Assembly (NCBI RefSeq): GCF_000377765.1
Contig: NZ_KB898666.1
Location: 248,001 to 312,000 of the forward strand
Reading direction: 5' to 3'
Origin: Gracilibacillus lacisalsi DSM 19029
GTDB taxonomy: Bacteria > Bacillota > Bacilli > Bacillales > Amphibacillaceae
Length of the DNA: 64,000 nt
How positions within the stretch are numbered: position 1 is the first letter of the stretch; each line of letters starts with the position of its first letter. The translations under genes were made by a program, and so were the position numbers. This document shows, piece by piece, positions 1 to 64,000 of the stretch. Under the pieces are notes generated by a model that worked only from the letters and a program-made list of their open reading frames with translations, was not told the DNA's origin and did no database searches.

Positions 1-627
1 AAATAGATACTCATTCCAAGCGGCAATAAAAACTAAGATCGCTGTCGTAAATATACCTGGTGTCGCTAAAGGAAAGATAATTTTACGAAACGTTTGAAAT
101 GGACTGGCACCATCTAATTTTGCAGATTCTTCTAATTCGAACGGAATCTTGTGAAAAAAAGTAGAAAGTACCCAGATCGATAACGGTAAACTGATGGTAA
201 TATAAGGGATGACTAATCCGATATAGCTGTTGCGTAATCCTAAATCCGTCACCAAATTAAAAATGGGTGATATAATCGCAATCTGCGGAAACATTGACGC
301 TGCAAGTACAACTCCTAAAAATATCCCTTTCCCTTTAATTGGCAACCTTGTAACAGCATATGCTGCAAACGCTGCACAACCGACTGCTAATACAGTAGTT
401 AAACTAGAAACTACAAAACTGTTTAACATATAACGCAATAACGGTCGATTCGTCAATGCAGCTTCATAAGAAGATAGTGTCGGACTTTTGGTAAACCAAC
501 TGAATGAAGTGAAAATTTCACCTACAGGTTTGATCGAAGTTAAAAACACCCATATAAATGGAAACATCACTAAAAAAACAAAAATGGCTAAAAATATATA
601 AAATCCAATACCGGCTCGTTTACTCAT
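1..627 (-). CDS. Carbohydrate ABC transporter permease, MalG type (3' part beyond window)
   Basis: Inner-membrane subunit of a sugar importer. The window holds the first 209 codons; the C-terminus lies to the left. The start is the ATG at 627, preceded by a GGGGG-rich ribosome site. The N-terminus has one membrane span followed by the family's long extracytoplasmic loop (SFSWFTKSPTLSSYEAAL), then further spans. The EAA loop that docks on the ATPase is visible near residues 165-190 (EESAKLDGASPFQTF). It lies 15 bp behind the MalF-type permease, so the two form one operon and probably a heterodimer. No ATPase gene is visible; such importers in Firmicutes often share MsmX, so one need not be nearby. 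Substrate is inferred only (see the binding protein). Confidence 0.93.
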   Translation of the reverse strand, partial: MSKRAGIGFYIFLAIFVFLVMFPFIWVFLTSIKPVGEIFTSFSWFTKSPTLSSYEAALTNRPLLRYMLNSFVVSSLTTVLAVGCAAFAAYAVTRLPIKGKGIFLGVVLAASMFPQIAIISPIFNLVTDLGLRNSYIGLVIPYITISLPLSIWVLSTFFHKIPFELEESAKLDGASPFQTFRKIIFPLATPGIFTTAILVFIAAWNEYLF

Positions 628-642
628 CTTTCGTACCCCCTT

Positions 643-1956
643 CTATTTCGTACGTCCTGCGAATAAATCGGAACCAATTAACCGGACATAGATAAAGCTA
701 ATTAATGCTACACATAGGAATACAATAACAGATAGCACGGAACCCGCTCCAAAATTCTGTTGTGAGAACAAGGTGATATATGCATAAACAGATATCGATT
801 CTGTAGCATTCGCAGGTCCACCACCAGTTAACACATAAATTAAGTCAAAAACTCGAAACGCATCTAATGTTCTAAACAACAAAGCAACTAAAATTGCTGA
901 TTTTAGTAAGGGCAGTGTAATCTTAAAGAATTGTTGCCATTTATTTGCACCATCGACATTACTAGCTTCATACAAGGCATTTGGAATCGTTTGCAACCCA
1001 GCAAGTAATAATAACGCCATATATGGTGTTGTTTTCCAAACATCCGCAAATATAATGGCAAACATACCACCATCAGAAGTGCTTAATAGCCATGAAGCAC
1101 TCGGTATCATGTTTAATTTCTCAAAATAGTGGGCAACAATCCCTGTTTGACCATCATATAAGAACCCCCACATCATGGCGGCAACCGCTGTCGGTATTGC
1201 CCATGGGATTAATACGGAAGCTCGCACGATTCCCCTTCCCTTAAAAGCACGGTTAATCAGTAAGGCAATTGCTAAACCTAAGACAAGTTCAAATCCAACA
1301 GAGACAACAGTAAAATAAAACGTGTTCCATAAAGATTGCCACATACGTTGGTCTTGGAAATATTTAATATAATTCGCAAAACCAATAAAATTCGATTCTA
1401 AAATGTTGTCACTTGTCCCTGCAAGCAATGACCCAGTTTGTTCGAAGCTTTGTGCTAACTGTTCATTGTCAGTAGCTTCCGCTATTGATTGGAACTCCGC
1501 TGATATATTCTCGAGAGCACTCCGATAATCTGAAGCAAAATCATTGTCTACCTCGGTATATTTGAGCTCAGCGTCTGATATAGGCTCAAAGTTCATCAAC
1601 ATTTCATCTATTTGTTCAATCTTTGCATTAATTTCTCCATCAGTTGTTAATTCCTGATGATAACCTTCAATTGTTTCCCTTGCTTGTTGAACTACTTCTA
1701 ATTGATCTCCTTCTGCATTACCTTCTAGATCACTAAGCTGACCCTCGATATAAAAGTAATTGTCAACATACCGCTCTAAATCAATATTAGCGTTTAACAT
1801 TTTTTGTGACCTTGTTGGGTCATTTAAGCGGTAATCAAATAGACTGTTATAAAAGGACTGTGCAACCGGCCATAAAGTGACAACGATAACAAGTAGTAAC
1901 GATGGTAAAATCATCGCATAACCTAGCTGCTTTTCGTTAAGTTGAAATTTTTTCAC
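643..1956 (-). CDS. Carbohydrate ABC transporter permease, MalF type, with large periplasmic-side insert
   Basis: Membrane subunit of the same sugar importer. Residues 12-35 form the first span; spans two to six occupy about 205-430, with the EAA loop near 325-350 (NALYEASNVDGANKWQQFF). At 437 residues it is well above the usual 290-310 of the family. The excess is an acidic, helical, coiled-coil-like insert of about 140 residues between spans one and two (about 45-185). E. coli MalF also has a large extra loop, but elsewhere, between spans three and four. A terminator-like hairpin separates it from the binding-protein gene upstream, which would lower permease expression relative to the binding protein. 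Confidence 0.93.
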   Translation of the reverse strand: MKKFQLNEKQLGYAMILPSLLLVIVVTLWPVAQSFYNSLFDYRLNDPTRSQKMLNANIDLERYVDNYFYIEGQLSDLEGNAEGDQLEVVQQARETIEGYHQELTTDGEINAKIEQIDEMLMNFEPISDAELKYTEVDNDFASDYRSALENISAEFQSIAEATDNEQLAQSFEQTGSLLAGTSDNILESNFIGFANYIKYFQDQRMWQSLWNTFYFTVVSVGFELVLGLAIALLINRAFKGRGIVRASVLIPWAIPTAVAAMMWGFLYDGQTGIVAHYFEKLNMIPSASWLLSTSDGGMFAIIFADVWKTTPYMALLLLAGLQTIPNALYEASNVDGANKWQQFFKITLPLLKSAILVALLFRTLDAFRVFDLIYVLTGGGPANATESISVYAYITLFSQQNFGAGSVLSVIVFLCVALISFIYVRLIGSDLFAGRTK

Positions 1957-2010
1957 TTTACCTTCCCTCCCCTTCTATCAAATACACCTTTCGAAAGATG
2001 TACTTGAAAG

Positions 2011-2049
2011 AAAAAGCAAGATGAGTTACATATGCCCATCTTGCTTTTT
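2011..2049 (-). terminator. Intra-operon hairpin between binding protein and permeases
   Basis: The arms AAAAAGCAAGATG and CATCTTGCTTTTT flank a short loop and give a T-run on either strand. It sits directly after the binding-protein stop codon and before the MalF-type start. Partial termination here would leave the lipoprotein in excess over the membrane subunits, a common layout for such importers (inference). Confidence 0.75.
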
Positions 2050-2069
2050 TTAGTTCCAATTGATACAAA

Positions 2070-3404
2070 TTAGTCTCCCATTGCTTCCTCAATTTTGGTT
2101 TGCATATTTTCTGCAGCTTCCTCTGCTGATTGATCTCCAGTTAATACTTTAGATATTTCAATTTGCATGATATCTGAAATCTCTGGGTAAATTGGCGAAA
2201 CAGGACGTGGAACCGCAGATTGTAAAACATTCACAAATTCAGGATTTGCAAATAACGGGCCCGCTTCTTGTACTTCCGGATCGTCATAAAGCGCTTCCAA
2301 AGTTGGTGCGCGCCCCCCATGGACAGCAATAATTTTCTGCCCTTCCTCACCAGTCATAAACTTTAAGAATTCCCAAGCTTCTTCTGGATGTTCTGAATAA
2401 CGGTTAATCATACCCATCCAGCCTCCTAAAGTGGCTGCATGACCTTCGTCACCTGCTGGAAGAGGTGCAATATCAACATTACCAACAATAGAGGAACGAT
2501 CCTCGTCATTGGATGATGCTTGTAAATATGGCCAGTTACGAGCAAATACTGCATCCCCAGCAATCCAAGCGTTCTCTGTTTCTGTTTCCATAAAGTTTAA
2601 AATATTGTCAGGAACGAAATCTGAATTAACAACTTCCGTTAATTTTTCTAGCCCTTTAACCGTCTCAGGACTGTTTACAACTACATTATTGTCATCATCA
2701 ATAACTTGGCCACCATAGGATGCAATAAATTCAATATAGTTACATACTAACCCTTCATATTGTGCTGCTTGCATTAAGTAGCCAAATTCTGTATCTTCTT
2801 CTCCCTGTAACTCATTCGCCTGCTCTATCAATTCATCCCAAGTTTCGGGTGCTTCCTCTACAATATCAGTACGATAGTAAAGCATACCAGCATCTGTGAA
2901 TTTTGGCATTGCCCATTGCTTGCCATTAAAGTTTGCTGCTTGAACAGTACCTGGGAAATAGGCATCCATATCAATGCTATCTCTTTCAATGAAACGATCT
3001 AATTCTAATGCATAGTTTGCTTGTGCAAATTCTGCTGGCCAGATAACATCTGCATCAAATACATCCACTTCAGCACTTTGTGAACTGAACATGGTTACAT
3101 ATTGATCATGTGATTGCCCTGTATCTGCCGGCATTTCTCTTAGTTCTACGTTAATATGGGGATGTTTCTCTTCGAAAGCTTCAATTACTAAGTCAATCGC
3201 TCCTGTCGTATCTACACCACGTGCATAAACGATGGTAACTTCCTCATCTTCTGAAGCGCTTTCATTTTCTTCACTGTTTGTTTCTTCATCAGATGTACCT
3301 TCTGTATTATTTGTTTCAGATGTATTGTCACCATTACATGCTGTAACAAATATAGCCAATACTAAGATAATACCTACTAACAAAAACCTCTTCACCTGTT
3401 CCAT
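2070..3404 (-). CDS. Extracellular sugar-binding lipoprotein of ABC importer
   Basis: Cluster-1 type solute-binding protein that captures a sugar outside the cell and delivers it to the adjacent permeases. The chosen ATG at 3404 has an AGGGGGT ribosome site; a longer reading frame upstream lacks one and would spoil the signal peptide. The signal peptide ends in the lipobox FVTAC, lipidated at Cys-24 or so, and is followed by a Ser/Asn/Glu-rich linker. The mature domain starts near VTIVYARGVDTTG and resembles trehalose/maltose-type binding proteins. The substrate cannot be read from sequence. A shared operator with the oligogalacturonate lyase at 19.7 kb suggests a pectin-derived oligosaccharide. 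Confidence 0.9.
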   Translation of the reverse strand: MEQVKRFLLVGIILVLAIFVTACNGDNTSETNNTEGTSDEETNSEENESASEDEEVTIVYARGVDTTGAIDLVIEAFEEKHPHINVELREMPADTGQSHDQYVTMFSSQSAEVDVFDADVIWPAEFAQANYALELDRFIERDSIDMDAYFPGTVQAANFNGKQWAMPKFTDAGMLYYRTDIVEEAPETWDELIEQANELQGEEDTEFGYLMQAAQYEGLVCNYIEFIASYGGQVIDDDNNVVVNSPETVKGLEKLTEVVNSDFVPDNILNFMETETENAWIAGDAVFARNWPYLQASSNDEDRSSIVGNVDIAPLPAGDEGHAATLGGWMGMINRYSEHPEEAWEFLKFMTGEEGQKIIAVHGGRAPTLEALYDDPEVQEAGPLFANPEFVNVLQSAVPRPVSPIYPEISDIMQIEISKVLTGDQSAEEAAENMQTKIEEAMGD

Positions 3405-3444
3405 AACAGAACCCCCTAATGTAGAATTTCGATTCCATTTATAA

Positions 3445-3460
3445 TTGAAATCGATTACAT
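3445..3460. promoter_or_regulatory. LacI-family operator upstream of binding-protein gene
   Basis: TTGAAATCGATTACAT matches 13 of 16 positions of the near-perfect palindrome ATGTAATCCATTACAT found upstream of the adjacent LacI gene. It lies 40 bp before the binding-protein start, between the regulator and the importer, where a repressor would control the importer operon. That the adjacent LacI protein binds it is inferred. Confidence 0.65.
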
Positions 3461-3552
3461 TTTTGATTTTATATGAACTGTATATACAAGTCAATGACTT
3501 ACATAAATAAATTATCTTAATTTAATCGGTGGAAAAAGATACTCATAACCCT

Positions 3553-4539
3553 TTAGGTAGATTCTCTTATAATTAATTCATGGTCTAATATGACATCTTC
3601 TATTTCCTCGCCTCGAATTTTCTTTATTAACATATCTACTGCTATACTTCCCATTTTATACATTGGTTGCGCAACCGTTGTTAATCTTGGGAATGTCATA
3701 TTGGTAAAGTCAATTTTATCGAAACCAACGATCGCCATCTCATCGGGAACGTGGACCCCTTGCGTATTTAATTCCTTTAACGCACCGATAGCTAATACAT
3801 CGGATACAGCAAAAACTGCGGTAAACTTTCCTGTCTTATGACTCAACAGTGACCTCATCGCCTGTTGACCTGCTTCAAACGTCACATCATTTGTTTTATA
3901 AATCCAATCATCCTCAAATTCTATATCAAATTCTTTTAATGCTCTATGGAAGCCTTTCTTTCGTTCACGAGCGTAAAGAAATTTTTCATCACTATTGATT
4001 AGGACAATTCGCTTATGTCCTTGTTTTAAGAGGAATTTTGTCATCTGGTATGCTGCCAACTCACTATCAATCGTAATATAAGATAAACTTTTATCTTTAT
4101 CATACTCACTACATTGTACAATCGGAAATTGTCTAGCTAGCTGTACGAGTTTATCCTTATCTATCGTAGGATCCATAGTTATAGCACCATCTGCTAACCG
4201 ATTTTTTAATAGATCAAAATAGACACTTTCTCTTTCCGTTTTAGAATGGGTTTGACAGACTAATATATTATACCCGTGATCTAGTGCAGTCTCTTCTATT
4301 CCTTCAACTATTCGCAAATAGAAAGGGTTTGATATCTTCGGTATCAAAACAAGCAACATTCTACTTTCAGAATTCCTGAGATTTCGACCTAAAATGCTAG
4401 GGGCATAATCTAATTCCTGCATTGCATCCTGAACTTTTTGTCTCGTTTTTTCTGTCACCGCAGACGGGGTATTCAAAACCCGTGAAACGGTCGCAACTGA
4501 AACACCAGCTTTTTTTGCCACGTCTTGTATAGTAGGCAC
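3553..4539 (-). CDS. LacI-family transcriptional regulator
   Basis: Sugar-responsive repressor. Residues 3-55 form the LacI helix-turn-helix (IQDVAKKAGVSVATVSRVLN) and hinge helix region. Residues 60-328 are a periplasmic-binding-protein-like sensor domain with the usual LLVLIPKISNPFYLRIVEGIE opening split over two strands. The start is GTG at 4539, six bases after AAAGGAGGT. It is encoded directly upstream of, and in the same direction as, the sugar importer. Palindromes lie before its own gene and before the importer, so self-control plus local control is likely. The effector is unknown; pectin oligomers are suggested by a third operator copy before the lyase gene at 19721. Confidence 0.93.
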   Translation of the reverse strand: MPTIQDVAKKAGVSVATVSRVLNTPSAVTEKTRQKVQDAMQELDYAPSILGRNLRNSESRMLLVLIPKISNPFYLRIVEGIEETALDHGYNILVCQTHSKTERESVYFDLLKNRLADGAITMDPTIDKDKLVQLARQFPIVQCSEYDKDKSLSYITIDSELAAYQMTKFLLKQGHKRIVLINSDEKFLYARERKKGFHRALKEFDIEFEDDWIYKTNDVTFEAGQQAMRSLLSHKTGKFTAVFAVSDVLAIGALKELNTQGVHVPDEMAIVGFDKIDFTNMTFPRLTTVAQPMYKMGSIAVDMLIKKIRGEEIEDVILDHELIIREST

Positions 4540-4628
4540 AATACTACCTCCTTTCTAACATCATGAAGGGCACCATATAAATTAAAAATGAAGAATTCAC
4601 CATATACGGACCTTGATTATCTATCAAA

Positions 4629-4644
4629 ATGTAATCCATTACAT
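4629..4644. promoter_or_regulatory. Palindromic operator upstream of lacI-type gene
   Basis: ATGTAATCCATTACAT is a perfect inverted repeat around a CC centre, extended outward by TATCAAA and TTTGATA. It lies 90 bp before the GTG start of the LacI gene, consistent with autoregulation. Confidence 0.75.
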
Positions 4645-4742
4645 ATTTGATAACATTATAATATAGGGAAATATAAAGTCAAACTCTACCTGTTATACAA
4701 CATTTTTTAACAAGTAGGATGGACAAAGGACATTAAAATAAA

Positions 4743-4775
4743 GAACCGAGATGAGTTTTCATACATTCTCGGTTC
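4743..4775 (-). terminator. Hairpin after padR
   Basis: GAACCGAGA and TCTCGGTTC form a nine-base-pair stem just downstream of the PadR stop codon. On the minus strand it is followed by a short T-rich tract, so it probably ends the padR transcript. Confidence 0.6.
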
Positions 4776-4794
4776 AAATCTGGCAACATCCATT

Positions 4795-5298
4795 TTATTT
4801 TTGGTCCCCAGCAAGGATATCAAGCCATTTTATATCCGCTTCTAAATGCAGTAATGCTCCTTCGATAAGCATTTTCATCGTATCATTTCCTGATTGCGTC
4901 ATTTGTTTTTTTAAATGGGTTAAATGAAGGACATCCTTTATCATCGTTTCTTTTTGTTTCTTGATCATTTTTTGTTTCTCATCGTATGTTACATGATCAG
5001 CACAGAGAAACTTAAAATAAAATTCGTCTTTTAACAATGACCGTCCAACCGGTTTTTCTAACCAATTCCACAGTTCTTCTTTACCTGCTTGTGTTATCGT
5101 ATAAAGCTTACGATCCTTTTGATCGTTTCCCGGAGACTCTACTAAAGCATCACGCTCCAACCGATCAAGAGTCGTATATACTTGGCCAGCATTGAGTGGC
5201 CACATTCCTTGAACAAGTTCTTCAAAGCCTGTTTTCAATTCATAGCCGTGTCTTGGTTTTTCATATAATAATGCAAGCATAGAATGTTTTACTGACAT
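4795..5298 (-). CDS. PadR-family transcriptional regulator
   Basis: A 167-residue winged-helix repressor. Residues 1-75 match the PadR domain (SVKHSMLALLYEKPRHGYEL, then GQVYTTLDRLERDALVES). Residues 85-165 match the Vir C-terminal dimerisation domain (FYFKFLCADHVTYDEKQKMI). PadR proteins commonly control a nearby membrane or ABC-transporter operon. Here a membrane protein lies upstream, and a stub of an FtsX-type permease lies in the gap between them. The probable target is the inverted repeat at 6080-6126. The ligand is unknown. Confidence 0.92.
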   Translation of the reverse strand: MSVKHSMLALLYEKPRHGYELKTGFEELVQGMWPLNAGQVYTTLDRLERDALVESPGNDQKDRKLYTITQAGKEELWNWLEKPVGRSLLKDEFYFKFLCADHVTYDEKQKMIKKQKETMIKDVLHLTHLKKQMTQSGNDTMKMLIEGALLHLEADIKWLDILAGDQK

Positions 5299-5310
5299 GG
5301 TAATCCCCGC

Positions 5311-5397
5311 TTATTCATAGTTTATCGCTTCTTTCACTGGTATATGTGATGCTGTTCTGCTCGGAAACCATCTCTTTTCCTGCCTTAAAACCCTTTG
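5311..5397 (-). pseudogene. 3' remnant of an FtsX/MacB-type ABC permease
   Basis: Read on the minus strand, an open stretch of 28 codons ends FPSRTASHIPVKEAINYE and a stop. That is the typical C-terminus of FtsX/MacB permeases (usually FPAxxASRxxPVEALRYE). It begins right after an in-frame stop and has no start codon. PadR genes are often linked to such exporters, so this looks like what remains after most of an ABC exporter was deleted between the membrane-protein gene and padR. Confidence 0.5.
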
Positions 5398-5425
5398 TTA
5401 AACCTATTGTTTTAATCAAACTTTT

Positions 5426-6073
5426 TCATCCTTTCGCTGGAAAAATCGTGTAAGACATCGACCAGATAAAATCAACGATAAATATTAACCCCCATAACAT
5501 CGAAATACGATAGAGTGTCTCATTTGGATATGGCGTTTTCTCTAAGTCCTCCGTTCCAATCCAGGAAAAATCGGTAATATATTCGCTGAAATGGACGAAA
5601 TCCCCCAATCCATATAGCCAGAAGCCGGTTTGTACGATAACAAATATTAACAAATGAGCTATTGCACTATATCGATTTATTTTCGCAATATACTTTGGAT
5701 CTTGTTGCTTTTTCATAATCGTCTTATCTTTTTCTGTTAGTAAATCAACACCTCTCCACTTTCCTATTTTTATTCGCATCCAGCGATCAAGTTTTTTAAA
5801 ATCGTTAATACCAAACGTACAGGCGTAAATAACAAATATAGTAATAACTATTTGAAATGTGGAGATTTCACCTGTTTTGTTATAGATCAAGAAGGCTAAT
5901 CCAGCCTCTAGAATGAGTAAGAAGAGGAACAAAAATAAGAACAATAAGCTATGTTTCCTCCTACCAAACAGATAACGCACCCCACCAAATAACAATAAGC
6001 AGGCAAGTGATAGTATTTCAGCGACAATAAAGATTTCCCATTGGTATTGGACAATAAAATTCAATTTTCCCAC
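5426..6073 (-). CDS. Integral membrane protein of unknown function
   Basis: A 215-residue protein with about six hydrophobic spans (near residues 14-36, 44-62, 71-90, 136-158 and 193-210) and a basic cytoplasmic loop (RIKIGKWRGVDLLTEKDK) in the middle. I do not recognise a catalytic motif; it recalls the uncharacterised YmcC-like membrane proteins of bacilli. It is the first gene after a long inverted repeat that is a good PadR-type operator, and it precedes padR in the same direction, so its expression is probably PadR-controlled. Confidence 0.75.
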   Translation of the reverse strand: MGKLNFIVQYQWEIFIVAEILSLACLLLFGGVRYLFGRRKHSLLFLFLFLFLLILEAGLAFLIYNKTGEISTFQIVITIFVIYACTFGINDFKKLDRWMRIKIGKWRGVDLLTEKDKTIMKKQQDPKYIAKINRYSAIAHLLIFVIVQTGFWLYGLGDFVHFSEYITDFSWIGTEDLEKTPYPNETLYRISMLWGLIFIVDFIWSMSYTIFPAKG

Positions 6074-6079
6074 CCTTTT

Positions 6080-6126
6080 TATATACTGAGTAAATATATA
6101 TCGAGTATATACTTATTCAGTATATA
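6080..6126. promoter_or_regulatory. Inverted repeat, probable PadR operator
   Basis: TATATACTGA at 6080-6089 is mirrored by TCAGTATATA at 6117-6126, with a further GAGTATATACT element between them. The block lies immediately upstream of the membrane protein and covers the likely promoter. PadR operators are usually AT-rich dyads of this kind; assignment to the neighbouring PadR is inferred. Confidence 0.65.
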
Positions 6127-6160
6127 AAGTCAATCGGTTTTTATGTCCGATTGTAAAAAA

Positions 6161-6199
6161 GCCGAAAAAGTACTACATGTACTCTTTCGGCAATTTTTT
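6161..6199 (-). terminator. Terminator after racemase-like gene
   Basis: GCCGAAAAAGTAC and GTACTCTTTCGGC form a stem flanked by A-runs and T-runs on both sides, placed just past the stop codon at 6207. It may act in both directions. Confidence 0.8.
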
Positions 6200-6206
6200 A
6201 ACTCCT

Positions 6207-6845
6207 TTATATTTCTATCTCTTTCAAGGCGTCAACCGGTGTCATAACGCTAAACCCTTTATTTTTTAAGTGTGTGGCTGCCTGGTGCATGGAAAGCTGA
6301 GGAAATACTATCTGCCCTTGAGGTGGATTATTTTCGATATAGTCAATAATCACTTCACTATATGCGTCTTGCTTATTGGACATTAGTAGCTCAAAAGCAT
6401 GATCAATGACCTCCACCTGGAAATCAGCTTTTACGTTTGGTTGCTGTTCAAGTCGATTAATAGTACCTTCCACCGTAGCAGGATTGGTAAAATATAAAGT
6501 TGCAGTTGGATAATCAATGAGAGACTTGAGAAATAATTCATCTATTTTCAGTATGGGAGTATCATTTATCTTAGTTTCCTTTATGTATAGACTATAATTG
6601 GTACATGTGATTAAAATAGCGTCTGGCTCAGCAGATGCCAACCATTCTAGTTGTGTCTGTACTCTCTTTTCAATCTGTTGCGTTGATTTATTTTTAATCG
6701 CATCAATAAGGCCTGGATCAACATGGTGAATTTGTTCTACGTTGGTACTTTTCAGTGCCGACTCTGTATATTCAATGTTACTATGGTGCGCGTGTAAAAC
6801 TACTAGTTTAGCTTTTCTATTAAGATTCATAGTTTTCCAACCCAA
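6207..6845 (-). CDS. Asp/Glu racemase-like protein
   Basis: A protein of about 207-212 residues with an alpha/beta fold. The motif DAILITCTNYSLY near residues 94-107 carries a cysteine at the place of the first catalytic Cys of Asp/Glu racemases. The opening KAKLVVLHAHHSNIEYTESAL resembles the first strand of that superfamily. The second catalytic Cys is not obvious, since the C-terminal counterpart reads IVFPQLSMHQAA. It may therefore be a divergent or inactive member, and the substrate is unknown. The frame opens with TTG at 6845; the ATG at 6830 is an alternative, and neither has ideally spaced ribosome-site bases. Confidence 0.6.
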   Translation of the reverse strand: MGWKTMNLNRKAKLVVLHAHHSNIEYTESALKSTNVEQIHHVDPGLIDAIKNKSTQQIEKRVQTQLEWLASAEPDAILITCTNYSLYIKETKINDTPILKIDELFLKSLIDYPTATLYFTNPATVEGTINRLEQQPNVKADFQVEVIDHAFELLMSNKQDAYSEVIIDYIENNPPQGQIVFPQLSMHQAATHLKNKGFSVMTPVDALKEIEI

Positions 6846-6939
6846 CCTTCTAATCGATTATGATACTCCTTTTACTAATAGTCCTTGATTATTTCCAAGC
6901 ATTATTCGGAAGTTTTTTTAAAGCGATGGAGTATTGGAG

Positions 6940-7140
6940 TTCTTACGGACACGATTTCAGATTTTTATTTTTTTGTGTCCATAAGAATCAATCTTATGGA
7001 CACATTTTGACTTATTTACTTTAAACTGTCTGTAAGACGCATTCTTATGGACAAAATTTCTCACATTTCCCTCATACTGTCCATAAGATCTGTTTTTACG
7101 GACATAATTTTGCATATGGACTCTAAACTGTCCGTAAAAA
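6940..7140. repeat. Tandem 51-bp repeat of hairpins
   Basis: Hairpins begin at about 6975, 7027 and 7078, with half-sites at 6940 and 7129, so the unit is 51-52 bp. The first pairs GTGTCCATAAGA with TCTTATGGACAC perfectly around a five-base loop. The others are TGTCTGTAAGA/TCTTATGGACA and TGTCCATAAGA/TTTTACGGACA. Because 51 is a multiple of three, the minus strand is open for 62 codons and encodes a 17-residue repeat (YGQFRVHMQNYVRKNRS and variants). I regard the frame as a by-product of the repeat. The array lies between two minus-strand genes. Confidence 0.85.
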
Positions 7141-7149
7141 AACAAGATT

Positions 7150-7758
7150 CTAATACAACAGCTTATATTTCAAGTGTGTAACATTTGAACCATCTGTGAC
7201 TTCTTGAGATTCTAACTTTATTTGTTCTGTGCCAATTTGATCGAACAAACGAATACCTTTTCCCATTAGGATTGGCGCTACATGCAGATGCATTTCATCA
7301 AGAATACCGGCTTTTATACATTGCTGAGCAATACTTGCTGTTCCAATACTGACATTTTTACCGTTCGCAGCTTCTTTCGCTTGTACAATAGCATCTTCAA
7401 CTCCGCTTGTGACAAAGGTAAAGCTTGTCTTATCTTCCACATAACTTTCCGGAGCTTCGTGTGTCACAATAAAAATAGGAACACCCTGAATCGGGTGACT
7501 GCCACCCCAACCATTAACAATATCAAACGTTCTCCTTCCTACAATCATTGCACCTGTCATGGGAACTGAACCATCCAAAAATTCCTTGTTTGTGGCAGAA
7601 AGCTTAAAAAAATCATTGTAACGACTGGATTGATCACCACTGAACAACCAGTTTTGAATCAATTCCCCTCCTTCTCCTAGCGGCTGTTTTTGGTTATCAT
7701 TCACACCTGCGATAAAACCATCAAGTGACATAGAAATATCTAGAATTACTTTACCCAT
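7150..7758 (-). CDS. Dihydrofolate reductase-family (RibD C-terminal) protein
   Basis: A 202-residue NADPH-dependent reductase-fold protein. It opens GKVILDISMSLDGFIAG, the classic start of RibD-C/YwjB/YyaP proteins. It continues with GAMIVGRRTFDIVNGWGG around 66-85 and NVSIGTASIAQQCIKAGILDEMHLHVAPILMGKGIRLF toward the end, which give the nucleotide-binding site and final strands of the fold. True folate reductase or riboflavin activity is not implied; most homologues have no known substrate. It stands alone, with the hairpin repeat downstream and a hydrolase upstream. Confidence 0.88.
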   Translation of the reverse strand: MGKVILDISMSLDGFIAGVNDNQKQPLGEGGELIQNWLFSGDQSSRYNDFFKLSATNKEFLDGSVPMTGAMIVGRRTFDIVNGWGGSHPIQGVPIFIVTHEAPESYVEDKTSFTFVTSGVEDAIVQAKEAANGKNVSIGTASIAQQCIKAGILDEMHLHVAPILMGKGIRLFDQIGTEQIKLESQEVTDGSNVTHLKYKLLY

Positions 7759-7793
7759 TCCATTTCTCCTTTCTAAATAGGTGCTAGAACTAA

Positions 7794-8345
7794 CTAAGAG
7801 ACCCTTATATCTGTTACGAGATCACGTATGCCATTAGAAAAGTAATGATCTTCTCTTTCCAATACTCTAGTAATAGCTTGAGGAATTTTGTTTCTGTAGT
7901 GATGGATGTGCGTAACCGGCACTACCTGATCATCCGTGCCATGATACAAATATATGCTGGATATGTTTGGAAGGTTTGATGTAAAATTCTCTGTTAGGGT
8001 AAACTCCTCAGCCTGCCAGTCCTCCTCTTTTCCCCAATATGGTGATGCAATTAAGAACAAACTAGAAACAACAGGCTTTACATCCATTTCCGAAAGATAT
8101 TTTAATAAAACCGCCCCACCCAGCGAATGTCCAATCAGTATTACTTCATTGTCCAAGTTAGCGAATATGTTTGTTAATGCTGCTTTCCATCTGGCATACT
8201 CAGGATTTTCTGGATTAGGCATCTTAGGAGATATCAAATGATAAGTATCACCAAGTTGAACTTGTAAATATTCGATTAGATCACTGCTTCCTTGCTGAGG
8301 ACCCTGTGGCCCTGCACTATGAACAAAAAGTATTTGCTTTTTCAC
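7794..8345 (-). CDS. Alpha/beta hydrolase, RBBP9/YdeN type
   Basis: A 183-residue small serine hydrolase. The nucleophile elbow GHSLGG is near residues 73-78. The acid is in YLYHGTDDQVVPV (about 133-145) and the catalytic His is in LEREDHYFSNGIRDL near the end. The N-terminus KQILFVHSAGPQGPQ replaces the usual HGY strand-one motif. This size and order fit the RBBP9/YdeN family of uncharacterised esterases. It lies 18 bp after the DinB-type gene and may be co-transcribed with it. Confidence 0.88.
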   Translation of the reverse strand: MKKQILFVHSAGPQGPQQGSSDLIEYLQVQLGDTYHLISPKMPNPENPEYARWKAALTNIFANLDNEVILIGHSLGGAVLLKYLSEMDVKPVVSSLFLIASPYWGKEEDWQAEEFTLTENFTSNLPNISSIYLYHGTDDQVVPVTHIHHYRNKIPQAITRVLEREDHYFSNGIRDLVTDIRVS

Positions 8346-8362
8346 CTATTACACCTCCAGCA

Positions 8363-8836
8363 CTATAGATCATGATAATCCGAATGATCTTGCTCCAATA
8401 TTCGCTGCATTGCAAGAATCTGACCCAAATGCATCGCCTCATGGAATAATCCAAGACTAGCAAACTCTTCAAAACGGTCGATCCCATCAAATGGTTCTGT
8501 TAAACGTTCTTGCACCTGTTCAGATGACATATTCCCAATTCGATTTACTTGATCTTGTAAATCGACTATTAATTGTTCGATGCTTGGTACATTTTGAGGC
8601 CAATCATTAGGTTTGGTACCTCTACCAAACAATCTCTTATAATTAGCTGGTAAGCTACTCTTACTTCGATGCGGGAAATTAGCAATTTCTTCTGCTATGA
8701 CTAATACATGGCCGATCTGCCAATGAATCGTATTACGAAATCCAGGTGGTTGCAGATCAATCAAATTCTTCGCAATAGGTGAGATGGAATCAATAAACAA
8801 CCCCCTCGTCAACTTATATTGATCAAATATTGTCAT
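8363..8836 (-). CDS. DinB-family protein
   Basis: A four-helix-bundle protein of the DinB/YfiT superfamily, often metal-dependent. Candidate metal-binding histidines are in TIHWQIGHVLVIAEE (about 37-50) and GLFHEAMHLGQILAMQR (about 128-145), the usual three-His arrangement. ATG at 8836 is chosen because AAGGAGGAG lies seven bases before it; an upstream in-frame ATG at 8866 precedes that site and is unlikely. Homologues are linked to bacillithiol-dependent transfer or have no known role, so the reaction is open. Confidence 0.85.
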   Translation of the reverse strand: MTIFDQYKLTRGLFIDSISPIAKNLIDLQPPGFRNTIHWQIGHVLVIAEEIANFPHRSKSSLPANYKRLFGRGTKPNDWPQNVPSIEQLIVDLQDQVNRIGNMSSEQVQERLTEPFDGIDRFEEFASLGLFHEAMHLGQILAMQRILEQDHSDYHDL

Positions 8837-8953
8837 GTGCTTTCTCCTCCTTGGTTTAGTATTCAATCAAACATTAATGAGAGTATACCAAAGAATAACA
8901 CAACATATTTCTTATTATTTGCTAGGGTTCGGCTCCATTTCATAAGTAAAAAA

Positions 8954-8982
8954 CTCCGTTCACTTTTCATATGTGAACGGAG
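8954..8982 (-). terminator. Terminator after phosphodiesterase gene
   Basis: CTCCGTTCAC and GTGAACGGAG form a ten-base-pair stem. On the minus strand it is followed by TTTTTTAC, placed 30 bp past the stop of the glycerophosphodiesterase gene. Confidence 0.85.
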
Positions 8983-9011
8983 GTCATTAGCGATTTACAA
9001 AGTTAGTCTTA

Positions 9012-9896
9012 TTAACTATTATTTGAAAGTACTTCTGCCAACCGATCAGGATAATCTGTAAAAATGCCGTCAACTCCCCACCTTATCATTTGTACCATAT
9101 CTTCTTCCGTATTGACTGTATAAGTATGAACGTGTAAATCTTCATGATGAATCTTTTGAACCAGCTCTTGATCTAGCTGTTGATAGGAAACACCTACTCC
9201 TGATGCATATTGTCGAATCTGATTGTAATTAGCGGACTTTGCTTCATCTTTATACAACAGTTGAATAAGCGGAATTGACTCATATTTTGCATGAATTTGT
9301 TCCAATGTCTCTGCACTAAAGGATTGAATGATGACTTTATTTTCTTCGATTAGGTGGTAGTCCTCTAACATGCTAAGAAATTTGTCAGTCATCACAGGAT
9401 CTGGGTCTTTTATTTCGATATAATAATTGCTATGTAAACCGAAAGTATCGAAAATCTCTTCTAAAGTGGGCACTTCTATTCCAACATAATAATTGTCTGC
9501 TTTTTCAGGATAAGCAATATTGAACCAAGTACCAGCATCCAATTTTTTCAGTTCAGTAAGAGACATATCTTCAACTAAACCACTTCCATTTGTCGTACGG
9601 GAAACATCCTCATCATGAAGCGCAACTAACTCTCCATCAGCTGTCTTATGTATGTCAATCTCTAAATAGTCTGCATTCATCTGTTGAGCAGACTGATAAG
9701 CAATTAATGTGTGTTCTGGTGCATAGCCGGATGCTCCACGATGGGCTATATTTAAAATTTTGTCAGAAGATAAAGAAACGGGTGATACACTATTAACATT
9801 CCCCACCTTTTCCTCAGCCTTCCATAAATATGTTCCTCCAATTGTCACTATCACAACAAAAAGTACGATGAAGCTCCATTTCCAAGTTGTCTTCAC
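9012..9896 (-). CDS. Glycerophosphodiester phosphodiesterase (GDPD family)
   Basis: Hydrolyses glycerophosphodiesters to glycerol-3-phosphate and an alcohol. Residues 7-25 form an N-terminal membrane anchor or signal peptide, so it acts outside the membrane. The TIM-barrel motifs are clear: IAHRGASGYAPEHT at about 50-63 (catalytic His and Arg), LEIDIHKTADGELVALHDE at about 77-95 (metal-binding Glu/Asp and second His), and EIKD near 148. The final VNTEEDMVQMIRWGVDGIFTDYPD is the usual closing motif. The length of 294 fits GlpQ-like enzymes of bacilli. It could act on phospholipid head groups or teichoic acid. Confidence 0.93.
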   Translation of the reverse strand: MKTTWKWSFIVLFVVIVTIGGTYLWKAEEKVGNVNSVSPVSLSSDKILNIAHRGASGYAPEHTLIAYQSAQQMNADYLEIDIHKTADGELVALHDEDVSRTTNGSGLVEDMSLTELKKLDAGTWFNIAYPEKADNYYVGIEVPTLEEIFDTFGLHSNYYIEIKDPDPVMTDKFLSMLEDYHLIEENKVIIQSFSAETLEQIHAKYESIPLIQLLYKDEAKSANYNQIRQYASGVGVSYQQLDQELVQKIHHEDLHVHTYTVNTEEDMVQMIRWGVDGIFTDYPDRLAEVLSNNS

Positions 9897-9926
9897 AACA
9901 TCACCTTCACTACTCTAAAAATGATT

Positions 9927-10256
9927 CTAACTAAAGATCCAGAAAGGTAAAAACACCCATTTATCATCCACACAAAATACCATGATAATTCCTATGAGGA
10001 CACCTATACTTGAAACTATTAAAATTTGAGCTTTATTTTTGATCCAACCGAACGTATAACCAACAGCCAATACGAGTGGTATAAACGTTAATCCCACCGT
10101 CAGCTGCCCTATAGAAAATCCCGCCAAGAAACTAAAAATATAAATACCAATTGCAGATATCCAGTAATAATAACGTTTCCCGCTAATAGCTAAAACCACT
10201 AATATAAGTGCTACAGTTAAGGAGGAATATGCGAGGATAGTATACAAGTGCTTCAC
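9927..10256 (-). CDS. Small membrane protein of unknown function
   Basis: A 109-residue protein with four hydrophobic segments and little else. It contains no motif I recognise. It starts one base after the stop of the acetyltransferase gene on the same strand, so the two are probably translated from one message. A weak GGTGA-like ribosome site lies before the ATG at 10256, inside the end of that gene. Confidence 0.65.
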   Translation of the reverse strand: MKHLYTILAYSSLTVALILVVLAISGKRYYYWISAIGIYIFSFLAGFSIGQLTVGLTFIPLVLAVGYTFGWIKNKAQILIVSSIGVLIGIIMVFCVDDKWVFLPFWIFS

Positions 10257-10257
10257 C

Positions 10258-11028
10258 TCACCGTCGTGTATTAACGTTCCTTTTTATTCTATACCAATAT
10301 TGATACGCTTCTGTAAAGCCTAGCTTTTCGTATAGCTTTAAAGCTGGTGTATTATGTAACATCACTTGCAGGTAAGCCTTGTCTGCACCGTGTTTCTTTC
10401 CCCAACTTAGAATCGAAGAAACGAGTTCTATACCATAGCCTTTGTTTCTATGCATTTCACTCGTAACAATATCATATAACCCTATCCACCCGTCTTCTAA
10501 CACACCCATTCCACATGCGAGCGTTTCTTCCTTTTCGTTAGTCAAACGAACATAACAAACATCAGCATTAATATGGTATAACATCTGTTTTAGGGTATGC
10601 TGGTCCGCAACTTTTATATGGTTTAATTCACAAAACTCTGAAAACCATTTATCATTTAATTGATTATCAATACTAGCCTTGTTCGAGAAAGATGTCTCTT
10701 TTTCGTCTAGGGATAATAATTGAACACTCGTTTCTCCAACAAGGCCATACCCTTTTCGTTCTAGAATGTTGTCTAATTCTTCAGGGAAAACGTGAGTTGT
10801 TAGTTTATAGATAACTTTTAATCCTTTCCTTTGGTATACTTTTTCACATCTCTCTATCTTTCGGTTAATATCTTCTTGTGAATGATATAACGGATTAATA
10901 GAGTTTGTTCTTTTGGCATAGCCATTGGAAAAACGTAATACCCATCCATCCAAAAGTTGCGTTTGCAGTGAGGGAAAAGCATTCATGGATAGCTCTTCGA
11001 TTTTTCGAATATCTATATGACTACTCAT
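10258..11028 (-). CDS. GNAT-family N-acetyltransferase
   Basis: Acetyl-CoA-dependent N-acetyltransferase of 256 residues. The C-terminal half carries the GNAT core: GMGVLEDGWIGLYDIVTSEMHRNKGYG, where the R/Q-x-x-G-x-G/A-type pyrophosphate loop reads RNKGYG (about 194-199), followed by ALKLYEKLGF near 228-238. The N-terminal half is a second, degenerate GNAT-like lobe (LLDGWVLRFSNGYAKRTNSI), as seen in two-domain acetyltransferases of bacilli. It is six bases downstream of the nucleotidyltransferase gene, so the two probably form a small operon. The substrate is unknown. Confidence 0.88.
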   Translation of the reverse strand: MSSHIDIRKIEELSMNAFPSLQTQLLDGWVLRFSNGYAKRTNSINPLYHSQEDINRKIERCEKVYQRKGLKVIYKLTTHVFPEELDNILERKGYGLVGETSVQLLSLDEKETSFSNKASIDNQLNDKWFSEFCELNHIKVADQHTLKQMLYHINADVCYVRLTNEKEETLACGMGVLEDGWIGLYDIVTSEMHRNKGYGIELVSSILSWGKKHGADKAYLQVMLHNTPALKLYEKLGFTEAYQYWYRIKRNVNTRR

Positions 11029-11034
11029 TTATTG

Positions 11035-11898
11035 TTATCTCCCTTGAGAATACGAATCCACTAAATGGGTTACGTATCGAATATTTTCATGAGGATAAGG
11101 AAGATCCTTGAAGTGAAAAACCTCTATAGAGACTTCATGAAACAGATTCATGGTATTTTTAAGTGCTTTCCAAACATCTTCTTCATCGTAATGTGCATAG
11201 ATTTGCTTGAATGGAGACACAAATTTAGTATCAGCCCATTCTTCAAAAAAACGAAATCCGTGCCATGTGTTATACTCATTGCCATTCTTTAATTTTGCCT
11301 GTATTCGAATGAAAGATATCAACAGGTCTTTCATATAACTATCAACGATAGATTTCCCTTCTAACAACTCAACTCTACGTAGTTTTTTAGCAGCTAGAAC
11401 GGCGTGATACCAGAAATCGTGCAACATATTTTCTATTTCCTCTTCTGGCATTTCTGAATTATTTGGCTTTATATTATTGTTTTTCAGGCGTGGTATGATA
11501 TGCTCCTTATCTAGTAGTACTTTTGTTCCTTTGGAAAGAACACTTAAGACTTGATGGTGAGATTCCATCTCTGCAATTGCTGATATAGGAAAGCAAGCAA
11601 AGTCGACATCCAGTCCACCATCAAATAAAACTCTTCTTTCTATCCCTCCACCAACTGCTGTTTGTTCAAGGAAGGTAAGATAATACTTACCTATCTGAGC
11701 TAACCATTTGGTATGATGGAGTAATGAATTGGGGTTTTCCGCAAATATAACGAGATCCAGATCTGCATATTGATCAGCTGGCTTTTCTTGCCTTGCTCTT
11801 GAACCAACTATTATTGCTGCTCGGATATTTTGCTCTCTTTCAGCAAATGATTGAAATCTCTCCGTTATAATATTGTATGTCAAATTAACCAAACTCAT
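11035..11898 (-). CDS. Aminoglycoside 6-adenylyltransferase-like nucleotidyltransferase
   Basis: Transfers AMP to a hydroxyl group of a small molecule; homologues inactivate streptomycin-type aminoglycosides. The polymerase-beta fold signature is VGSRARQEKPADQYADLDLVIF near residues 31-52 (GS plus the two metal Asp of DLD). The AadE/AAD6 helical region follows (FWYHAVLAAKKLRRVELLEGKSI). The start is uncertain: ATG at 11898 has AGGAAG eleven bases away, whereas ATG at 11922 has no visible ribosome site. Chromosomal members are common in bacilli, so resistance is possible but not shown. Confidence 0.85.
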   Translation of the reverse strand: MSLVNLTYNIITERFQSFAEREQNIRAAIIVGSRARQEKPADQYADLDLVIFAENPNSLLHHTKWLAQIGKYYLTFLEQTAVGGGIERRVLFDGGLDVDFACFPISAIAEMESHHQVLSVLSKGTKVLLDKEHIIPRLKNNNIKPNNSEMPEEEIENMLHDFWYHAVLAAKKLRRVELLEGKSIVDSYMKDLLISFIRIQAKLKNGNEYNTWHGFRFFEEWADTKFVSPFKQIYAHYDEEDVWKALKNTMNLFHEVSIEVFHFKDLPYPHENIRYVTHLVDSYSQGR

Positions 11899-11967
11899 CC
11901 ACCTACCATCTTCCTGTATCATTTAGGTCTCGCTCAGTTATTACTGTTTGGCATAGGGATATTTCCA

Positions 11968-12555
11968 TTATCTTTTCTCTGTTGGTTCCGCTCCCCATTT
12001 ATGTATATAAGTTCCCTCATATTTCAACATTCGATTGATTAATTTTTTGGATTCATTTTCTATTAAAATCAGTTCTTTATATGCAGGTTTCACAAATCCT
12101 TGCTCTATCATATGATCAAAAAGCGTCATAATTGGATCATAGTAATTATTGATGTTAAGCAATGCACATGGTTTCTTATGGTAACCGATTTGAGCCCATG
12201 TAAATACTTCAAACCATTCTTCTAACGTTCCTGTTCCACCTGGTAATGCAATAAATCCGTCCGCATAATCTGCCATCATCGCTTTTCGCTCATGCATCGT
12301 TTGCACTACATGTAGTTCAGTCAGTTTTTCATGGGCGATCTCCACATTTTTTAACTTTTCTGGAATGACACCGATCACATTACCGCCATTTTCTAAAACA
12401 CCATCGGCAACAGCTCCCATACAACCAACATTTGAACCGCCGTATACCAGATCAATACCGTTCGCTACTAATAGTTGTCCTAACTTCTTTGCCTCTTCTA
12501 CATAAATCGGGTCAGTTCCCGTACTGGATCCACAATAAACTGCTAATCTTTTCAT
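11968..12555 (-). CDS. LOG-family protein (TIGR00730; cytokinin riboside monophosphate phosphoribohydrolase-like)
   Basis: A 195-residue Rossmann-fold enzyme predicted to cleave nucleoside 5'-monophosphates at the N-glycosidic bond. It shows MKRLAVYCGSSTG at the start, LVYGGSNVGCMGAVAD near 34-49, and the signature MHERKAMMADYADGFIALPGGTGTLEE around 85-112, which contains the PGGxGTxxE motif. ATG at 12555 is preferred since GAGGTAATAGTA precedes it. The family also includes YvdD of B. subtilis. In bacteria the physiological substrate is unclear. Confidence 0.9.
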   Translation of the reverse strand: MKRLAVYCGSSTGTDPIYVEEAKKLGQLLVANGIDLVYGGSNVGCMGAVADGVLENGGNVIGVIPEKLKNVEIAHEKLTELHVVQTMHERKAMMADYADGFIALPGGTGTLEEWFEVFTWAQIGYHKKPCALLNINNYYDPIMTLFDHMIEQGFVKPAYKELILIENESKKLINRMLKYEGTYIHKWGAEPTEKR

Positions 12556-12664
12556 TACTATTACCTCACTCATTCATTATTGATTACTTCATATATTACT
12601 ATATTAATCTATATTCCTACTTATGCCTAATAGAGAAAGAGCAATTACAACATTCCACTTAAAA

Positions 12665-13126
12665 TCAGAAAGTTATTTCAAGCATTTCTTTCATATCCTC
12701 TAAAATATCTTTATGTGTGTCCACAGTGACAAGCGGATGATCAGAATTGTCGACTTGATCATAGTTGAATAGAATTGTTCCATCCTCCAAAATCTGAAAC
12801 CCGTAATCTTCTTTTTGAATATTTGTACTATCACCTTCAAAAAAGCCAAACATATAGTAACTATCATGATTTTCTAGTATCCTGATTAGCTCATCATTAT
12901 CAATTTTTTCTGCTTCTAGTCCTTCCACCTTCGATAACACTTGTTTGATCTTCTCCGAATCTTCTATCATCTTCGCTAGTTTATCTGAGGTAAAATTATT
13001 TTCCACCTTCTGCACATATAATGTATCGGCAAAATCCTTATTGTCTATTTGAACCGTTTTTTCCTCAGTAGAACAAGCACATAATAGGCCAAAAAGAATG
13101 ATTAGTATAAAAGATACCTTCTTCAA
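12665..13126 (-). CDS. Small lipoprotein of unknown function
   Basis: A 153-residue predicted lipoprotein: a basic start, a hydrophobic stretch (VSFILIILFGLL) and the lipobox LLCAC with lipidated Cys at about 18. The mature part is acidic, without a domain I can name. It ends in a YGFQILEDGTILFNYDQVDN segment that looks like a beta-rich fold. It is a single gene, convergent with nothing close, and its function is unknown. Confidence 0.75.
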   Translation of the reverse strand: MKKVSFILIILFGLLCACSTEEKTVQIDNKDFADTLYVQKVENNFTSDKLAKMIEDSEKIKQVLSKVEGLEAEKIDNDELIRILENHDSYYMFGFFEGDSTNIQKEDYGFQILEDGTILFNYDQVDNSDHPLVTVDTHKDILEDMKEMLEITF

Positions 13127-13538
13127 TGTTGAATTGCTCCTTCCTGTGAATGTATATACAAATAAGACATTTTCTTGTCCTTATCTTTATTTTTCTATAT
13201 TAAAGGAGACGATTTCACTACATGTAAGGTTTCATTTATCCATATTAAATTAATGTTACAGTTTTATGTCTTTCACTTCTTATTAGTCCTATCTTGATCT
13301 TAACACAAACTACTCCTATGGAAAAAAAGGGAAGTAGGTATAATAGATACAACTACTTATATGCAATCGATATTTGGAGAACTTAATTTAACTCAGGTAT
13401 AGCTGTAGCACACGGAAAAAAAAGGGGTTGTCCTCTGTTTTTTCTGATCCGTTCTCTTGTAAGTTATTTATAGTAATGATAAAATTTGATTGTATGATCA
13501 AAATAAATATTGATTAATCAAAAAAAAGGAGTGGTTTT
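13127..13538. other. Intergenic region between lipoprotein and membrane-protein/TetR operon
   Basis: A 412-base AT-rich gap between two divergent genes. It should contain both promoters. I see no RNA gene, no coding remnant and no strong hairpin; only a purine-rich GGAAAAAAAAGGGG tract near 13415-13430. The plus-strand gene begins after a clear AAAGGAG ribosome site at about 13526. Confidence 0.5.
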
Positions 13539-14000
13539 ATGGATCATGTAGAAGCATATAAAAGTCTCCCTGGTTGGCTTCAACGTCTGCTGCCCTTTAT
13601 AAGTATCGTGCTGTCGTTATTAGCTTTTTCCTATGTTTTCTATCGTTACACACAAGGAGATTTAGAACTTGTACATTGGCTGCGAATCATTATATTTTCT
13701 ATCATTGGTACGGTGTTACTCTTTTCTGCTGTCACATTCGTATTTAATAAAGAGGAAGCATGGAAATTGTTCATTGGTGGATTAACTTTGATTCCCATAC
13801 TCTTATTGCTCCAGCTTTTCTTGCTTATTTTAAGAGTGATCCGAATAGTTCTGCAGTCCATTTTTCAAGGGAGTGTGCCCGAACCGATTAGAATGTTTAT
13901 CGAGAATTATCCAAGTAAATTCGATATAATCATATTAGGCGTACTTTTTATTATTGGCGTTTTGTGGATTATCGATCAACTAAAAAAATCGAAAAAGTAA
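13539..14000 (+). CDS. Membrane protein of unknown function in operon with TetR regulator
   Basis: A 153-residue protein with four predicted membrane spans (about 17-35, 47-68, 77-105 and 128-145). No motif identifies it. AAAAGGAGTGG precedes the ATG by a normal distance. It is followed 18 bp later by a TetR/BetI-type regulator, so the pair forms an operon and the regulator may control it. Confidence 0.75.
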   Translation: MDHVEAYKSLPGWLQRLLPFISIVLSLLAFSYVFYRYTQGDLELVHWLRIIIFSIIGTVLLFSAVTFVFNKEEAWKLFIGGLTLIPILLLLQLFLLILRVIRIVLQSIFQGSVPEPIRMFIENYPSKFDIIILGVLFIIGVLWIIDQLKKSKK

Positions 14001-14018
14001 TATGCAGGAGGAAAGAGA

Positions 14019-14612
14019 ATGGAAAAGCAACCGTCTTTTATTACACAAGCGAGAAGAGAGCAAATCATCAAAGCAACCATTGAAGCATTAGACGAAATTG
14101 GTTATAAGAAGATCAGCTTGGCCAAAATAGCCAAAAAAGCAAAGGTTAGTACAGGACTGATCTCTTATCATTTCTCTGATAAAGAAGATGTGTTAAACCA
14201 TACACTTGTCTATTTATTAACAAATCAATATGACTTTATTAAAGAAAAAGTTGCTGAGCGCAAATCTGCATATGATCAACTTATTACTTTTATAGATGCC
14301 TCTTTGGCTTATCAAGGTACTCATCATGCTCACAATGTAGCATTAATTGAAATTATCTTTAATGCTCGCACACCGGACAATATACCTTACTACAAAGTTG
14401 CAGAGGATGAAGAAGATCCATTATATGTACTATTACAAACAATATTACAATATGGTAAAGAAACGAAAGAATTTAGTACTTTTGATACAAAAAATGTCTC
14501 TATCATCATTCAGGGAGCTATTGCCGAAAGCATGCTTATGAATCAAGAAGACTTTAACTTGGAGACATATAAAAATGAATTAATAACCATGGTGACGAAG
14601 ATGGTCAAATAA
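14019..14612 (+). CDS. TetR/AcrR-family transcriptional regulator (BetI-like)
   Basis: A 197-residue repressor. Residues 10-56 form the TetR helix-turn-helix (RREQIIKATIEALDEIGYKK, then KKAKVSTGLISYHFSDKEDVLN), the latter matching the BetI/YcdC subgroup recognition helix. The remaining helical ligand-binding domain shares only general features. It is co-directional with the membrane protein upstream, with GCAGGAGGAAAG in front of its ATG. The ligand is unknown. Confidence 0.92.
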   Translation: MEKQPSFITQARREQIIKATIEALDEIGYKKISLAKIAKKAKVSTGLISYHFSDKEDVLNHTLVYLLTNQYDFIKEKVAERKSAYDQLITFIDASLAYQGTHHAHNVALIEIIFNARTPDNIPYYKVAEDEEDPLYVLLQTILQYGKETKEFSTFDTKNVSIIIQGAIAESMLMNQEDFNLETYKNELITMVTKMVK

Positions 14613-14629
14613 TTAAACATTTTCTCAAG

Positions 14630-14657
14630 AAAAAAGTCACACTATATGACGTTTTTT
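14630..14657 (+). terminator. Terminator after TetR gene
   Basis: GTCA and TGAC around a seven-base loop are flanked by a run of six A and a run of six T, giving a bidirectional-looking terminator 18 bp past the stop codon. Confidence 0.65.
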
Positions 14658-14734
14658 GGTTACTTGCCCACTCTTTTAACATTAACCTCTGCAAGTACTC
14701 CTTACCTCCAAACGAAATTAACTTAATGCATACA

Positions 14735-14769
14735 AAGCGGCTGTCCCCATATAATGGTAACAGCCGCTT
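14735..14769 (-). terminator. Hairpin after NlpC/P60 endopeptidase gene
   Basis: AAGCGGCTGT and ACAGCCGCTT form a strong ten-base-pair stem about 85 bases beyond the endopeptidase stop. The T-run is short, so it may stabilise the 3' end rather than terminate efficiently. Confidence 0.55.
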
Positions 14770-14853
14770 CAATATCTAATCGTTTAGCCTTAATCATTAA
14801 ATTTCACCTATGTTAGTTCATTCATGAAGAACTAAACTTGTTGCCATTCTTTT

Positions 14854-15945
14854 TTAATAGAATCGTTTAAAGCTTGCAAAGTGCTTCTTCCAATAAGAAT
14901 TATCTAGACTAGTAACAACAACTCCCTTGGAACTTGCATGAATAAACTTGTTATCTCCTAAATAGATTCCCATATGAGAAATACCAGATTTATAAGTTCC
15001 TTCAAAGAATACTAAGTCTCCTACTTTAGGGTTGTTTACATAGTAGGAACGATCATAGTATCCAGAACTGGAAAGGCGACGAATATCCATACCAGCTTCT
15101 TTATAAACATAATATATGTACCCACTACAATCAAATCCACTTGGCGTTGCTCCACCCCATGCATAACCAGTGCCTTCCAAACTTGTTGCTACTTCAATAA
15201 GCTTATCGACATTGTACTCTACATCAGCTGTTGACTTGTCATTAGAACTATTATTCTGGGAAGAAGAGTTACTACTTTTGGCTTCTCCGATGTTTAATTT
15301 TTGTCCGATATAGATTCTATCTGAACTTAAATGATTCCACTTCTTCAAATTAGCAACCGTCACACTGTGCTTTGCTCCAATATGAGAGAGCGTGTCACCA
15401 GATTTTACAACGTACCCTGTAGCAGAGCCTACACTTTCTTCTTTAGGTTTCGACTTAGAAGTGGAAGTGTTATTGTTTTTAGAACTGCTACTTGTATTAG
15501 CAGGCTCTGAAACAACAAAAACATTTCCAGGGTAAATTAATGTAGTATCTAAATCATTCCATTTCATTAGATCATTAAGTGAAATATTATGTTTGGATGC
15601 AATCGCACTTAGCGTGTCTCCGCTTTTCACGGTATACTTCTTAGTAGAATTCGATTGTTCTGTTTGACTACTCTGATTGTCTTTATTTTTTGTACTACTA
15701 CTTGTATTACTACTGGAAGATTTTTTGTTAGTTTGTAGAACTTGATTCGGATAAATGACATCTGAAGTGAGCTTATTGATGTCGATTAATGATTGAACAT
15801 TGGTATCATATTTTTGCGCTATCTTCCATAATGAATCCCCGCTTTTGACTTTATAGGATGCAGCCTCTGCTTCATCTGCACCTACCATTGCTGCTGCAAT
15901 CGCTGCACCTAAGGTAACCGACATAACCACTTTTTTATTTGCCAA
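14854..15945 (-). CDS. Peptidoglycan DL-endopeptidase with three LysM domains and NlpC/P60 domain (LytE/LytF-like)
   Basis: A secreted autolysin cutting D-gamma-glutamyl-meso-DAP bonds in cell-wall stem peptides. A signal peptide covers about residues 1-28, ending near EAEAASY. LysM repeats lie at about 30-73, 103-146 and 178-218 ([16 protein letters not shown] and similar), joined by Ser/Asn/Lys-rich linkers. The NlpC/P60 domain spans 250-363 with catalytic Cys in [12 protein letters not shown], His in ISHMGIYLG and a third polar residue in FIHASS. Domain order and size match LytE/LytF-type cell-separation or elongation enzymes. It is transcribed alone. Confidence 0.95.
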
Positions 15946-16252
15946 TTTCCATATCCTCCTATTTTCTATAAATTGTGGCGTTGATTTAAAATAAAGTTCG
16001 ATTAAAACACACTTATATTCATTTAATCAAAACGTATAGTATGACTTTTATACTAACACACGTGACTTTATTTTAAATCTACTTGAGGATATTATATCTT
16101 TTTTTAGAAAAAATTGATAGATAAATAGAGAAATTATTAAAAAAATTGTTAAACTTTCCCGAAAAATAGGAGAAAACTAGAAATAAGCATAAAGACTCAT
16201 GTAATTCCTTAAGTATGTGGCAACACTCTGAAATAATTCTATCTATTAATCA
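15946..16252. other. Promoter region of the endopeptidase gene
   Basis: This 307-base gap holds a long AT-rich leader for the endopeptidase (ribosome site AGGAGGATATGG... at its end). On the minus strand a TATAAT hexamer lies near 16090-16100. I did not find a convincing WalR box, RNA gene or coding remnant. Confidence 0.4.
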
Positions 16253-16723
16253 TCATACAGTGTAGTTAACCCCTTTATTCTCATCCCACATTCCATAACT
16301 TTTGCGAATTTGCAAAATTTGTCCAATGTGATAGGCATTGTGTAAGTTTATGTAAGTAAGACTTTCTACATACCTTTCTATATATTCCTCGTCACATCGT
16401 TTTATTTCATCTAGCCACTCTTTCATTGTGTTAAATAATTTGTTTAATAGTTGTTCCCAACTCATTTCTTCTGCATTATTAAATGTTGTCTTATTATCTT
16501 TGATACTTACATGATCAGCTATTCCCTTAAAGCGATTTAATTCTAGTAAATTATAAAAGTATAAGTGATGCACAATCTCCATTATCGAATGGGTAGAATT
16601 TTCGCTTTTGTATGAGGCTTGATAAGAACCAATCCCCTCTACCGCAGTCTTCAATGATACAAACCAAGTATCTCTGTTATAACTAGCTTCAAATTGGTTC
16701 AAGATAAGTTCCTTTGTGTTCAT
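16253..16723 (-). CDS. DinB-family protein
   Basis: A 156-residue four-helix-bundle protein. Three spaced histidines suit the metal site of DinB-like proteins: IMEIVHHLYFYNL at about 45-57 and LHNAYHIGQILQIRK at about 127-141. ATG at 16723 follows AGGAGTGAG, so an upstream ATG at 16780 is rejected. It is divergent from the Nudix gene. No substrate can be inferred. Confidence 0.85.
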   Translation of the reverse strand: MNTKELILNQFEASYNRDTWFVSLKTAVEGIGSYQASYKSENSTHSIMEIVHHLYFYNLLELNRFKGIADHVSIKDNKTTFNNAEEMSWEQLLNKLFNTMKEWLDEIKRCDEEYIERYVESLTYINLHNAYHIGQILQIRKSYGMWDENKGVNYTV

Positions 16724-16872
16724 TTTACTCACTCCTATGTTTATTTTACGCATATGATCAAATGTTAGTTCGTCCAACAAACAGGCGCAATAACCATTTA
16801 ATGGTAATGTTTAGTGTGTTTTATGCTATACTAACATATACAGACAAAATATATTATGGGTGGATTAGATAT

Positions 16873-17493
16873 ATGAGTGAAGAATTGACAATCTATAATG
16901 AGCATCACAATGAAATAGGTGTAGCAAATAGGGATGAAGTGCATAAGCACGGATACTGGCATGAAACCTTTCAATGCTGGTTCGTTGATAACCATGATGG
17001 CATAGATTATATTTATTTGCAAAAACGTAGCAATGATAAGAAAGATTTCCCTAACCTTTTTGACATAACTGCCGCTGGCCATTTATTATCAACGGAAACT
17101 GTTGCAGATGGTATTAGAGAAATAAAAGAAGAACTTGGGATTGATGTAGATTGGAATCATTTACTATCATTAGGCGTTATCGAAGATCCCATTGAAACAA
17201 ATAGCTTTTTGGACAGAGAATGGGCAAATGTCTTTCTATACCGTGTAAAAGAAACCGATCAGTTTAACTTGCAACAAGAAGAGGTTGCTGGGATTGTGAA
17301 AGCAAGGTTTCATGATTTCTATAATTTGTGCTTTGATCAGAAAAAGGAAATTAGAGTAGATGGTTGGGAAATAAATGAATTCGGCGACAGAACCATCGTT
17401 AACAGAAAGATAAGTTTAAAAGATATTGTTCCCCATCGAAAAGCATATTTCCATCAAGTTGTGAAACGGATTACTGATATAAATAATACTTAG
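16873..17493 (+). CDS. Nudix hydrolase
   Basis: A 206-residue hydrolase of nucleoside-diphosphate-linked or isoprenyl-type compounds. The Nudix box reads AGHLLSTETVADGIREIKEE plus LGI, near residues 64-87. The spacing between the first Glu and the REIKEELG core is one residue short of the textbook pattern. This variant resembles the Idi/YfcD-like branch, as does the opening EIGVANRDEVHKHGYWHETFQ. ATG at 16873 is supported by GGTGGA eight bases ahead; the longer frame upstream lacks a ribosome site. It is followed 19 bp later by a P-loop kinase-like gene. Confidence 0.85.
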   Translation: MSEELTIYNEHHNEIGVANRDEVHKHGYWHETFQCWFVDNHDGIDYIYLQKRSNDKKDFPNLFDITAAGHLLSTETVADGIREIKEELGIDVDWNHLLSLGVIEDPIETNSFLDREWANVFLYRVKETDQFNLQQEEVAGIVKARFHDFYNLCFDQKKEIRVDGWEINEFGDRTIVNRKISLKDIVPHRKAYFHQVVKRITDINNT

Positions 17494-17512
17494 AGATAAT
17501 CGAGGAGGAAAA

Positions 17513-18070
17513 ATGAAATTTGTCTTAATTTTCGGCCCACAAGCAGTTGGAAAAATGACAGTTGGACAGGAACTAACGAAAATAACTGAATTAAAACTAC
17601 TACATAACCATATGACAATTGATTTGCTAGAGCCTTTTTTCGGATTCGAACCAGAGATGTGGAGATTATCCACCTTGTTTCGTGAGGAAATCATGAAATC
17701 CTTTGCGATAAGCGATAACTATGGCATGATCTTCACATATGTATGGGCTTTTAATGAAGATGAGGATTGGGAATTTGTGGCTGACATTTGTAAGATATTC
17801 GAATCTGAAGATGCTGAAATATACTTCGTTGAGTTGGAAGCTGATCTGGATCAGAGGATAATACGTAATAAAACCCCTAATAGACTCGAACAAAAGCCAA
17901 CGAAAAGAAATACTAAGCAATCTGAAGAAGAGTTAATAAGTTCTTTAGACGCCTACCGGTTGAATTCTGAGCCAGGAGAAATTAAACAGCAACATTACCT
18001 TAGGATCAATAATACGGAATTAAATGCTAAAGATGTTGCAGGTATAATAAAAAAGAAGTTTAATTTATAG
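17513..18070 (+). CDS. P-loop NTPase, small-molecule kinase-like
   Basis: A 185-residue nucleotide-binding protein. The Walker A loop GPQAVGKMT is at residues 8-16, with Met where Ser/Thr is usual directly after GK and Thr one place later. The sequence LLHNHMTIDLLEPFF resembles the substrate-binding region of shikimate- or gluconate-kinase-like enzymes. RIIRNKTPNRLEQKPTKRN is a lid-like basic stretch. A GAGGAGG ribosome site precedes it, and it is co-directional with the Nudix gene. The phosphate acceptor is unknown. Confidence 0.8.
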   Translation: MKFVLIFGPQAVGKMTVGQELTKITELKLLHNHMTIDLLEPFFGFEPEMWRLSTLFREEIMKSFAISDNYGMIFTYVWAFNEDEDWEFVADICKIFESEDAEIYFVELEADLDQRIIRNKTPNRLEQKPTKRNTKQSEEELISSLDAYRLNSEPGEIKQQHYLRINNTELNAKDVAGIIKKKFNL

Positions 18071-18123
18071 CAAGACCTTAACAGCATGACTCTCACAACC
18101 TACTGATTGAGTGAAAAGAAGAA

Positions 18124-18573
18124 TTATGATTTTCTGACAGAGAAAAAATAAAAAATTCCTCCAAGCATCCAGAATGGTTCCCAAAATACTAATCTCCAGA
18201 AAGTCGCATATGAATCTAGATCAAAATCTAGTACATGGATCGCGCTTAATATAATCGTGCTAAAATTAAGTAAGCCATAGAGAAATAAGGCTATTCCAAC
18301 AATCTTTGTCATGTAGTAAAGGGTTTTGATTATTGTATGATTATTCCACTTGATCAGCAGCATCAACAATAAAATCAATCCAAGTAGTTTAATTACGCCG
18401 GTTAGCCATACTATTACAATAAACGAAGGTTCAGGGTTTAACGACATCTCATAAATAGATCCTCCCAACGATCGAACCCCCTTCAAACCACCCATTGCCC
18501 AATAAAAGCTGATACCAGCAAAAAGAACTGTCCAGACGATTCCCAGAGATATTAACCCAAAATTCCTTTTCAA
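18124..18573 (-). CDS. DUF3995-type membrane protein
   Basis: A 149-residue protein with four membrane spans (about 9-28, 50-76, 85-108 and 122-145). The loop FYWAMGGLKGVRSLGGSIYEM after the first span is the hallmark of DUF3995 proteins. The function of the family is unknown. It is convergent with the P-loop gene; the two stops are 53 bases apart. Confidence 0.8.
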   Translation of the reverse strand: MKRNFGLISLGIVWTVLFAGISFYWAMGGLKGVRSLGGSIYEMSLNPEPSFIVIVWLTGVIKLLGLILLLMLLIKWNNHTIIKTLYYMTKIVGIALFLYGLLNFSTIILSAIHVLDFDLDSYATFWRLVFWEPFWMLGGIFYFFSVRKS

Positions 18574-18765
18574 TAGAAGGAACTCCTTTCTGTTTTGGAT
18601 AATTTAGTAAATTGATTCATATCCTAATGGACCTTATCGATCAAAAACATTAAATCTGCTTCGACTGGGGCTAGTTTTAGTCCTTCCCAGTCTATTAATT
18701 AATTTGTCCTGGAATGCCATTAGATTCCAATAATGAAGATCCGTATGACATAATGCCATTCTTGA

Positions 18766-19407
18766 TCAATACAACTTCTGTGCGTAACTTTTTGCTAACC
18801 TAGCTTGAATAGATTCTACACTTGTCCCAGGCAGTTTCGCATGTTCATATATCATTTTAGCGGCAGATGGCAATAAGTCTTTATCCAGCCAGGAATCGGG
18901 ATTCCATAAGCCTGATCGTTTAAATGCTTTTGCGCAATGAATATAACACTCTTCCACTTCTACTCCGATTCCAACAAGAGGTTTTTTCCCCCTTACCGCC
19001 ATCTTCTCTAGCAAATCCTCGTCAGTTACTAACGTCGCTTTTCCATTCACTCTAAGTGTCTCCCCTAATCCCGGTATGAAAAAGATAAGACCCACCCTTG
19101 GGTTCGATAAAATATTACGCATGGTATCCATTCTTTTATTTCCAGGTCTTTCAGGGATTATTAACTTCTTTTCACTTAACACTTCAACAAAGCCTGTTTG
19201 GTCACCTCTTGGAGATACATCACAAAAACCAGATTCATCAGAACTAGATATAACCAAAAACGGAGAGTTAGCTATGAACTTTGAACAGTTCTGATCAAGA
19301 ATCGAAATTACTTTATTATTTACTAATTCACTCGGTTGACCGATAATAGACTCAAGTTGCTCTTCTGTTTCAATTACACGCTCAAATTCATAGTCTTCGT
19401 TATTCAT
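18766..19407 (-). CDS. Pyridoxamine 5'-phosphate oxidase-fold FMN-binding protein
   Basis: A 213-residue split-barrel flavoprotein of the MSMEG_1061-like pyridoxamine phosphate oxidase group. The core FLVISSSDESGFCDVSPRGDQTGFVEV (about 50-76) and PERPGNKRMDTMRNILSNPRVGLIFFIPG (about 85-113) make the FMN-binding barrel. The end KLPGTSVESIQARLAKSYAQ is conserved in this branch. ATG at 19407 is chosen for its AGGTG ribosome site; the frame is open a further 23 codons upstream. The reaction is unknown. Confidence 0.85.
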   Translation of the reverse strand: MNNEDYEFERVIETEEQLESIIGQPSELVNNKVISILDQNCSKFIANSPFLVISSSDESGFCDVSPRGDQTGFVEVLSEKKLIIPERPGNKRMDTMRNILSNPRVGLIFFIPGLGETLRVNGKATLVTDEDLLEKMAVRGKKPLVGIGVEVEECYIHCAKAFKRSGLWNPDSWLDKDLLPSAAKMIYEHAKLPGTSVESIQARLAKSYAQKLY

Positions 19408-19662
19408 GTATACACCTCTACATTTAATATGTTTACATTCCTTACTATTTTTTCTGTACCACAAATGTGATTGCATTCGATTTTAATAATCGGATACAGG
19501 AAGTTATTTCTAATTACCTTACCTCTTTTCTATATAATACCAATAATTGGAGCAAAATGTGAAGTTACCTATATTTCGAACCTTATTCACTAAATCCTTT
19601 GAGTAAAATGAAAGGATAGCTTAAAATGAAATTATGACTAAGACTTCTTTTTAAACCATGAA

Positions 19663-19678
19663 ATGAATACGATTACAT
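19663..19678. promoter_or_regulatory. LacI-type operator copy upstream of oligogalacturonate lyase
   Basis: ATGAATACGATTACAT agrees with the palindrome before the LacI gene (4629-4644) at 12 of 16 positions. It shares an uninterrupted CGATTACATTT with the operator before the importer. It lies 43 bp before the lyase start, in the promoter zone. Control by the same LacI protein is inferred. Confidence 0.5.
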
Positions 19679-19720
19679 TTAGGTGAGTAAATTTCTAAAA
19701 AAAGAAAGGGTTGGAATTCT

Positions 19721-20872
19721 ATGTCCAAAAGTACCGTATGGCCAGCAGAATGGAAAAGATATAAAGATCGCTTTTCTGGAGTAACCATTACACAATTAAC
19801 AGATTATACTGGTCACAGTCATCACCTCTATTTTACAGAAAATGGTTGGTACGATAATGGTAAGAAGATATTGTTTTGCTCGGATCGAGAGAATAAAACC
19901 AATTTATTTAGCGTGAATGTATCCACTGGAGAGATTGTACAATTGACCGATCACGATACGACATATGGTAGTTTACCCGCTTGCTTACATCCAAATGGAC
20001 AATTCGCTTTCTTCAGAAAAGAACATCAAATTATCGAAATTGATTTAATCACCTTGAAAGAAAGGGTGATTCATGAAGGAGATCCAGCACTAGTTGGAGG
20101 TAATATTAACTGTACTGCAGATGGGAAATATATTATTACATGTCAACATGAAGATTTTAAAAACAAATTTCCAATTGATTTAAAAAATGGCTATGTAGGT
20201 CATCGTGAATTAATGGAGGCAAAGCCTTACTCGCAAATTATTCAAATAAAGATTGAAGATGGGGAGTCTACCATAGTATTTGATGATCATAACTTCATCA
20301 CACATATCAATACTTCACCCACCCATCATAACCTGATCACATTCTGTCATGAAGGTCCGTGGCACCTTGTCGACCATCGGATATGGGGACTTAATTTGGA
20401 AACAAAAGAAGTATGGAAGATTCGTGAAAGAAAGGAAGCTCGTGAGATGGTTGGGCATGAATACTGGTATCCAGATGGGGAACATATCGGGTATCATGGA
20501 TTCAGGGAAAACGGAACTGCCTTTTTCGGAAAAATTCACTATCGCAATACAGATATGGAAGAGGTAGAGTTTTCATTCCGTAATTGGCATGCACATTCTC
20601 ACGGATTTTCGAAGGTTGTAATAGATGGTAGATCACCGCTCGATAAGTTAATTGTCTGGGAACAGGTTGATGGTACGTTTTCCAATCCAAAAATATTATG
20701 TGAACATCGTTGTAGCTTCCATGTGCAAAAGGTACATGCCCATCCACAATTTAACCCAGATGGCACGAAATTGTTGTTTACTAGTGATAAAAATGGCTAC
20801 GGGAATCTGTATTTAATTGATTTGCCGGAGTGTTTTGAAAGTTTACCAGATTTTGATGCAAATAATCATTAA
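19721..20872 (+). CDS. ogl: Oligogalacturonate lyase (PL22 family)
   Basis: Cleaves unsaturated and saturated digalacturonate inside the cell by beta-elimination, yielding 4-deoxy-L-threo-5-hexosulose uronate for the KDG route. The 383-residue protein has no signal peptide and opens WPAEWKRYKDRFSGVTITQLTDY, typical of PL22. It folds as a seven-bladed propeller: repeats such as KKILFCSDRENKTNLFSVN and TKLLFTSDKNGYGNLYLID are visible. The manganese-site histidines are expected among HSHH (residues 29-32), the mid-protein HHNL/HEGPWH segments and HAHPQF (about 342). It stands alone with its own promoter and terminator. No KDG pathway genes are visible here. Confidence 0.9.
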   Translation: MSKSTVWPAEWKRYKDRFSGVTITQLTDYTGHSHHLYFTENGWYDNGKKILFCSDRENKTNLFSVNVSTGEIVQLTDHDTTYGSLPACLHPNGQFAFFRKEHQIIEIDLITLKERVIHEGDPALVGGNINCTADGKYIITCQHEDFKNKFPIDLKNGYVGHRELMEAKPYSQIIQIKIEDGESTIVFDDHNFITHINTSPTHHNLITFCHEGPWHLVDHRIWGLNLETKEVWKIRERKEAREMVGHEYWYPDGEHIGYHGFRENGTAFFGKIHYRNTDMEEVEFSFRNWHAHSHGFSKVVIDGRSPLDKLIVWEQVDGTFSNPKILCEHRCSFHVQKVHAHPQFNPDGTKLLFTSDKNGYGNLYLIDLPECFESLPDFDANNH

Positions 20873-20879
20873 CTAACAT

Positions 20880-20929
20880 AGCATTCATTTTGAAAAGAAT
20901 TTTCCAAAATGAATGCTTGTTATTTTTTT
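20880..20929 (+). terminator. Terminator after oligogalacturonate lyase
   Basis: AGCATTCATTTTG and CCAAAATGAATGCT pair closely and are followed by TTATTTTTTT, giving a standard intrinsic terminator. Confidence 0.88.
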
Positions 20930-20942
20930 GGATTCAAGCAAT

Positions 20943-21260
20943 TTATGGCTTCGTATAAGTAGCAAATTCAATGAAGCCAACCACTACCACACTTACGAAG
21001 ATAAATAGAAATAAGCCGAGCGACCACCAAGCAAATGTCTTTTTATACTTTAATCTTGTAAAACTCAATAGTCCAGAAATAATCCCTAGCACGGGAACAA
21101 TCAACAGAAATACATTAGAAAACAACGGTAAACCAATGGACGTCATTAACATCATATTAAAATAGGCTAAGGTTAATAAGGCACAAATAAACGAGAATAT
21201 ACTTAACCTTGTCTCTCTTAGCTTTGGTTTTTTGCTGTTACTTCGTTTTACCAATTCCAT
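20943..21260 (-). CDS. yhdK: YhdK-like small membrane protein, SigM regulatory partner
   Basis: A 105-residue protein with three membrane spans and a basic start (KRSNSKKPKLRETRLSIFSF). It overlaps the end of the YhdL-like anti-sigma gene by 13 bp and sits third in a sigma/anti-sigma locus. That matches sigM-yhdL-yhdK of B. subtilis, where YhdK works with YhdL to hold SigM inactive. The identification rests mainly on position, size and topology. Confidence 0.65.
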   Translation of the reverse strand: MELVKRSNSKKPKLRETRLSIFSFICALLTLAYFNMMLMTSIGLPLFSNVFLLIVPVLGIISGLLSFTRLKYKKTFAWWSLGLFLFIFVSVVVVGFIEFATYTKP

Positions 21261-22351
21261 AACCGAACCTCCCCAATCGATATCGTACGAATGGATTCGT
21301 TGTCTCTTAAGTGTAAAATTTCTTTAGCAGGACCCGTAATGACTCCTCCATAGGCATTCAGCCCATGTTTTTCGATATAATCAATACGATAATCTAGATC
21401 TAACCATTTTGCATGTGCAATGTTAGTTGCCTGTTCTTCATATTCTTTAAGAAACACAAGACTCTCCATAAATTGTTCATCATTTGGCTCTCTGCCATTG
21501 TATGGAGACCATGCATCCGGATCCGGCTGGGCAGGATAGCCAATTGGAGCTAAATAGCCTCCATCAAGACTTTTTCCTGATGCCTCTAAACCAGTGTCAA
21601 TAGCATACCATCTCCATTCCACATCAACACCTTCTGTGACTTCCTTGGCATTTTCAGGTTGGATTAACTCACTCAATGATACATATACTTCAGCAACTGT
21701 TCCTTCCGGGAGCCTTTCTAATCTATTCCATGCAGCCATATCTCGATTGGTTATGGCTGCTTCTGGATGATAGAGTTTTTTCGTATCATAATAAGGAATA
21801 TCTTCTGGCGGATTTTCTGATATATAATTTCTCTGAGGGAATTCGGCATCATCATATTGATAAGTTACTTCCCAATCACCTTGTTTGATATCACTTTTTC
21901 CTACCCTTTTATATAAATCCATTGTAACTTCAAATGTAAATAACCCAAACGTTCTCTCGATATCCATTTCTTCTAAACTGACGTTTGGTTCTGTTATATA
22001 AACGGTTTGAATCGGAACTTGGATAAGGTCTTCTCCCTTTTGATTCCATGCATAGTAAATATAACTAACTAGTGTGAGGATCGGATAAATTAGCAAAAGA
22101 ATCATAATGACGTATGCCGCTAAGGATAACGTTGCATTTCGCATGCTATTCTTAAGAATCTGATTCACTTTTTCAGGTGGTAGCTCATCAGGCTGATAAT
22201 CAGCTTCAGCATCTAATTCCTCTGAGATAACTTCCTGATAGGCATTTAATTTTTCTAGATCTCTTTCGACTTCTTCCGCTTCTTCCTCTGTGAGATTTCC
22301 TTCATAATATTTTTGTAATTTATTCTTCCATTCATCACTCATTCTCGACAC
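21248..22351 (-). CDS. yhdL: YhdL-like membrane anti-sigma factor of SigM
   Basis: A 367-residue transmembrane regulator. The cytoplasmic part (1-72) begins SDEWKNKLQKYYEGNLTEEE and EEVERDLEKLNAYQEVI, resembling YhdL's sigma-binding segment. One span follows at about 75-98, then an extracytoplasmic sensor domain (VYITEPNVSLEEMDIERTFG, later LPEGTVAEVYVSLSEL, which has a close counterpart in YhdL). Its ATG overlaps the sigma-factor stop codon (ATGA-type coupling), so it would normally be translated together with SigM. The gene is intact although the sigma gene before it is frameshifted. Confidence 0.82.
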   Translation of the reverse strand: MSRMSDEWKNKLQKYYEGNLTEEEAEEVERDLEKLNAYQEVISEELDAEADYQPDELPPEKVNQILKNSMRNATLSLAAYVIMILLLIYPILTLVSYIYYAWNQKGEDLIQVPIQTVYITEPNVSLEEMDIERTFGLFTFEVTMDLYKRVGKSDIKQGDWEVTYQYDDAEFPQRNYISENPPEDIPYYDTKKLYHPEAAITNRDMAAWNRLERLPEGTVAEVYVSLSELIQPENAKEVTEGVDVEWRWYAIDTGLEASGKSLDGGYLAPIGYPAQPDPDAWSPYNGREPNDEQFMESLVFLKEYEEQATNIAHAKWLDLDYRIDYIEKHGLNAYGGVITGPAKEILHLRDNESIRTISIGEVRLWNW

Positions 22352-22850
22352 TCCCTTTCCTATAGAGCTGTCTAAGTTTCCCTCTTCCTCTAAAAATATG
22401 GGTTTTTAATGTATTTTCTTTTATAGCTAGAATTGAAGCTGCTTCTTTATAAGAAAATCCTTGTAAGTCACACAATACTATCGCTTTTTTTCTGTATCGG
22501 CTTTAATTGCTCTAGCTTCCAATACAATTCCTCTTTATCGGCATTTTTTTGCCATTCCGTTTCTACAGTACTGTCGGATGAAAAAGTTATAAAATAATCT
22601 GGTGGTTGATAATCCATTTTTCTCATTCGCCTCTTATAGTCATAAAGGTATGGTAAGCTATTTTTATTAGCCAGTATTTAAGAGCCTTTGGTGGACTGCT
22701 ATCTAGCGCTTGATATGCTTTCATAAAAGTATCTTGTGTTAAATCCTCTGCTAGACTCTTTTCCTTACAAAGGGAGAGAAGATATCTATAGACATCATGG
22801 ATATATAATTTATATAGTTGTTGAATATCCAATTCTTCTCCCCCCTTCAC
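22344..22850 (-). pseudogene. sigM: SigM-like ECF sigma factor with two frameshifts
   Basis: Region 2 is intact (LDIQQLYKLYIHDVYRYLLS, LAEDLTQDTFMKAY, then KYWLIKIAYHTFMTIR). A stop follows at about 22623. The next segment continues in a second frame (MRKMDYQPPDYFITFSSDST to LEQLKPIQKK). After a run of seven A near 22485-22491, region 4 continues in a third frame (KAIVLCDLQGFSYKEAASIL, then KENTLKTHIFRGRGKLRQLY). The last codons overlap the yhdL start. Translation probably begins at TTG 22832, after AGGGGGGAG. All parts line up with SigM of B. subtilis, so this is a recent double lesion, assembly error, or unusual recoding. Confidence 0.82.
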
Positions 22851-22855
22851 TAAAC

Positions 22856-22884
22856 AAACGGATATTAAAGCTTTAAAGTTGCAC
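22856..22884 (-). promoter_or_regulatory. ECF-type autoregulatory promoter of sigM operon
   Basis: On the minus strand TGCAAC and CCGTTT are separated so that AAC and CGT are 17 bases apart, matching ECF promoters of the SigM/SigX/SigW class. It lies just upstream of the sigM ribosome site, as expected for self-activation. Confidence 0.6.
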
Positions 22885-23127
22885 TTTTTTCATTTTTTCT
22901 CTGATACTATGGAATTTGTATTGTTTTTTTACCTGAACATATATAAGATAAAGATAGAGATGTATCGAAAGGGGAATTCTTCTACATGTGTCCAATTCTG
23001 TAATGCATAATTTATCAGAATAAATAGCTACTGACCTAGAACGTTAAAGGGATAAGTATGTCTATTTGTTTGAATAATTATCATTACAGGGATGCGTGGT
23101 ATGGAGGTATAAATATCCATTGACTAG

Positions 23128-23154
23128 GCAGATCCCATGTGGGTCTGCTTTTGT
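23128..23154 (+). terminator. Orphan terminator in sigM-SDR intergenic region
   Basis: GCAGATCC and GGGTCTGC pair (one wobble) around a short loop and are followed by TTTTGTT. The 368-base gap 22851-23218 shows no coding region upstream of it on the plus strand. It could end a short leader or small RNA, or be a relic. Confidence 0.55.
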
Positions 23155-23218
23155 TATATGAGAAGATACATCTCTATTACCCCTTTATCAAGTGTCCTAT
23201 TAATCGGGGGTATATAAA

Positions 23219-23974
23219 ATGAATCATTGTCCAAATAAAATTGCATTAATTACAGGAGCTAGCAACGACAGAGATATCGGTACAGCTATCTGCCGTAAGC
23301 TGGCTGCTGAAGGTATCGATATTTTCTTTACGTACTGGAAAACAAATGCCGATTGGAAGAAAACATTTCAAGAAGAGGTCAGAGAAATGGATGTGCGTTG
23401 CGAAAGTTTGGAAATAGACTTATCTCATGCAAATGCAGCTATTGAAATACTTGATACAATTACCGCTAAGCTTGGTTTACCATCGATATTGGTAAACAAT
23501 GCGGCCCATTCAACAAGGGACGGTTATGTACAATTAGATGCCAAAACGCTTGATGACCATTATGTAGTCAATATGCGATCAACTTTTCTCCTTTGTGTCC
23601 AATTTGCTCGTCTGTTTGAAAAATCAAAATTAGATGCTGGACGAATCATTAATATGACTTCTGGCCAAGATCTTGGACCTATGACAGGTGAATTAGCCTA
23701 TGCAGCAACTAAAGGCGCCATTTCCAGCTTTACCAGGTCGTTGTCACAGGAACTTGCACCACTAGGAATAACGGTTAATGCTGTTAATCCAGGACCAACT
23801 GATTCAACTTGGATGACAGATGAAATAAGAAATTCACTTTTACCCAAGTTTCCCATGGGACGAATTGGTAAACCAGAAGATGTGTCACGTATCATTGGAT
23901 TTCTTGCAAGTGATGAAGCTGCATGGATAACGGGACAGGTTATAAATTCTGAAGGTGGGTTTATTAGAGATTAA
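23219..23974 (+). CDS. Short-chain dehydrogenase/reductase (FabG-like)
   Basis: A 251-residue NAD(P)H-dependent oxidoreductase. The nucleotide-binding loop reads TGASNDRDIGTAICRKLA, a longer version of the classical TGxxxGxG seen in the 3-oxoacyl-ACP reductase-like group of bacilli. NNAAHS is near 94-99. The catalytic Ser is in INMTSGQDLG, and YAATKGA supplies Tyr and Lys (about 161-165). The C-terminus WITGQVINSEGGF is standard. It is transcribed alone with a GGGGG ribosome site. The substrate is unknown. Confidence 0.9.
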   Translation: MNHCPNKIALITGASNDRDIGTAICRKLAAEGIDIFFTYWKTNADWKKTFQEEVREMDVRCESLEIDLSHANAAIEILDTITAKLGLPSILVNNAAHSTRDGYVQLDAKTLDDHYVVNMRSTFLLCVQFARLFEKSKLDAGRIINMTSGQDLGPMTGELAYAATKGAISSFTRSLSQELAPLGITVNAVNPGPTDSTWMTDEIRNSLLPKFPMGRIGKPEDVSRIIGFLASDEAAWITGQVINSEGGFIRD

Positions 23975-24260
23975 TGGAACAGCTATATCGATGAACGGTT
24001 GTAGATCACTCATTGATATAGCCATAATGTTCTCATTGCTTCATTAAATTCAATAAGACAAAAAGCTTATGAATTCATTGAATGCGTGTTTAGTAACCGA
24101 AGAAGAAAAAGAGAATAATTCCTTTAAGGATCCACTACCCTTGTTTGTTTAAGTTAATAGGTGTTGCTTGGACAGTTCTAAGCAACACTTTTTTGCATCG
24201 AGTAATAAAATATGAGAATATTTGTTTAGTCTACAAAGAAGCCATAAAAGAGGTGTGAGG

Positions 24261-24572
24261 ATGGAGATACTTGGATTCCCTGTTGACGCTGCAGGAAGGT
24301 GTAAACATTATCATGGGGAAAATGATATTGTATCGATCAAGTTTAAATGCTGTAATAGCTATTATCCTTGTTATAAATGCCATGATGAAAGCACTGACCA
24401 TGAGCGACAGATATGGGCAAAAGGGGAGTTTGACGAAAAAGCAATACTTTGTGGTAATTGCTTTCATCAATTAACAATAAACGAATATATCCATAATCAA
24501 AAGTGTTGTAAATGTAATGCATCATTTAATCCCAATTGTGCGAATCATTACAGTAAATACTTTGAAATGTGA
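24261..24572 (+). CDS. CHY-type zinc-finger protein
   Basis: A 103-residue zinc-binding protein. It shows the CHY finger pattern: CKHYHGENDIVSIKFKCC at about 12-29, then YPCYKCHDE, ILCGNC and CCKCNASFNPNCANHY, giving nine cysteines and several histidines for three zinc sites. ATG at 24261 is preferred because AGAGGTG lies upstream. The family includes eukaryotic Hot13 and RCHY1 fingers; the bacterial role is unknown. Its position next to the Zur-controlled cluster may be relevant to zinc handling, but no Zur box is seen before it. Confidence 0.85.
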   Translation: MEILGFPVDAAGRCKHYHGENDIVSIKFKCCNSYYPCYKCHDESTDHERQIWAKGEFDEKAILCGNCFHQLTINEYIHNQKCCKCNASFNPNCANHYSKYFEM

Positions 24573-24659
24573 AATACTAATATTCAATATGCTTCATGAT
24601 TAAGCTAGTTGTAAAAAATCCGAATCGGGTATACTATAACTAGAAAAGGCATAGCATAA

Positions 24660-24787
24660 TAAAAACTGCAGACGGCGTAACGTCTACGGTTACAATAGAC
24701 CGAACCCCGATAAGGGGCGGCGCTTACGAGAGATAATCCTTCAGCGCCTAGTCAAAGCCTCCATTTCGAATTTTTCGAAATGGAGGC
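24660..24787. other. GC-rich structured segment of unknown identity
   Basis: This stretch is far richer in GC than its surroundings and has no reading frame of interest. It can form AGACG/CGTCT (24670-24685) or, in competition, GTCTA/TAGAC (24682-24700). Further pairs are CCCC/GGGG (24705-24717), GGCGC/GCGCC (24719-24748), and a perfect 14-bp stem GCCTCCATTTCGAA/TTCGAAATGGAGGC with a TTT loop (24757-24787). The last arm abuts the end of a truncated gene on the minus strand. It could be a mobile-element end, a structured RNA or a relic; I cannot match it to a known riboswitch or ribozyme. Confidence 0.5.
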
Positions 24788-24850
24788 GACACCAATTCCG
24801 GAAGGACCAGCTCCTACAACAATCACGTCATATACTTTACTGCTCATCAT
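24785..24850 (-). pseudogene. 5' stub of an FAD/NAD(P)-dependent oxidoreductase
   Basis: The minus strand encodes MMSSKVYDVIVVGAGPSGIG then VA, a clear N-terminal dinucleotide-binding motif (GxGxxG). It has a GAGGTG ribosome site three to six bases ahead of its ATG codons. The coding match stops at the inverted repeat 24757-24787, after 22 codons. A Zur box lies directly upstream, so the gene used to be zinc-controlled and was cut off by insertion or deletion. Confidence 0.8.
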
Positions 24851-24864
24851 TATCACCTCTTAAA

Positions 24865-24879
24865 TAGTAATAATTGCGA
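24865..24879. promoter_or_regulatory. Zur box upstream of truncated oxidoreductase
   Basis: TAGTAATAATTGCGA matches 12 of 15 positions of the bacillar Zur consensus (TCGTAATNATTACGA, either strand) and precedes the stub gene by 15 bases. Confidence 0.6.
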
Positions 24880-24895
24880 TTTACAACGCAAAAAA

Positions 24896-25861
24896 TTAAG
24901 CAAGACAATATCGGAAACCTCTCTCTAATTCCTGATAGTCGAGATTCTTCCCAATAAATACTATCTCACTTTGCCGCTTTTCATTAGTCGCCCAATTAAA
25001 GCCTTCTGTACCTGCAAATAACATATGTACACCTTGAAAAACAACTCTTTTCTCAAGTTGCTTTATATGGAGCACCCCTTTATAACGATATAAGTTTTCT
25101 CCTTTAAACTGAACTAAATAGGCGAACCATTTATTCACTTTGTCTAAATCAAGTGGACGTTCGTCTCGAAAAACAAAAGATCTGACTTGATCATTATGAT
25201 GATGGTGGTGTGTTTCTACTAATATATTGGGGTTCATTTTCAATATATTACTTAGCTCAAAAGATTTTTTCCCTATTAAATATTGTATGTCTACATTTCC
25301 ATATGTCGTGTAAATTCGTTTTGCATGTGGATTCATATTAATCAGCTGTTGTTCTAGTTTTTCCTTCTCATCTTCTGTGATCAAATCCATTTTATTTAAT
25401 AGTAATACATCAGCAAAAGCAATTTGTTGCCCTGCTTCTTCTTCTTTTAGATGTTGCCAAATATGTTTAGCATCAACCAGCGTAATGACACTATCTATTT
25501 CGAATGATATTGCGGTTTGTTCATCCATTAGAAAGGTTTGAATCACTGGACCCGGATTAGCCATACCTGTTGTTTCAATGACAACACGATCAATTTCCTC
25601 ATCTTGTTCCATCAAACTATTTAGTATATTGATTAAATCCCCTCGTACATTACAACAAATACAACCACTGTTTATTTCAATAATTTGTTCCTTCGTCGAT
25701 ACTACCAATTGACTATCAATGGATGTGTCACCAAATTCATTGATGATAACAGCAACCTGTTGCTCTTGCATGTCCTTTAATAAGTTATTGAGCAATGTTG
25801 TTTTCCCTGCACCTAAAAAACCAGTCAATATGGTTACCGGAATGGTTTGTTCTTTTGACAA
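24896..25861 (-). CDS. yciC: YciC/ZagA-like COG0523 GTPase, zinc metallochaperone
   Basis: A 321-residue P-loop GTPase of the CobW/COG0523 family that helps deliver zinc to essential enzymes during zinc shortage. Walker A GFLGAGKT is at residues 14-21 and the metal-binding CICC motif at 67-70. The guanine-specificity motif NKMD follows near 175. A five-His run (HHHHH, about 219-223) probably binds zinc. The C-terminal CobW_C domain starts near VRSFVFRDERPLDL. It lies 115 bp behind rpsN, within a group with three Zur-type sites, so Zur control by read-through from the rpsN promoter is likely. Confidence 0.88.
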   Translation of the reverse strand: MSKEQTIPVTILTGFLGAGKTTLLNNLLKDMQEQQVAVIINEFGDTSIDSQLVVSTKEQIIEINSGCICCNVRGDLINILNSLMEQDEEIDRVVIETTGMANPGPVIQTFLMDEQTAISFEIDSVITLVDAKHIWQHLKEEEAGQQIAFADVLLLNKMDLITEDEKEKLEQQLINMNPHAKRIYTTYGNVDIQYLIGKKSFELSNILKMNPNILVETHHHHHNDQVRSFVFRDERPLDLDKVNKWFAYLVQFKGENLYRYKGVLHIKQLEKRVVFQGVHMLFAGTEGFNWATNEKRQSEIVFIGKNLDYQELERGFRYCLA

Positions 25862-25976
25862 TGAGCTTTCCCTCCTCTTGCTATGTATTAAGACAGTTTG
25901 TATTAAAAATAAGACAGGGACACACTTTAGATGCCCCTGTTACATTCTAATTCTTCATGTTACGAAACCTTTATTC

Positions 25977-26246
25977 TTACCAACTAGATTTTTTCACGCC
26001 TGGTATTTGTCCTTTATGAGCATAATCTCTAAAGGCAATACGTGACATGTTAAATTTGCGCATGTAACCTCTTGGTCTGCCAGTAACTTCGCAACGACTT
26101 TTTAAGCGGGTTGGAGAAGAGTCTCGTGGCAATTTACGAAGTGCTTCATAATCACCCTTCTCTTTTAACTCTCTTCTCAAGGCTGCATATTGTTCAACCA
26201 ATTTCTGGCGTTTTTTCTCTTTTGCAATTTTAGACTTTTTAGCCAT
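25977..26246 (-). CDS. rpsN: Zinc-independent alternative 30S ribosomal protein S14
   Basis: An 89-residue S14 that replaces the zinc-binding form when zinc is scarce, freeing zinc. It lacks the paired CxxC motifs of the zinc form; only one Cys is present ([16 protein letters not shown]). The length of 89 versus 61 fits the C-minus paralogue. Two Zur boxes bracket its promoter, exactly as in the B. subtilis Zur regulon. It is the first gene of the cluster that continues with the YciC-type GTPase. Confidence 0.95.
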
Positions 26247-26303
26247 TTCAGCTTACCCCTTTCGATAATTAGCATTTATTCTCTATATCAAAATCAATTT
26301 AGA

Positions 26304-26372
26304 TCGTAATGATTACGTCTTCTTTTGCATTATAGTACATTATATAAAAAATGTAAATAGTAATGATTACGA
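26304..26372 (-). promoter_or_regulatory. Promoter of rpsN with two Zur boxes
   Basis: On the minus strand TTTACA (26357-26352) and TATAAT (26334-26329) are 17 bases apart, a sigma-A promoter. TAGTAATGATTACGA at 26358-26372 adjoins the -35 box, and TCGTAATGATTACGT at 26304-26318 lies over the transcription start region. Each is a near-perfect Zur dyad, so zinc-loaded Zur should block initiation. Confidence 0.88.
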
Positions 26373-26430
26373 TTTATGCTTTGTGACGTTCAGGAAGTCC
26401 GGAGTGTTTCCCTATCTATCTTCTATAAGA

Positions 26431-26475
26431 AAACTGGATCTGCAATAAGTCTCTCATTTATTGCAGATCCAGTTT
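26431..26475 (-). terminator. Terminator of siderophore operon
   Basis: AAACTGGATCTGCAATAA and its complement TTATTGCAGATCCAGTTT form an 18-base-pair stem just past the last gene of the iron operon, giving T-ends on the minus strand. Confidence 0.88.
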
Positions 26476-26484
26476 CTGTTGGCC

Positions 26485-27414
26485 TTACTCTTCTAGAAAA
26501 GCTTCTTCAAAAATATCTGTTAAATATTCAAGTGTGATAGGATCACTATAGGTGGACGCGTCTTGGTCGATTTCGATTACTCGATTATTCTGAACGGCCG
26601 GAATATTATTCCATGTATCGCTTTCCATAAATTCGTTATCCTCGGACGTTTTTTTACTAACGACGATAAAATCACCCGCGTATTCTGGTAGAGCTTCTAA
26701 TGACAATGTGTGGTATCCTTCTTCCAATGCATCTTCCCTTACTTTTTCTGGCATATTGAGATCCATAGCTTGATATAAGGTTTCTGTACCTCGTGCCCAA
26801 TTATCACCAAAGACATAGAAATTTTTCGCATCCACTTCAAACACTGTTACCGTGACTTCTTCACCATAGTCGGCTTTAATCTCTTCACCAATCTTTGCTG
26901 TACGCTGTTTGAAATCATCTACCCACTCTTGTGCCTCTTCCTCTTTATTCAACAACTTTCCTATTTCTACTTGCTGGGATAAATAATCAAGTTTTCCCCA
27001 TGTATATATGACAGTTGGAGCAATTTTCTTCAATTCTTCAAGGTTTTCCATGTGAGATCCAGCAATGATGAGGTCTGGTTCTTGTGCCATAATAGTTTCT
27101 GGCTCATTTTCAGAAACAGTAGCGACATCTTCTAGGTCGTCTGCAAAAAGTGGGTTGGATTTTGTCCATTGATCAACACCAACTAGCTTACCGTCCAGCG
27201 CATGTACATTAGGAGCATTTGTTACTGCAACGATTCGCTGTGGATCAGCAGGGATTTCGACTGGTCCTGTCTCTGATTCGTATGTAACCGTATCTGAAGA
27301 TTCTCCATTTGTTGTAGATGATTGCGCTTGATCACTTGATTCACTACCACAAGCACTGATTACGAAAATACTAGAGATTACGATAATTATAAAGAAAATG
27401 TGTTTCATTTTCAT
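26485..27414 (-). CDS. Iron-siderophore-binding lipoprotein (second of operon)
   Basis: Binds ferric siderophore outside the cell. The lipobox VISAC puts the lipidated Cys at about 22, after a short hydrophobic signal. The mature protein has a class-III (FepB/FhuD-like) fold: IPADPQRIVAVTNAPNVHALDGKLVGVDQW, IMAQEPDLIIAGS and FEVDAKNFYVFGDNWARGTETLYQAM. The ATG at 27408 has better spacing to AAAGGAAC than the one at 27414. It is the last gene of the operon, 28 bp behind the flavin reductase gene, and differs clearly from the first binding protein (31458-32423). Substrate not determined. Confidence 0.9.
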   Translation of the reverse strand: MKMKHIFFIIIVISSIFVISACGSESSDQAQSSTTNGESSDTVTYESETGPVEIPADPQRIVAVTNAPNVHALDGKLVGVDQWTKSNPLFADDLEDVATVSENEPETIMAQEPDLIIAGSHMENLEELKKIAPTVIYTWGKLDYLSQQVEIGKLLNKEEEAQEWVDDFKQRTAKIGEEIKADYGEEVTVTVFEVDAKNFYVFGDNWARGTETLYQAMDLNMPEKVREDALEEGYHTLSLEALPEYAGDFIVVSKKTSEDNEFMESDTWNNIPAVQNNRVIEIDQDASTYSDPITLEYLTDIFEEAFLEE

Positions 27415-27442
27415 GTTCCTTTCTATTAAAAGATATTATTAT

Positions 27443-28480
27443 TTACTTCACATATAGATATTGTTTATTTTTTTCTTTGAAGCGGTCATTATGAGAAGAC
27501 ACAAGTGCTACTTTTTGTGCTTCGGGATCTAGGTAACGCTTCGCACCATTCACAGCATTTGCAGCATCTTGGAAAGCGCCAGCAATAAGGTGCAGCTTAC
27601 CATCATGTGAGAGGATATCTCCAGCGCCATATAAACCTGGAATATTCGATTCTCCCAGCACATTGCCTTTAATAAAATAATTGTCTTTCAAATCCATTTG
27701 AAGGCCACTTTCGTTCATCAATTGATGGTTGCGATGATAGCCATGATTGACAAGAACTGCATCTACTGAAAGAATTTCCGTCTGTTTTGTTTGATTATGA
27801 AGTAATGTCACTTCCCTAATCTTATCATCACCTAGTAGTGCGGTCATTTCTGTATGGGTCCGATACTCAACGTTGTTTTTCGTTAATTTTGAAACGTCGG
27901 CCTCATGTCCCTTCAATTGGTCACCTCGATAGATTAGTAGAACTTTCTTTGCTATCGGAGCTAATTCATTAGCCCAGTCTACAGCCGATGGCCCACCACC
28001 TGATATCAAAATGGTTTTATCCTTAAAATCTTGAAGGGACTGTACACTATAAAACAAGTTACTATCTTCAAAAGTTGATGCATGATCAACATCGAGTTTG
28101 ATTGGATCGATAATTCCTCCACCAACTGCCATTATCACTGTTTTGGAATAGTGTTTCTTTTGTTGGTCGGTTTCTAATTCAAATATTTGAGAATCTAGTT
28201 TGTTCATTTTTGCTATAGTCTGTTCAAGTTCAACTGTCGGATCAAAGGTAAGTCCTTGTTCTATCATTTGCTCGATTAACTTCGAACCTGTTACAGGTGT
28301 CATACCGCCGACATCCCAAATCATTTTTTGGGGATAAACATGAACTTTTCCTCCTAATCTATCTTGTGCTTCAATCACCTTCACCTTCATTTCACGTAAT
28401 CCTGCATAAAAAGCGGCAAATAATCCAGCCGGGCCTCCACCAATAATCGTCACGTCATATAACTCTTTATTATCTTCCAT
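27443..28480 (-). CDS. Ferredoxin/flavodoxin-NADP reductase-type flavoprotein (YumC/IruO-like)
   Basis: A 345-residue thioredoxin-reductase-like flavoenzyme without the redox CxxC, as in ferredoxin-NADP reductase type 2. The FAD motif is VTIIGGGPAGLFAAFYAGLR (residues 10-29). The NADPH motif is ISGGGPSAVDWANEL (about 155-169), and the second FAD contact is GLYGAGDI (about 282-289). ATG at 28480 is chosen for its GAGAGGTG site. Encoded within a siderophore-uptake operon, it probably supplies electrons that release iron from the imported ferric complex, as IruO does in Staphylococcus (inference from location). Confidence 0.88.
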   Translation of the reverse strand: MEDNKELYDVTIIGGGPAGLFAAFYAGLREMKVKVIEAQDRLGGKVHVYPQKMIWDVGGMTPVTGSKLIEQMIEQGLTFDPTVELEQTIAKMNKLDSQIFELETDQQKKHYSKTVIMAVGGGIIDPIKLDVDHASTFEDSNLFYSVQSLQDFKDKTILISGGGPSAVDWANELAPIAKKVLLIYRGDQLKGHEADVSKLTKNNVEYRTHTEMTALLGDDKIREVTLLHNQTKQTEILSVDAVLVNHGYHRNHQLMNESGLQMDLKDNYFIKGNVLGESNIPGLYGAGDILSHDGKLHLIAGAFQDAANAVNGAKRYLDPEAQKVALVSSHNDRFKEKNKQYLYVK

Positions 28481-28502
28481 TACCAATAGCACCTCTCTTT
28501 TT

Positions 28503-29540
28503 TTAATCTTTCGTTTTTGCCAACAAGTATAAGAAATATGGAGCTCCAATTACGGCGACAATAATACCTGCTGGAATTTCGGATGGCTGCATCATCCATC
28601 GCCCTAACGTATCCGCAACAAGCAGCAATAAGCCACCCACCATTGCCGAAATCGGAATAATATATTCGTGTTTATCCCCAACTAACCCTCGCGTAAGATG
28701 GGGGGCTATTAAACCAACAAAACCGATACCACCACTTACTGAAACACAAGCTGCAGCGACAATAACTGCTAATATTAACAGGATCCGCCTCTCCTTCTCC
28801 ATATGTGCACCTAAACCGATCGCTGTTTCATCGCCAAGCGTTAGGATATTAAGAACAGAAGATTTAGAATAGATGAATGGAAGAAATACAAGTAACCACG
28901 GCAATAATGCAAGGACAAATTTCCAATTCGAACCCCAGATACTACCTGCTATCCATGTCGCTAAAAATTGATAGTTCTCCGGATCGAGTCTTAATGTCAA
29001 GACAATCATTAATGCATCAATCCCGGCCGCAATCGCGATACCGGTAAGCACAAGACGAATCGGAGAAATTCCTTCATGACGTTTATAGGACAAGATGTAA
29101 ATGATTAGTGCCGCTCCTCCAGCGCCAATAAACGCGATGATCGGCATCACAAAAACCGGTGCGTCTGATACAGTTGCAAAAAAGGAAATGAATAGCATCA
29201 CTGCTAGTCCTGCTCCTGCATTAATTCCGATGATGCCAGGTTCCGCTAATGGATTGCGAACAATCCCTTGTAATACCGCCCCGGATACCGCCAAACCCAT
29301 GCCTACTAAAATAGCGATAACCATACGCGGTAAGCGAAAATCAAATAAGATTAACGATTGCTGTTCTGTACCTTGACCGAATAGAGTGATAAGTGTTTCT
29401 TGAGGTGATAATCGGATATGACCCGTATTTAAACTAATAAAGAAACAGACACTGATCAGGATAAAAAGGAGCAAAGCAGTTAATTTTACCTGTCTTTCTT
29501 TTTTTAGTTGACTCGTTGTTTTCCATTGTTTGTTCGTCAT
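28503..29540 (-). CDS. Siderophore ABC transporter permease, FecCD family (second)
   Basis: A 345-residue membrane protein with about nine to ten spans that forms half of the ferric-siderophore channel. Family motifs are RLPRMVIAILVGMGLAVSGA (about 62-81), NPLAEPGIIGINAGAGLAVM (about 87-106) and the ATPase-contacting segment GGIGFVGLIAPHLTRGLVG (about 267-285). Its ATG overlaps the stop of the other permease gene by four bases, so translation is coupled. It lies 22 bp before the flavin reductase gene. Confidence 0.95.
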   Translation of the reverse strand: MTNKQWKTTSQLKKERQVKLTALLLFILISVCFFISLNTGHIRLSPQETLITLFGQGTEQQSLILFDFRLPRMVIAILVGMGLAVSGAVLQGIVRNPLAEPGIIGINAGAGLAVMLFISFFATVSDAPVFVMPIIAFIGAGGAALIIYILSYKRHEGISPIRLVLTGIAIAAGIDALMIVLTLRLDPENYQFLATWIAGSIWGSNWKFVLALLPWLLVFLPFIYSKSSVLNILTLGDETAIGLGAHMEKERRILLILAVIVAAACVSVSGGIGFVGLIAPHLTRGLVGDKHEYIIPISAMVGGLLLLVADTLGRWMMQPSEIPAGIIVAVIGAPYFLYLLAKTKD

Positions 29541-30592
29541 ACGTTTCCTCCCCCTTTTCTCGCTAAATACAAGAAGAAAGGTACACCTAAAAGTGCGATT
29601 AAGGCACCAATTGGTGTTTCATAAGGAGGATTGATGATTCTTGCTGTTAAATCAGCCAATACAACCAGTAGTGCTCCTAACATTGCTGATGCAGGAATAA
29701 TCCAGCGGTAATCATGCCCTACTAAACGACGAGCGAGGTGAGGTACAATCAATCCAACAAAGCTAACAGCCCCAACTACTGAAACAGCCGCTCCTGCTAA
29801 AACTAAAATAATAACGGCACTTAATAACTTGACTCGACCCATTCTCTCACCAAGACCAATTGCCACTTCTTCTCCTAGACTAAGGATCGTAATCGACCGT
29901 GATAAAGCAATTGCCCCTAGTAGCGCTATACATAACCATGGTGTTACTACTTTTAATTGCCCCCAGGTCGTACCTGATACACCCCCGGCATACCAGAAAG
30001 CTAAATCCTGGCCAATTTCGAAATAGAGTGCTATTCCTTCGCTTAATGCACCTAACAAGGCGCTAACAGCGGCTCCTGCTAATACTAAGCGAATGGGTGT
30101 TAACCCATTTTCCGACAAAGAACCAACACCATAGACAATTCCCGCTCCTAATGCGGCTCCTAAAAAGGAGAATACGATGACGTAGGAATAGGATAAGCCC
30201 GGAAAAAAAGCAAAGCATAAAGCCAACATAAAAGCGGCTCCCGCATTTAAACCAAGCAAACCAGAGTCAGCTAATGGATTTCGTGTCATTCCTTGCATCA
30301 ATGCACCAGACACTGCAAAACAACTGCCAACAATTGCTGCTCCAATAACCCGAGGTATTCTCAGCTCCCAAATAATTTGATGATCCACTGAATTAGGGTT
30401 GAAATGAAATATCGTCCCCCAAACTGTATTAAAGTCAATATCTGCCGCTCCTAGCGATATCGACAGTGCTAGTGAAAACATGAGTAACACCGTTCCAGTA
30501 GTTAGGATTAATATTCCAACTGTCGGACGAGCCGTATCTTTCACTTTCTGTAATTGTTCTTTTTCGTCCATTTGTTCCTTTGACCATTCCAT
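29537..30592 (-). CDS. Siderophore ABC transporter permease, FecCD family (first)
   Basis: A 351-residue partner permease. It shows ELRIPRVIGAAIVGSCFAVS (about 78-97), NPLADSGLLGLNAGAAFMLA (about 107-126) and VSFVGLIVPHLARRLVGHD near 285-303. A hydrophilic N-terminus of about 27 residues precedes the first span, longer than in its partner. It heterodimerises with the downstream product. The ATPase gene ends 45 bp upstream on the same message. Confidence 0.95.
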   Translation of the reverse strand: MEWSKEQMDEKEQLQKVKDTARPTVGILILTTGTVLLMFSLALSISLGAADIDFNTVWGTIFHFNPNSVDHQIIWELRIPRVIGAAIVGSCFAVSGALMQGMTRNPLADSGLLGLNAGAAFMLALCFAFFPGLSYSYVIVFSFLGAALGAGIVYGVGSLSENGLTPIRLVLAGAAVSALLGALSEGIALYFEIGQDLAFWYAGGVSGTTWGQLKVVTPWLCIALLGAIALSRSITILSLGEEVAIGLGERMGRVKLLSAVIILVLAGAAVSVVGAVSFVGLIVPHLARRLVGHDYRWIIPASAMLGALLVVLADLTARIINPPYETPIGALIALLGVPFFLYLARKGGGNV

Positions 30593-30636
30593 CTATTAAT
30601 AATTCCTTTCTTTCACACCCAGAGAAATAATTAATA

Positions 30637-31446
30637 CTATCTAACTTTACAACCAGCACTATGTTCACATAGCTGATAGGATAAACAGACCGGGTTGGCA
30701 CTGTGCGGACATGAGATTAGTTCTGCATCAATCTGAAAAACTCTTCTTAAGTAATCGCAAGTCATCACTTCATTTGGTATTCCTTCTGTTACAATTGCTC
30801 CATCGCGCATCGCTATCATATAATCAGAAAAACGTGATGCGTGATTCAAGTCATGGAGAACCATAATAATGGTACGACCTTCTTCTTTGTTTAAACGCTG
30901 TAATAATAATAAAATATCTAATTGATGCGCTAAGTCTAAATAGGTAGTGGGTTCATCAAGCACCAGAATATCTGTCCCTTGCGCCAATGCCATTGCAATC
31001 CACACTCTTTGTCTCTGTCCTCCAGATAAAGCATTAGCTGGTTGGTCTCGTAAATCATTCAAACCGGTTACATCCAGTGCCCAATGAATATATTCATAAT
31101 CATGTTTGGATAATCTTCCCATCCGCTTACGATGAGGAAAACGTCCATAAGACACCAGTTCAAATACGGTTAGTCCACTAGGCGCTTGTGCTGTTTGGGG
31201 TAAAACCGCCATTCGTTTGGCAACCTCCTTCGTATCTAATGTGTGGATCGCTTTACCCTCAAGGAAAACAGCTCCCTCTTTTGCTTGCAACACACGTACA
31301 ATGGTCTTTAACAATGTAGATTTACCACATCCATTAGGTCCGACAATAGTAGTGATCTTGTGTTTAGGCATCGAAACACTTAAATCTTTAATAATTAAGT
31401 CATTGGAATAACCTACACTGATTTTGTTGACTTCTAAGGCATCCAT
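30637..31446 (-). CDS. Siderophore ABC transporter ATP-binding protein
   Basis: Powers ferric-siderophore uptake. The 269-residue FecE/FhuC-type ATPase has Walker A GPNGCGKST (about 35-43), the signature LSGGQRQRVWIAMALAQ (about 136-152), Walker B ILVLDEPT and the His switch LHDLNH. ATG at 31446 is chosen since GAGGAG is seven bases ahead; the earlier GTG lies inside that site. Unusually, the C-terminus carries a Cys/His-rich tail (CPHSANPVCLSYQLCEHSAG then C) of unknown use. The gene order is binding protein, ATPase, permease, permease, reductase, binding protein. Confidence 0.95.
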   Translation of the reverse strand: MDALEVNKISVGYSNDLIIKDLSVSMPKHKITTIVGPNGCGKSTLLKTIVRVLQAKEGAVFLEGKAIHTLDTKEVAKRMAVLPQTAQAPSGLTVFELVSYGRFPHRKRMGRLSKHDYEYIHWALDVTGLNDLRDQPANALSGGQRQRVWIAMALAQGTDILVLDEPTTYLDLAHQLDILLLLQRLNKEEGRTIIMVLHDLNHASRFSDYMIAMRDGAIVTEGIPNEVMTCDYLRRVFQIDAELISCPHSANPVCLSYQLCEHSAGCKVR

Positions 31447-31457
31447 GTAATATCTCC

Positions 31458-32423
31458 TCACTTTTCACTAGATTGAAAGAAATCCACCAGTAAATCTAAT
31501 TGATAGTCCAGTGCAATAACATCTTGGAAATAGAACGACTCCAGGTCATACTCATAAACCTTTCCTTCTTTAACAGCAGGTAATTCCGTCCATAGTTTGC
31601 TAGATTGGACCTCTGCTTTTCTGTCTGATCCCTGCTCTCGCACACCCATCAAAATATAATCCGCTTCACCTAAATACTCTGGTATTGTTTCTTGAGAAAT
31701 ACTTGCCCAACCCTCAGCTTCTGTTAATTCTTCTACCTTTTGTGGTTGTGCTAACCCTAATTGGTTATATAAAACTTCTCCTCCACGTCCGTATGTTTTA
31801 CCGAATAAGTATAAATCTTTATCTGTAACTTCAATGATCGCTACCTTCGCATCTTGGTCTAAAATCTTGGAAAGCTGTTCTTTCTTCTCCTTCACTTTTT
31901 CCTGAAACTGTTCTAATCGTTGTTCTGCTTCCTGCTCCTTATTTAATATGTTGCCGATTTCAAGTAGGCGTTCTTCATAATCAAGCTTTCCGTATGGAAG
32001 TAAGACCGTTGGAGCGATTTTGGACAATTGTTCGTATGAATCTTCTGCATATGTAATAATCAAATCTGGATTTAAACTGGTGATTTTTTCTAACGAAATT
32101 GCTGTATCCTCTCCGACACTCTCTACCCCATCTAACCGATCCTGATAATAAGGTGCATCCATGACCATTGTTTCCGATACTCCTACAGGTTTAACTCCTG
32201 CAGCTAATACATCGCCAACATAATCCCTGACTGCAACAACTACTCTTGAAGGTTCGAGTGGTATCTCCACGTTTCCTTTTTCACTCTCGTAATACCTGAC
32301 ACTGCCATCCTTGCTATCTTCTTCATTGATAGCTGAGTTTGCTTGATTCGAGCTACATGCACTTAGTAAAACCATAAGCAACAAACACAACATTGCGAGA
32401 CTATAATCATTCCATTTATTCAC
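31458..32423 (-). CDS. Iron-siderophore-binding lipoprotein (first of operon)
   Basis: A 321-residue class-III binding protein. Signal and lipobox LLSAC put lipid-Cys at about 23. IPLEPSRVVVAVRDYVGDVLAAGVKPVGVS, LNPDLIITYAEDSYEQLSKIAPTVLLPYG and VTDKDLYLFGKTYGRGGEVLYNQLG are typical of FhuD/YfiY-like proteins. It is the first gene behind a strong Fur box, so its expression should rise in iron shortage. The ATPase gene begins 11 bp after its stop. A hydroxamate- or carboxylate-type siderophore is plausible but not shown. Confidence 0.92.
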   Translation of the reverse strand: MNKWNDYSLAMLCLLLMVLLSACSSNQANSAINEEDSKDGSVRYYESEKGNVEIPLEPSRVVVAVRDYVGDVLAAGVKPVGVSETMVMDAPYYQDRLDGVESVGEDTAISLEKITSLNPDLIITYAEDSYEQLSKIAPTVLLPYGKLDYEERLLEIGNILNKEQEAEQRLEQFQEKVKEKKEQLSKILDQDAKVAIIEVTDKDLYLFGKTYGRGGEVLYNQLGLAQPQKVEELTEAEGWASISQETIPEYLGEADYILMGVREQGSDRKAEVQSSKLWTELPAVKEGKVYEYDLESFYFQDVIALDYQLDLLVDFFQSSEK

Positions 32424-32454
32424 CGTTTCTCCTCCAAACTCGTTTTAATCAATA

Positions 32455-32471
32455 TTGATAATCATTATCAA
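32455..32471. promoter_or_regulatory. Fur box of siderophore operon
   Basis: TTGATAATCATTATCAA is a perfect dyad that contains the bacillar Fur 7-1-7 core TGATAATNATTATCA. It lies 32 bp before the first binding-protein start, over the expected promoter. Confidence 0.92.
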
Positions 32472-32540
32472 TTAAAGAGTATATACTAATCCCTTGTTAA
32501 ATACAACCCTAGATTAAAATTAATTATCTATAACATGATG

Positions 32541-32572
32541 AAAGCGAGCTGAATAAATATTCAGCTCGCTTT
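32541..32572 (-). terminator. Terminator after amidase gene
   Basis: AAAGCGAGCTGAAT and ATTCAGCTCGCTTT form a fourteen-base-pair stem eight bases past the amidase stop codon. Confidence 0.8.
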
Positions 32573-32579
32573 CCCTTAC

Positions 32580-33689
32580 TTATTCAAAATAATGGATTAA
32601 TCCATTGGTAATTCCTTGTGCTATATCGTTCTGAAAATTTGCTGTTTGTACCACAGACAGATTATGAGGATTGGATACAAAGCCTAACTCAAGTAAAACT
32701 GAAGGAGCTGATGTATTCATAAGCACTTTATAGTTTGCTTGTCTTACCCCTCGGTCCTGAAGGTCAACTTGAGATATCATGGCTGACTGTATAGAATCAC
32801 CCAAATCCTTATCTGCCATATCAGCAAAATAGGTAGTGATCCCATTTGCTGATATATCAAAGGACGCATCATAATGAAGGCTAATATAAGCATCCGTATA
32901 ATAGCTATTACTAATTCGCGCACGATCCTCTAAATAAACATAATAATCTCCTGACCTAGTGACAATGACATTAGCTCCGGCATCACGCAAATGATCAATA
33001 ACTTTTGTAGATGTCGGTAACACAACATCTTTTTCTTGTACTCCATTGAATCCTATTGCGCCGGGATCTGTTCCACCATGTCCTGGGTCTACTACAATAT
33101 TATACCCTTCTAAACTCTTGGAGTTAGAGGAAACCGTGTTATTAGTTGATGAAGCTTGCGACGTCTGAGCTGCTTCTGTTGTTTGTTCCGTTAACCAAGA
33201 AGCTATCCAGCCTGTCTCTGAACCATTCAACCTAATTTGATACCATTCATCTGCCTGATCCGTCACTTCAAAATTATCTCCATATACTGCCGATCCAATC
33301 GATTCATAGTTAGTACCCGGTCCTCTACGGACAAAAATGCTTTCGGATGTAACAGTAACCTTTTTGGGCGTGTTACTTGTTTCGGTTGTAGACACTTCTG
33401 AACTAGTAGAAGACTGTTGAATCAGATGATGTTTAGCTACCCACACTTCTTCACCATCAAAGTAAGTTTGAACCCATCCGAACTTTTCCTGAAAAACTAC
33501 TAGCTCGTCCCCTTTAACGAGTTGTGCGACTATTTCACTGTTAGAAGAAGGCTCACTTCGAACATTGAGAATCGATGAACTAACTTCATAGGTTTCTGAA
33601 CTACTAGCCGCAACAGGTTGTAATAAAAAAAAGGAAAGACACGATAACAAAAAAATAAAGACAAGTCGAGAAATTAGTCTATGATTCAT
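32580..33689 (-). CDS. N-acetylmuramoyl-L-alanine amidase with two SH3b domains (Amidase_3)
   Basis: A secreted 369-residue cell-wall hydrolase that cuts the bond between MurNAc and L-alanine. A signal peptide covers about 1-28. Bacterial SH3 domains lie at about 33-92 (YEVSSSILNVRSEPSSNSEI) and 110-170 (VTSESIFVRRGPGTNYESIG), separated by Ser/Thr-rich linkers. The Amidase_3 zinc enzyme spans about 197-368: zinc His in VVDPGHGGTDPG, Glu in GVQEKD, second His in ISLHYDAS, catalytic Glu in VLLELGFVSN. SH3 domains probably anchor it to the wall. It has its own terminator. Confidence 0.95.
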   Translation of the reverse strand: MNHRLISRLVFIFLLSCLSFFLLQPVAASSSETYEVSSSILNVRSEPSSNSEIVAQLVKGDELVVFQEKFGWVQTYFDGEEVWVAKHHLIQQSSTSSEVSTTETSNTPKKVTVTSESIFVRRGPGTNYESIGSAVYGDNFEVTDQADEWYQIRLNGSETGWIASWLTEQTTEAAQTSQASSTNNTVSSNSKSLEGYNIVVDPGHGGTDPGAIGFNGVQEKDVVLPTSTKVIDHLRDAGANVIVTRSGDYYVYLEDRARISNSYYTDAYISLHYDASFDISANGITTYFADMADKDLGDSIQSAMISQVDLQDRGVRQANYKVLMNTSAPSVLLELGFVSNPHNLSVVQTANFQNDIAQGITNGLIHYFE

Positions 33690-33870
33690 TGAAATCCTCC
33701 TTTTTCCCTATAGGAAAGTTGCTATAAATTCCTCTTCTTCATATGGTAGATTACCCTGAATCATATACTTCTATGCTTCTCTAGCAAAAATAGAATATAT
33801 CTACCTAGCAATTTCGAGGTGAAGGAGGATAATTTTACTAGAATTGAATTGCAAGTAGACTGCTAAGAAA

Positions 33871-33906
33871 AAGGAGATATAAGAGCTAGTACTCTTATTT
33901 CTCCTT
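33871..33906. terminator. Long hairpin, probably bidirectional terminator
   Basis: AAGGAGATATAAGAG and CTCTTATTTCTCCTT pair with one mismatch around a six-base loop, with A- and T-rich edges. It stands in the 521-base gap 33690-34210, between a coding remnant and the amidase promoter. Confidence 0.6.
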
Positions 33907-33947
33907 TGAATCTTACTCCACAACATCTCTAAAAATCTAATAATCAA

Positions 33948-34079
33948 CTATTCTTCCAACTGCTCATTCAATTCCTTGGAAAGTTCTTGTACCTTTTCTT
34001 CATCTGGAATATAGTAATATGTCTCATCAATTTCGTGCTCTACTAGATTATTTAAGTTCTCTATTAACTGCACGGTCAT
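33948..34079 (-). pseudogene. Small coding remnant (43 codons)
   Basis: The minus strand reads MTVQLIENLNNLVEHEIDET, then YYYIPDEEKVQELSKELNEQ and LEE with a stop. Codon use and the acidic-helical composition look coding. No ribosome site precedes the ATG, and the frame is open a further nine codons upstream to a stop (SISLAGTN). It looks like the 3' end of a lost gene; I do not recognise the family. Confidence 0.35.
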
Positions 34080-34210
34080 GTTAGTACCAGCTAAAGAAAT
34101 GGATTAGGTATGAATTAATAAGATAAAAATCCTAAACCATAGTTTTTTTTACAAGCTGGATTAATAAATATAGCTGTCTCCAAGAAAATGAAAAGGCCAG
34201 TTTATATGTT

Positions 34211-35014
34211 TTATTCGATTATTTCAACACGTACATTTTTACGTCCCCATTGGAGTGCATCGTCTTGATTTGGAATGAACACATCAATAGCATTACCATT
34301 TATTCCACCACCAATATCCGCTGCAATGGCAACTCCGTATCCTTCCACTTCAACAATGGATCCAAGTGGAATAACACTAGGATCAACAGCGATCACTTTC
34401 GCATCAGAATATTTCTTTAAATCGAGTCCCATCTTTGTCACACCTGAACAACCGTCACAATCTGCCGTATATGCTGTACTTTCCACTGTCAATGATTTTC
34501 CGGCAGCTGAACCACGCTTACTCAAACTATCTAGTGCCGACCTTGTATTTGGTCCTGCAATTCCGTCTACGGCCAAACCTTGTTGTTTTTGAAAACTCTT
34601 CACTGCACTCACTGTACCAGAGCCATAAATCCCATCAATTTTTGAATGGTAATGACCTGCTTCCTTCAACTGGTATTGAATGTGGATAACTTGTTTACCG
34701 ATATCACCATTTCGCAAAATTTGTACCGCATGGTTTGTTTCAGGACCAGCAATTCCATCAACTTTTAAGTTGCGTTTCCGCTGAAAATCCTTGACGGCTT
34801 CTTCTGTAATATTACCGTAATATCCTGTTGAGGTATGATACGGGAATACTCCTTTCGTCATCAAGTAATCTTGTAATTCAGCTACATCCGATCCTGCTGA
34901 TCCATTAACTAGTATGCGATCCCCAATCGCAGCCTCTGTAATGGTTGGTGCTAAGATCATCATAAGGAAACTAGCAACCATAACAATAAATAGGTTTCTA
35001 CATCTTTTTATCAT
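34211..35014 (-). CDS. Secreted 3D-domain protein with two peptidoglycan-binding domains
   Basis: A 267-residue exported wall protein. A signal peptide covers about 1-28 (MMILAPTITEAAIG). PG_binding_1 domains lie at about 35-97 and 105-163 (AVKSFQKQQGLAVDGIAGPN is the classic end). The C-terminal 3D domain (about 175-266) carries its conserved Asp residues in YTADCDGCSG, VIAVDPSVIPLG and AADIGGGINGNAIDVFIP. It resembles YocH/YuiC-type lytic transglycosylases or muralytic factors that remodel the wall. CGGGGAGG lies ahead of ATG 35014. It is a single gene divergent from ywaC. Confidence 0.9.
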   Translation of the reverse strand: MIKRCRNLFIVMVASFLMMILAPTITEAAIGDRILVNGSAGSDVAELQDYLMTKGVFPYHTSTGYYGNITEEAVKDFQRKRNLKVDGIAGPETNHAVQILRNGDIGKQVIHIQYQLKEAGHYHSKIDGIYGSGTVSAVKSFQKQQGLAVDGIAGPNTRSALDSLSKRGSAAGKSLTVESTAYTADCDGCSGVTKMGLDLKKYSDAKVIAVDPSVIPLGSIVEVEGYGVAIAADIGGGINGNAIDVFIPNQDDALQWGRKNVRVEIIE

Positions 35015-35345
35015 AAAAAAATCCTCCCCGTTTTTTCTCTTTCATAAGAGAATTCGAGAAGAACAAGGATTTCTTGTGTGTAAAAGATAGATTCACAACG
35101 TTAGACCCTGTATCATCCATTATTTTGTAATAATGCATCCTATAAGGTCTGCCTAAAAGATAAGTATATCTCTACTATATCCCCACCTATTTTTGCTGGT
35201 TCAGCTTACTTTCGTTCGTTATCATTACCCAACTCCATCGTTTTTTCACAGTTTTTCCTCATTCTTTTCTTTGACTTGGGTTCCTGACTTTATGATAATG
35301 GATATAGGTAAGTTGTTGAATCAGAAGGGAGATTTCACAACCAAC

Positions 35346-36077
35346 ATGGAACATACTTCAATAGAAATGAAAAATATCATGCATTGGAAAACAGAAATGG
35401 TTCGATTTATGATGGCCTATAAGTTTGCTGTAGAAGAAGTTAATACAAAAATAAGTATATTGCAGCAGGAATTTCAACATATTCATGATTACAATCCAAT
35501 TGAACATGTGAAAACACGCGTTAAATCACCCGAAAGTATATTTAAAAAGGTGCAAAAGAAAAAGCTGGCTTTAAATCTTCCAGTCATTCAGGAGAACATC
35601 CGTGATATTGCTGGAATTAGAATCAATTGTTCATTTGTAAGTGATATTTATCGAGTAGCAGATATGCTTACAGAACAAAAAGATATTACCTTAATAGAAA
35701 AAAAAGACTATATACAAAATCCAAAACCAAATGGATACAAAAGTCTTCACTTAATAGTACAAATACCGATTTTTATGTCAGACTGGGTAGAAAATGTGTA
35801 TGCCGAAATTCAAATTAGAACGATCGCAATGGATTTCTGGGCTAGTTTGGAGCATAAAATCTACTATAAGTATAATAAATCTATTCCGAAGGCATTACGG
35901 GATGATTTAAGAGATGCTGCAATTTCGGCAAATGAGCTAGATGAACGAATGGAGAGAATTCATAAGGAAGTAAATCAACTTAAAGAAGCCGACCACCTTA
36001 ATGGCAATGAGGAAAAGCCGGTAATCCTTCCTCCTGAATTTCTATCATTGTTAGCTGATAACCAGAATAAATCCTAA
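35346..36077 (+). CDS. ywaC: Small alarmone synthetase YwaC/SasA (GTP pyrophosphokinase)
   Basis: Makes (p)ppGpp or related alarmones from ATP and GDP/GTP/GMP. The RelA/SpoT synthetase fold is complete: NPIEHVKTRVKSPESI (about 55-70), DIAGIRINCSFVSDIYRVAD (about 92-111), YIQNPKPNGYKSLHLIVQIP (about 128-147), AEIQIRTIAMDFWASLEHKIYYK (about 160-182). It matches YwaC more than YjbM in the YKFAVEEVNTKISILQQEF and ALRDDLRDAAISANELDERM regions. There is no hydrolase domain. The start is uncertain: ATG 35346 has AGAAGGGAG some 14 bases before it. The C-terminus is about 25 residues longer than usual. Confidence 0.9.
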   Translation: MEHTSIEMKNIMHWKTEMVRFMMAYKFAVEEVNTKISILQQEFQHIHDYNPIEHVKTRVKSPESIFKKVQKKKLALNLPVIQENIRDIAGIRINCSFVSDIYRVADMLTEQKDITLIEKKDYIQNPKPNGYKSLHLIVQIPIFMSDWVENVYAEIQIRTIAMDFWASLEHKIYYKYNKSIPKALRDDLRDAAISANELDERMERIHKEVNQLKEADHLNGNEEKPVILPPEFLSLLADNQNKS

Positions 36078-36083
36078 TATATA

Positions 36084-36120
36084 GAGAGGGCTGCTTTATA
36101 AAGAATGATAGCAGCCTCTC
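36084..36120 (+). terminator. Terminator after ywaC
   Basis: GAGAGGGCTGCT and AGCAGCCTCTC form a stem with one bulge, followed by ATTTTGAGTTTT. Confidence 0.8.
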
Positions 36121-36191
36121 ATTTTGAGTTTTCAAACTTAATAATTGTGTACTCTTCCATCCCTACATTATTCCACCAATCATAGCACAGG

Positions 36192-37145
36192 CTAACATGT
36201 AACGAATTGATTAGATATAAAACAACTACATCGATGTGTTTTACATTCTTTTTTTATTTTTGCAGCATAATTAACAATCCCATCAACAGAATCAAATGGT
36301 CGAAATCGGTTGGTGACCACTGCAATGGAAATAGATACGAGTGGAATTTCCTCTATTTCTCCTTTTCGATTTTCAGTTTTTACATAGTCCTGTTCGCGAT
36401 GTTCTTCCTTATAAAAGGATAGGATAGATTGATCGAAATTAGCAATAATCTGTTCACAAATAATTTCGAAATTCCAACTATAAAGCAAGACAACAAAGTC
36501 ATCACCACCAACATGTCCGACAAATCCATTATTCTTGACAGCATTTGCTTGTAAAATGGATGCTGTCTCCTGAATCACTTTGTCACCCGCTGAAAAGCCG
36601 TAGATGTCATTATAAGCTTTGAACTGATCTAAATCTACGTAAAGCACTGCGAATTTTTCATGTGATAATAATTCTTTCAGGTGATCATTGATCATTCGAT
36701 TACCTGGCAGTTTAGTAAGAGGATTCAATGATGAAGCAATTTGAGACTGGACACTAGCAAGGGTCATTAATAATGATCGAATCGAAACACTTCCGAATAA
36801 TTGACCTTCTTTCGTGACGACAATGTCATCATATAATGCATTTGCACTACGATCCATTGCTTTTTCACTGACTTCTGTGATCGACGTTTGGTAATCGAAA
36901 CAGAGAATTTCTTCTTTCATCAAAAGGGATACAGGTCTGTTAATATACAAATTGTAGCCATACATGGAACCGAGTTTTTGGTAGAAATCTGTTCGAGTAA
37001 CCATACCTAGTGGTTGCTTATTTTCTATAATGATAATCCCATGTGTTCGATAATTATCCTTAAAAAGCTGATCAATTTCACTATTATTTATCGTTGCTTG
37101 AACGGCTATAGAGTGTTCAACAATATCACCTATATTAATTCTCAT
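36192..37145 (-). CDS. CBS-pair and GGDEF-domain protein
   Basis: A 317-residue cytoplasmic signalling protein. Residues 5-125 form two CBS repeats (NYRTHGIIIIENKQPLGMVT, then YDDIVVTKEGQLFGSVSIRS), which usually bind adenine nucleotides. Residues 140-305 form a GGDEF domain: TKLPGNRMINDHL, FAVLYVDLDQFKAYNDIYG, VGHVGGDDFVVLLYSW. The signature is GGDDF rather than GGDEF, still with acidic metal ligands, so cyclic di-GMP synthesis is possible but not certain. An RxxD inhibitory site is not evident. No EAL domain follows. Confidence 0.9.
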   Translation of the reverse strand: MRINIGDIVEHSIAVQATINNSEIDQLFKDNYRTHGIIIIENKQPLGMVTRTDFYQKLGSMYGYNLYINRPVSLLMKEEILCFDYQTSITEVSEKAMDRSANALYDDIVVTKEGQLFGSVSIRSLLMTLASVQSQIASSLNPLTKLPGNRMINDHLKELLSHEKFAVLYVDLDQFKAYNDIYGFSAGDKVIQETASILQANAVKNNGFVGHVGGDDFVVLLYSWNFEIICEQIIANFDQSILSFYKEEHREQDYVKTENRKGEIEEIPLVSISIAVVTNRFRPFDSVDGIVNYAAKIKKECKTHRCSCFISNQFVTC

Positions 37146-37375
37146 CTTGATACCCTCACAATGCTTAGCGCATATTATGACAATATATTATACTACCATC
37201 ATAACGGATATACAGATGAACCGAAAGACCTATATAAGTGATTTTTAGACTTGATGAATGTGTTATCCTTTGTGAGCACTAGGTATTTTACCTTGTTGTA
37301 ATGTTTTTGTAAATTTTTATCATAACTTCAAACAAAAGCAAACAGCAGATATCTTTTGATAACTGTATTTGATGA

Positions 37376-38107
37376 TTAAATTGGTTTTCTCTGAAAATAA
37401 ATATATCCACAAAGGAAAAAGACAAGAAAACCTCCTCCCACTACGGTCAATAGTTGATCCCACGGAATGAAAAATACATCATCAGTACTTCCCCCAACAT
37501 ACATCATCGAAAATGGTTGTGCCCATGGATAATAGGGGCCAAACCGTTCTGAATTCACCACTAAAATCGTAGGCAAAGTAAAAATGACATTCACAGCAAA
37601 TGGCGCGGCAAAACTCTTGAATAAGATCGATAGCCATAACTGTAATGCAACTAATGGCATTGTCGCTACCCAGCCTCCTATAATACTCTTCCAAACGATT
37701 GTTAATGGAAATGGGTCTGTAAAACCTTTGATCGTCCCTACTGCATAAATGGCTCCTAAGTAGAGTATTTGAATAAACAGTACTAATAAAATAAGCAGCA
37801 GATATTTTGTTAGAAAAACTTTTCCTCTTGTCACAGGTAAGGCTAATAATTGTTTCCAACCACCTTCTTGATGCTCATAACGACAGATAACACTCGCTAA
37901 AACACCTGTTATTAAAGGTAAAAACAAGATCGCATAGGTGAAATTCATCATAAATAAAGGAGCATACCATTGATTCATTTGTTCTCCAACATTTAGTGAG
38001 TTCCCTGTCAATCCAATAAACAGACCAATAAGTGGACCAACAAATAAAAGCAAGGTAATTTTTGATTTGCGCAATTTAAACCATTCTGATTGTAAAATGG
38101 CTAACAT
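37376..38107 (-). CDS. ABC-2 type permease, antibiotic-immunity class (second)
   Basis: A 243-residue membrane protein with six spans. It opens MLAILQSEWFKLRKSKITLLLFVGP and has RYEHQEGGWKQLLALPVTRGKVFLTKYLLL in the first loop, features of lantibiotic/bacitracin immunity permeases (LanE/LanG, YhcI-like). It directly follows the other permease with zero spacing, so the export complex likely contains both plus the ATPase at 38815-39726. Confidence 0.88.
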   Translation of the reverse strand: MLAILQSEWFKLRKSKITLLLFVGPLIGLFIGLTGNSLNVGEQMNQWYAPLFMMNFTYAILFLPLITGVLASVICRYEHQEGGWKQLLALPVTRGKVFLTKYLLLILLVLFIQILYLGAIYAVGTIKGFTDPFPLTIVWKSIIGGWVATMPLVALQLWLSILFKSFAAPFAVNVIFTLPTILVVNSERFGPYYPWAQPFSMMYVGGSTDDVFFIPWDQLLTVVGGGFLVFFLCGYIYFQRKPI

Positions 38108-38818
38108 TTATTTCACATCCCTTCTTTTAAAATCAAACATGCCGATAATATATAACAAACTTCCGACACCTAGTCCTAACCATACATTGATAGTCGGATC
38201 ATCCCATTCGTTCATTAATGAAGGCCATTTCCAAATCATCCAGTCTGGTAAAGTGAAAGCGGAGTAAGCAAAAATGACACCGACTACACCTACCGTAATG
38301 GGAATTCCCTGATTTTTGCTGACAGTAGCAATCCATAACTGTAATGCTAGCACTGGTAATGCTGCAAAAAATGGGAAGAAACTATATTGGGATACTTCTA
38401 AAAAGGGAATCTCCTGATTAAAATCTAAGAACAATCCAAATCCTAGTGTGAAAATCATTAGTAAACAAGATGAAAGAAAAAGCATAATCGAAAGAGCGGT
38501 AAATTTCGACAAATACACAGACATTTTGGAGATCGGTAATGCCACTAGCTGTTTCCAAGCATTTGTCTCATTTTCAATACTCGCCATAAACGAAGTGAGT
38601 ATCACAATTCCTAATACAATGGCAAGTGGTGTAAAGGCACTAATATTTTTTAGATAATATCCCCAATAATCGTTACTTTGCTCCAGTAAATACTCTTTTC
38701 TAACACCATAGTTGACCATCTGTAAAGCAATCACACCGACAGGACCCAATATCGTTAAAAACCACATACCTTTTCGCTTCATTTTCAACATATCTACCTT
38801 TAACAACCGCATCATCAT
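38108..38818 (-). CDS. ABC-2 type permease, antibiotic-immunity class (first)
   Basis: A 236-residue membrane protein with six spans, similar to its neighbour: MMMRLLKVDMLKMKRKGMWF at the start and NETNAWKQLVALPISKMSVY in the first loop. The start lies at one of three consecutive ATG codons (38818, 38815, 38812) after AAGGAGGAG, which itself lies inside the end of the ATPase gene. The much longer open frame upstream is only a shadow of that ATPase gene. Confidence 0.88.
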   Translation of the reverse strand: MMMRLLKVDMLKMKRKGMWFLTILGPVGVIALQMVNYGVRKEYLLEQSNDYWGYYLKNISAFTPLAIVLGIVILTSFMASIENETNAWKQLVALPISKMSVYLSKFTALSIMLFLSSCLLMIFTLGFGLFLDFNQEIPFLEVSQYSFFPFFAALPVLALQLWIATVSKNQGIPITVGVVGVIFAYSAFTLPDWMIWKWPSLMNEWDDPTINVWLGLGVGSLLYIIGMFDFKRRDVK

Positions 38819-39726
38819 CCAGCAAGCTCCTCCTTCGTCATTTGTAGGAAGATATCTTCTAACGACTTTTTGTCCTCTTCTACACGATATATGGAAATGC
38901 CTTGTTGCACGAGCAATTGAACTGCTTCTGCTACATGCTGATCGGTTTGATCTGATAAAAGAATATGCCCATCCTCTAACTCTGCTTTCATTCCATTGGC
39001 TAAAAGCGCTCGCCATGCTCGTTCATGCTGACTTACTTTCAATTTAATATGCTGTTGTGCAAACATACGCAGTTCTTCGATGGAATCTTGAAAAATCATT
39101 TTTCCTTTTGTAATAATCCCTACTGTTGTCGCAATTTGGTCAATCTCTGACAGAAGATGACTAGAGATTAATATAGTCATACCATATTTCTCTGGTAAAC
39201 TCTTAATTAATTCTCGGATTTCGATAATCCCAGAAGGATCTAATCCATTTGTAGGTTCATCTAAAATTAACAGTTCTGGTTTATTTAATAGGGCTGATGC
39301 AATACCTAACCGTTGCTTCATTCCTAATGAAAAACCTTTTACTTTCTTATTTGCCGCATCCTGCAAACGAACAGTTTTTAAAACTTCATCAATCCTCGTT
39401 TTCGGAACGCCAACTATTTTTCTAATGGCTTCTAAGTTTTCTTTCGCAGTCAAATGCGGATAATAGGAAGGATTTTCTACTAATGATCCTACTTTTTTTA
39501 AAATATTGATGCGCTCGCTCTTCAAATCTTTTCCGAATATTGCGATGTTACCAAAAGTTGGTTTCATCAAACCTAGCAGTATTCGGATCGTTGTTGATTT
39601 ACCCGCACCATTTGGTCCCAGAAAGCCATATATCTCTCCTTTAGGAATTTGAATATCTACTCCATTAACCGCAAGTTCTTTTCCAAATTTCTTTGATAGA
39701 TTGTTTGTTTGAATAATATATTCCAT
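38815..39726 (-). CDS. ABC transporter ATP-binding protein, BcrA/LanF class
   Basis: ATPase of an exporter that probably protects against a peptide antibiotic. Walker A GPNGAGKST is at about 36-44, the signature FSLGMKQRLGIASALL at about 130-145, Walker B LLILDEPTNGLDPSG near 150-164, and the H-loop SSHLLSEI follows. The C-terminal extension (about 215-303) is typical of BcrA/NukF-like ATPases. ATG 39726 is preferred for its GAGGTG site. It starts an operon with two permeases and lies next to a sensor kinase/regulator pair, matching CprABC-CprRK or NukFEG-type modules. Confidence 0.92.
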   Translation of the reverse strand: MEYIIQTNNLSKKFGKELAVNGVDIQIPKGEIYGFLGPNGAGKSTTIRILLGLMKPTFGNIAIFGKDLKSERINILKKVGSLVENPSYYPHLTAKENLEAIRKIVGVPKTRIDEVLKTVRLQDAANKKVKGFSLGMKQRLGIASALLNKPELLILDEPTNGLDPSGIIEIRELIKSLPEKYGMTILISSHLLSEIDQIATTVGIITKGKMIFQDSIEELRMFAQQHIKLKVSQHERAWRALLANGMKAELEDGHILLSDQTDQHVAEAVQLLVQQGISIYRVEEDKKSLEDIFLQMTKEELAG

Positions 39727-39771
39727 TCTAATCACCTCACCAACTATCTTAACGAATGAAGGTTAAAGGGA

Positions 39772-39803
39772 AGTATAGCTGAAGTTTAAATTTTGTTTAA
39801 ATT
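39772..39803 (-). promoter_or_regulatory. ABC-exporter promoter with response-regulator direct repeat
   Basis: On the plus strand GTTTAAATTTT-GTTTAAATT starts at 39784 and 39795, an 11-bp direct repeat. On the minus strand it sits 12 bases upstream of TATACT (39777-39772), and no good -35 box is present. OmpR-class regulators bind such 10-11 bp repeats, so the adjacent response regulator is the likely activator. Confidence 0.65.
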
Positions 39804-39813
39804 GGGCAGAAAA

Positions 39814-39849
39814 AAGAGGTGATCCCTTTTCATTTAGCGATCACCTCTT
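39814..39849 (-). terminator. Terminator after sensor-kinase gene
   Basis: AAGAGGTGATC and GATCACCTCTT pair and are followed on the minus strand by TTTTTTCTG. It separates the kinase/regulator operon from the exporter operon. Confidence 0.85.
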
Positions 39850-39855
39850 CACATG

Positions 39856-41226
39856 TTATTTTTCATCCTTTATATTTTTCTTAATTTGAATGGTCGTTCC
39901 GTCATGACTAGATTGAATCTCCCAATCTAGTTGCATCCCTTTGACCATCATGTCAACAATTGATAAACCAATTCCTGCCCCTTTTTGATTAGAGCTGTCT
40001 TTCATTCCACTGCCTCGGTCTCGTACAACGATTGCATCATAGCTATTTATTGATGCTGTTTTCAATTCTACATATCGTCCATTATTCGCATGACGTAAAA
40101 CATTCTGTAATAGATTATCTATGACACGCCCTAGCCAAATGGGATCGACATGCCACACACTATCATGCAGTGGCTCTAGTTCCACATTTATTTCGAATCC
40201 TTCCTTCTCAAACACTGGATACCATGTCGCTATTCTCTCTCGGGCAAAGCGGACAATATCCACCTCTTGTCTATCCAATTTATACTTACTCGCCATCAGT
40301 AGTGTATAAGACATCAAATTCTCGATTAATTTATCAATATCTTCAACAGATGCTTCCAAGGCATGAATCGCTTGTTTAGCATCATCTGACACATTCTGTT
40401 TCGCAATTTTATATGTCTGTGCATTTATTTTGGTAAGAGGAGTTCTTAGATCATGAGATAAATTAGCAATCAGTTCACGTCTTAATTGCTCCTCCTCTTG
40501 TTCACGTACCCTACTCTTTCTTAATTCGTGCACCATTTGATTAAAGGTTTGTTCTAATTGTCCTATTTCATCTTGTTTCTTGACATCGATTTGAATCGGC
40601 AATTCGTCAACATCTCGGATTTCCATCGCTTCTTGTAACTGTAATAAGCGTTTGCGAATCCCGCGGAAGAATAGGAAAGAAATAAAGATAAAAAAGATTA
40701 CTAGAAAAAGAGTTCCGATTAATAGCCAACTACCATATTGATTAAATGCCATTTGTATGGGCTTTTGAAAAACATCTCGATTAATTTCAAACACAACAAA
40801 GCCGTCCGTGTCATCTTCTCCAACAAAAGCAATCACGGTAAAGGGATTTTCTCCATATCGATCTTTTATAAATTTTGCAGTAAAAGAAGATGTCCATTCC
40901 GTTGGTAGATCATTTCGTTCTTCTGTTGCAACACGCAATGTTCCACCTTGATCAACCCAAAACATCGATGCATCAGGGTATTGATCCTTCCACTTATCAA
41001 AATTTCTTGAAATGTCCGCTTCTGTTTTTAACCTATTCGCATCTTTGTGCCAATCTTCCTCAATTTGTTCATAATCCATTTCATCTGATGTGTAACTACT
41101 TTCGATATTATCTGCCACTCCTGTTATTAATATAGCGATTAACAGATAAGCAATTTGAACAATGGAAAGTGCCAACACAATAATAAGCATATATTTAGCC
41201 AATAAAGATCGAAAAAATTTTTTCAT
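39856..41226 (-). CDS. Two-component sensor histidine kinase
   Basis: A 456-residue membrane kinase. Spans at about 12-36 and 166-188 enclose an extracytoplasmic domain of about 130 residues (an SSYTSDEMDYEQIEEDW start and a PYPDASMFW-like core). A HAMP region at about 189-240 follows. The phospho-acceptor His is 258 in LIANLSHDLRTPLTK. ATPase motifs: VIDNLLQNVLRHANNG (N box), VVRDRGSGMKD (G1), GAGIGLSIVDMMV (G2). It overlaps its regulator gene by four bases. The stimulus is probably a cell-wall-active peptide, inferred from the adjacent immunity-type exporter. Confidence 0.94.
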   Translation of the reverse strand: MKKFFRSLLAKYMLIIVLALSIVQIAYLLIAILITGVADNIESSYTSDEMDYEQIEEDWHKDANRLKTEADISRNFDKWKDQYPDASMFWVDQGGTLRVATEERNDLPTEWTSSFTAKFIKDRYGENPFTVIAFVGEDDTDGFVVFEINRDVFQKPIQMAFNQYGSWLLIGTLFLVIFFIFISFLFFRGIRKRLLQLQEAMEIRDVDELPIQIDVKKQDEIGQLEQTFNQMVHELRKSRVREQEEEQLRRELIANLSHDLRTPLTKINAQTYKIAKQNVSDDAKQAIHALEASVEDIDKLIENLMSYTLLMASKYKLDRQEVDIVRFARERIATWYPVFEKEGFEINVELEPLHDSVWHVDPIWLGRVIDNLLQNVLRHANNGRYVELKTASINSYDAIVVRDRGSGMKDSSNQKGAGIGLSIVDMMVKGMQLDWEIQSSHDGTTIQIKKNIKDEK

Positions 41227-41891
41227 GCTCTCACCCGATACCCTATACCACGAATCGTTTCGATAATCGTCGGTTTAGCGGGATTAACTTCTAGCTTCTC
41301 CCGTAAATAGCGAATATGAACCATTAACGTTTTATCCCCTTCCATATAGGACTCGCCCCATATGCCTTCATAGAGTTGTTCTTTTGTTAAAATTTGATTA
41401 GCGTGTTGAAGAAAATATTGAAACAAATAAAATTGCTTTCCTGTTAATTGAATCTCCTCATTCTTATGCTTATCTATAATTCTCATTTCCTTTGGATAAA
41501 CTTCTAAATGCTGCATGTGCAATACTTCATGATTTTTTTGAAATCTTCTAAGCATTACCTCTATTCGTGCAACCAATTCTTCAGGATGGAATGGTTTCGT
41601 TACATAATCATCAGCAAAACTCAAACCTTCCAGTTTATCTTCAACCGCTGTTCGTGCAGACAGCATAATGACAGGTAAATCTGCATTTTCTCGTTTTAAT
41701 CGTTTTCCAATCGAAAACCCATCTAAACCTGGTAACATAATATCTAAAATCGCAATATCGACCGTCGACAAATATTGATTCAATTTATCACCGGAAGTAA
41801 GCCATATGACTTCATATCCTTTTTCTCGTAAAACATCTGAAACCCAGCTACCTATTTCTGACTCATCCTCTATGTACAAAACTCGGAACAT
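41223..41891 (-). CDS. OmpR-family response regulator
   Basis: A 222-residue transcription factor. The receiver domain (1-115) has the acidic pocket DES at 9-11, phospho-acceptor Asp-50 (AILDIMLPGLDGF), Thr/Ser in VIMLSART and the Lys in YVTKPFHPEEL. The C-terminal winged helix (about 128-220) contains LTGKQFYLFQYFLQHANQIL and MVHIRYLREKLEVNPAKPTI. It is first in the operon with the kinase and likely binds the direct repeat at 39784-39803. Confidence 0.94.
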   Translation of the reverse strand: MFRVLYIEDESEIGSWVSDVLREKGYEVIWLTSGDKLNQYLSTVDIAILDIMLPGLDGFSIGKRLKRENADLPVIMLSARTAVEDKLEGLSFADDYVTKPFHPEELVARIEVMLRRFQKNHEVLHMQHLEVYPKEMRIIDKHKNEEIQLTGKQFYLFQYFLQHANQILTKEQLYEGIWGESYMEGDKTLMVHIRYLREKLEVNPAKPTIIETIRGIGYRVRA

Positions 41892-42099
41892 TGTTCTCCC
41901 CCTTCCTATTTTACTTTAACATATTTTAGTAATTGAATAGGAAAGAATCATGAACCTCTCCTTACGAAAGTCACTAGATTCTTGGCAAACATTCATAGAA
42001 TTTGGTTACAAGTATGAGAATCTTTAATTTCCTAACTTTTCTATATAGTTTTTATGGTTAAAACAATTTGAAAATTTTGGTACTATCAAGATGCAACAA

Positions 42100-42113
42100 A
42101 GAAAACGCTTACA
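42100..42113. promoter_or_regulatory. Catabolite response element (cre) of xylanase gene
   Basis: AGAAAACGCTTACA reads TGTAAGCGTTTTCT on the other strand and fits every position of the bacillar consensus TGWAARCGYTWNCW. It lies 107 bp before the xylanase start, so CcpA repression by preferred sugars is likely. Confidence 0.88.
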
Positions 42114-42130
42114 AAAATAGAGAAAGAGAG

Positions 42131-42184
42131 GTGTTGTTTAAGAAGCATGTAGCCTGCTTGAGGGCTGCACAGCATCATCGTTAA
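42131..42184 (+). CDS. Possible 17-residue leader peptide before xylanase
   Basis: GTG at 42131 after AGAAAGAGA opens a frame encoding VLFKKHVACLRAAQHHR and a stop. The xylanase ATG follows 36 bases later. The surrounding leader also contains GCATGTAGCC and GGGCTGC, which can partly pair. It may be a translated leader or chance; no family known. Confidence 0.25.
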   Translation: MLFKKHVACLRAAQHHR

Positions 42185-42219
42185 GACTAATTGCATTCTA
42201 ACAAAAAAGGAGGAATTCG

Positions 42220-43296
42220 ATGAAACGAAAGAGTATGAAGCTTCTTTTCGTCATGTTGGTTGGTTTTGCACTTACGATTCCTGCAGTAAATGTAAATGCG
42301 GCGGTCACTAGCAATGAAACTGGCACCCATGATGGCTACGATTATGAATTCTGGAAAGACAGTGGTGGGTCTGGAAGTATGACACTCAATAGTGGTGGTA
42401 CCTTCAGTGCCGAGTGGAATAATGTTAATAACATATTATTCCGTAAAGGCAAGAAATTCGATGAAACGCAGACACACCAGGAAATCGGAAATATTTCGAT
42501 AAACTATGGAGCCGACTATCAGCCAAACGGCAATTCATATTTAACGGTCTATGGATGGACGGTTGACCCGCTTGTCGAATATTACATTGTCGATAGCTGG
42601 GGCGACTGGCGTCCACCAGGAGGTACGGCCAAAGGTACCGTTACCGTTGACGGTGGCACCTATGATATCTATGAAACTACTCGTACTAACCAGCCTTCGA
42701 TTATAGGGACGGCAACATTCCAGCAATATTGGAGTGTTAGGAGATCGAAACGTACAAGTGGAACGATATCTGTTAGCGAACACTTTAAAGCATGGGAAAA
42801 CTTAGGAATGCAAATGGGTAACATGTATGAAGTTGCGCTGACGGTAGAAGGCTATCAAAGTAGTGGTTATGCTGATGTGTATAGTAATACGCTTACTATC
42901 GGTGGAAACTCTGGTGGTGATGGCGGAGATGGCAGCCCTACAAGAGTGGAAGCGGAAGATATGACGAAAAGCGGTCAGTATACCGGAAATATTAGTTCAC
43001 CATTCAACGGAGTTGCTTTATATGCCAACAATGATTCAGTAAAATATACACAGTATTTTGCCAACGGAACCCATAGTTTCTCACTCCGTGGTGCCTCCAA
43101 TAATTCCAACATGGCCAGAGTCGATTTAAAAATAGGTGGAGAGACAAAGGGTACGTTCTACTTTGGTGGAAGCTATCCAGCTGTCTATACAATAGATAAT
43201 GTCAGCCATGGAACTGGAAATCAAGAGATTGAGCTCGTTGTAACATCTGATGACGATACGTGGGATGCTTATATTGATTATTTAGAGATACACTAA
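42220..43296 (+). CDS. Secreted endo-1,4-beta-xylanase, GH11 with C-terminal CBM36-like domain
   Basis: Cleaves internal beta-1,4 bonds of xylan outside the cell. A signal peptide covers 1-27 (ending VNVNA-A). The GH11 beta-jelly-roll spans about 30-228: nucleophile Glu-120 in [18 protein letters not shown], acid/base Glu-210 in [16 protein letters not shown] Gly/Asp linker ([13 protein letters not shown]) leads to a module at about 240-358 ([16 protein letters not shown] to [11 protein letters not shown]), which resembles calcium-dependent xylan-binding CBM36/CBM6. GGAGG precedes the ATG. It is monocistronic, with a cre upstream and a terminator downstream. No xyloside importer is visible. 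Confidence 0.95.
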
Positions 43297-43320
43297 AAGC
43301 ATAGTAGTAGAAATTCGAGA

Positions 43321-43351
43321 CCCCAGTGATAACTTTCTTCGCTGGGGTTTT
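43321..43351 (+). terminator. Terminator after xylanase
   Basis: CCCCAG and CTGGGG around a fifteen-base loop are followed by TTTTCTC, 25 bases past the stop codon. Confidence 0.8.
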
Positions 43352-43429
43352 CTCAATTAAAATGGAATATTAATCCTTAATCAAAGATCAAAGAAGCATG
43401 ACTCTTTGTAAAACATCTAGTAGCAAAAA

Positions 43430-44212
43430 TTATCGCCAAAATGTCGCACAATTTGCTTTGTCCCAAATATTAAAATCAATGATTTTTGCCAATAGTTCAT
43501 AATCTACTTCACGATTCCACGGGATACGAATAATCTCTTTTGTATAATCATAACCAGCTTGTTTAATGTCTGCTTCCACATGTTGAAGCGCCACATGTTC
43601 AGGGGCAACTGCTAAATGTTTTTTTGATACACTAAATCCAATGATAAAGGTACCGTGATCCGTAAACATCGGTTGATTCCACTTGATTTCTGTTTCTAGT
43701 TGTGGATATTTATCAGTAATCCAGTTGAATATTTGTTCCGTTCTTCCCCTGTGTGCTTCATGATCTATTTCTTGTAAAAATTCACTGAAAGCCCCTATGT
43801 TATGACTTTCTTTATCATATGAAGTTTTTTCTCCTAACACTTTTTGAAGTTCTTCTACTTTATATGCCCAACCATATCTTGCACCGTTATATGCTTGTCC
43901 TTTTGCTTCAAATCCAGTGTGGTCAAGATGTAAATGTGTTGTTTCACCGTCTTTAGTTAATGTCCACGTTACGATCGTATCAATTGGTCCACCTACCCAT
44001 GTATAAGATAAAGTATACGGTTCATCTACAACTAACACTTCACAATCCACTACTAAATCAATTTCTTTATTCCAAAATTGACACTTATGTCCCACGATTG
44101 GTTTAAAGTTATTTTCCATCACCCATTGTGCAAGTGTATCGGAATTAGTTAATGCTTTCCAAACTTTGTTAATGGGGCTTTCAAATTGAAAATCTAACGA
44201 TAAATCTGCCAT
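43430..44212 (-). CDS. SRPBCC (AHSA1-like) and DUF1801 fusion protein
   Basis: A 260-residue cytoplasmic protein. Residues 1-135 are an AHSA1-type START-like ligand-binding domain (SLDFQFESPINKVWKALTNS, then VTWTLTKDGETTHLHLDHTG). Residues 145-260 are a DUF1801/YdhG domain (IFNWITDKYPQLETEIKWNQ, PMFTDHGTFIIGFSVSKKHL, ending DKANCATFWR). The two domains are usually separate proteins. It is the last gene of the operon that starts with an ArsR regulator, a common partner of SRPBCC proteins. The ligand is unknown. Confidence 0.88.
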   Translation of the reverse strand: MADLSLDFQFESPINKVWKALTNSDTLAQWVMENNFKPIVGHKCQFWNKEIDLVVDCEVLVVDEPYTLSYTWVGGPIDTIVTWTLTKDGETTHLHLDHTGFEAKGQAYNGARYGWAYKVEELQKVLGEKTSYDKESHNIGAFSEFLQEIDHEAHRGRTEQIFNWITDKYPQLETEIKWNQPMFTDHGTFIIGFSVSKKHLAVAPEHVALQHVEADIKQAGYDYTKEIIRIPWNREVDYELLAKIIDFNIWDKANCATFWR

Positions 44213-44294
44213 TCATTCTTCCTCCTCTAATATTTTATTTAACAATTCCATTATTTTTTGTTCATTAAATTGATCAACGGCATAGGGATAATCA

Positions 44295-44888
44295 CTAATC
44301 ATTTAACCCTTTTCCATCAAGAATTTTCTCTATATATTTTTCAATCCTCGCCACTCGTGTTTGAGATTTTTTTGCTTTAGAAAAGTACAGTATATAAGCT
44401 CTTTGTCTTCCTGGTGTCAATGATTCAAATACATTTTTCAATGCAGGCATTTCATCAAACTTCTTTTGTAATTCTTCAGGAACTGTCAATTCGGTCTTTT
44501 TTACAGAATTTACTTCCAAGCCTGCTTTCTCCACTTCAATCGCTTTCTGAAGATATGCTTTTAACGTAGATTCCATTGCATGAATATCTTGAGTGTTGGT
44601 GAATCGAAGCTGTCGTTGTGCGTGTGAGTTTTCACCAGGTTTGACAAGAATACCTTGAGAATCATTTAACAAAACACCTTTAAAAAACATAAGTGCACAG
44701 TAATCTTTAAACCCTTGTATGATCACTACATTACTTTTCTCAAACGTATAACACGGTTTGTTCCACTTTATTTCTTCTTTCATATCACATTCCAGTATTA
44801 TTTTTCTTAATATCTCATATTCTTCTTTCCACTTTTTGGATTTACCTATGTATTCATCAACCTGAGGATTCAGGTTACTACCTTCCAT
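44295..44888 (-). CDS. YdeI/OmdA-family protein with DUF1801 domain
   Basis: A 197-residue protein. The N-terminal DUF1801 part (ECDMKEEIKWNKPCYTFEKS, KDYCALMFFKGVLLND) is followed by the Bacteriocin-protection YdeI/OmdA region (VPEELQKKFDEMPALKNVFE, SLTPGRQRAYILYFSKAKKS). ATG 44888 follows AGAGGGGTG; the longer frame lacks a ribosome site. Its DUF1801 half is related to the second half of the fusion protein downstream. No biochemical role is established. Confidence 0.88.
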   Translation of the reverse strand: MEGSNLNPQVDEYIGKSKKWKEEYEILRKIILECDMKEEIKWNKPCYTFEKSNVVIIQGFKDYCALMFFKGVLLNDSQGILVKPGENSHAQRQLRFTNTQDIHAMESTLKAYLQKAIEVEKAGLEVNSVKKTELTVPEELQKKFDEMPALKNVFESLTPGRQRAYILYFSKAKKSQTRVARIEKYIEKILDGKGLND

Positions 44889-45006
44889 AAAGAACACCCC
44901 TCTTAAAGAATCTGTTGTGTACAATAAAAGCCATTTTCTTTTTCCGAATCTGTTGATGCATGCTGCACTTTTTGGATTGAACTTTCATACTAACGTTTAA
45001 CATCTA

Positions 45007-45327
45007 TTAATCCTCTAAAATATCTTTGAGCATTGCTGCTCGTTCATTCCAGAACTTTTCATAAAAGGACAGCCAATCTTTTACCTCTTGTAAAGGTTCG
45101 GCATTCAGTCGATACTTTGTTTCCCTGCCTGCTTTACGGTTTGTTACTAAATTTGCTTCTCTCAGAATCATCAAATGTTTCGATACCGCGGTACGCCCCA
45201 TTTGAAAATGAGGAGTTAATTCATGTAATGGTAACTCATCTGAATCTGCCAATAAACGTATTATTTTACGCCTTGTTGGATCAGCAATGGCTACAAAAAC
45301 ATCACGTTTTTCATCTGTTTTTTTCAA
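45007..45327 (-). CDS. ArsR-family transcriptional regulator
   Basis: A 106-residue winged-helix repressor. Core: VFVAIADPTRRKIIRLLADS (about 9-28), PHFQMGRTAVSKHLMILREA (about 39-58), VTNRKAGRETKYRL (wing). There are no metal-binding Cys pairs, so it belongs to the SRPBCC-linked, non-metal group. The start is taken as TTG 45327, six bases after AGGAGGT; the longer frame to an ATG at 45381 would run through the operator dyad. It heads an operon with the YdeI-like and SRPBCC proteins. Confidence 0.9.
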   Translation of the reverse strand: MKKTDEKRDVFVAIADPTRRKIIRLLADSDELPLHELTPHFQMGRTAVSKHLMILREANLVTNRKAGRETKYRLNAEPLQEVKDWLSFYEKFWNERAAMLKDILED

Positions 45328-45354
45328 AACGTTACCTCCTAATACGTTACCAAA

Positions 45355-45380
45355 TGGTGTCGTTTTATTGTACGACACCA
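45355..45380. promoter_or_regulatory. Inverted repeat, probable ArsR operator
   Basis: TGGTGTCGT (45355-45363) mirrors ACGACACCA (45372-45380) perfectly. A further partial copy, AGTGTCA, follows at 45384-45390. It lies 28 bases before the ArsR start, in the promoter zone, suggesting autorepression. Confidence 0.7.
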
Positions 45381-46012
45381 AATAGTGTCATGTCAATTGT
45401 TTCTCTATGTTTACTTATTAAACAATACGTGTCTATTTTTTACTTTAATCTATCTCTTACTCTTCTTTTTATAATGCCCAAAAGACACCTGATCTTGATC
45501 CGGTTTTAAGAGACGAAAAATACTCGAAAGATAAATAAAAAAGAGCATAAGAAAAAGGTGCTTTTCTCTCATGCTCTTCATCGATATATAGAGTTTTTAC
45601 CTGCTTTTATTCCGTTAATTTCAGTGTAAATTCCAGTTGAACTTTGTCGATTCCTACTCATTTTTCTCTCACCATTATCTCTGCCAGTTGTATTGTTAGG
45701 TATGCCAGACGGCCAGGTAACTGTGGAGCTGGTCAAATTCCATACGCCATCAGATGAAAAATGTATTATCATATAGACAAGTTTTTTATAGTTTATTACA
45801 TTCTAGATTACTCAAAAGATCTTTTCCTATTTCATTAAATTGCCATTATCGAAGGAAACGCTTAAATTGCTGTAAAAATGAAATCAAGAGACAGGAACAT
45901 ACATACACCAATGAAGATCTTCGTTTCCATCTACATTGGAAGCAGAATGAATGCGGAAATGATTGGTATGACTTTGTTCGTCATTTATCGAAATGAAACT
46001 AACCTTCTTCTG
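45381..46012. other. Region of coding remnants without an intact gene
   Basis: Besides a hairpin at 45541-45580 (AAGAGCAT/ATGCTCTT), two stretches look like decayed coding sequence. On the minus strand 45594-45770 reads GVWNLTSSTVTWPSGIPNNT, then ERKMSRNRQSSTGIYTEING and a stop. On the plus strand 45890-45996 reads TNEDLRFHLHWKQNECGNDW, then YDFVRHLSK and a stop. Neither has a good ribosome site and I recognise neither family. Confidence 0.35.
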
Positions 46013-46400
46013 TTATATGCTGTGCTGGTCCCATAAGTTTTGAAACATCTTGCTTTGCCGTTTTAGATTGATAAGAAGTTGATTAAGAATTGGGTCCTCT
46101 GGGTAACGATCATAATTACCCCGCCAGGACTGCTACTGAGTAGGTAGAAAATTCGCTCCAGTTTTGAATACGATCCCGAACACCTGATTCTAAGAAAAGA
46201 AGTTGCAGAAGATACCGGTCTTCGGGGGAACAAGAGGGAAATGGAAAAATTATCCTTTCCGTCTCTTGATTCCAAAAAATAACCTTAGACCGCTGATCAG
46301 TAATGAAGGATGGAAATGGCAACTTGTCTACCATGGCTTGCAATGAATCATCATATTGTTTTTCAATTGGCAGAGAAAATGTTTCATTGTACCTACAGTT
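46013..46400 (-). pseudogene. MmyB-type XRE regulator remnant
   Basis: The C-terminal ligand-binding half of an XRE/MmyB-like regulator is readable on the minus strand: MVDKLPFPSFITDQRSKVIF, WNQETERIIF, LLQLLFLESGVRDRIQNWSE, then after a one-base frameshift near 46120 GNYDRYPEDPILNQLLINLK and RQSKMFQNLWDQHS. The pattern of NLLRLLF, the YPDW-like site and RHPDDP/LWxxH is that of MmyB-like domains. The N-terminal helix-turn-helix is missing. Confidence 0.72.
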
Positions 46401-46670
46401 TTTAGAAAGTAAAGTATGAAAACTTTTTAATCATATATGAATCGAAAATTAAGTTTTTTCATACAGAAAAAAGACCGAAAGAAAAAAGAAACTCTTTAAT
46501 CTCATGGTCTTCTATTCAAAACATTGATACACACAGCTTTTTCGTTAACTATTCAATTCAATTTCATTTCTCTCTCCCACCTCTCTTCCCACTGCAATGC
46601 AGGAAAAAGATTAGTTTAGTTAAAAAAAGATCGATAAATAATAGACTTTTTCAAAAAAATCTATATATAC

Positions 46671-47225
46671 TTATTGTGTTGGAGCACCAGGCGGATAATA
46701 ATAAGGTGGAACCTTAATCCAACCTCGTTTACGCATTAAAGTTTTTAGCGTTGTACCAAGCATTACCCACTCGGAATAAAATTGGATCCACATCATTCCA
46801 ACATCATTACGAATAGCGTCAGCTTGGCCTTTTGCACATGTTTTCAAACAGGTAACTAGCTTAAAAGCAATACCATTTGTGATTTCATCATCTGATAACT
46901 TTACACCTAAAGGTATCGCTTCTGGATTAGAATTCGGTTTAGCGGACACGACATCTGGTAAAGGTATTCCTTCTTTTTTCATAAATTCATTCAACCTTTT
47001 TACGTGTGATTTACATGTTTTAATCACATCATTAAGTAATTCCATTACTTCATCATCTGAAGTGGTATTTAAACCAATTTCTTCATAACGAATAAATTCT
47101 TCAACCAAAGTTAAATACTTCCAAATATCCCCAACTTCTATTACATGAAGAGGAGATTTTGGTTCGTTCGTATTGTCAATTGAAGTTTTTAGCACATTCC
47201 AGACAGTCTCAAATGGGTTAGGCAT
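46671..47225 (-). CDS. DUF3231-family (spore-coat-like) protein
   Basis: A 184-residue helical protein of the DUF3231 family, related to four-helix CotF/ferritin-like spore-associated proteins in bacilli. The features are NPFETVWNVLKTSIDNTNEP at the start, helical segments around 30-150 and the typical closing KVPPYYYPPGAPTQ. AGGAGGTG lies directly ahead of its ATG. The role is unknown, but the family is confined to spore formers. It lies amid decayed genes but is itself intact. Confidence 0.85.
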   Translation of the reverse strand: MPNPFETVWNVLKTSIDNTNEPKSPLHVIEVGDIWKYLTLVEEFIRYEEIGLNTTSDDEVMELLNDVIKTCKSHVKRLNEFMKKEGIPLPDVVSAKPNSNPEAIPLGVKLSDDEITNGIAFKLVTCLKTCAKGQADAIRNDVGMMWIQFYSEWVMLGTTLKTLMRKRGWIKVPPYYYPPGAPTQ

Positions 47226-47450
47226 TTTTTCACCTCCTTAATCTAATTTTCTCAAGAAATAAGAAGGTATGTATTATTTATTAAAATATCCTACGCTTTA
47301 GTACAAGATGCGACTATTCTTTTTGGACAATCGCCACCCATTAATTGAAGCAATTATATAGTTTTTTATTCATGTTAGAGACCTTGTTTATATTTTCTGT
47401 ATTCATTTAAGGATGAAGTTCGGGAATCATGTGTAATATTTGGGATGAGC

Positions 47451-47607
47451 TTATATAGCATGAGGAAAATCGTTCTTCAATCGCTCCGCTTGTACAATTG
47501 TACCGAATGGGTCATTTTCACTAACTACAATAACGGTAGGTGTCGTTATTTTCTTGTATTTTGCACTTAGTTCTTTCGAAGTAACAGAAAAGGTGTCCCC
47601 CGATTAA
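47451..47607 (-). pseudogene. Alpha/beta-hydrolase fragment
   Basis: The minus strand reads SKELSAKYKKITTPTVIVVS, then ENDPFGTIVQAERLKNDFPH and AI with a stop. This matches the strand-seven region of alpha/beta hydrolases that carries the catalytic acid (I-PT-IVVGxxDP). The rest of the gene is absent: upstream lies a stop at 47606 and unrelated sequence. Confidence 0.6.
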
Positions 47608-47877
47608 TCTCTTTCCCTCCCTCAATCCCATACCACACCTAACTCCAACCTACTTTTACAGAATATGGTGCAAAATTAATGTCTTTCCGTAAAACAGCCG
47701 ATTTTGACCCAATTCACTAGATGCGAAATTTGTCGAACGGTAACTTTGTTTTTCCTTAACAGAGAAAAAACTGAATGAAGATAGAAAAAAGAACAGAAGA
47801 AAAAGGATACCCTTAACTTCTGCTCTAAACCTTTATATATCAAGTTTTATCCGATGCTGAACCATTACATTATCACT

Positions 47878-47974
47878 TCATTTTTGTCTCAAACCTTCTT
47901 CAAAAGTCTCTCTCAAATGCTCTTTCCTCTCCCATTCACGGAAAGAGATTAAGACTTCTGGAAAAAGATTAATT
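47878..47974 (-). pseudogene. Gene fragment cut by the Tn7-like left end
   Basis: Codons read on the minus strand, NLFPEVLISFREWERKEHLR then ETFEEGLRQK and a stop, end abruptly at the TGTGGG terminus of the transposon at 47975. The charged, helical C-terminus looks real; its 5' part should flank the right end elsewhere. Family not recognised. Confidence 0.45.
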
Positions 47975-48130
47975 GTGGGTGACAACACATGTATTTTTAA
48001 AAGTAAGTTATGCGCTAAAACCTTCATCAAACCCTCATTTTCTCGATGGTAAAAATTCACATTTCAAAAGTAAGTTATGCGCTGAATTAGGCCACTTGCT
48101 CTAAAAAAATTTAAAAGTAAGTTGTGCGCT
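47975..48130 (+). repeat. Left end of Tn7-like transposon with three TnsB-type sites
   Basis: The terminus TGTGGGTGACAACA resembles the Tn7 end TGTGGGCGGACAA. Inside it, AAAGTAAGTTATGCGCT occurs at 48000-48016 and 48067-48083, and with one change (TTGTGCGCT) at 48114-48130, all in the same orientation. Three spaced same-direction sites of about 20 bp are the layout of Tn7-left. These are the presumed TnsB binding sites. Confidence 0.85.
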
Positions 48131-48173
48131 AAAGAGCAGCTTAATTTAATTTTATTATGAAATTTAAAATGTA

Positions 48174-48203
48174 AAAGGGCTTAGATTTTCTTCTAGGCCC
48201 TTT
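48174..48203 (-). terminator. Terminator after DUF4062 gene
   Basis: AAAGGGC and GCCCTTT pair around a loop just past the stop of the DUF4062 gene, separating it from the transposon end. Confidence 0.65.
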
Positions 48204-48215
48204 CTATTCTTCCCG

Positions 48216-49841
48216 CTATTTTAGAATAGGTGTCAATTTCCCTTCAATAATTTCGGGGTAATATTTAGAAGATATTTCATAACGTATTTCCTTAGGAACA
48301 CCTCTAAATATGACTATTGATGGAAAGTACACATTTGTTTTCTGTTTTATATATGATTGCTTGTAACAAATGACGTCATAACCTTCTTCTTGAAAAGAAT
48401 CATAACAAAATATATCATCAATCAAGTTCCAATAATCTTCCTTATCTGATTGTATCTTTTCTTCATATGATTGATTAAAATTGTATAAGGAAACGTCTGG
48501 TGGAGTAACATGTTCAGGTCCTGTTGACAAATCATCATATTCCTTTACAGCAAGAGACTTTTTGGGTTTGAAAAATATTTCTAATATTTGAGTTGCATGT
48601 TCTAGGATATTATCATCTGGTAATGGTACTTGTCTTCCTATACTTAAATACCCACCTTCTACAAACAACTTTATATCTACATCTTCATCATAACTATTTC
48701 CTGAATTGGTTAAACATAAATCTAGATAGTACAATGAATCGAGTTCAGAAAAATAATAATCCCATTGTCTATACTCTTTTATTTTAGAATATACTTCTTT
48801 TAGCAATGAAAATTTTTCTTTTTCATCATCAGACCCAATTAAATTATACGAAGGACCTGTACCAAATGGCAGACCACCAAGAAATGACTCTTGTTTTTTA
48901 AGTTCTCCTAAATCAAAAAACATTTCATCATTTATATGAATATTAAATTCTTCAGCATATGTATTTATTTCATTTACCAGTTCTTCTTGTAAAAAAACCT
49001 TTTTACTAGTAAATATTTCTGAACTATTTTTGAATTGATTTTGTAGATCTGATCGAATTGATTCTAGTTTGGCTCTCGATTCTGTGACCTCATCTGTTTT
49101 TTTATTTGATACAGGAAACTTTGACTTTATTTCAGTAAATTTCTGGTTATGAAGATCAATTTCATTTATTTGTTTAAATATCTGGTTAATATCCGTTTCT
49201 AGATTTACCATAAACTTTGAATGTATATAATCAGTTTTATAAAGTATTGGATTTTCAGAAATTTTCCCTTGCCTAACACCTTTAATGAAAAGTTCACTGT
49301 TGTTAGAAAAAGTTTTTCCGTTACTTTCAGTAAGTATGTTTACAAAATGTAGAGATAGATGATTAAGAAAGAACTTCTTGAATTCTGTCAAATCTGAATA
49401 TGTTGCATAAATACCTTTATCCTCGTATCGCTTTCTAAAATCCAGTATTTTATTATGTTGTTCTGGATCAAAATTGCTAGGGTTGATTTGGCGATCACTA
49501 AAATAAAGAAAAACTTGCTTACCACTGTTTATTAACTCTTCAATCTCTTCTTCAGTCCCAGACCCATAATTATCAGTAGGGGTTCCAAACCTAGTCCAAA
49601 ACACCGCAACTGCTGCATCACAATCTAGAACAAATTGTTTGTTCAATAAATTTTGCGGTTTTTCTCCAGATTGCGGATAGGAATCCTTCGACCAATGTTT
49701 TGAGACTATTGAAATATTATTAGCTGAACCATACATACGATTAAAATCATTAACTGTCTCTTTTATAATTTCTAGTTCCTCTATAACATCTGAAGGACAA
49801 GATATTAGAAGATCATACTGAGTTACATTACGAGGCATCAT
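48216..49841 (-). CDS. DUF4062-domain protein, transposon cargo, possible defence effector
   Basis: A 541-residue protein. Residues 8-165 form a DUF4062, TIR-like alpha/beta domain: YDLLISCPSDVIEELEIIKE, CDAAVAVFWTRFGTPTDNYG, SGTEEEIEELINSGKQVFLY. Residues 200-300 are coiled-coil-like. The C-terminal 240 residues are acidic and match no family I know. DUF4062 domains often sit at the N-terminus of NLR-like or other immunity proteins, so a phage-defence role is plausible but unproven. It is the gene next to the left end, 81 bp behind tniQ1, with GGGGGAAG before tandem ATG codons. Confidence 0.72.
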   Translation of the reverse strand: MMPRNVTQYDLLISCPSDVIEELEIIKETVNDFNRMYGSANNISIVSKHWSKDSYPQSGEKPQNLLNKQFVLDCDAAVAVFWTRFGTPTDNYGSGTEEEIEELINSGKQVFLYFSDRQINPSNFDPEQHNKILDFRKRYEDKGIYATYSDLTEFKKFFLNHLSLHFVNILTESNGKTFSNNSELFIKGVRQGKISENPILYKTDYIHSKFMVNLETDINQIFKQINEIDLHNQKFTEIKSKFPVSNKKTDEVTESRAKLESIRSDLQNQFKNSSEIFTSKKVFLQEELVNEINTYAEEFNIHINDEMFFDLGELKKQESFLGGLPFGTGPSYNLIGSDDEKEKFSLLKEVYSKIKEYRQWDYYFSELDSLYYLDLCLTNSGNSYDEDVDIKLFVEGGYLSIGRQVPLPDDNILEHATQILEIFFKPKKSLAVKEYDDLSTGPEHVTPPDVSLYNFNQSYEEKIQSDKEDYWNLIDDIFCYDSFQEEGYDVICYKQSYIKQKTNVYFPSIVIFRGVPKEIRYEISSKYYPEIIEGKLTPILK

Positions 49842-49922
49842 CTTCCCCCTAAACTTTAAATTTAAAATTTATAAATAATTTTATCACACTTTTAAATTTT
49901 CTACCGACTCTTAAACTATAAA

Positions 49923-51596
49923 TTACATATAAGGTATTTGTATTTCTTCTGAATGGTATTTCTTACGTATCTTCCGAAATTTACCTATATATTCTATTGT
50001 ACTTGAGTAATAACGAAGTTCAGATTTCATATAATCTAAATATGCAAACTGAGATTTCATTCTAAAAGATATCTCTTTCCCCTTATACTGGTTAATCAAT
50101 AGCCTCCAAAATTTTTTTCTCAAATATTCTTTAAACATGGCATCCCTTTTCCGAATAAACTTTATATCAAGTTTGTTATTTTCCAAATTTAAAATTGTAT
50201 TTTTAAGCCATTCAATATCATTTCTATAGAGCCATGTATATGTAGGTAATGCCGTATATTTTAACTCTAAATAATGTTTCTTAGGGTTATTATGGATCAA
50301 TTGAATCCACTTCTCCCTATAAAATTGATAATCCCTTTCGTTCGTTTTTTCAATAATACCATATACTTTTTGGTGGAGAGAAAATTCAACAGTAATAATT
50401 TCAATTTGTAGCTTTTGTGCTATTGATTTTATTGATATGTTATTTTGATATATATGTTTATATAAATACTGCAACAACTTGTCATTGTAATAACTATATT
50501 TTGATCCTTGCAACATCACATCATCATCCCCAAAAATTCCGTCAAACTGCAATCCACATTTACAATGATAAGAAATCGTACCAATATTCCTTCTTCTAAG
50601 TCCATACTCTGACAACATATAAAACTTTAACAGTGGTTTTTCCGAACAATAATGATTTTCACATGTAGATATATGTTTTAAACTATCTAATGGCATGTTC
50701 ACAAATTCCTTAATATTACCTACTAGAAAAATAATTAAGAGCAAGCGTTCCATATAATGCAAATAGTTTAGATGAACATTCTCATATAACTCGTTAGCAA
50801 ATTGGGTTGGATTAAAACCAATGACTTGTAAGAAGTTTAAACCGTAAAAACTGATAAACCGATCTACTAATTCCAGCTTTTTAATCGAACCATAACGATC
50901 TAATAGTCCCATGTCTTTTAATAAAATGATTATATTTAATCTACTTTTATGATATAAATCATAATTTTCATTTGATAATTTTTTACTTTCTTGCGCAAGT
51001 AATAACAAATAAAATAATGACTTCTTAGTTACTTTGTTATGTTGAGATGAAGATCGGATACAATTATATTCAGTTGCAACAATAAGGGCTTTCGTCGTTA
51101 ATAATACTGAACTCTCAGCTAGTAGGATTTTATGCTTCGGGCAGACGAAAACCGTAGGAATTTGAAATAGAGATCTCCAATAGGTCTCTCCATACATTTC
51201 ATAATCCTCTTCCATACACTCTGGACAGAATTTAAAATAATCTGTGCGATTTACTAAATCCATTCCTTTAGAAAATACTTTGTTATGTTTTTTTTCTCCG
51301 AACAATAATTTTGAATAAGTATTTTCTACTTCAAAACGAGGGTGAAAATTACTATAATAATAAAATAAAGTGTGTTTCTTAATTACCTCTGGCAATGATA
51401 AATAATAGAATATGTCCAGTTCGTTAAGTATCTTTTTTAAATTATAAGGAATGGATTTTCCAAGCGTACTCATTCTTGTATTAAATAAATCATACAAAAA
51501 ATTCATCTCATTAGTTTCTAATGATTGAGCAAAGTACCTAGAGAGAACACTGTAGAATAATTCCCCAGGATAGGGTTTAGGAAAATTACTAAGCAT
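49923..51596 (-). CDS. TniQ/TnsD-family target-site protein 1
   Basis: Chooses the insertion target for the Tn7-like transposase and recruits TnsC. The 557-residue protein opens FPKPYPGELFYSVLSRYFAQ, the TniQ hallmark. Zinc ligands Cys-124, Cys-127, Cys-152 and His-155 are in FCPEC and VCPKH. A second finger is visible near 315-350 (CENHYC, then CKCG). The C-terminal half holds TnsD-like winged helices with KHYLELKYTALPTYTWLYRN. It is the last gene of the tnsABC operon, 18 bp behind tnsC. Confidence 0.9.
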   Translation of the reverse strand: MLSNFPKPYPGELFYSVLSRYFAQSLETNEMNFLYDLFNTRMSTLGKSIPYNLKKILNELDIFYYLSLPEVIKKHTLFYYYSNFHPRFEVENTYSKLLFGEKKHNKVFSKGMDLVNRTDYFKFCPECMEEDYEMYGETYWRSLFQIPTVFVCPKHKILLAESSVLLTTKALIVATEYNCIRSSSQHNKVTKKSLFYLLLLAQESKKLSNENYDLYHKSRLNIIILLKDMGLLDRYGSIKKLELVDRFISFYGLNFLQVIGFNPTQFANELYENVHLNYLHYMERLLLIIFLVGNIKEFVNMPLDSLKHISTCENHYCSEKPLLKFYMLSEYGLRRRNIGTISYHCKCGLQFDGIFGDDDVMLQGSKYSYYNDKLLQYLYKHIYQNNISIKSIAQKLQIEIITVEFSLHQKVYGIIEKTNERDYQFYREKWIQLIHNNPKKHYLELKYTALPTYTWLYRNDIEWLKNTILNLENNKLDIKFIRKRDAMFKEYLRKKFWRLLINQYKGKEISFRMKSQFAYLDYMKSELRYYSSTIEYIGKFRKIRKKYHSEEIQIPYM

Positions 51597-51614
51597 TAAA
51601 TCATCCCCTAAATA

Positions 51615-53258
51615 TTATAAAATTAAATCATCTGTAACAGATTTTATAATTCCTGCTCCAATTAGCGAATCTCTAGCTGAAAGTTGTTTTTTTCTACCTT
51701 TTTCCACTATGTCATGTAATTTATTTGTCGACGCACTCTTATCTAATTTCATAACTTTCTTTTGTTTTTGTTCTTCCCATTCATCAATTTTTTTCATTGC
51801 TATGAAAACCGCATTCTTTGCATTAATATTAGAATTCTGTTGAATAACTACCTTTGCAGCTTTCTCGGCTAGTTCTTCTTCAATGTCTAAAGAGAGAAGC
51901 GTCATAATAACTTTTTCTAATATGGAGATTTCTTTTTTTGCTCTTTTTTTAGCTTGTATTTCTTTTTCCATTTGTATTTTTTCCCGCATATCTATCGCTG
52001 GCATTCTCGAAGACAAGAATTCTTCTAAATCTAATGGTGTTATGTCTTCATATTTTGCAATTTCCTCTTTTTTACCCGACTCCAGTGCTTTTAAAAACGG
52101 AATGATAAGTTTCAAATGTTCTTTTTTAACATAACGAATCACATCAAAAGTTAATTCCTCAATACCAGCTTCAATCGCATAAGATTGACCAAGGAAGTAT
52201 AACTTAACTGCAATATCTGTTATTCCCTGACTTTCCTTATATAAGAAATTCATCCATTCTTCATTTAATGTAGTGTTTTCTTTAGTCCATTGATAATCCC
52301 ACATAGCAGTCATAAGCACTTTCCAATTATCATCATTTTTCATTTGTTCCCATACCATATCTCCATGACCACTACTTCTACGAGCCTGTCGAAAATCTTT
52401 TTGTAAAATGGTTTTTGCTTTCATTGTCCCTATCAACATAATTGGAATTCCTATCTCGTTTATCATCGTTACAAAAAAATTCATTACTTCATCAGATTCA
52501 CTTTTTTTATGCACTAATAAATGTTGAATTTCATCTATAACTAAAGCACCTATACAATGTAACCTTGCAACTTGTCCCATCCTTACAACCATGGAACTAT
52601 TCGAATTTCTCTTATTTCCATACTTTTCAAAATAGTTAGTTCCGATTAATTGATCAATTTTCAAAAAGAAGTCCATGCATAATGTTTTTATTGATCCATC
52701 ATGTGGAGAGTTAAGTTTTAACCATGTGATCTGAAATAAACTTAATGGATATTTATGCACAACAACTTGTGGATACAAAGATAAGACTCTTTCTACTGCA
52801 GAAGTTTTCCCAATTCCAGAGAACCCCATTAGCGTAAAGCTCGATGAAGTAGTTCTAATATCTGGCGATAAACCCAGATCATATTTATTAATTAGTCTAT
52901 CTTTTAACTCATTCAATACAAGCGTATGCTGCTTATCATTTGGATTTCTATTAACATACCCATATCGTAAAAAACGAGAAAATTTAAGTTCTAATTCAAT
53001 TGTTTTGTTGGTGGGCTGATAAAATCGTGATAACCTTAATAATGCATGGTATCGATGATGGATCGATAAATTTCGTTCTTTTGAATTGTATTCAGGTAGA
53101 TAGCTTAACTGTTCATAGGATTCTTCGAATGATAAAATGGGGGGTAAAGCCTCAATTAATGGATTATTTTTAAAGTCCAGAATTTCTTGAGGCGTATAAA
53201 TGGCATAGGGTACTTGTTTACCGTTAGGAAGTTGAACTGAAGTTTCATCATTCTTCAT
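51615..53258 (-). CDS. tnsC: TnsC-like AAA+ ATPase of Tn7-like transposon
   Basis: ATP-dependent regulator that links the target selector to the transposase. It has 547 residues, near the 555 of Tn7 TnsC. Walker A GFSGIGKT is at 145-152, Walker B ALVIDE ends at residue 243, and sensor-like IPIMLIGTMKAK near 272-283. The N-terminus (YEQLSYLPEYNSKERNLSIH) is long, and the C-terminal 170 residues are helical, acidic and basic mixed, as in TnsC. It overlaps the end of tnsB by 11 bp, so the two are coupled. Confidence 0.92.
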   Translation of the reverse strand: MKNDETSVQLPNGKQVPYAIYTPQEILDFKNNPLIEALPPILSFEESYEQLSYLPEYNSKERNLSIHHRYHALLRLSRFYQPTNKTIELELKFSRFLRYGYVNRNPNDKQHTLVLNELKDRLINKYDLGLSPDIRTTSSSFTLMGFSGIGKTSAVERVLSLYPQVVVHKYPLSLFQITWLKLNSPHDGSIKTLCMDFFLKIDQLIGTNYFEKYGNKRNSNSSMVVRMGQVARLHCIGALVIDEIQHLLVHKKSESDEVMNFFVTMINEIGIPIMLIGTMKAKTILQKDFRQARRSSGHGDMVWEQMKNDDNWKVLMTAMWDYQWTKENTTLNEEWMNFLYKESQGITDIAVKLYFLGQSYAIEAGIEELTFDVIRYVKKEHLKLIIPFLKALESGKKEEIAKYEDITPLDLEEFLSSRMPAIDMREKIQMEKEIQAKKRAKKEISILEKVIMTLLSLDIEEELAEKAAKVVIQQNSNINAKNAVFIAMKKIDEWEEQKQKKVMKLDKSASTNKLHDIVEKGRKKQLSARDSLIGAGIIKSVTDDLIL

Positions 53259-55383
53259 TTTTCTTCATCCTTTGTTTAGAGAAAAGGTCCATTATTGAAT
53301 ATGATTGATTATGTATGCTGTTCTTATTAATTGGATCTAATTCATTTTTTGGGAATTCAACATGTTTACTGGTATTTTTCAATTCGATTTTTTCATCTAA
53401 ATACCTTTCATTCTGCTCTTTTGATCTTTTGGTTTTTAATTGAGAAATTTTATTACTTTTACTTATGTTCGAATCATGTTCTGCTTTCTTTCTAGTTTCG
53501 GCTTCCTTCACTATTTCCTCTACTTGTGTATAAAGATTCAGTTTGTTCGTTAATTTATTGTGTTTTAAGCTATCTTTTGTTTCCGCTTCGTGATCCATTA
53601 ATTGATCTATTTCATTAAGAGACTTATTTAGAAACTTTTCTTGGTGGGGTAGAAGGGTACACATTTTATATGGTGATTCAGTTCCTTTTACATGTAAATA
53701 AATGACATCCATATTCCTTGGATCATAGGAAAATTTCATTTTCCACTTCTTTTTTCTAGCCTTTACAAACCAATCTTCTTCAATAGCGATATCACATGAA
53801 TATAACATTATTTTATACCGAATCCCCTGAGCTGTTACAGTAGCCATATCCGTTGGTAGTAAATGAAAGTCCACTAAGTTTTTGTTTGCTTTCTGAAGCC
53901 CACCATTTATTTTTATACCCCAATTCCATAACTCTATTGGAATTGGTCGGACATTATCTTCAATCATATCAACATTCCTATTATAATCTGACATATAATG
54001 ATTGTGATTATAGTAAAGTATAAAATAAACAATCACTTTTACATAATCATCTAGTGTTAGCGTTGCTTTATGTCTAAAATCTATGGAACCCCTTTTACCT
54101 GAATCTTTATGTATATATCCTGGTAGTAGCGGTCGCAATAGGTCATGCGAAGAATGAAATAATTGTTCCACAATTCCTTTCCAATCAGGGCGATATGGGG
54201 GGTTATTATGAATTTCTATACCTAATCCTTCCACTAAAGAATCCGCAAATTTACTTTCTAATTCTCCTCTATCACCAATAATTGCATTAGGAAGCCCTAT
54301 TACTGGCCAATCACCTTCAGCAAAACTGATTCCAAGTCTATTACAATATTCTCCTTTATCACTAAATGCATTTTGTAAAGCCGTTGCCATGCTTATCCAT
54401 GAAGGATTATTTAAACTGATATAAAATCCTGTAATCATCCTACTAAAAACATCTATGACAAAATAAAGTGTTGGTTTTCCCACCATCCAGTTTGTATTAA
54501 ATCTGTTTAACAAGAAAATATCAGCAGGTGTTGCATCAATTTGATATAGTGAACCTGGACCGAGTGCGTCATGTTCTGTTGATCCTAATAATTTTCTATA
54601 GTTCCTTTCAAACGCGGTTTCTCCTTCACGCTTTTTTACCACTACATCTAATTGGTATAGCTTCTGAAACCAATAATAAAATTGATAATAACTTGGAATA
54701 TTTTCTTCATCTTGCAAAACTAATTTTCTCTTGTTTTCTGTATACACATATCCCTTCTTAAAATAATCTTTGATCATCATGTCATAAGCAAATTGCAAAG
54801 AAGGTTTTGTTCTAGACAAATAATATTTATTGATACATATTTTAAAGATTTCTTTCAACTCTTCTGAAACATTAATTCCCCCACCTTTTTTTCTAGGACG
54901 ACCAGCTTTACGTTTAAATTGATAATCACCATAATTTCCACAGTTTACATAGTCAGGCAAAAGACTATCAACTACCATTCCACGTTGCCAATATTTGCGT
55001 AAATACTTCATAATAGTATTGGCAGAAACATTCTTTTGAGCAACTACTTCTCGGATTAATTTTCCACGTCTTTGTCTAAGATAAATATCCGGTTCTTTAT
55101 GTACAATATCCTTAATTGATTCCCATGCTCTATTCCTAAATTGAACGTCCTGTTCTTTTATATCATACTTTACTAATCGATTAGACAAAAGGTTGTCTTC
55201 AATGTAGATAGAGTCCCCATTTGCTAAGTCATCTTCAACCTCATTTAGTTTAAGTTTGATAGGAAGAGCTTTCTCTACTTGAGTATCAATAATATAACCC
55301 AACTTCAATTGCCTATCCAACCATAAAATTCGGAAAGTCTCTTCAGTGTGAACGTTTTGAATTACATCATTTACTACTAGCAT
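53248..55383 (-). CDS. tnsB: TnsB-like DDE transposase of Tn7-like transposon
   Basis: Binds the end repeats and makes the 3' cuts and joins. From ATG 55383 (GAAGGGA ahead), 711 residues. Catalytic triad in the rve fold: Asp-283 (GSLYQIDATPADIF), Asp-371 (AIIGDRGELES), Glu-406 (GIVEQLFHSSHDLL). N-terminal helix-turn-helix region at about 85-150 (VVAQKNVSANTIMKYLRKYW). The C-terminal tail (about 620-711), rich in Lys, Glu and Asn, is where Tn7 TnsB contacts TnsC. The start overlaps tnsA by 17 bp. Confidence 0.94.
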   Translation of the reverse strand: MLVVNDVIQNVHTEETFRILWLDRQLKLGYIIDTQVEKALPIKLKLNEVEDDLANGDSIYIEDNLLSNRLVKYDIKEQDVQFRNRAWESIKDIVHKEPDIYLRQRRGKLIREVVAQKNVSANTIMKYLRKYWQRGMVVDSLLPDYVNCGNYGDYQFKRKAGRPRKKGGGINVSEELKEIFKICINKYYLSRTKPSLQFAYDMMIKDYFKKGYVYTENKRKLVLQDEENIPSYYQFYYWFQKLYQLDVVVKKREGETAFERNYRKLLGSTEHDALGPGSLYQIDATPADIFLLNRFNTNWMVGKPTLYFVIDVFSRMITGFYISLNNPSWISMATALQNAFSDKGEYCNRLGISFAEGDWPVIGLPNAIIGDRGELESKFADSLVEGLGIEIHNNPPYRPDWKGIVEQLFHSSHDLLRPLLPGYIHKDSGKRGSIDFRHKATLTLDDYVKVIVYFILYYNHNHYMSDYNRNVDMIEDNVRPIPIELWNWGIKINGGLQKANKNLVDFHLLPTDMATVTAQGIRYKIMLYSCDIAIEEDWFVKARKKKWKMKFSYDPRNMDVIYLHVKGTESPYKMCTLLPHQEKFLNKSLNEIDQLMDHEAETKDSLKHNKLTNKLNLYTQVEEIVKEAETRKKAEHDSNISKSNKISQLKTKRSKEQNERYLDEKIELKNTSKHVEFPKNELDPINKNSIHNQSYSIMDLFSKQRMKKNEE

Positions 55384-56212
55384 TGAAATAATCGATCCCT
55401 TCTTTTTGATGGTTAATAGAAAGATCATGTATTGTCCGTTTTCGCAAATCAAGCTTTTCATTCATATTTATTGAGACAACTTTATTTGCTAATAAGTATC
55501 TAAAATAATTCACGCCTGTTCCGGCATTGAGTATATAATCTTCCTCAAATGCTGTAATTAAATCAAAAATAGAAACAATTTGATTCTTATTATATGTATC
55601 GTTTAGATATTTTAAAAAGGTATTGGCTAGTTCTACTTGTTCTTTTTCTATAATACGAAATGGGTGTATCCATTGAATGTTCCTAGTCAAATTAGATGGT
55701 AGATCTCTCTCTGTTACTATCAACCAATTTATTTCTTGTTGCTTCCAATATTCACGCTCTATTTCCAACTTGTCTAATACATCATTATCTTCTAGATGTT
55801 CCGATGGTTTAATAGAAATTGCTTCCGATTGTACTTGATTGTTTCTTCTAATAGTAATAACAACATCTGTTGTCACTGGGATAAAAGTATTGTTCTTATT
55901 ATCCTTTATATGCTTTATTCCCTTATTTTCCGCGATCTCTAATGTTTTCGTCCTATTTAAAGGGAACTGTTCTCTTACATCTAAAACAGCCTCACTCCAC
56001 TCCAGTAAATAAAAATAATTTCTTTCAATATTCGAAAAGAAGTGGTGGTTTCTACCGGTTTTCCAACCTTTAATTCTACTGCTATTCCCACGGCTAGGCA
56101 CATCATGTATAGTTAACCATGGTTTATAACTGCCTAACTCTCCACTACCTCTGCCTTCTTTAATGTACTTAGCTATTTTATTTTCCGTCCAACCATATTT
56201 TCTTTTTCCCAT
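55367..56212 (-). CDS. tnsA: TnsA-like endonuclease of Tn7-like transposon
   Basis: Makes the 5' cuts at transposon ends, so the element moves by cut-and-paste. 281 residues from ATG 56212, which follows AAAAGGTG; a frame 11 codons longer has no such site. Restriction-enzyme-like core: LLEWSEAVLDVREQFPL (about 69-85), Asp-116 in TTDVVITI and Lys-135 in AISIKPSEHL, the expected E/D-x-K pattern. The C-terminal winged-helix part follows at about 165-280. It is the first gene of the transposition operon. Confidence 0.92.
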   Translation of the reverse strand: MGKRKYGWTENKIAKYIKEGRGSGELGSYKPWLTIHDVPSRGNSSRIKGWKTGRNHHFFSNIERNYFYLLEWSEAVLDVREQFPLNRTKTLEIAENKGIKHIKDNKNNTFIPVTTDVVITIRRNNQVQSEAISIKPSEHLEDNDVLDKLEIEREYWKQQEINWLIVTERDLPSNLTRNIQWIHPFRIIEKEQVELANTFLKYLNDTYNKNQIVSIFDLITAFEEDYILNAGTGVNYFRYLLANKVVSINMNEKLDLRKRTIHDLSINHQKEGIDYFNASSK

Positions 56213-56310
56213 ATTTTCACCTTTTAATATTATTTTGTGAAGCATTTTTACACTTGCTAATATAATGAAAATGGATAAAATATATCTTGGGCTTTTAACT
56301 TGCCATGATT

Positions 56311-56328
56311 ATATCGTTATACGGATAT
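56311..56328. promoter_or_regulatory. Imperfect palindrome between tnsA and xre, probable repressor operator
   Basis: ATATCGTTATACGGATAT matches its own reverse complement at 14 of 18 positions. It lies in the divergent promoter region of tnsA and the XRE gene, so it could let one repressor control both directions. Confidence 0.5.
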
Positions 56329-56374
56329 TAATTCAAGTTAGAGATTAACATTAAATACGAGAGGGAGAATACAC

Positions 56375-56572
56375 GTGACTATAGGAGCAAGATTTAAAGA
56401 ACTTCGGCTAAAAAATAATCTCAAACAAACAGATTTTTCACATATGATTGGTGTTTCACAAGGTACTTTAAGTGATATTGAAAAAGGAAGATCAAAACCA
56501 TCAATCGATACAGTAATTGCAGTAAGTAAACAATTCCGGATTAGTACGGATTGGCTATTAAAAGGTAAATAA
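56375..56572 (+). CDS. XRE-family small repressor of the transposon
   Basis: A 65-residue helix-turn-helix protein consisting only of the Cro/C1 domain (FKELRLKNNLKQTDFSHMIG, VSQGTLSDIEKGRSKPSIDT). GTG 56375 follows GAGAGGGAG by seven bases. It lies divergent from tnsA and upstream of the second TniQ gene. Its position suggests it holds down the tnsABC-tniQ1 operon and perhaps tniQ2, but the sequence does not prove this. Confidence 0.88.
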   Translation: MTIGARFKELRLKNNLKQTDFSHMIGVSQGTLSDIEKGRSKPSIDTVIAVSKQFRISTDWLLKGK

Positions 56573-56587
56573 ATTTCTATAGAAAGG

Positions 56588-56621
56588 ATTATCTCCAGCT
56601 TTTTATGGAGATAATTTTTTT
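56588..56621 (+). terminator. Terminator between xre and tniQ2
   Basis: ATTATCTCC and GGAGATAAT with a ten-base loop precede TTTTTTT. It would limit read-through from the repressor gene into tniQ2. Confidence 0.8.
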
Positions 56622-56647
56622 AGGGAAAAATAAAGAAGGTGGATAAA

Positions 56648-58501
56648 ATGATTACATACTTGCCTACATTGTATCCTGGTGAATTATTATATAGCTGGTT
56701 TGCGAGATACCACGTTCATTCAGGGAATCTCAGTTTTAAACAAACAACTTTTGACTTATTTGGATCTACCTCTCATATCTCGACTCCCGATTTACCTTGC
56801 AGGTTATTATACCTTTATGATCAATGTAGACATTTTTGTCCTTCACCACCACAAGAATGGGTTCTCAAACACACATTTTATAATTACTATACAACATTTT
56901 CCACTTCACAAATAAGAGAAAAGGTGATGAGATGTATGTTGGAAGGAACGAATCATGCTTTACATATGTTAACTGGCCATATGGCTAGTACAGTGAATGA
57001 TATAAAAAATTTTCGATATTGTCATGTCTGCAAGAATGAAGATATTTCTTCATACGGCGAACCATTTCTACATACAATTCATCAACTTCCTAGTTGTTTA
57101 GTATGCCCGCATCATGGTGAGATTTTACTCGAAACATCTATTCCTTTTAGAGGATTTAATAAACATGAATATAGACCCTTGTTGTGTACCGACTATAATA
57201 GTAGAAGAATTATTAGCAACATTAACCATGAAACATTTGAAATCTTATTTACGATGGCAAAGGAAAGTCAATTATTAATTGATGGGAATTTTCAATTTGA
57301 CCCAGAAGAAATTCAGAAGTATTATAAGGTTCTTTTAAATAGGCAAGGATTATTAAGTCCAAAAGGTAACGTAAGACAACAACTACTGTTTTCTAGATTT
57401 TCACACTTTTTCAACGAAGACACTTTAGAACTGTTGCAGTCTGCAATTCAGTTAGAAAGTGAATCAAATTGGTTGAAATCTATTACAAGAAAACATAGGA
57501 AGGTCTTCCATCCCACAAGACATCTACTTTTTATGAACTTTGTAGGGACATCTATAGAAAGCCTAACGACTACGAAGCCAATAGAGAATGCCTTTGGAGA
57601 AGGCCCCTTTCCATGCTTAAATATAGCAGCTAACCATTACAAAAAAGATATCATTAACAACGTAATTATCACGCATTGTTCAAAAACACAAAAACCTATC
57701 GGCACCTTCACTTGCCAATGTGGATTTATTTATACAAGAAGAGGGCCTGATCCAAATTCCGAAAACAGATATTGTATTAGTAGGATAAAACAATTTGGGG
57801 GAGTTTGGATGTCAAAGCTTGAAGTACTTGTAAGCAAAAAAGAGTATAGTTTAAGAAAAATAGCTCGACAATTAAATGTAGATACAAAAACTGTCATTAA
57901 ATATTCAAAAAAGAAAAGAAGTCATTCAATAAAATCTGAATCTGTTTCAGGTAACACTATCTCTATAATTAAGTACCGGAGAGAATGGCTCTTTCTTCAA
58001 CATAAAAACCCAACACTTAGCAAAACTAATCTCAGGAAATTAAATCCAAAATTATTTATGTGGTTATATAGAAATGACAAAGAATGGTTAAACAATCATT
58101 CTCCAAAATTGATAGAATTGAATCCTCCATCTAATAAAATCAACTGGTCACATAGAGATGAAGAAATTGCAAAAATCATCATCCCAAAAGTTATACAAAT
58201 ACTTAATCATTCTAAGCCTTTAAGGGTTACCAGGAACAAAATCGGAAAATTAATTAGAAAGCAAGCTTTGTTAGAACGACATTTAGAGAAATTACCTATT
58301 ACCAACTTCATCTTAGCTGAAGTAACGGAATCGGTAGAAGAATTCCAGATAAGAAGAGTAGTCTGGGCGTTTAATGAATTAAAAGATCAACAGGAAGTTA
58401 TTAAAATGTGGGAACTAAAAAGGTTTGCTGGACTCCCAAATAGAATCGATTTACATTCTAAACTACATGACACAATTGAAAGACTGAAAACATCCAACTA
58501 A
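56648..58501 (+). CDS. TniQ/TnsD-family target-site protein 2
   Basis: A second target selector, 617 residues. It opens LPTLYPGELLYSWFARYHVH (TniQ). Zinc ligands Cys-125, Cys-128, Cys-153 and His-156 are in YCHVC and VCPHH. A second finger lies near 355-375 (HCSKT, then FTCQCGF). C-terminal segments SKTNLRKLNPKLFMWLYRND and PNRIDLHSKLHDTIERL mark full-length TnsD-like proteins. ATG 56648 is preferred; the GTG nine bases earlier lies in the AGAAGGTGG ribosome site. It is divergent from tnsABC and only distantly similar to TniQ1, so each may serve a different target. Confidence 0.9.
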   Translation: MITYLPTLYPGELLYSWFARYHVHSGNLSFKQTTFDLFGSTSHISTPDLPCRLLYLYDQCRHFCPSPPQEWVLKHTFYNYYTTFSTSQIREKVMRCMLEGTNHALHMLTGHMASTVNDIKNFRYCHVCKNEDISSYGEPFLHTIHQLPSCLVCPHHGEILLETSIPFRGFNKHEYRPLLCTDYNSRRIISNINHETFEILFTMAKESQLLIDGNFQFDPEEIQKYYKVLLNRQGLLSPKGNVRQQLLFSRFSHFFNEDTLELLQSAIQLESESNWLKSITRKHRKVFHPTRHLLFMNFVGTSIESLTTTKPIENAFGEGPFPCLNIAANHYKKDIINNVIITHCSKTQKPIGTFTCQCGFIYTRRGPDPNSENRYCISRIKQFGGVWMSKLEVLVSKKEYSLRKIARQLNVDTKTVIKYSKKKRSHSIKSESVSGNTISIIKYRREWLFLQHKNPTLSKTNLRKLNPKLFMWLYRNDKEWLNNHSPKLIELNPPSNKINWSHRDEEIAKIIIPKVIQILNHSKPLRVTRNKIGKLIRKQALLERHLEKLPITNFILAEVTESVEEFQIRRVVWAFNELKDQQEVIKMWELKRFAGLPNRIDLHSKLHDTIERLKTSN

Positions 58502-58792
58502 TGTATCTAAAAAAAGCACAAAACTATACATAATTTATGTTAGCCTTTTATGCGAAATTATTTTACTATATAAAGATATTGAAGTAACTTTAATTTCTTA
58601 AAAACTAAAATTAATACCGATGAATTTATGTATATTCGTGTTTCTTCCTAAAGGAATAATTTCACACTAATTTAGTACGTTTGCAATGTATTATAAAAGT
58701 GGTATAGTAATTAACTGTTAATATTCCTCTAATACCTTCAAAAAACTACTTCATCTTCTTCACAAAACATTTCTGAAAATAAGGGGATACGT

Positions 58793-60061
58793 ATGTTATA
58801 TAGATTAAAATTTTTTAATAATTTCTATTATGGTTGGTTAGTATTAATAATTGGTGGTTTAGGAGTTTTTTTCTCTGGTCCAGGACAAACATTTTCTAAT
58901 TCACAATTTATAGATGAGTATATAAACGATTTTGGATGGTCTAGATCCCTAGTTTCTGGAGTATATTCTGTTGCAACCTTGGTTGCAGGTTTATTAATGA
59001 TTTTAGTTGGACGATTTATCGATCGTTTTGGCCCTAGAGCTATGATGGTAATAGTTGGAACATTATTCTCATTTGCATGCTTTTATAACAGTTTTGTGTC
59101 TAGTATTTGGATGCTTGCATTAGGGTTTTTCTTGGTACGTTTACTAGGGCAAGGAAGCATGACTTTAATTCCAAATACCTTAGTAGCACAATGGTTTATT
59201 AAAAAGAGAGGAAGAGCCTTCAGTATAAAAGCCCTTTTTGGGTTTGCAGGCGCAATGTTATTTCCGATTATCAACACTTGGTTAATACAAACTTGGAACT
59301 GGCAAATTGCATGGCAATTTTGGGGATTCGTTCTATTATTTGTGTTTGTTCCAATTGCATTTTTTGGAGTGAAGAATCATCCAGAATCTATTGGTTTGCA
59401 ACCTGATGGGGAGAAAGAAGCGGAAGAAAATAAAAATGGAAGCAGACTAGTTACGCCGATTCGTGAAGCAGAAGAAGATTGGACATTGAAGGAAGCAATG
59501 AAAACTAGAGCTTTTTGGGCGATATTAATTTGTGTCGGTATTCCGGCTATGGTCAATACTGGCATTACTTTTCATATTACTTCCATTTTTAGAACGAATG
59601 GACTTTCTCTTGAAGTTGCAGCGTTAGTATTAAGTTTAATGGCACTTATAGGGATACCTATTTCGTTAATTTCAGGTGTAATATTGGATAAGGTAAAAAC
59701 AAATTTAGTACTACTTGTAGTCTTTATTATAGAATTCTTTGTCCTTTTATTGTTATTCATTACAGATACTTTCTTCTTGGCGATATTATTTGGTTTCTTA
59801 TGGGGGGTAGCAGGCGGCTTAGAACGTATCGCTATTGGAGTTATTTGGCCTAATTACTTTGGTAGAAAACATATCGGAAGTATTAATGGAGTCGGTGCAA
59901 CTATAGGGGTTATTGGTTCTTCATTAGGTCCATTACCATTTGGTATAGGATTTGATTTATTTGGGAGCTATAATTTAGTTATACTACTAACACTGATATT
60001 TCCGATGATAGGTATCATAAGTTCTCTTTTAGCGAAAAAACCGATTAAAACTAATGAATAA
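58793..60061 (+). CDS. MFS transporter, oxalate/formate antiporter-like (OFA) family
   Basis: A 422-residue, twelve-span membrane carrier. The opening FNNFYYGWLVLIIGGLGVFF and GPGQTFSNSQFIDEYINDFG is typical of OFA/monocarboxylate-type carriers. The loop GRFIDRFGPRAMM (about 73-85) is the MFS motif A. A long central loop (about 200-235) is charged. Substrate is probably a small organic anion, but cannot be set. It is transcribed alone, to the right of tniQ2, and may be transposon cargo. Confidence 0.88.
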   Translation: MLYRLKFFNNFYYGWLVLIIGGLGVFFSGPGQTFSNSQFIDEYINDFGWSRSLVSGVYSVATLVAGLLMILVGRFIDRFGPRAMMVIVGTLFSFACFYNSFVSSIWMLALGFFLVRLLGQGSMTLIPNTLVAQWFIKKRGRAFSIKALFGFAGAMLFPIINTWLIQTWNWQIAWQFWGFVLLFVFVPIAFFGVKNHPESIGLQPDGEKEAEENKNGSRLVTPIREAEEDWTLKEAMKTRAFWAILICVGIPAMVNTGITFHITSIFRTNGLSLEVAALVLSLMALIGIPISLISGVILDKVKTNLVLLVVFIIEFFVLLLLFITDTFFLAILFGFLWGVAGGLERIAIGVIWPNYFGRKHIGSINGVGATIGVIGSSLGPLPFGIGFDLFGSYNLVILLTLIFPMIGIISSLLAKKPIKTNE

Positions 60062-60103
60062 AGAAATGACTACATGCAATGGTATGCATGTAGTCATTTC
60101 TTT
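60060..60103 (+). terminator. Terminator after MFS gene
   Basis: AAAGAAATGACTACATGCA and TGCATGTAGTCATTTCTTT form a nineteen-base-pair stem with a six-base loop, starting at the stop codon. Confidence 0.85.
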
Positions 60104-60354
60104 AATATATCCACACCATATAATGGATAAAAAACTATTCTTTATGAAAATATTAAAAAATATTTTCAATTTAATAGTTTGTGATATTTTATAGTATTTT
60201 AAAGTATAATTGCGCAAATTAATGAAAACAATTATTGTTCGCGTTTCCATGGTATTTTGACGATTTTGTGAATTGTGATATAGTTCATGATGTTCACGGC
60301 GGAATTTTCTCTGAAACGCTCAGAGAAGCAAAAATAATATGAAAGAGGTGCTTC

Positions 60355-61818
60355 ATGAACATAGCAAAAAAAATTAAATATGAATGGTTTGGGAACGTAC
60401 GAGGTGACGTTTTAGCTGGAATTGTTGTAGCTTTAGCGTTAATTCCAGAAGCAATTGCGTTTTCCATTATTGCAGGTGTTGATCCAATGGTTGGACTCTA
60501 CGCTTCCTTTTGTATTGCCGTTGTTATCGCGTTTATTGGTGGGAGACCCGGGATGATTTCAGGTGCAACAGGGGCTATGGCATTATTGATGATCACATTA
60601 GTTGCAGATCATGGATTGGAATATTTATTGGCTGCCACTATTTTGACCGGTATCATACAAGTTCTTTTCGGGGTTTTTAAGTTAGCAAGTATTATAAAAT
60701 TTGTTCCTCGTTCAGTGATGGTTGGATTTGTTAACGCACTTGCTATTATGATTTTCACTTCACAACTTCAACATTTTGAAGGTGAAAGCTGGATCATGTA
60801 TAGTATGGTAGCTTTAACATTAGCGATTATTTATATTTTTCCACGAATCACAAAAGCAATTCCCTCCACATTAGTTGCTATTGTTGTCGTAACTGTAATA
60901 GCGGTATTTGCAGGGTTAGGCATTCGTACAGTAGGAGACTTAGGGAATATTTCTTCCCAATTACCTATCTTTATGATTCCTAATATACCACTATCTTTCG
61001 AAACATTAGCGATTATTTTCCCATACTCATTGGCATTAGCAATTGTTGGTTTGCTAGAATCATTGTTAACAGCAAATATTGTTGATGACATGACAGATAC
61101 AGAAAGTAATAAAAATAAAGAGAGTCGTGGACAAGGGATTGCTAATATCGTAACGGGTTTCTTTGGCGGGATGGCTGGTTGTGCAATGATAGGACAATCC
61201 GTAATCAATGTTAAATCAGGCGGGAATGGTAGATTGTCTTCATTAGTTGCAGGTGTTTTTCTCATGTTTTTAATTATTGCATTAGGAGGAATTGTTGTTC
61301 AAATTCCTATGGCAGCATTAGCCGGTGTAATGATTATGGTTGCCATTAGTACATTCGATTGGTCATCTTTACGAAACATTCATAAAATTCCTAGAACAGA
61401 TGCTATTGTAATGATAGCAACCGTAATTACCGTAGTAGTAACACATGACTTATCGAAAGGTGTCTTATTAGGTGTCTTACTAAGTGCTATTTTCTTTGCA
61501 GCAAAAATATCCAAAGTTAAAGTGACTCACATTTCATCTGTAGATAACAGTAAGAAAATTTATAAAGTGCATGGGCAAATTTTCTTCGCTTCAGTGAATG
61601 ATTTAGTTGAAAAATTTAACTTTAATGAACCTATCAAGCAAGTGGAAATTGATCTTACAAACGCTCACCTCTGGGATGACTCGGCAATTGGAGCATTAGA
61701 TAAAATAGAGATGAAATTTGAGCAAAATCATGTTAAGGTTAAATATATAGGATTGAACGCAGAAAGTAGATTACTAAAAAGAAAAATAGGTGGTCTATCT
61801 AAAGCGTCGGGTCATTAA
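60355..61818 (+). CDS. SulP-family anion transporter with STAS domain
   Basis: A 487-residue SLC26/SulP carrier. The membrane domain (1-390) shows [20 protein letters not shown] near 18-37, [12 protein letters not shown] and [13 protein letters not shown]. The STAS domain (about 395-475) has the [17 protein letters not shown] and [20 protein letters not shown] motifs. Bacillar SulP proteins of this length are proposed to carry sulfate or bicarbonate, often with sodium. AGAGGTG precedes the ATG. It is followed 21 bp later by a universal stress protein, a common and probably functional pairing. Confidence 0.92.
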
Positions 61819-61839
61819 TGGCAGAAGAGGTGAAGGGGC

Positions 61840-62256
61840 TTGTATAAAAAGATATTACTTGCAACAGATGGATCAGAACACTCGATTCGAGCAGCGTCTC
61901 ATGCAATAGAAATCGCTCAAGTTAAAAATGGATCGATAGATATTGTCTATGTAGTAGATGGAAATACGTCAAAGTCAGATGTACTTCATGGAATAGATAA
62001 ATATGAAGTAAAAAAAGAAAGAGAAGAAAAGTTTAAACCTATAAGAACGAAAATTAAGGAAGCAGGTATTTCGTGTGAAACTCATTTTCTACATGGTGAA
62101 CCCGGTCCTAGCATTGTTGAATTTGCTAATGACAATCAATATGACCTTGTGGTTGTAGGAAGTAGAGGATTAAACAAATTACAAACCATGATCCTAGGAA
62201 GTGTGAGTCACAAAATTCTCAAACGGGTAGAATGTCCGGTTTTGGTTGTCAAGTAA
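61840..62256 (+). CDS. UspA-family universal stress protein
   Basis: A 138-residue nucleotide-binding protein. It opens YKKILLATDGSEHSIRAASH. The ATP-binding signature GSRGLNKLQTMILGSVSHKI (G-2x-G-9x-G-S type) is at about 108-127, then CPVLVVK. The start is TTG 61840 after GAGGTGAAGGGG. It is co-transcribed with the SulP gene, whose activity it may modulate (inference). Confidence 0.92.
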   Translation: MYKKILLATDGSEHSIRAASHAIEIAQVKNGSIDIVYVVDGNTSKSDVLHGIDKYEVKKEREEKFKPIRTKIKEAGISCETHFLHGEPGPSIVEFANDNQYDLVVVGSRGLNKLQTMILGSVSHKILKRVECPVLVVK

Positions 62257-62259
62257 TTT

Positions 62260-62287
62260 AAAGCTAGCAGTCATGCTAGCTTTTTTT
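62260..62287. terminator. Terminator between uspA and helD (convergent)
   Basis: GCTAGCA and TGCTAGC, flanked by AAA and TTTTTTT, lie between the convergent UspA and helicase stops and probably serve the UspA message mainly. Confidence 0.8.
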
Positions 62288-64000
62288 ATTTGTCACTATA
62301 ATACTTTGGGTCAATCGCTTCTAACTGAAATGCAGAGATATCATTTCCAATTAAATATAGCTGATGCATTGCTCTAGTCATCGCAACATATAATAATTTT
62401 GATTCTAAATCATTATAATGATATTTACTCTCCATATTAACTAAGATAACCACATCAAATTCTAACCCTTTTGCTAACGATGCTGGAACAATGGTGATTT
62501 TTTCTTTGATCGCATCCGTCTCCGTTAATAGTTGTATAGATGAATCGGTCTTCTGTTTGAAAAACCGATATAGTTCTTCCGCTTCTTTGTCATTTTTAGT
62601 TATCATAGCAATCAACGAATGTGTTTCGTCTACCAATTGATTCACCAAATTTTCTAGTTTATTCAATAGTATTGATTTGGTTTTTTCGATGATTAGTGTT
62701 GGCTTTAATCCATGTCTTACAACAGGTTCAGCTAAAGGCAATTTGGCGGATTGATTTTTTAGAATTTCATTTGCAAGTTCCATAATTTCTATTGTCGTTC
62801 GATAACTTTTTTGTAAAGTGATATAATTCGATTTCGTTAATAAGTCACTTTGAATATCTTTCCAGTTATCAATACCACGATATTGATGAATACCTTGTGC
62901 TAAATCACCTAAAATGGTAAATAGTTTGGTCTGATTGGCAACACTTAATGCTCTGAATTGAAATAAACTATAATCTTGTGCTTCATCAATTACAATATAC
63001 TTCATTTTTAGCTCGTCCTTCACACCAAAAAGTTTCGCTTGGATAAACAGAATAGCAGCAAGATCTTCTATTTCAAATTCACCTTTATTTATTGTTAATT
63101 GTGATTGATTAAATAGTAAACTTATTTCTTCAGGATTTAATATTTCCTCTGCATATTTTTTTAGTAATTTTTCATTACATAGCAAATTTTTATAGTACTC
63201 AGTCGCATTCTTCTTAGGGAATTTATTCATATATTTATTGACATTACGTAAGGTTTCACTTTTTATTTCTTTTATTACTTTTTCTTTATTATTTAATAAT
63301 GCAACTGTCTTACTTCTTCTTTGTTCTCCGTCTTTATATTTAAATTGTATCTTTTCAAACTTTTCTTCGAATTTTTCCTCAATTTTACTGAGCAAATCGT
63401 CTTTTTTCTTCTTAAATTCTTTTTTTAGAAGTTGTGATATTTTTTCTTTTCTTTGATCGATTGTTAGATAACAGTAATCTTTTAGAAAAAGCTTTTGAAT
63501 TTTCTTATAAGAAAAAAATTTATATTTACTTATATATAAATCTTCTTTAGGCACATACTTTCGAATTATTTCTTTTAAGTAATTCTTGATTAATTTTTCA
63601 AATTCAACGGAACCTTTTATTTTTGAGATATTTTCTGTTTTTTCACGGTTTCGATCTTGGTTTTCTATCAGTTCTTTTAATTTATTGTTAGGGTTTATTA
63701 TTGGAATTTGTGTACCGATACATTCTTGAACATATTCTACAAATGTACTTTGCCTGATTTTATCTACACCTAATTCTGGTAATGATTGTGCGATGTAGTC
63801 GATAAACATTTTGTTCGGTGCTAGGATCATCACTTTATCAGGTGACATTTTATCTTGGTAATGATAAAGAAAATAGGAAAGCCTGTGTAAAGCAATCGTC
63901 GTCTTTCCACTTCCTGCAACCCCTTGTACGATCATTGGTTTTTGAAGATCTTGGCGAATTACACTATTTTGTTCTTCTTGTATAGTAGCTACAATATCAT
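62286..64000 (-). CDS. HelD-like superfamily 1 helicase (N-terminus beyond window)
   Basis: A UvrD-like ATPase; HelD releases stalled RNA polymerase from DNA. The visible 571 codons run from TIQEEQNSVIRQDLQKPMIV, without a start, to the stop. Walker A GVAGSGKTT lies soon after the open end. Walker B is MKYIVIDEAQDYSLFQ, with ILGDLAQGIHQYRGI (motif III), LQKSYRTTIEIMELA (motif IV), ASLAKGLEFDVVILV (motif V) and LYVAMTRAMHQLYLIG (motif VI). A long, Lys-rich coiled-coil-like arm lies between motifs I and II, as in HelD. It is convergent with the UspA gene. Confidence 0.9.
   Translation of the reverse strand, partial: DIVATIQEEQNSVIRQDLQKPMIVQGVAGSGKTTIALHRLSYFLYHYQDKMSPDKVMILAPNKMFIDYIAQSLPELGVDKIRQSTFVEYVQECIGTQIPIINPNNKLKELIENQDRNREKTENISKIKGSVEFEKLIKNYLKEIIRKYVPKEDLYISKYKFFSYKKIQKLFLKDYCYLTIDQRKEKISQLLKKEFKKKKDDLLSKIEEKFEEKFEKIQFKYKDGEQRRSKTVALLNNKEKVIKEIKSETLRNVNKYMNKFPKKNATEYYKNLLCNEKLLKKYAEEILNPEEISLLFNQSQLTINKGEFEIEDLAAILFIQAKLFGVKDELKMKYIVIDEAQDYSLFQFRALSVANQTKLFTILGDLAQGIHQYRGIDNWKDIQSDLLTKSNYITLQKSYRTTIEIMELANEILKNQSAKLPLAEPVVRHGLKPTLIIEKTKSILLNKLENLVNQLVDETHSLIAMITKNDKEAEELYRFFKQKTDSSIQLLTETDAIKEKITIVPASLAKGLEFDVVILVNMESKYHYNDLESKLLYVAMTRAMHQLYLIGNDISAFQLEAIDPKYYSDK

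What the first reader, a model, noticed from the sequence alone, without database searches (positions are those of the whole stretch)
47975..58501. Tn7-like transposon carrying two different full-length TniQ/TnsD selectors
The tnsA-B-C operon ends in one TniQ/TnsD (557 aa) while a second (617 aa) is encoded divergently under an XRE repressor. Both keep the CxxC...CxxH finger and a second finger, so both look functional. Other Tn7-like elements use paired selectors for two target modes (for example a fixed site and a plasmid- or RNA-guided mode). Here no tnsE, Cas gene or CRISPR array is visible, so the second mode would be new or the partner lies outside the window.
Basis: partly seen in the sequence, partly recalled or inferred. 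Interest (0 to 1): 0.9.

Follow-up and report, generated by a model that had tools for sequence, protein, structure and literature searches.

The report
glmS-homing Tn7-like transposon, two selectors
A Tn7-like jumping element parked beside the glmS gene carries, besides the protein expected to find that site, an old and much altered second copy that keeps the parts facing the transposition machinery but has changed the parts that read DNA, so it may send the element to a different place that is still unknown.

Summary
One Tn7-like element (window 47990 to about 70104, past the window edge, 22 kb) encloses both TniQ/TnsD genes and sits 21-29 bp behind glmS, the classic attTn7 site. TniQ2 (617 aa, behind an XRE gene, divergent) is an ordinary glmS-type TnsD. 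TniQ1 (557 aa, end of the tnsABC operon) is an old paralogue, 25% identical. I found the pair in six further elements, and all seven have TnsB-site-like repeats just behind glmS. The seven TniQ1s form one clade (99/96); recent duplication of the window pair is rejected (p-AU 0.0008). TniQ1 keeps the TnsC-facing N-terminus and zinc-finger cysteines, has lost most residues conserved in the DNA-reading parts of TnsDs, and is the least conserved tns protein in 21 of 21 pairs. No TnsE was found in the genome, and no Cas gene or CRISPR array in what was scanned of the element. Best reading: TnsD homes to glmS; TniQ1 serves a second target, possibly mobile DNA. That second role is inference: no copy outside glmS was found. 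Dual tniQ-tnsD loci are published (998 loci), so this is a new variant of a known kind, not a new kind.

The parts
47990..48133 (+). left (glmS-distal) transposon end with three TnsB-like sites TTTAAAAGTAAGTTRTGCGCTAAA
   Evidence: host flank up to about 47989 by comparison with the G094 glmS site
48216..49841 (-). cargo: DUF4062-like N-terminus, resembles candidate defence protein PDC-S60
   Evidence: 19.5 bits, below the cut-off of 24.7; 97.6 bits on residues 9-237
49923..51596 (-). TniQ1, second selector, last gene of the tnsABC operon
51615..53258 (-). tnsC
   Evidence: AAA_22, TniB
53248..55461 (-). tnsB
   Evidence: (PADLOC TnsB)
55367..56245 (-). tnsA
   Evidence: TnsA N and C domains
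56308..56336 (-). predicted tnsA promoter TTGAAT-17-TATAAT holding the palindrome TATCCGTATAACGATA (TATC-N8-GATA), candidate XRE operator
   Evidence: derived from the three XRE-bearing elements, so not independent of them
56375..56572 (+). small XRE regulator, first gene of the divergent XRE-tnsD unit
   Evidence: HTH_3
56648..58501 (+). TniQ2, glmS-type TnsD
58793..64000 (.). cargo (MFS, SulP-like, UspA-like, UvrD-like genes; first three named by eye from the translations), continuing past the window as a methyltransferase and a YobI/Tmn-like NTPase to the right end at about 70104, next to glmS at 70129-71931

Best explanation
This is a glmS-homing Tn7-like transposon with divided target selection. 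TniQ2 is its TnsD: it binds the 3' end of glmS, recruits TnsC and puts the element into attTn7, where it now sits. TniQ1 is a paralogue that split off once in the ancestor of this transposon lineage. It still docks on TnsC through its TniQ core, but its DNA-reading half has changed, so it directs the same TnsABC machinery to a second target that is not glmS, taking the place that TnsE or a CRISPR TniQ has in other two-pathway elements. In the divergent form (window, G355, Cytobacillus praedii) a small XRE protein made with TnsD probably represses the tnsABC-tniQ1 promoter through a palindrome overlapping it. Shown: one element, glmS site, both frames open, single old origin of TniQ1, co-inheritance with TnsBC, pattern of lost and kept residues, conserved palindrome. 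Inferred: docking, activity, a second target, repression.
For: Site: right-end repeats 21-29 bp from the glmS stop, the distal flank matched in 5 of 15 same-genus glmS loci. Six further dual elements; all six have 20-bp repeats starting about 30 bp behind the glmS stop (two copies only in G328), and L048 lies on the glmS contig (length 52370). TniQ2 matches Tn7 TnsD structure 8glu by profile with E 1.8e-103 and fold. TniQ1: seven rows one clade 99/96, TniQ1 plus partners 100/98, window pair as sister rows rejected p-AU 0.0008. TniQ1 shares on average 4.86 of 7 at 35 TnsD-conserved columns in residues 1-170, but 2.33 of 7 at 9 columns in 261-300 and 0.9 of 7 at 10 columns in 521-617. Lowest identity of five tns proteins in 21 of 21 element pairs. 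TniQ1 model resembles TnsD(1-318) 8glu (E 2.8e-9). In Tn7, TnsD residues 1-309 suffice for TnsC contact and loss of the last nine abolishes attTn7 binding (PMC2918618, passages).
Against: No insertion away from glmS was found for any dual element, so no second target is seen. No TniQ1 orthologue in plasmids, phages or three viral-contig scans. TniQ1 is rare: in 397 genomes only the four already known members. In the TnsB+C tree the seven duals are not one clade: G471, G048 and G139, with a single TniQ, fall among them, so losses or transfers are needed. Fast evolution also fits relaxed constraint. G324 TniQ1 is only 470 aa. The TniQ1 model is middling (pLDDT 79). The promoter scan did not list a tnsA promoter around the palindrome in C. 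praedii.
Confidence: 0.58

Rival explanations
1. TniQ1 is not a selector of its own but an accessory: it caps TnsC, works as a partner of TnsD at glmS, or dampens transposition by occupying TnsC without binding a target.
For: The TnsC-facing N-terminus is kept while DNA-reading columns are lost; 7 of 7 dual elements stay at glmS; TniQ1 is co-transcribed in order with tnsABC.
Against: It keeps 470-567 aa with finger cysteines and helical C-terminal domains, more than a docking core needs; single-TniQ relatives at glmS do without it.
Confidence: 0.22
2. TniQ1 directs insertion into a second fixed chromosomal site.
For: Its architecture is that of a TnsD with zinc fingers and C-terminal helices.
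Against: No dual element was found at another chromosomal site (7 of 7 at glmS), and a conserved site would be expected to hold the DNA-reading half more constant than seen.
Confidence: 0.1
3. TniQ1 is decaying or neutral baggage.
For: Fastest-changing tns protein in 21 of 21 pairs; absent from three single-TniQ relatives in the same TnsBC clade.
Against: Open frames in seven elements at 21-43% identity with the CCCH and three further Cys columns invariant; the branching order of the five core members matches TnsB+C.
Confidence: 0.06
4. TniQ1 works with a CRISPR-Cas or other partner supplied in trans.
For: Published for short TniQs (PMC10293859, section 15, as a proposal).
Against: TniQ1 is long and keeps TnsD-like domains; no shared neighbour gene in five elements compared. 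Host Cas genes were not searched.
Confidence: 0.04

Closest known systems
Tn7 (TnsABC+D / TnsABC+E)
   Same: TnsABC core, TnsD-type selector, glmS attachment site, repeated TnsB-type sites at both ends, two-selector plan.
   Different: No TnsE in the genome; second selector is a TnsD paralogue; TnsD lies in a separate divergent unit with an XRE gene; cargo lies between the glmS-side end and tnsA.
Dual tniQ-tnsD Tn7-like loci (Faure et al. 2023, PMC10293859)
   Same: Two TniQ-family genes with one TnsABC; in-situ duplication and neofunctionalisation proposed there.
   Different: There one of the two is usually much smaller; here both exceed 550 aa, and the glmS role is assigned to one of them.
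Type I-B1 CAST (Tn7743/AvCAST)
   Same: glmS-type TnsD plus a second TniQ derived from a TnsD (PMC11406308, passages).
   Different: No Cas genes or array found; TniQ1 is full-length rather than a truncated TnsD.
Xre-regulated type I-F3 CASTs (RtaC/RtbC)
   Same: A small Xre protein beside the selector genes (PMC11406308, passages).
   Different: Protein-guided, no guide RNA; regulation here is only predicted.

Membership tests
Tn7-like transposon | tnsA, tnsB, tnsC and a tniQ/tnsD gene | tested here: met
Tn7-like transposon | repeated TnsB-type sites at both ends in inverted orientation | tested here: met
Tn7-like transposon | 5-bp target duplication | tested here: inconclusive
   ACACA possible; (TG)n run at the glmS junction
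glmS (attTn7) homing element | insertion just behind glmS, gene intact | tested here: met
TnsD (TniQ2) | TniQ core plus full TnsD domain, kin of Tn7 TnsD | tested here: met
TnsD (TniQ1) | full TnsD domain with the C-terminal part needed for attTn7 binding in Tn7 | tested here: not met
   partial Pfam match; C-terminal conserved columns mostly lost. Still TniQ-family.
CRISPR-associated transposon | Cas genes and array in the element | tested here: not met
   small ORFs and the MFS, SulP and UspA genes not scanned
TnsE pathway | TnsE gene | tested here: not met
   PF18623 0 in the genome, found in R721 control
dual tniQ-tnsD locus | two TniQ/TnsD genes with one tnsC | tested here: met
two-pathway transposon | second selector sends insertions to another target | not testable with these tools
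   needs a transposition assay

The most novel reading that the evidence does not exclude
TniQ1 is a protein-only replacement for TnsE: a TnsD paralogue that sends a TnsE-less glmS transposon into mobile or replicating DNA such as plasmids, while an XRE switch keeps homing and spreading apart. This would answer how such elements move between cells.
Probability: 0.28. Interest if true: 0.78.

Novelty: new variant of a known kind. Interest (0 to 1): 0.5.

Why it matters
glmS elements without TnsE have a known site to live in but no known way to spread. A TnsD paralogue that has kept machinery contact and changed its DNA-reading half, in seven related elements, gives a concrete gene to test for that. 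Papers seen do not assign a second target to such non-CRISPR pairs (searches; open-licence PMC papers only). If TniQ1 has its own target, it would also be a natural example of retargeting a TnsD.

Tried and rejected
Rejected: recent duplication of the two selectors; left end at 47975; one element inside another (the end-type sites with up to 3 mismatches lie only at the two ends on C5 within the region; other genome matches at 3 mismatches are no more than the reversed-pattern control, 11 against 9).

Led nowhere: finding TniQ1's target. Plasmids: 168 records match TniQ1, all under 60% identity, the best at 27-29% and apparently TnsDs. Phages: no match. Viral contigs: none; three loci at 29-33% over the first 164-201 residues, not examined. 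A shared partner gene beside TniQ1: none among five elements, G355's contig ends there and L048 is followed by a second tns operon. A clamp-binding-like motif: none shared. A strict regular expression for the basic TnsD helix motif matched only 50 of 98 rows and missed many glmS TnsDs, so I used alignment columns instead; the 53 comparison rows there are all rows from loci I had marked as glmS-linked, including a few second TniQs not shown to bind glmS. Rfam: one match far below its gathering score.

Choices that bear on counts: the careful tree used 33 of 98 rows, chosen by me; the partner TnsDs are one clade there with only 72/77, against 97 SH-aLRT in the quick 98-row tree. The seven dual elements came from several searches and are not a random sample; in the TnsB collection 3 of 80 loci had two long TniQs (L047, L048, L115).

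Full report
WHAT IS THERE. The window holds a tnsABC operon on the minus strand ending in TniQ1 (49923-51596), and a divergent unit of a 65-residue XRE protein (56375-56572) and TniQ2 (56648-58501). A search of the whole genome with Pfam TniQ found four genes: these two and two shorter ones on another contig. Three sites of the form TTTAAAAGTAAGTTRTGCGCTAAA lie at 47996-48133, and inverted relatives lie at G000:C5 318057-318095, that is at about window position 70057-70095, with further copies every 21 bp. The right-end copies abut glmS: its stop codon is 21-29 bp from the possible tips. The distal flank of the element matches DNA behind glmS in 5 of 15 same-genus loci, and in G094 the shared sequence includes TTGTGGGTGACAA, so the left tip is about 47990. 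The element is therefore about 22 kb, in attTn7, and encloses both selectors.

WHICH SELECTOR DOES WHAT. TniQ2 covers the whole Pfam TnsD model (355.7 bits) and its family profile matches Tn7 TnsD of solved structures with E 1.8e-103. In the 98-row tree it lies in a clade of nine TnsDs (97). It is the natural glmS selector. TniQ1 is 25% identical to it and matches TnsD partially (75.9 bits).

THE PAIR ELSEWHERE. G355 and Cytobacillus praedii (L048) have the same divergent arrangement with XRE; Neobacillus notoginsengisoli (L047), G054, G328 and G324 have tnsABC-TnsD-TniQ1 in a row. glmS is on the same contig upstream in each (for L048 the contig length of 52370 agrees), and arrays of 20-21-bp repeats start about 30 bp behind its stop in all six (only two copies in G328). 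With the window that is seven of seven at glmS. In G355 the far end is not seen, as the contig stops 966 bp after TniQ1. Matches and one search list stops in G355; by coordinates they fall at or outside the ends of the open frames in L143.

HISTORY. In the careful 33-row tree the seven TniQ1s are one clade (99/96), TniQ1s plus partner TnsDs are one clade (100/98), and the partner TnsDs alone have 72/77. Holding the window pair together costs 326 log units (p-AU 0.0008). So one old duplication in this lineage is the simplest account. TnsB+C of the five core members branch in the same order as TniQ1, but the seven duals are not one TnsB+C clade: three single-TniQ elements (G471, G048, G139) lie among them. 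No TniQ1 remnant was found in G048 or G139; matches there were to the TnsD. Long branches, especially G328 and G324, make the deep placement less sure.

WHAT TniQ1 KEPT AND LOST. CCCH cysteines and histidine and three further cysteines are invariant in seven of seven. At 35 columns conserved in at least 80% of 53 glmS-linked rows, residues 1-170, TniQ1s share on average 4.86 of 7; at 9 columns in 261-300, 2.33; at 10 columns in 521-617, 0.9; W275, present in all 53, is in none. Part of this may be general divergence. TniQ1 is the least conserved of five tns proteins in 21 of 21 element pairs. AlphaFold gave pLDDT 90.9 for TniQ2 and 79.1 for TniQ1; both resemble Tn7 TnsD(1-318) (TM by target 0.87 and 0.76 with 8glu). 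In Tn7 the N-terminal 309 residues of TnsD carry TnsC contact, and removing the last nine residues abolishes DNA binding (PMC2918618, passages). By analogy TniQ1 should meet TnsC and should not read glmS as TnsD does. That is inference.

REGULATION. The 129 bp between tnsA and XRE hold the palindrome TATCCGTATAACGATA; G355 and L048 have TATC-N8-GATA at the same place, followed by TAAT. The pattern made from these three matches no other of the 197 loci then held except copies of the same three sites. A TTGAAT-17-TATAAT promoter reading towards tnsA spans it in the window and G355; in L048 the scan did not list one. An XRE repressor acting on tnsABC-tniQ1 is likely but untested.

WHAT WAS NOT FOUND. 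TnsE: none in the genome, with R721 as positive control. Cas proteins: none among the proteins scanned. CRISPR array: none among the repeats listed. A copy away from glmS: none. In 397 genomes of the order, only the four known TniQ1s scored above 500 bits (they are in the profile), and the next match was 332 bits, a TnsD-length frame.

LITERATURE. Faure et al. 2023 (PMC10293859; outline, passages, sections 8, 11, 15) count 2,905 single, 998 dual and 50 larger tniQ-tnsD loci, and propose duplication and neofunctionalisation. The review PMC11406308 (passages) describes two-pathway elements, and Xre regulators in I-F3 CASTs. PMC2359905 (passages) notes glmS Tn7-like elements in Bacillus cereus that appear to spread without TnsE. 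So the plan is known; the assignment here and the XRE-split form are what is added.

VERDICT. Real, intact, old and conserved; one selector explained, the other a good candidate for an unknown second pathway.

Noticed in passing
L062, L068, L082, L084, L091, L116, L118, L124 (just upstream of tnsA): Eight Paenibacillus/Cohnella Tn7-like loci carry an XRE gene and a free-standing 119-130 aa ORF that matches only positions 516-616 of the TnsB profile (its C-terminal part), ahead of tnsA: perhaps a regulator made from a piece of the transposase.
   Followed up: partly
L017 9636-16142 (G000:C2): A second island in the same genome: tniQ-like (431 aa), tnsB-like (905 aa), tnsC-like (383 aa), tniQ (384 aa), without a tnsA seen; also two TniQ genes.
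   Followed up: no
L016 1990-5727 (window about 65989-69726): Cargo: 1245-aa YobI-like NTPase, also matching the defence model Tmn.
   Followed up: no
L048 15844-22112: A second tnsABC-tniQ operon of another type follows directly on the dual element in Cytobacillus praedii.
   Followed up: no
G059:C19 204865-206658: A same-genus genome has another Tn7-like element near glmS whose TniQ match holds one stop codon.
   Followed up: no
L163 (CP031730.1, 285699-305487): A record named Stenotrophomonas rhizophila plasmid holds glmS and a TnsC 60% identical to the window's; possibly misassigned DNA.
   Followed up: no
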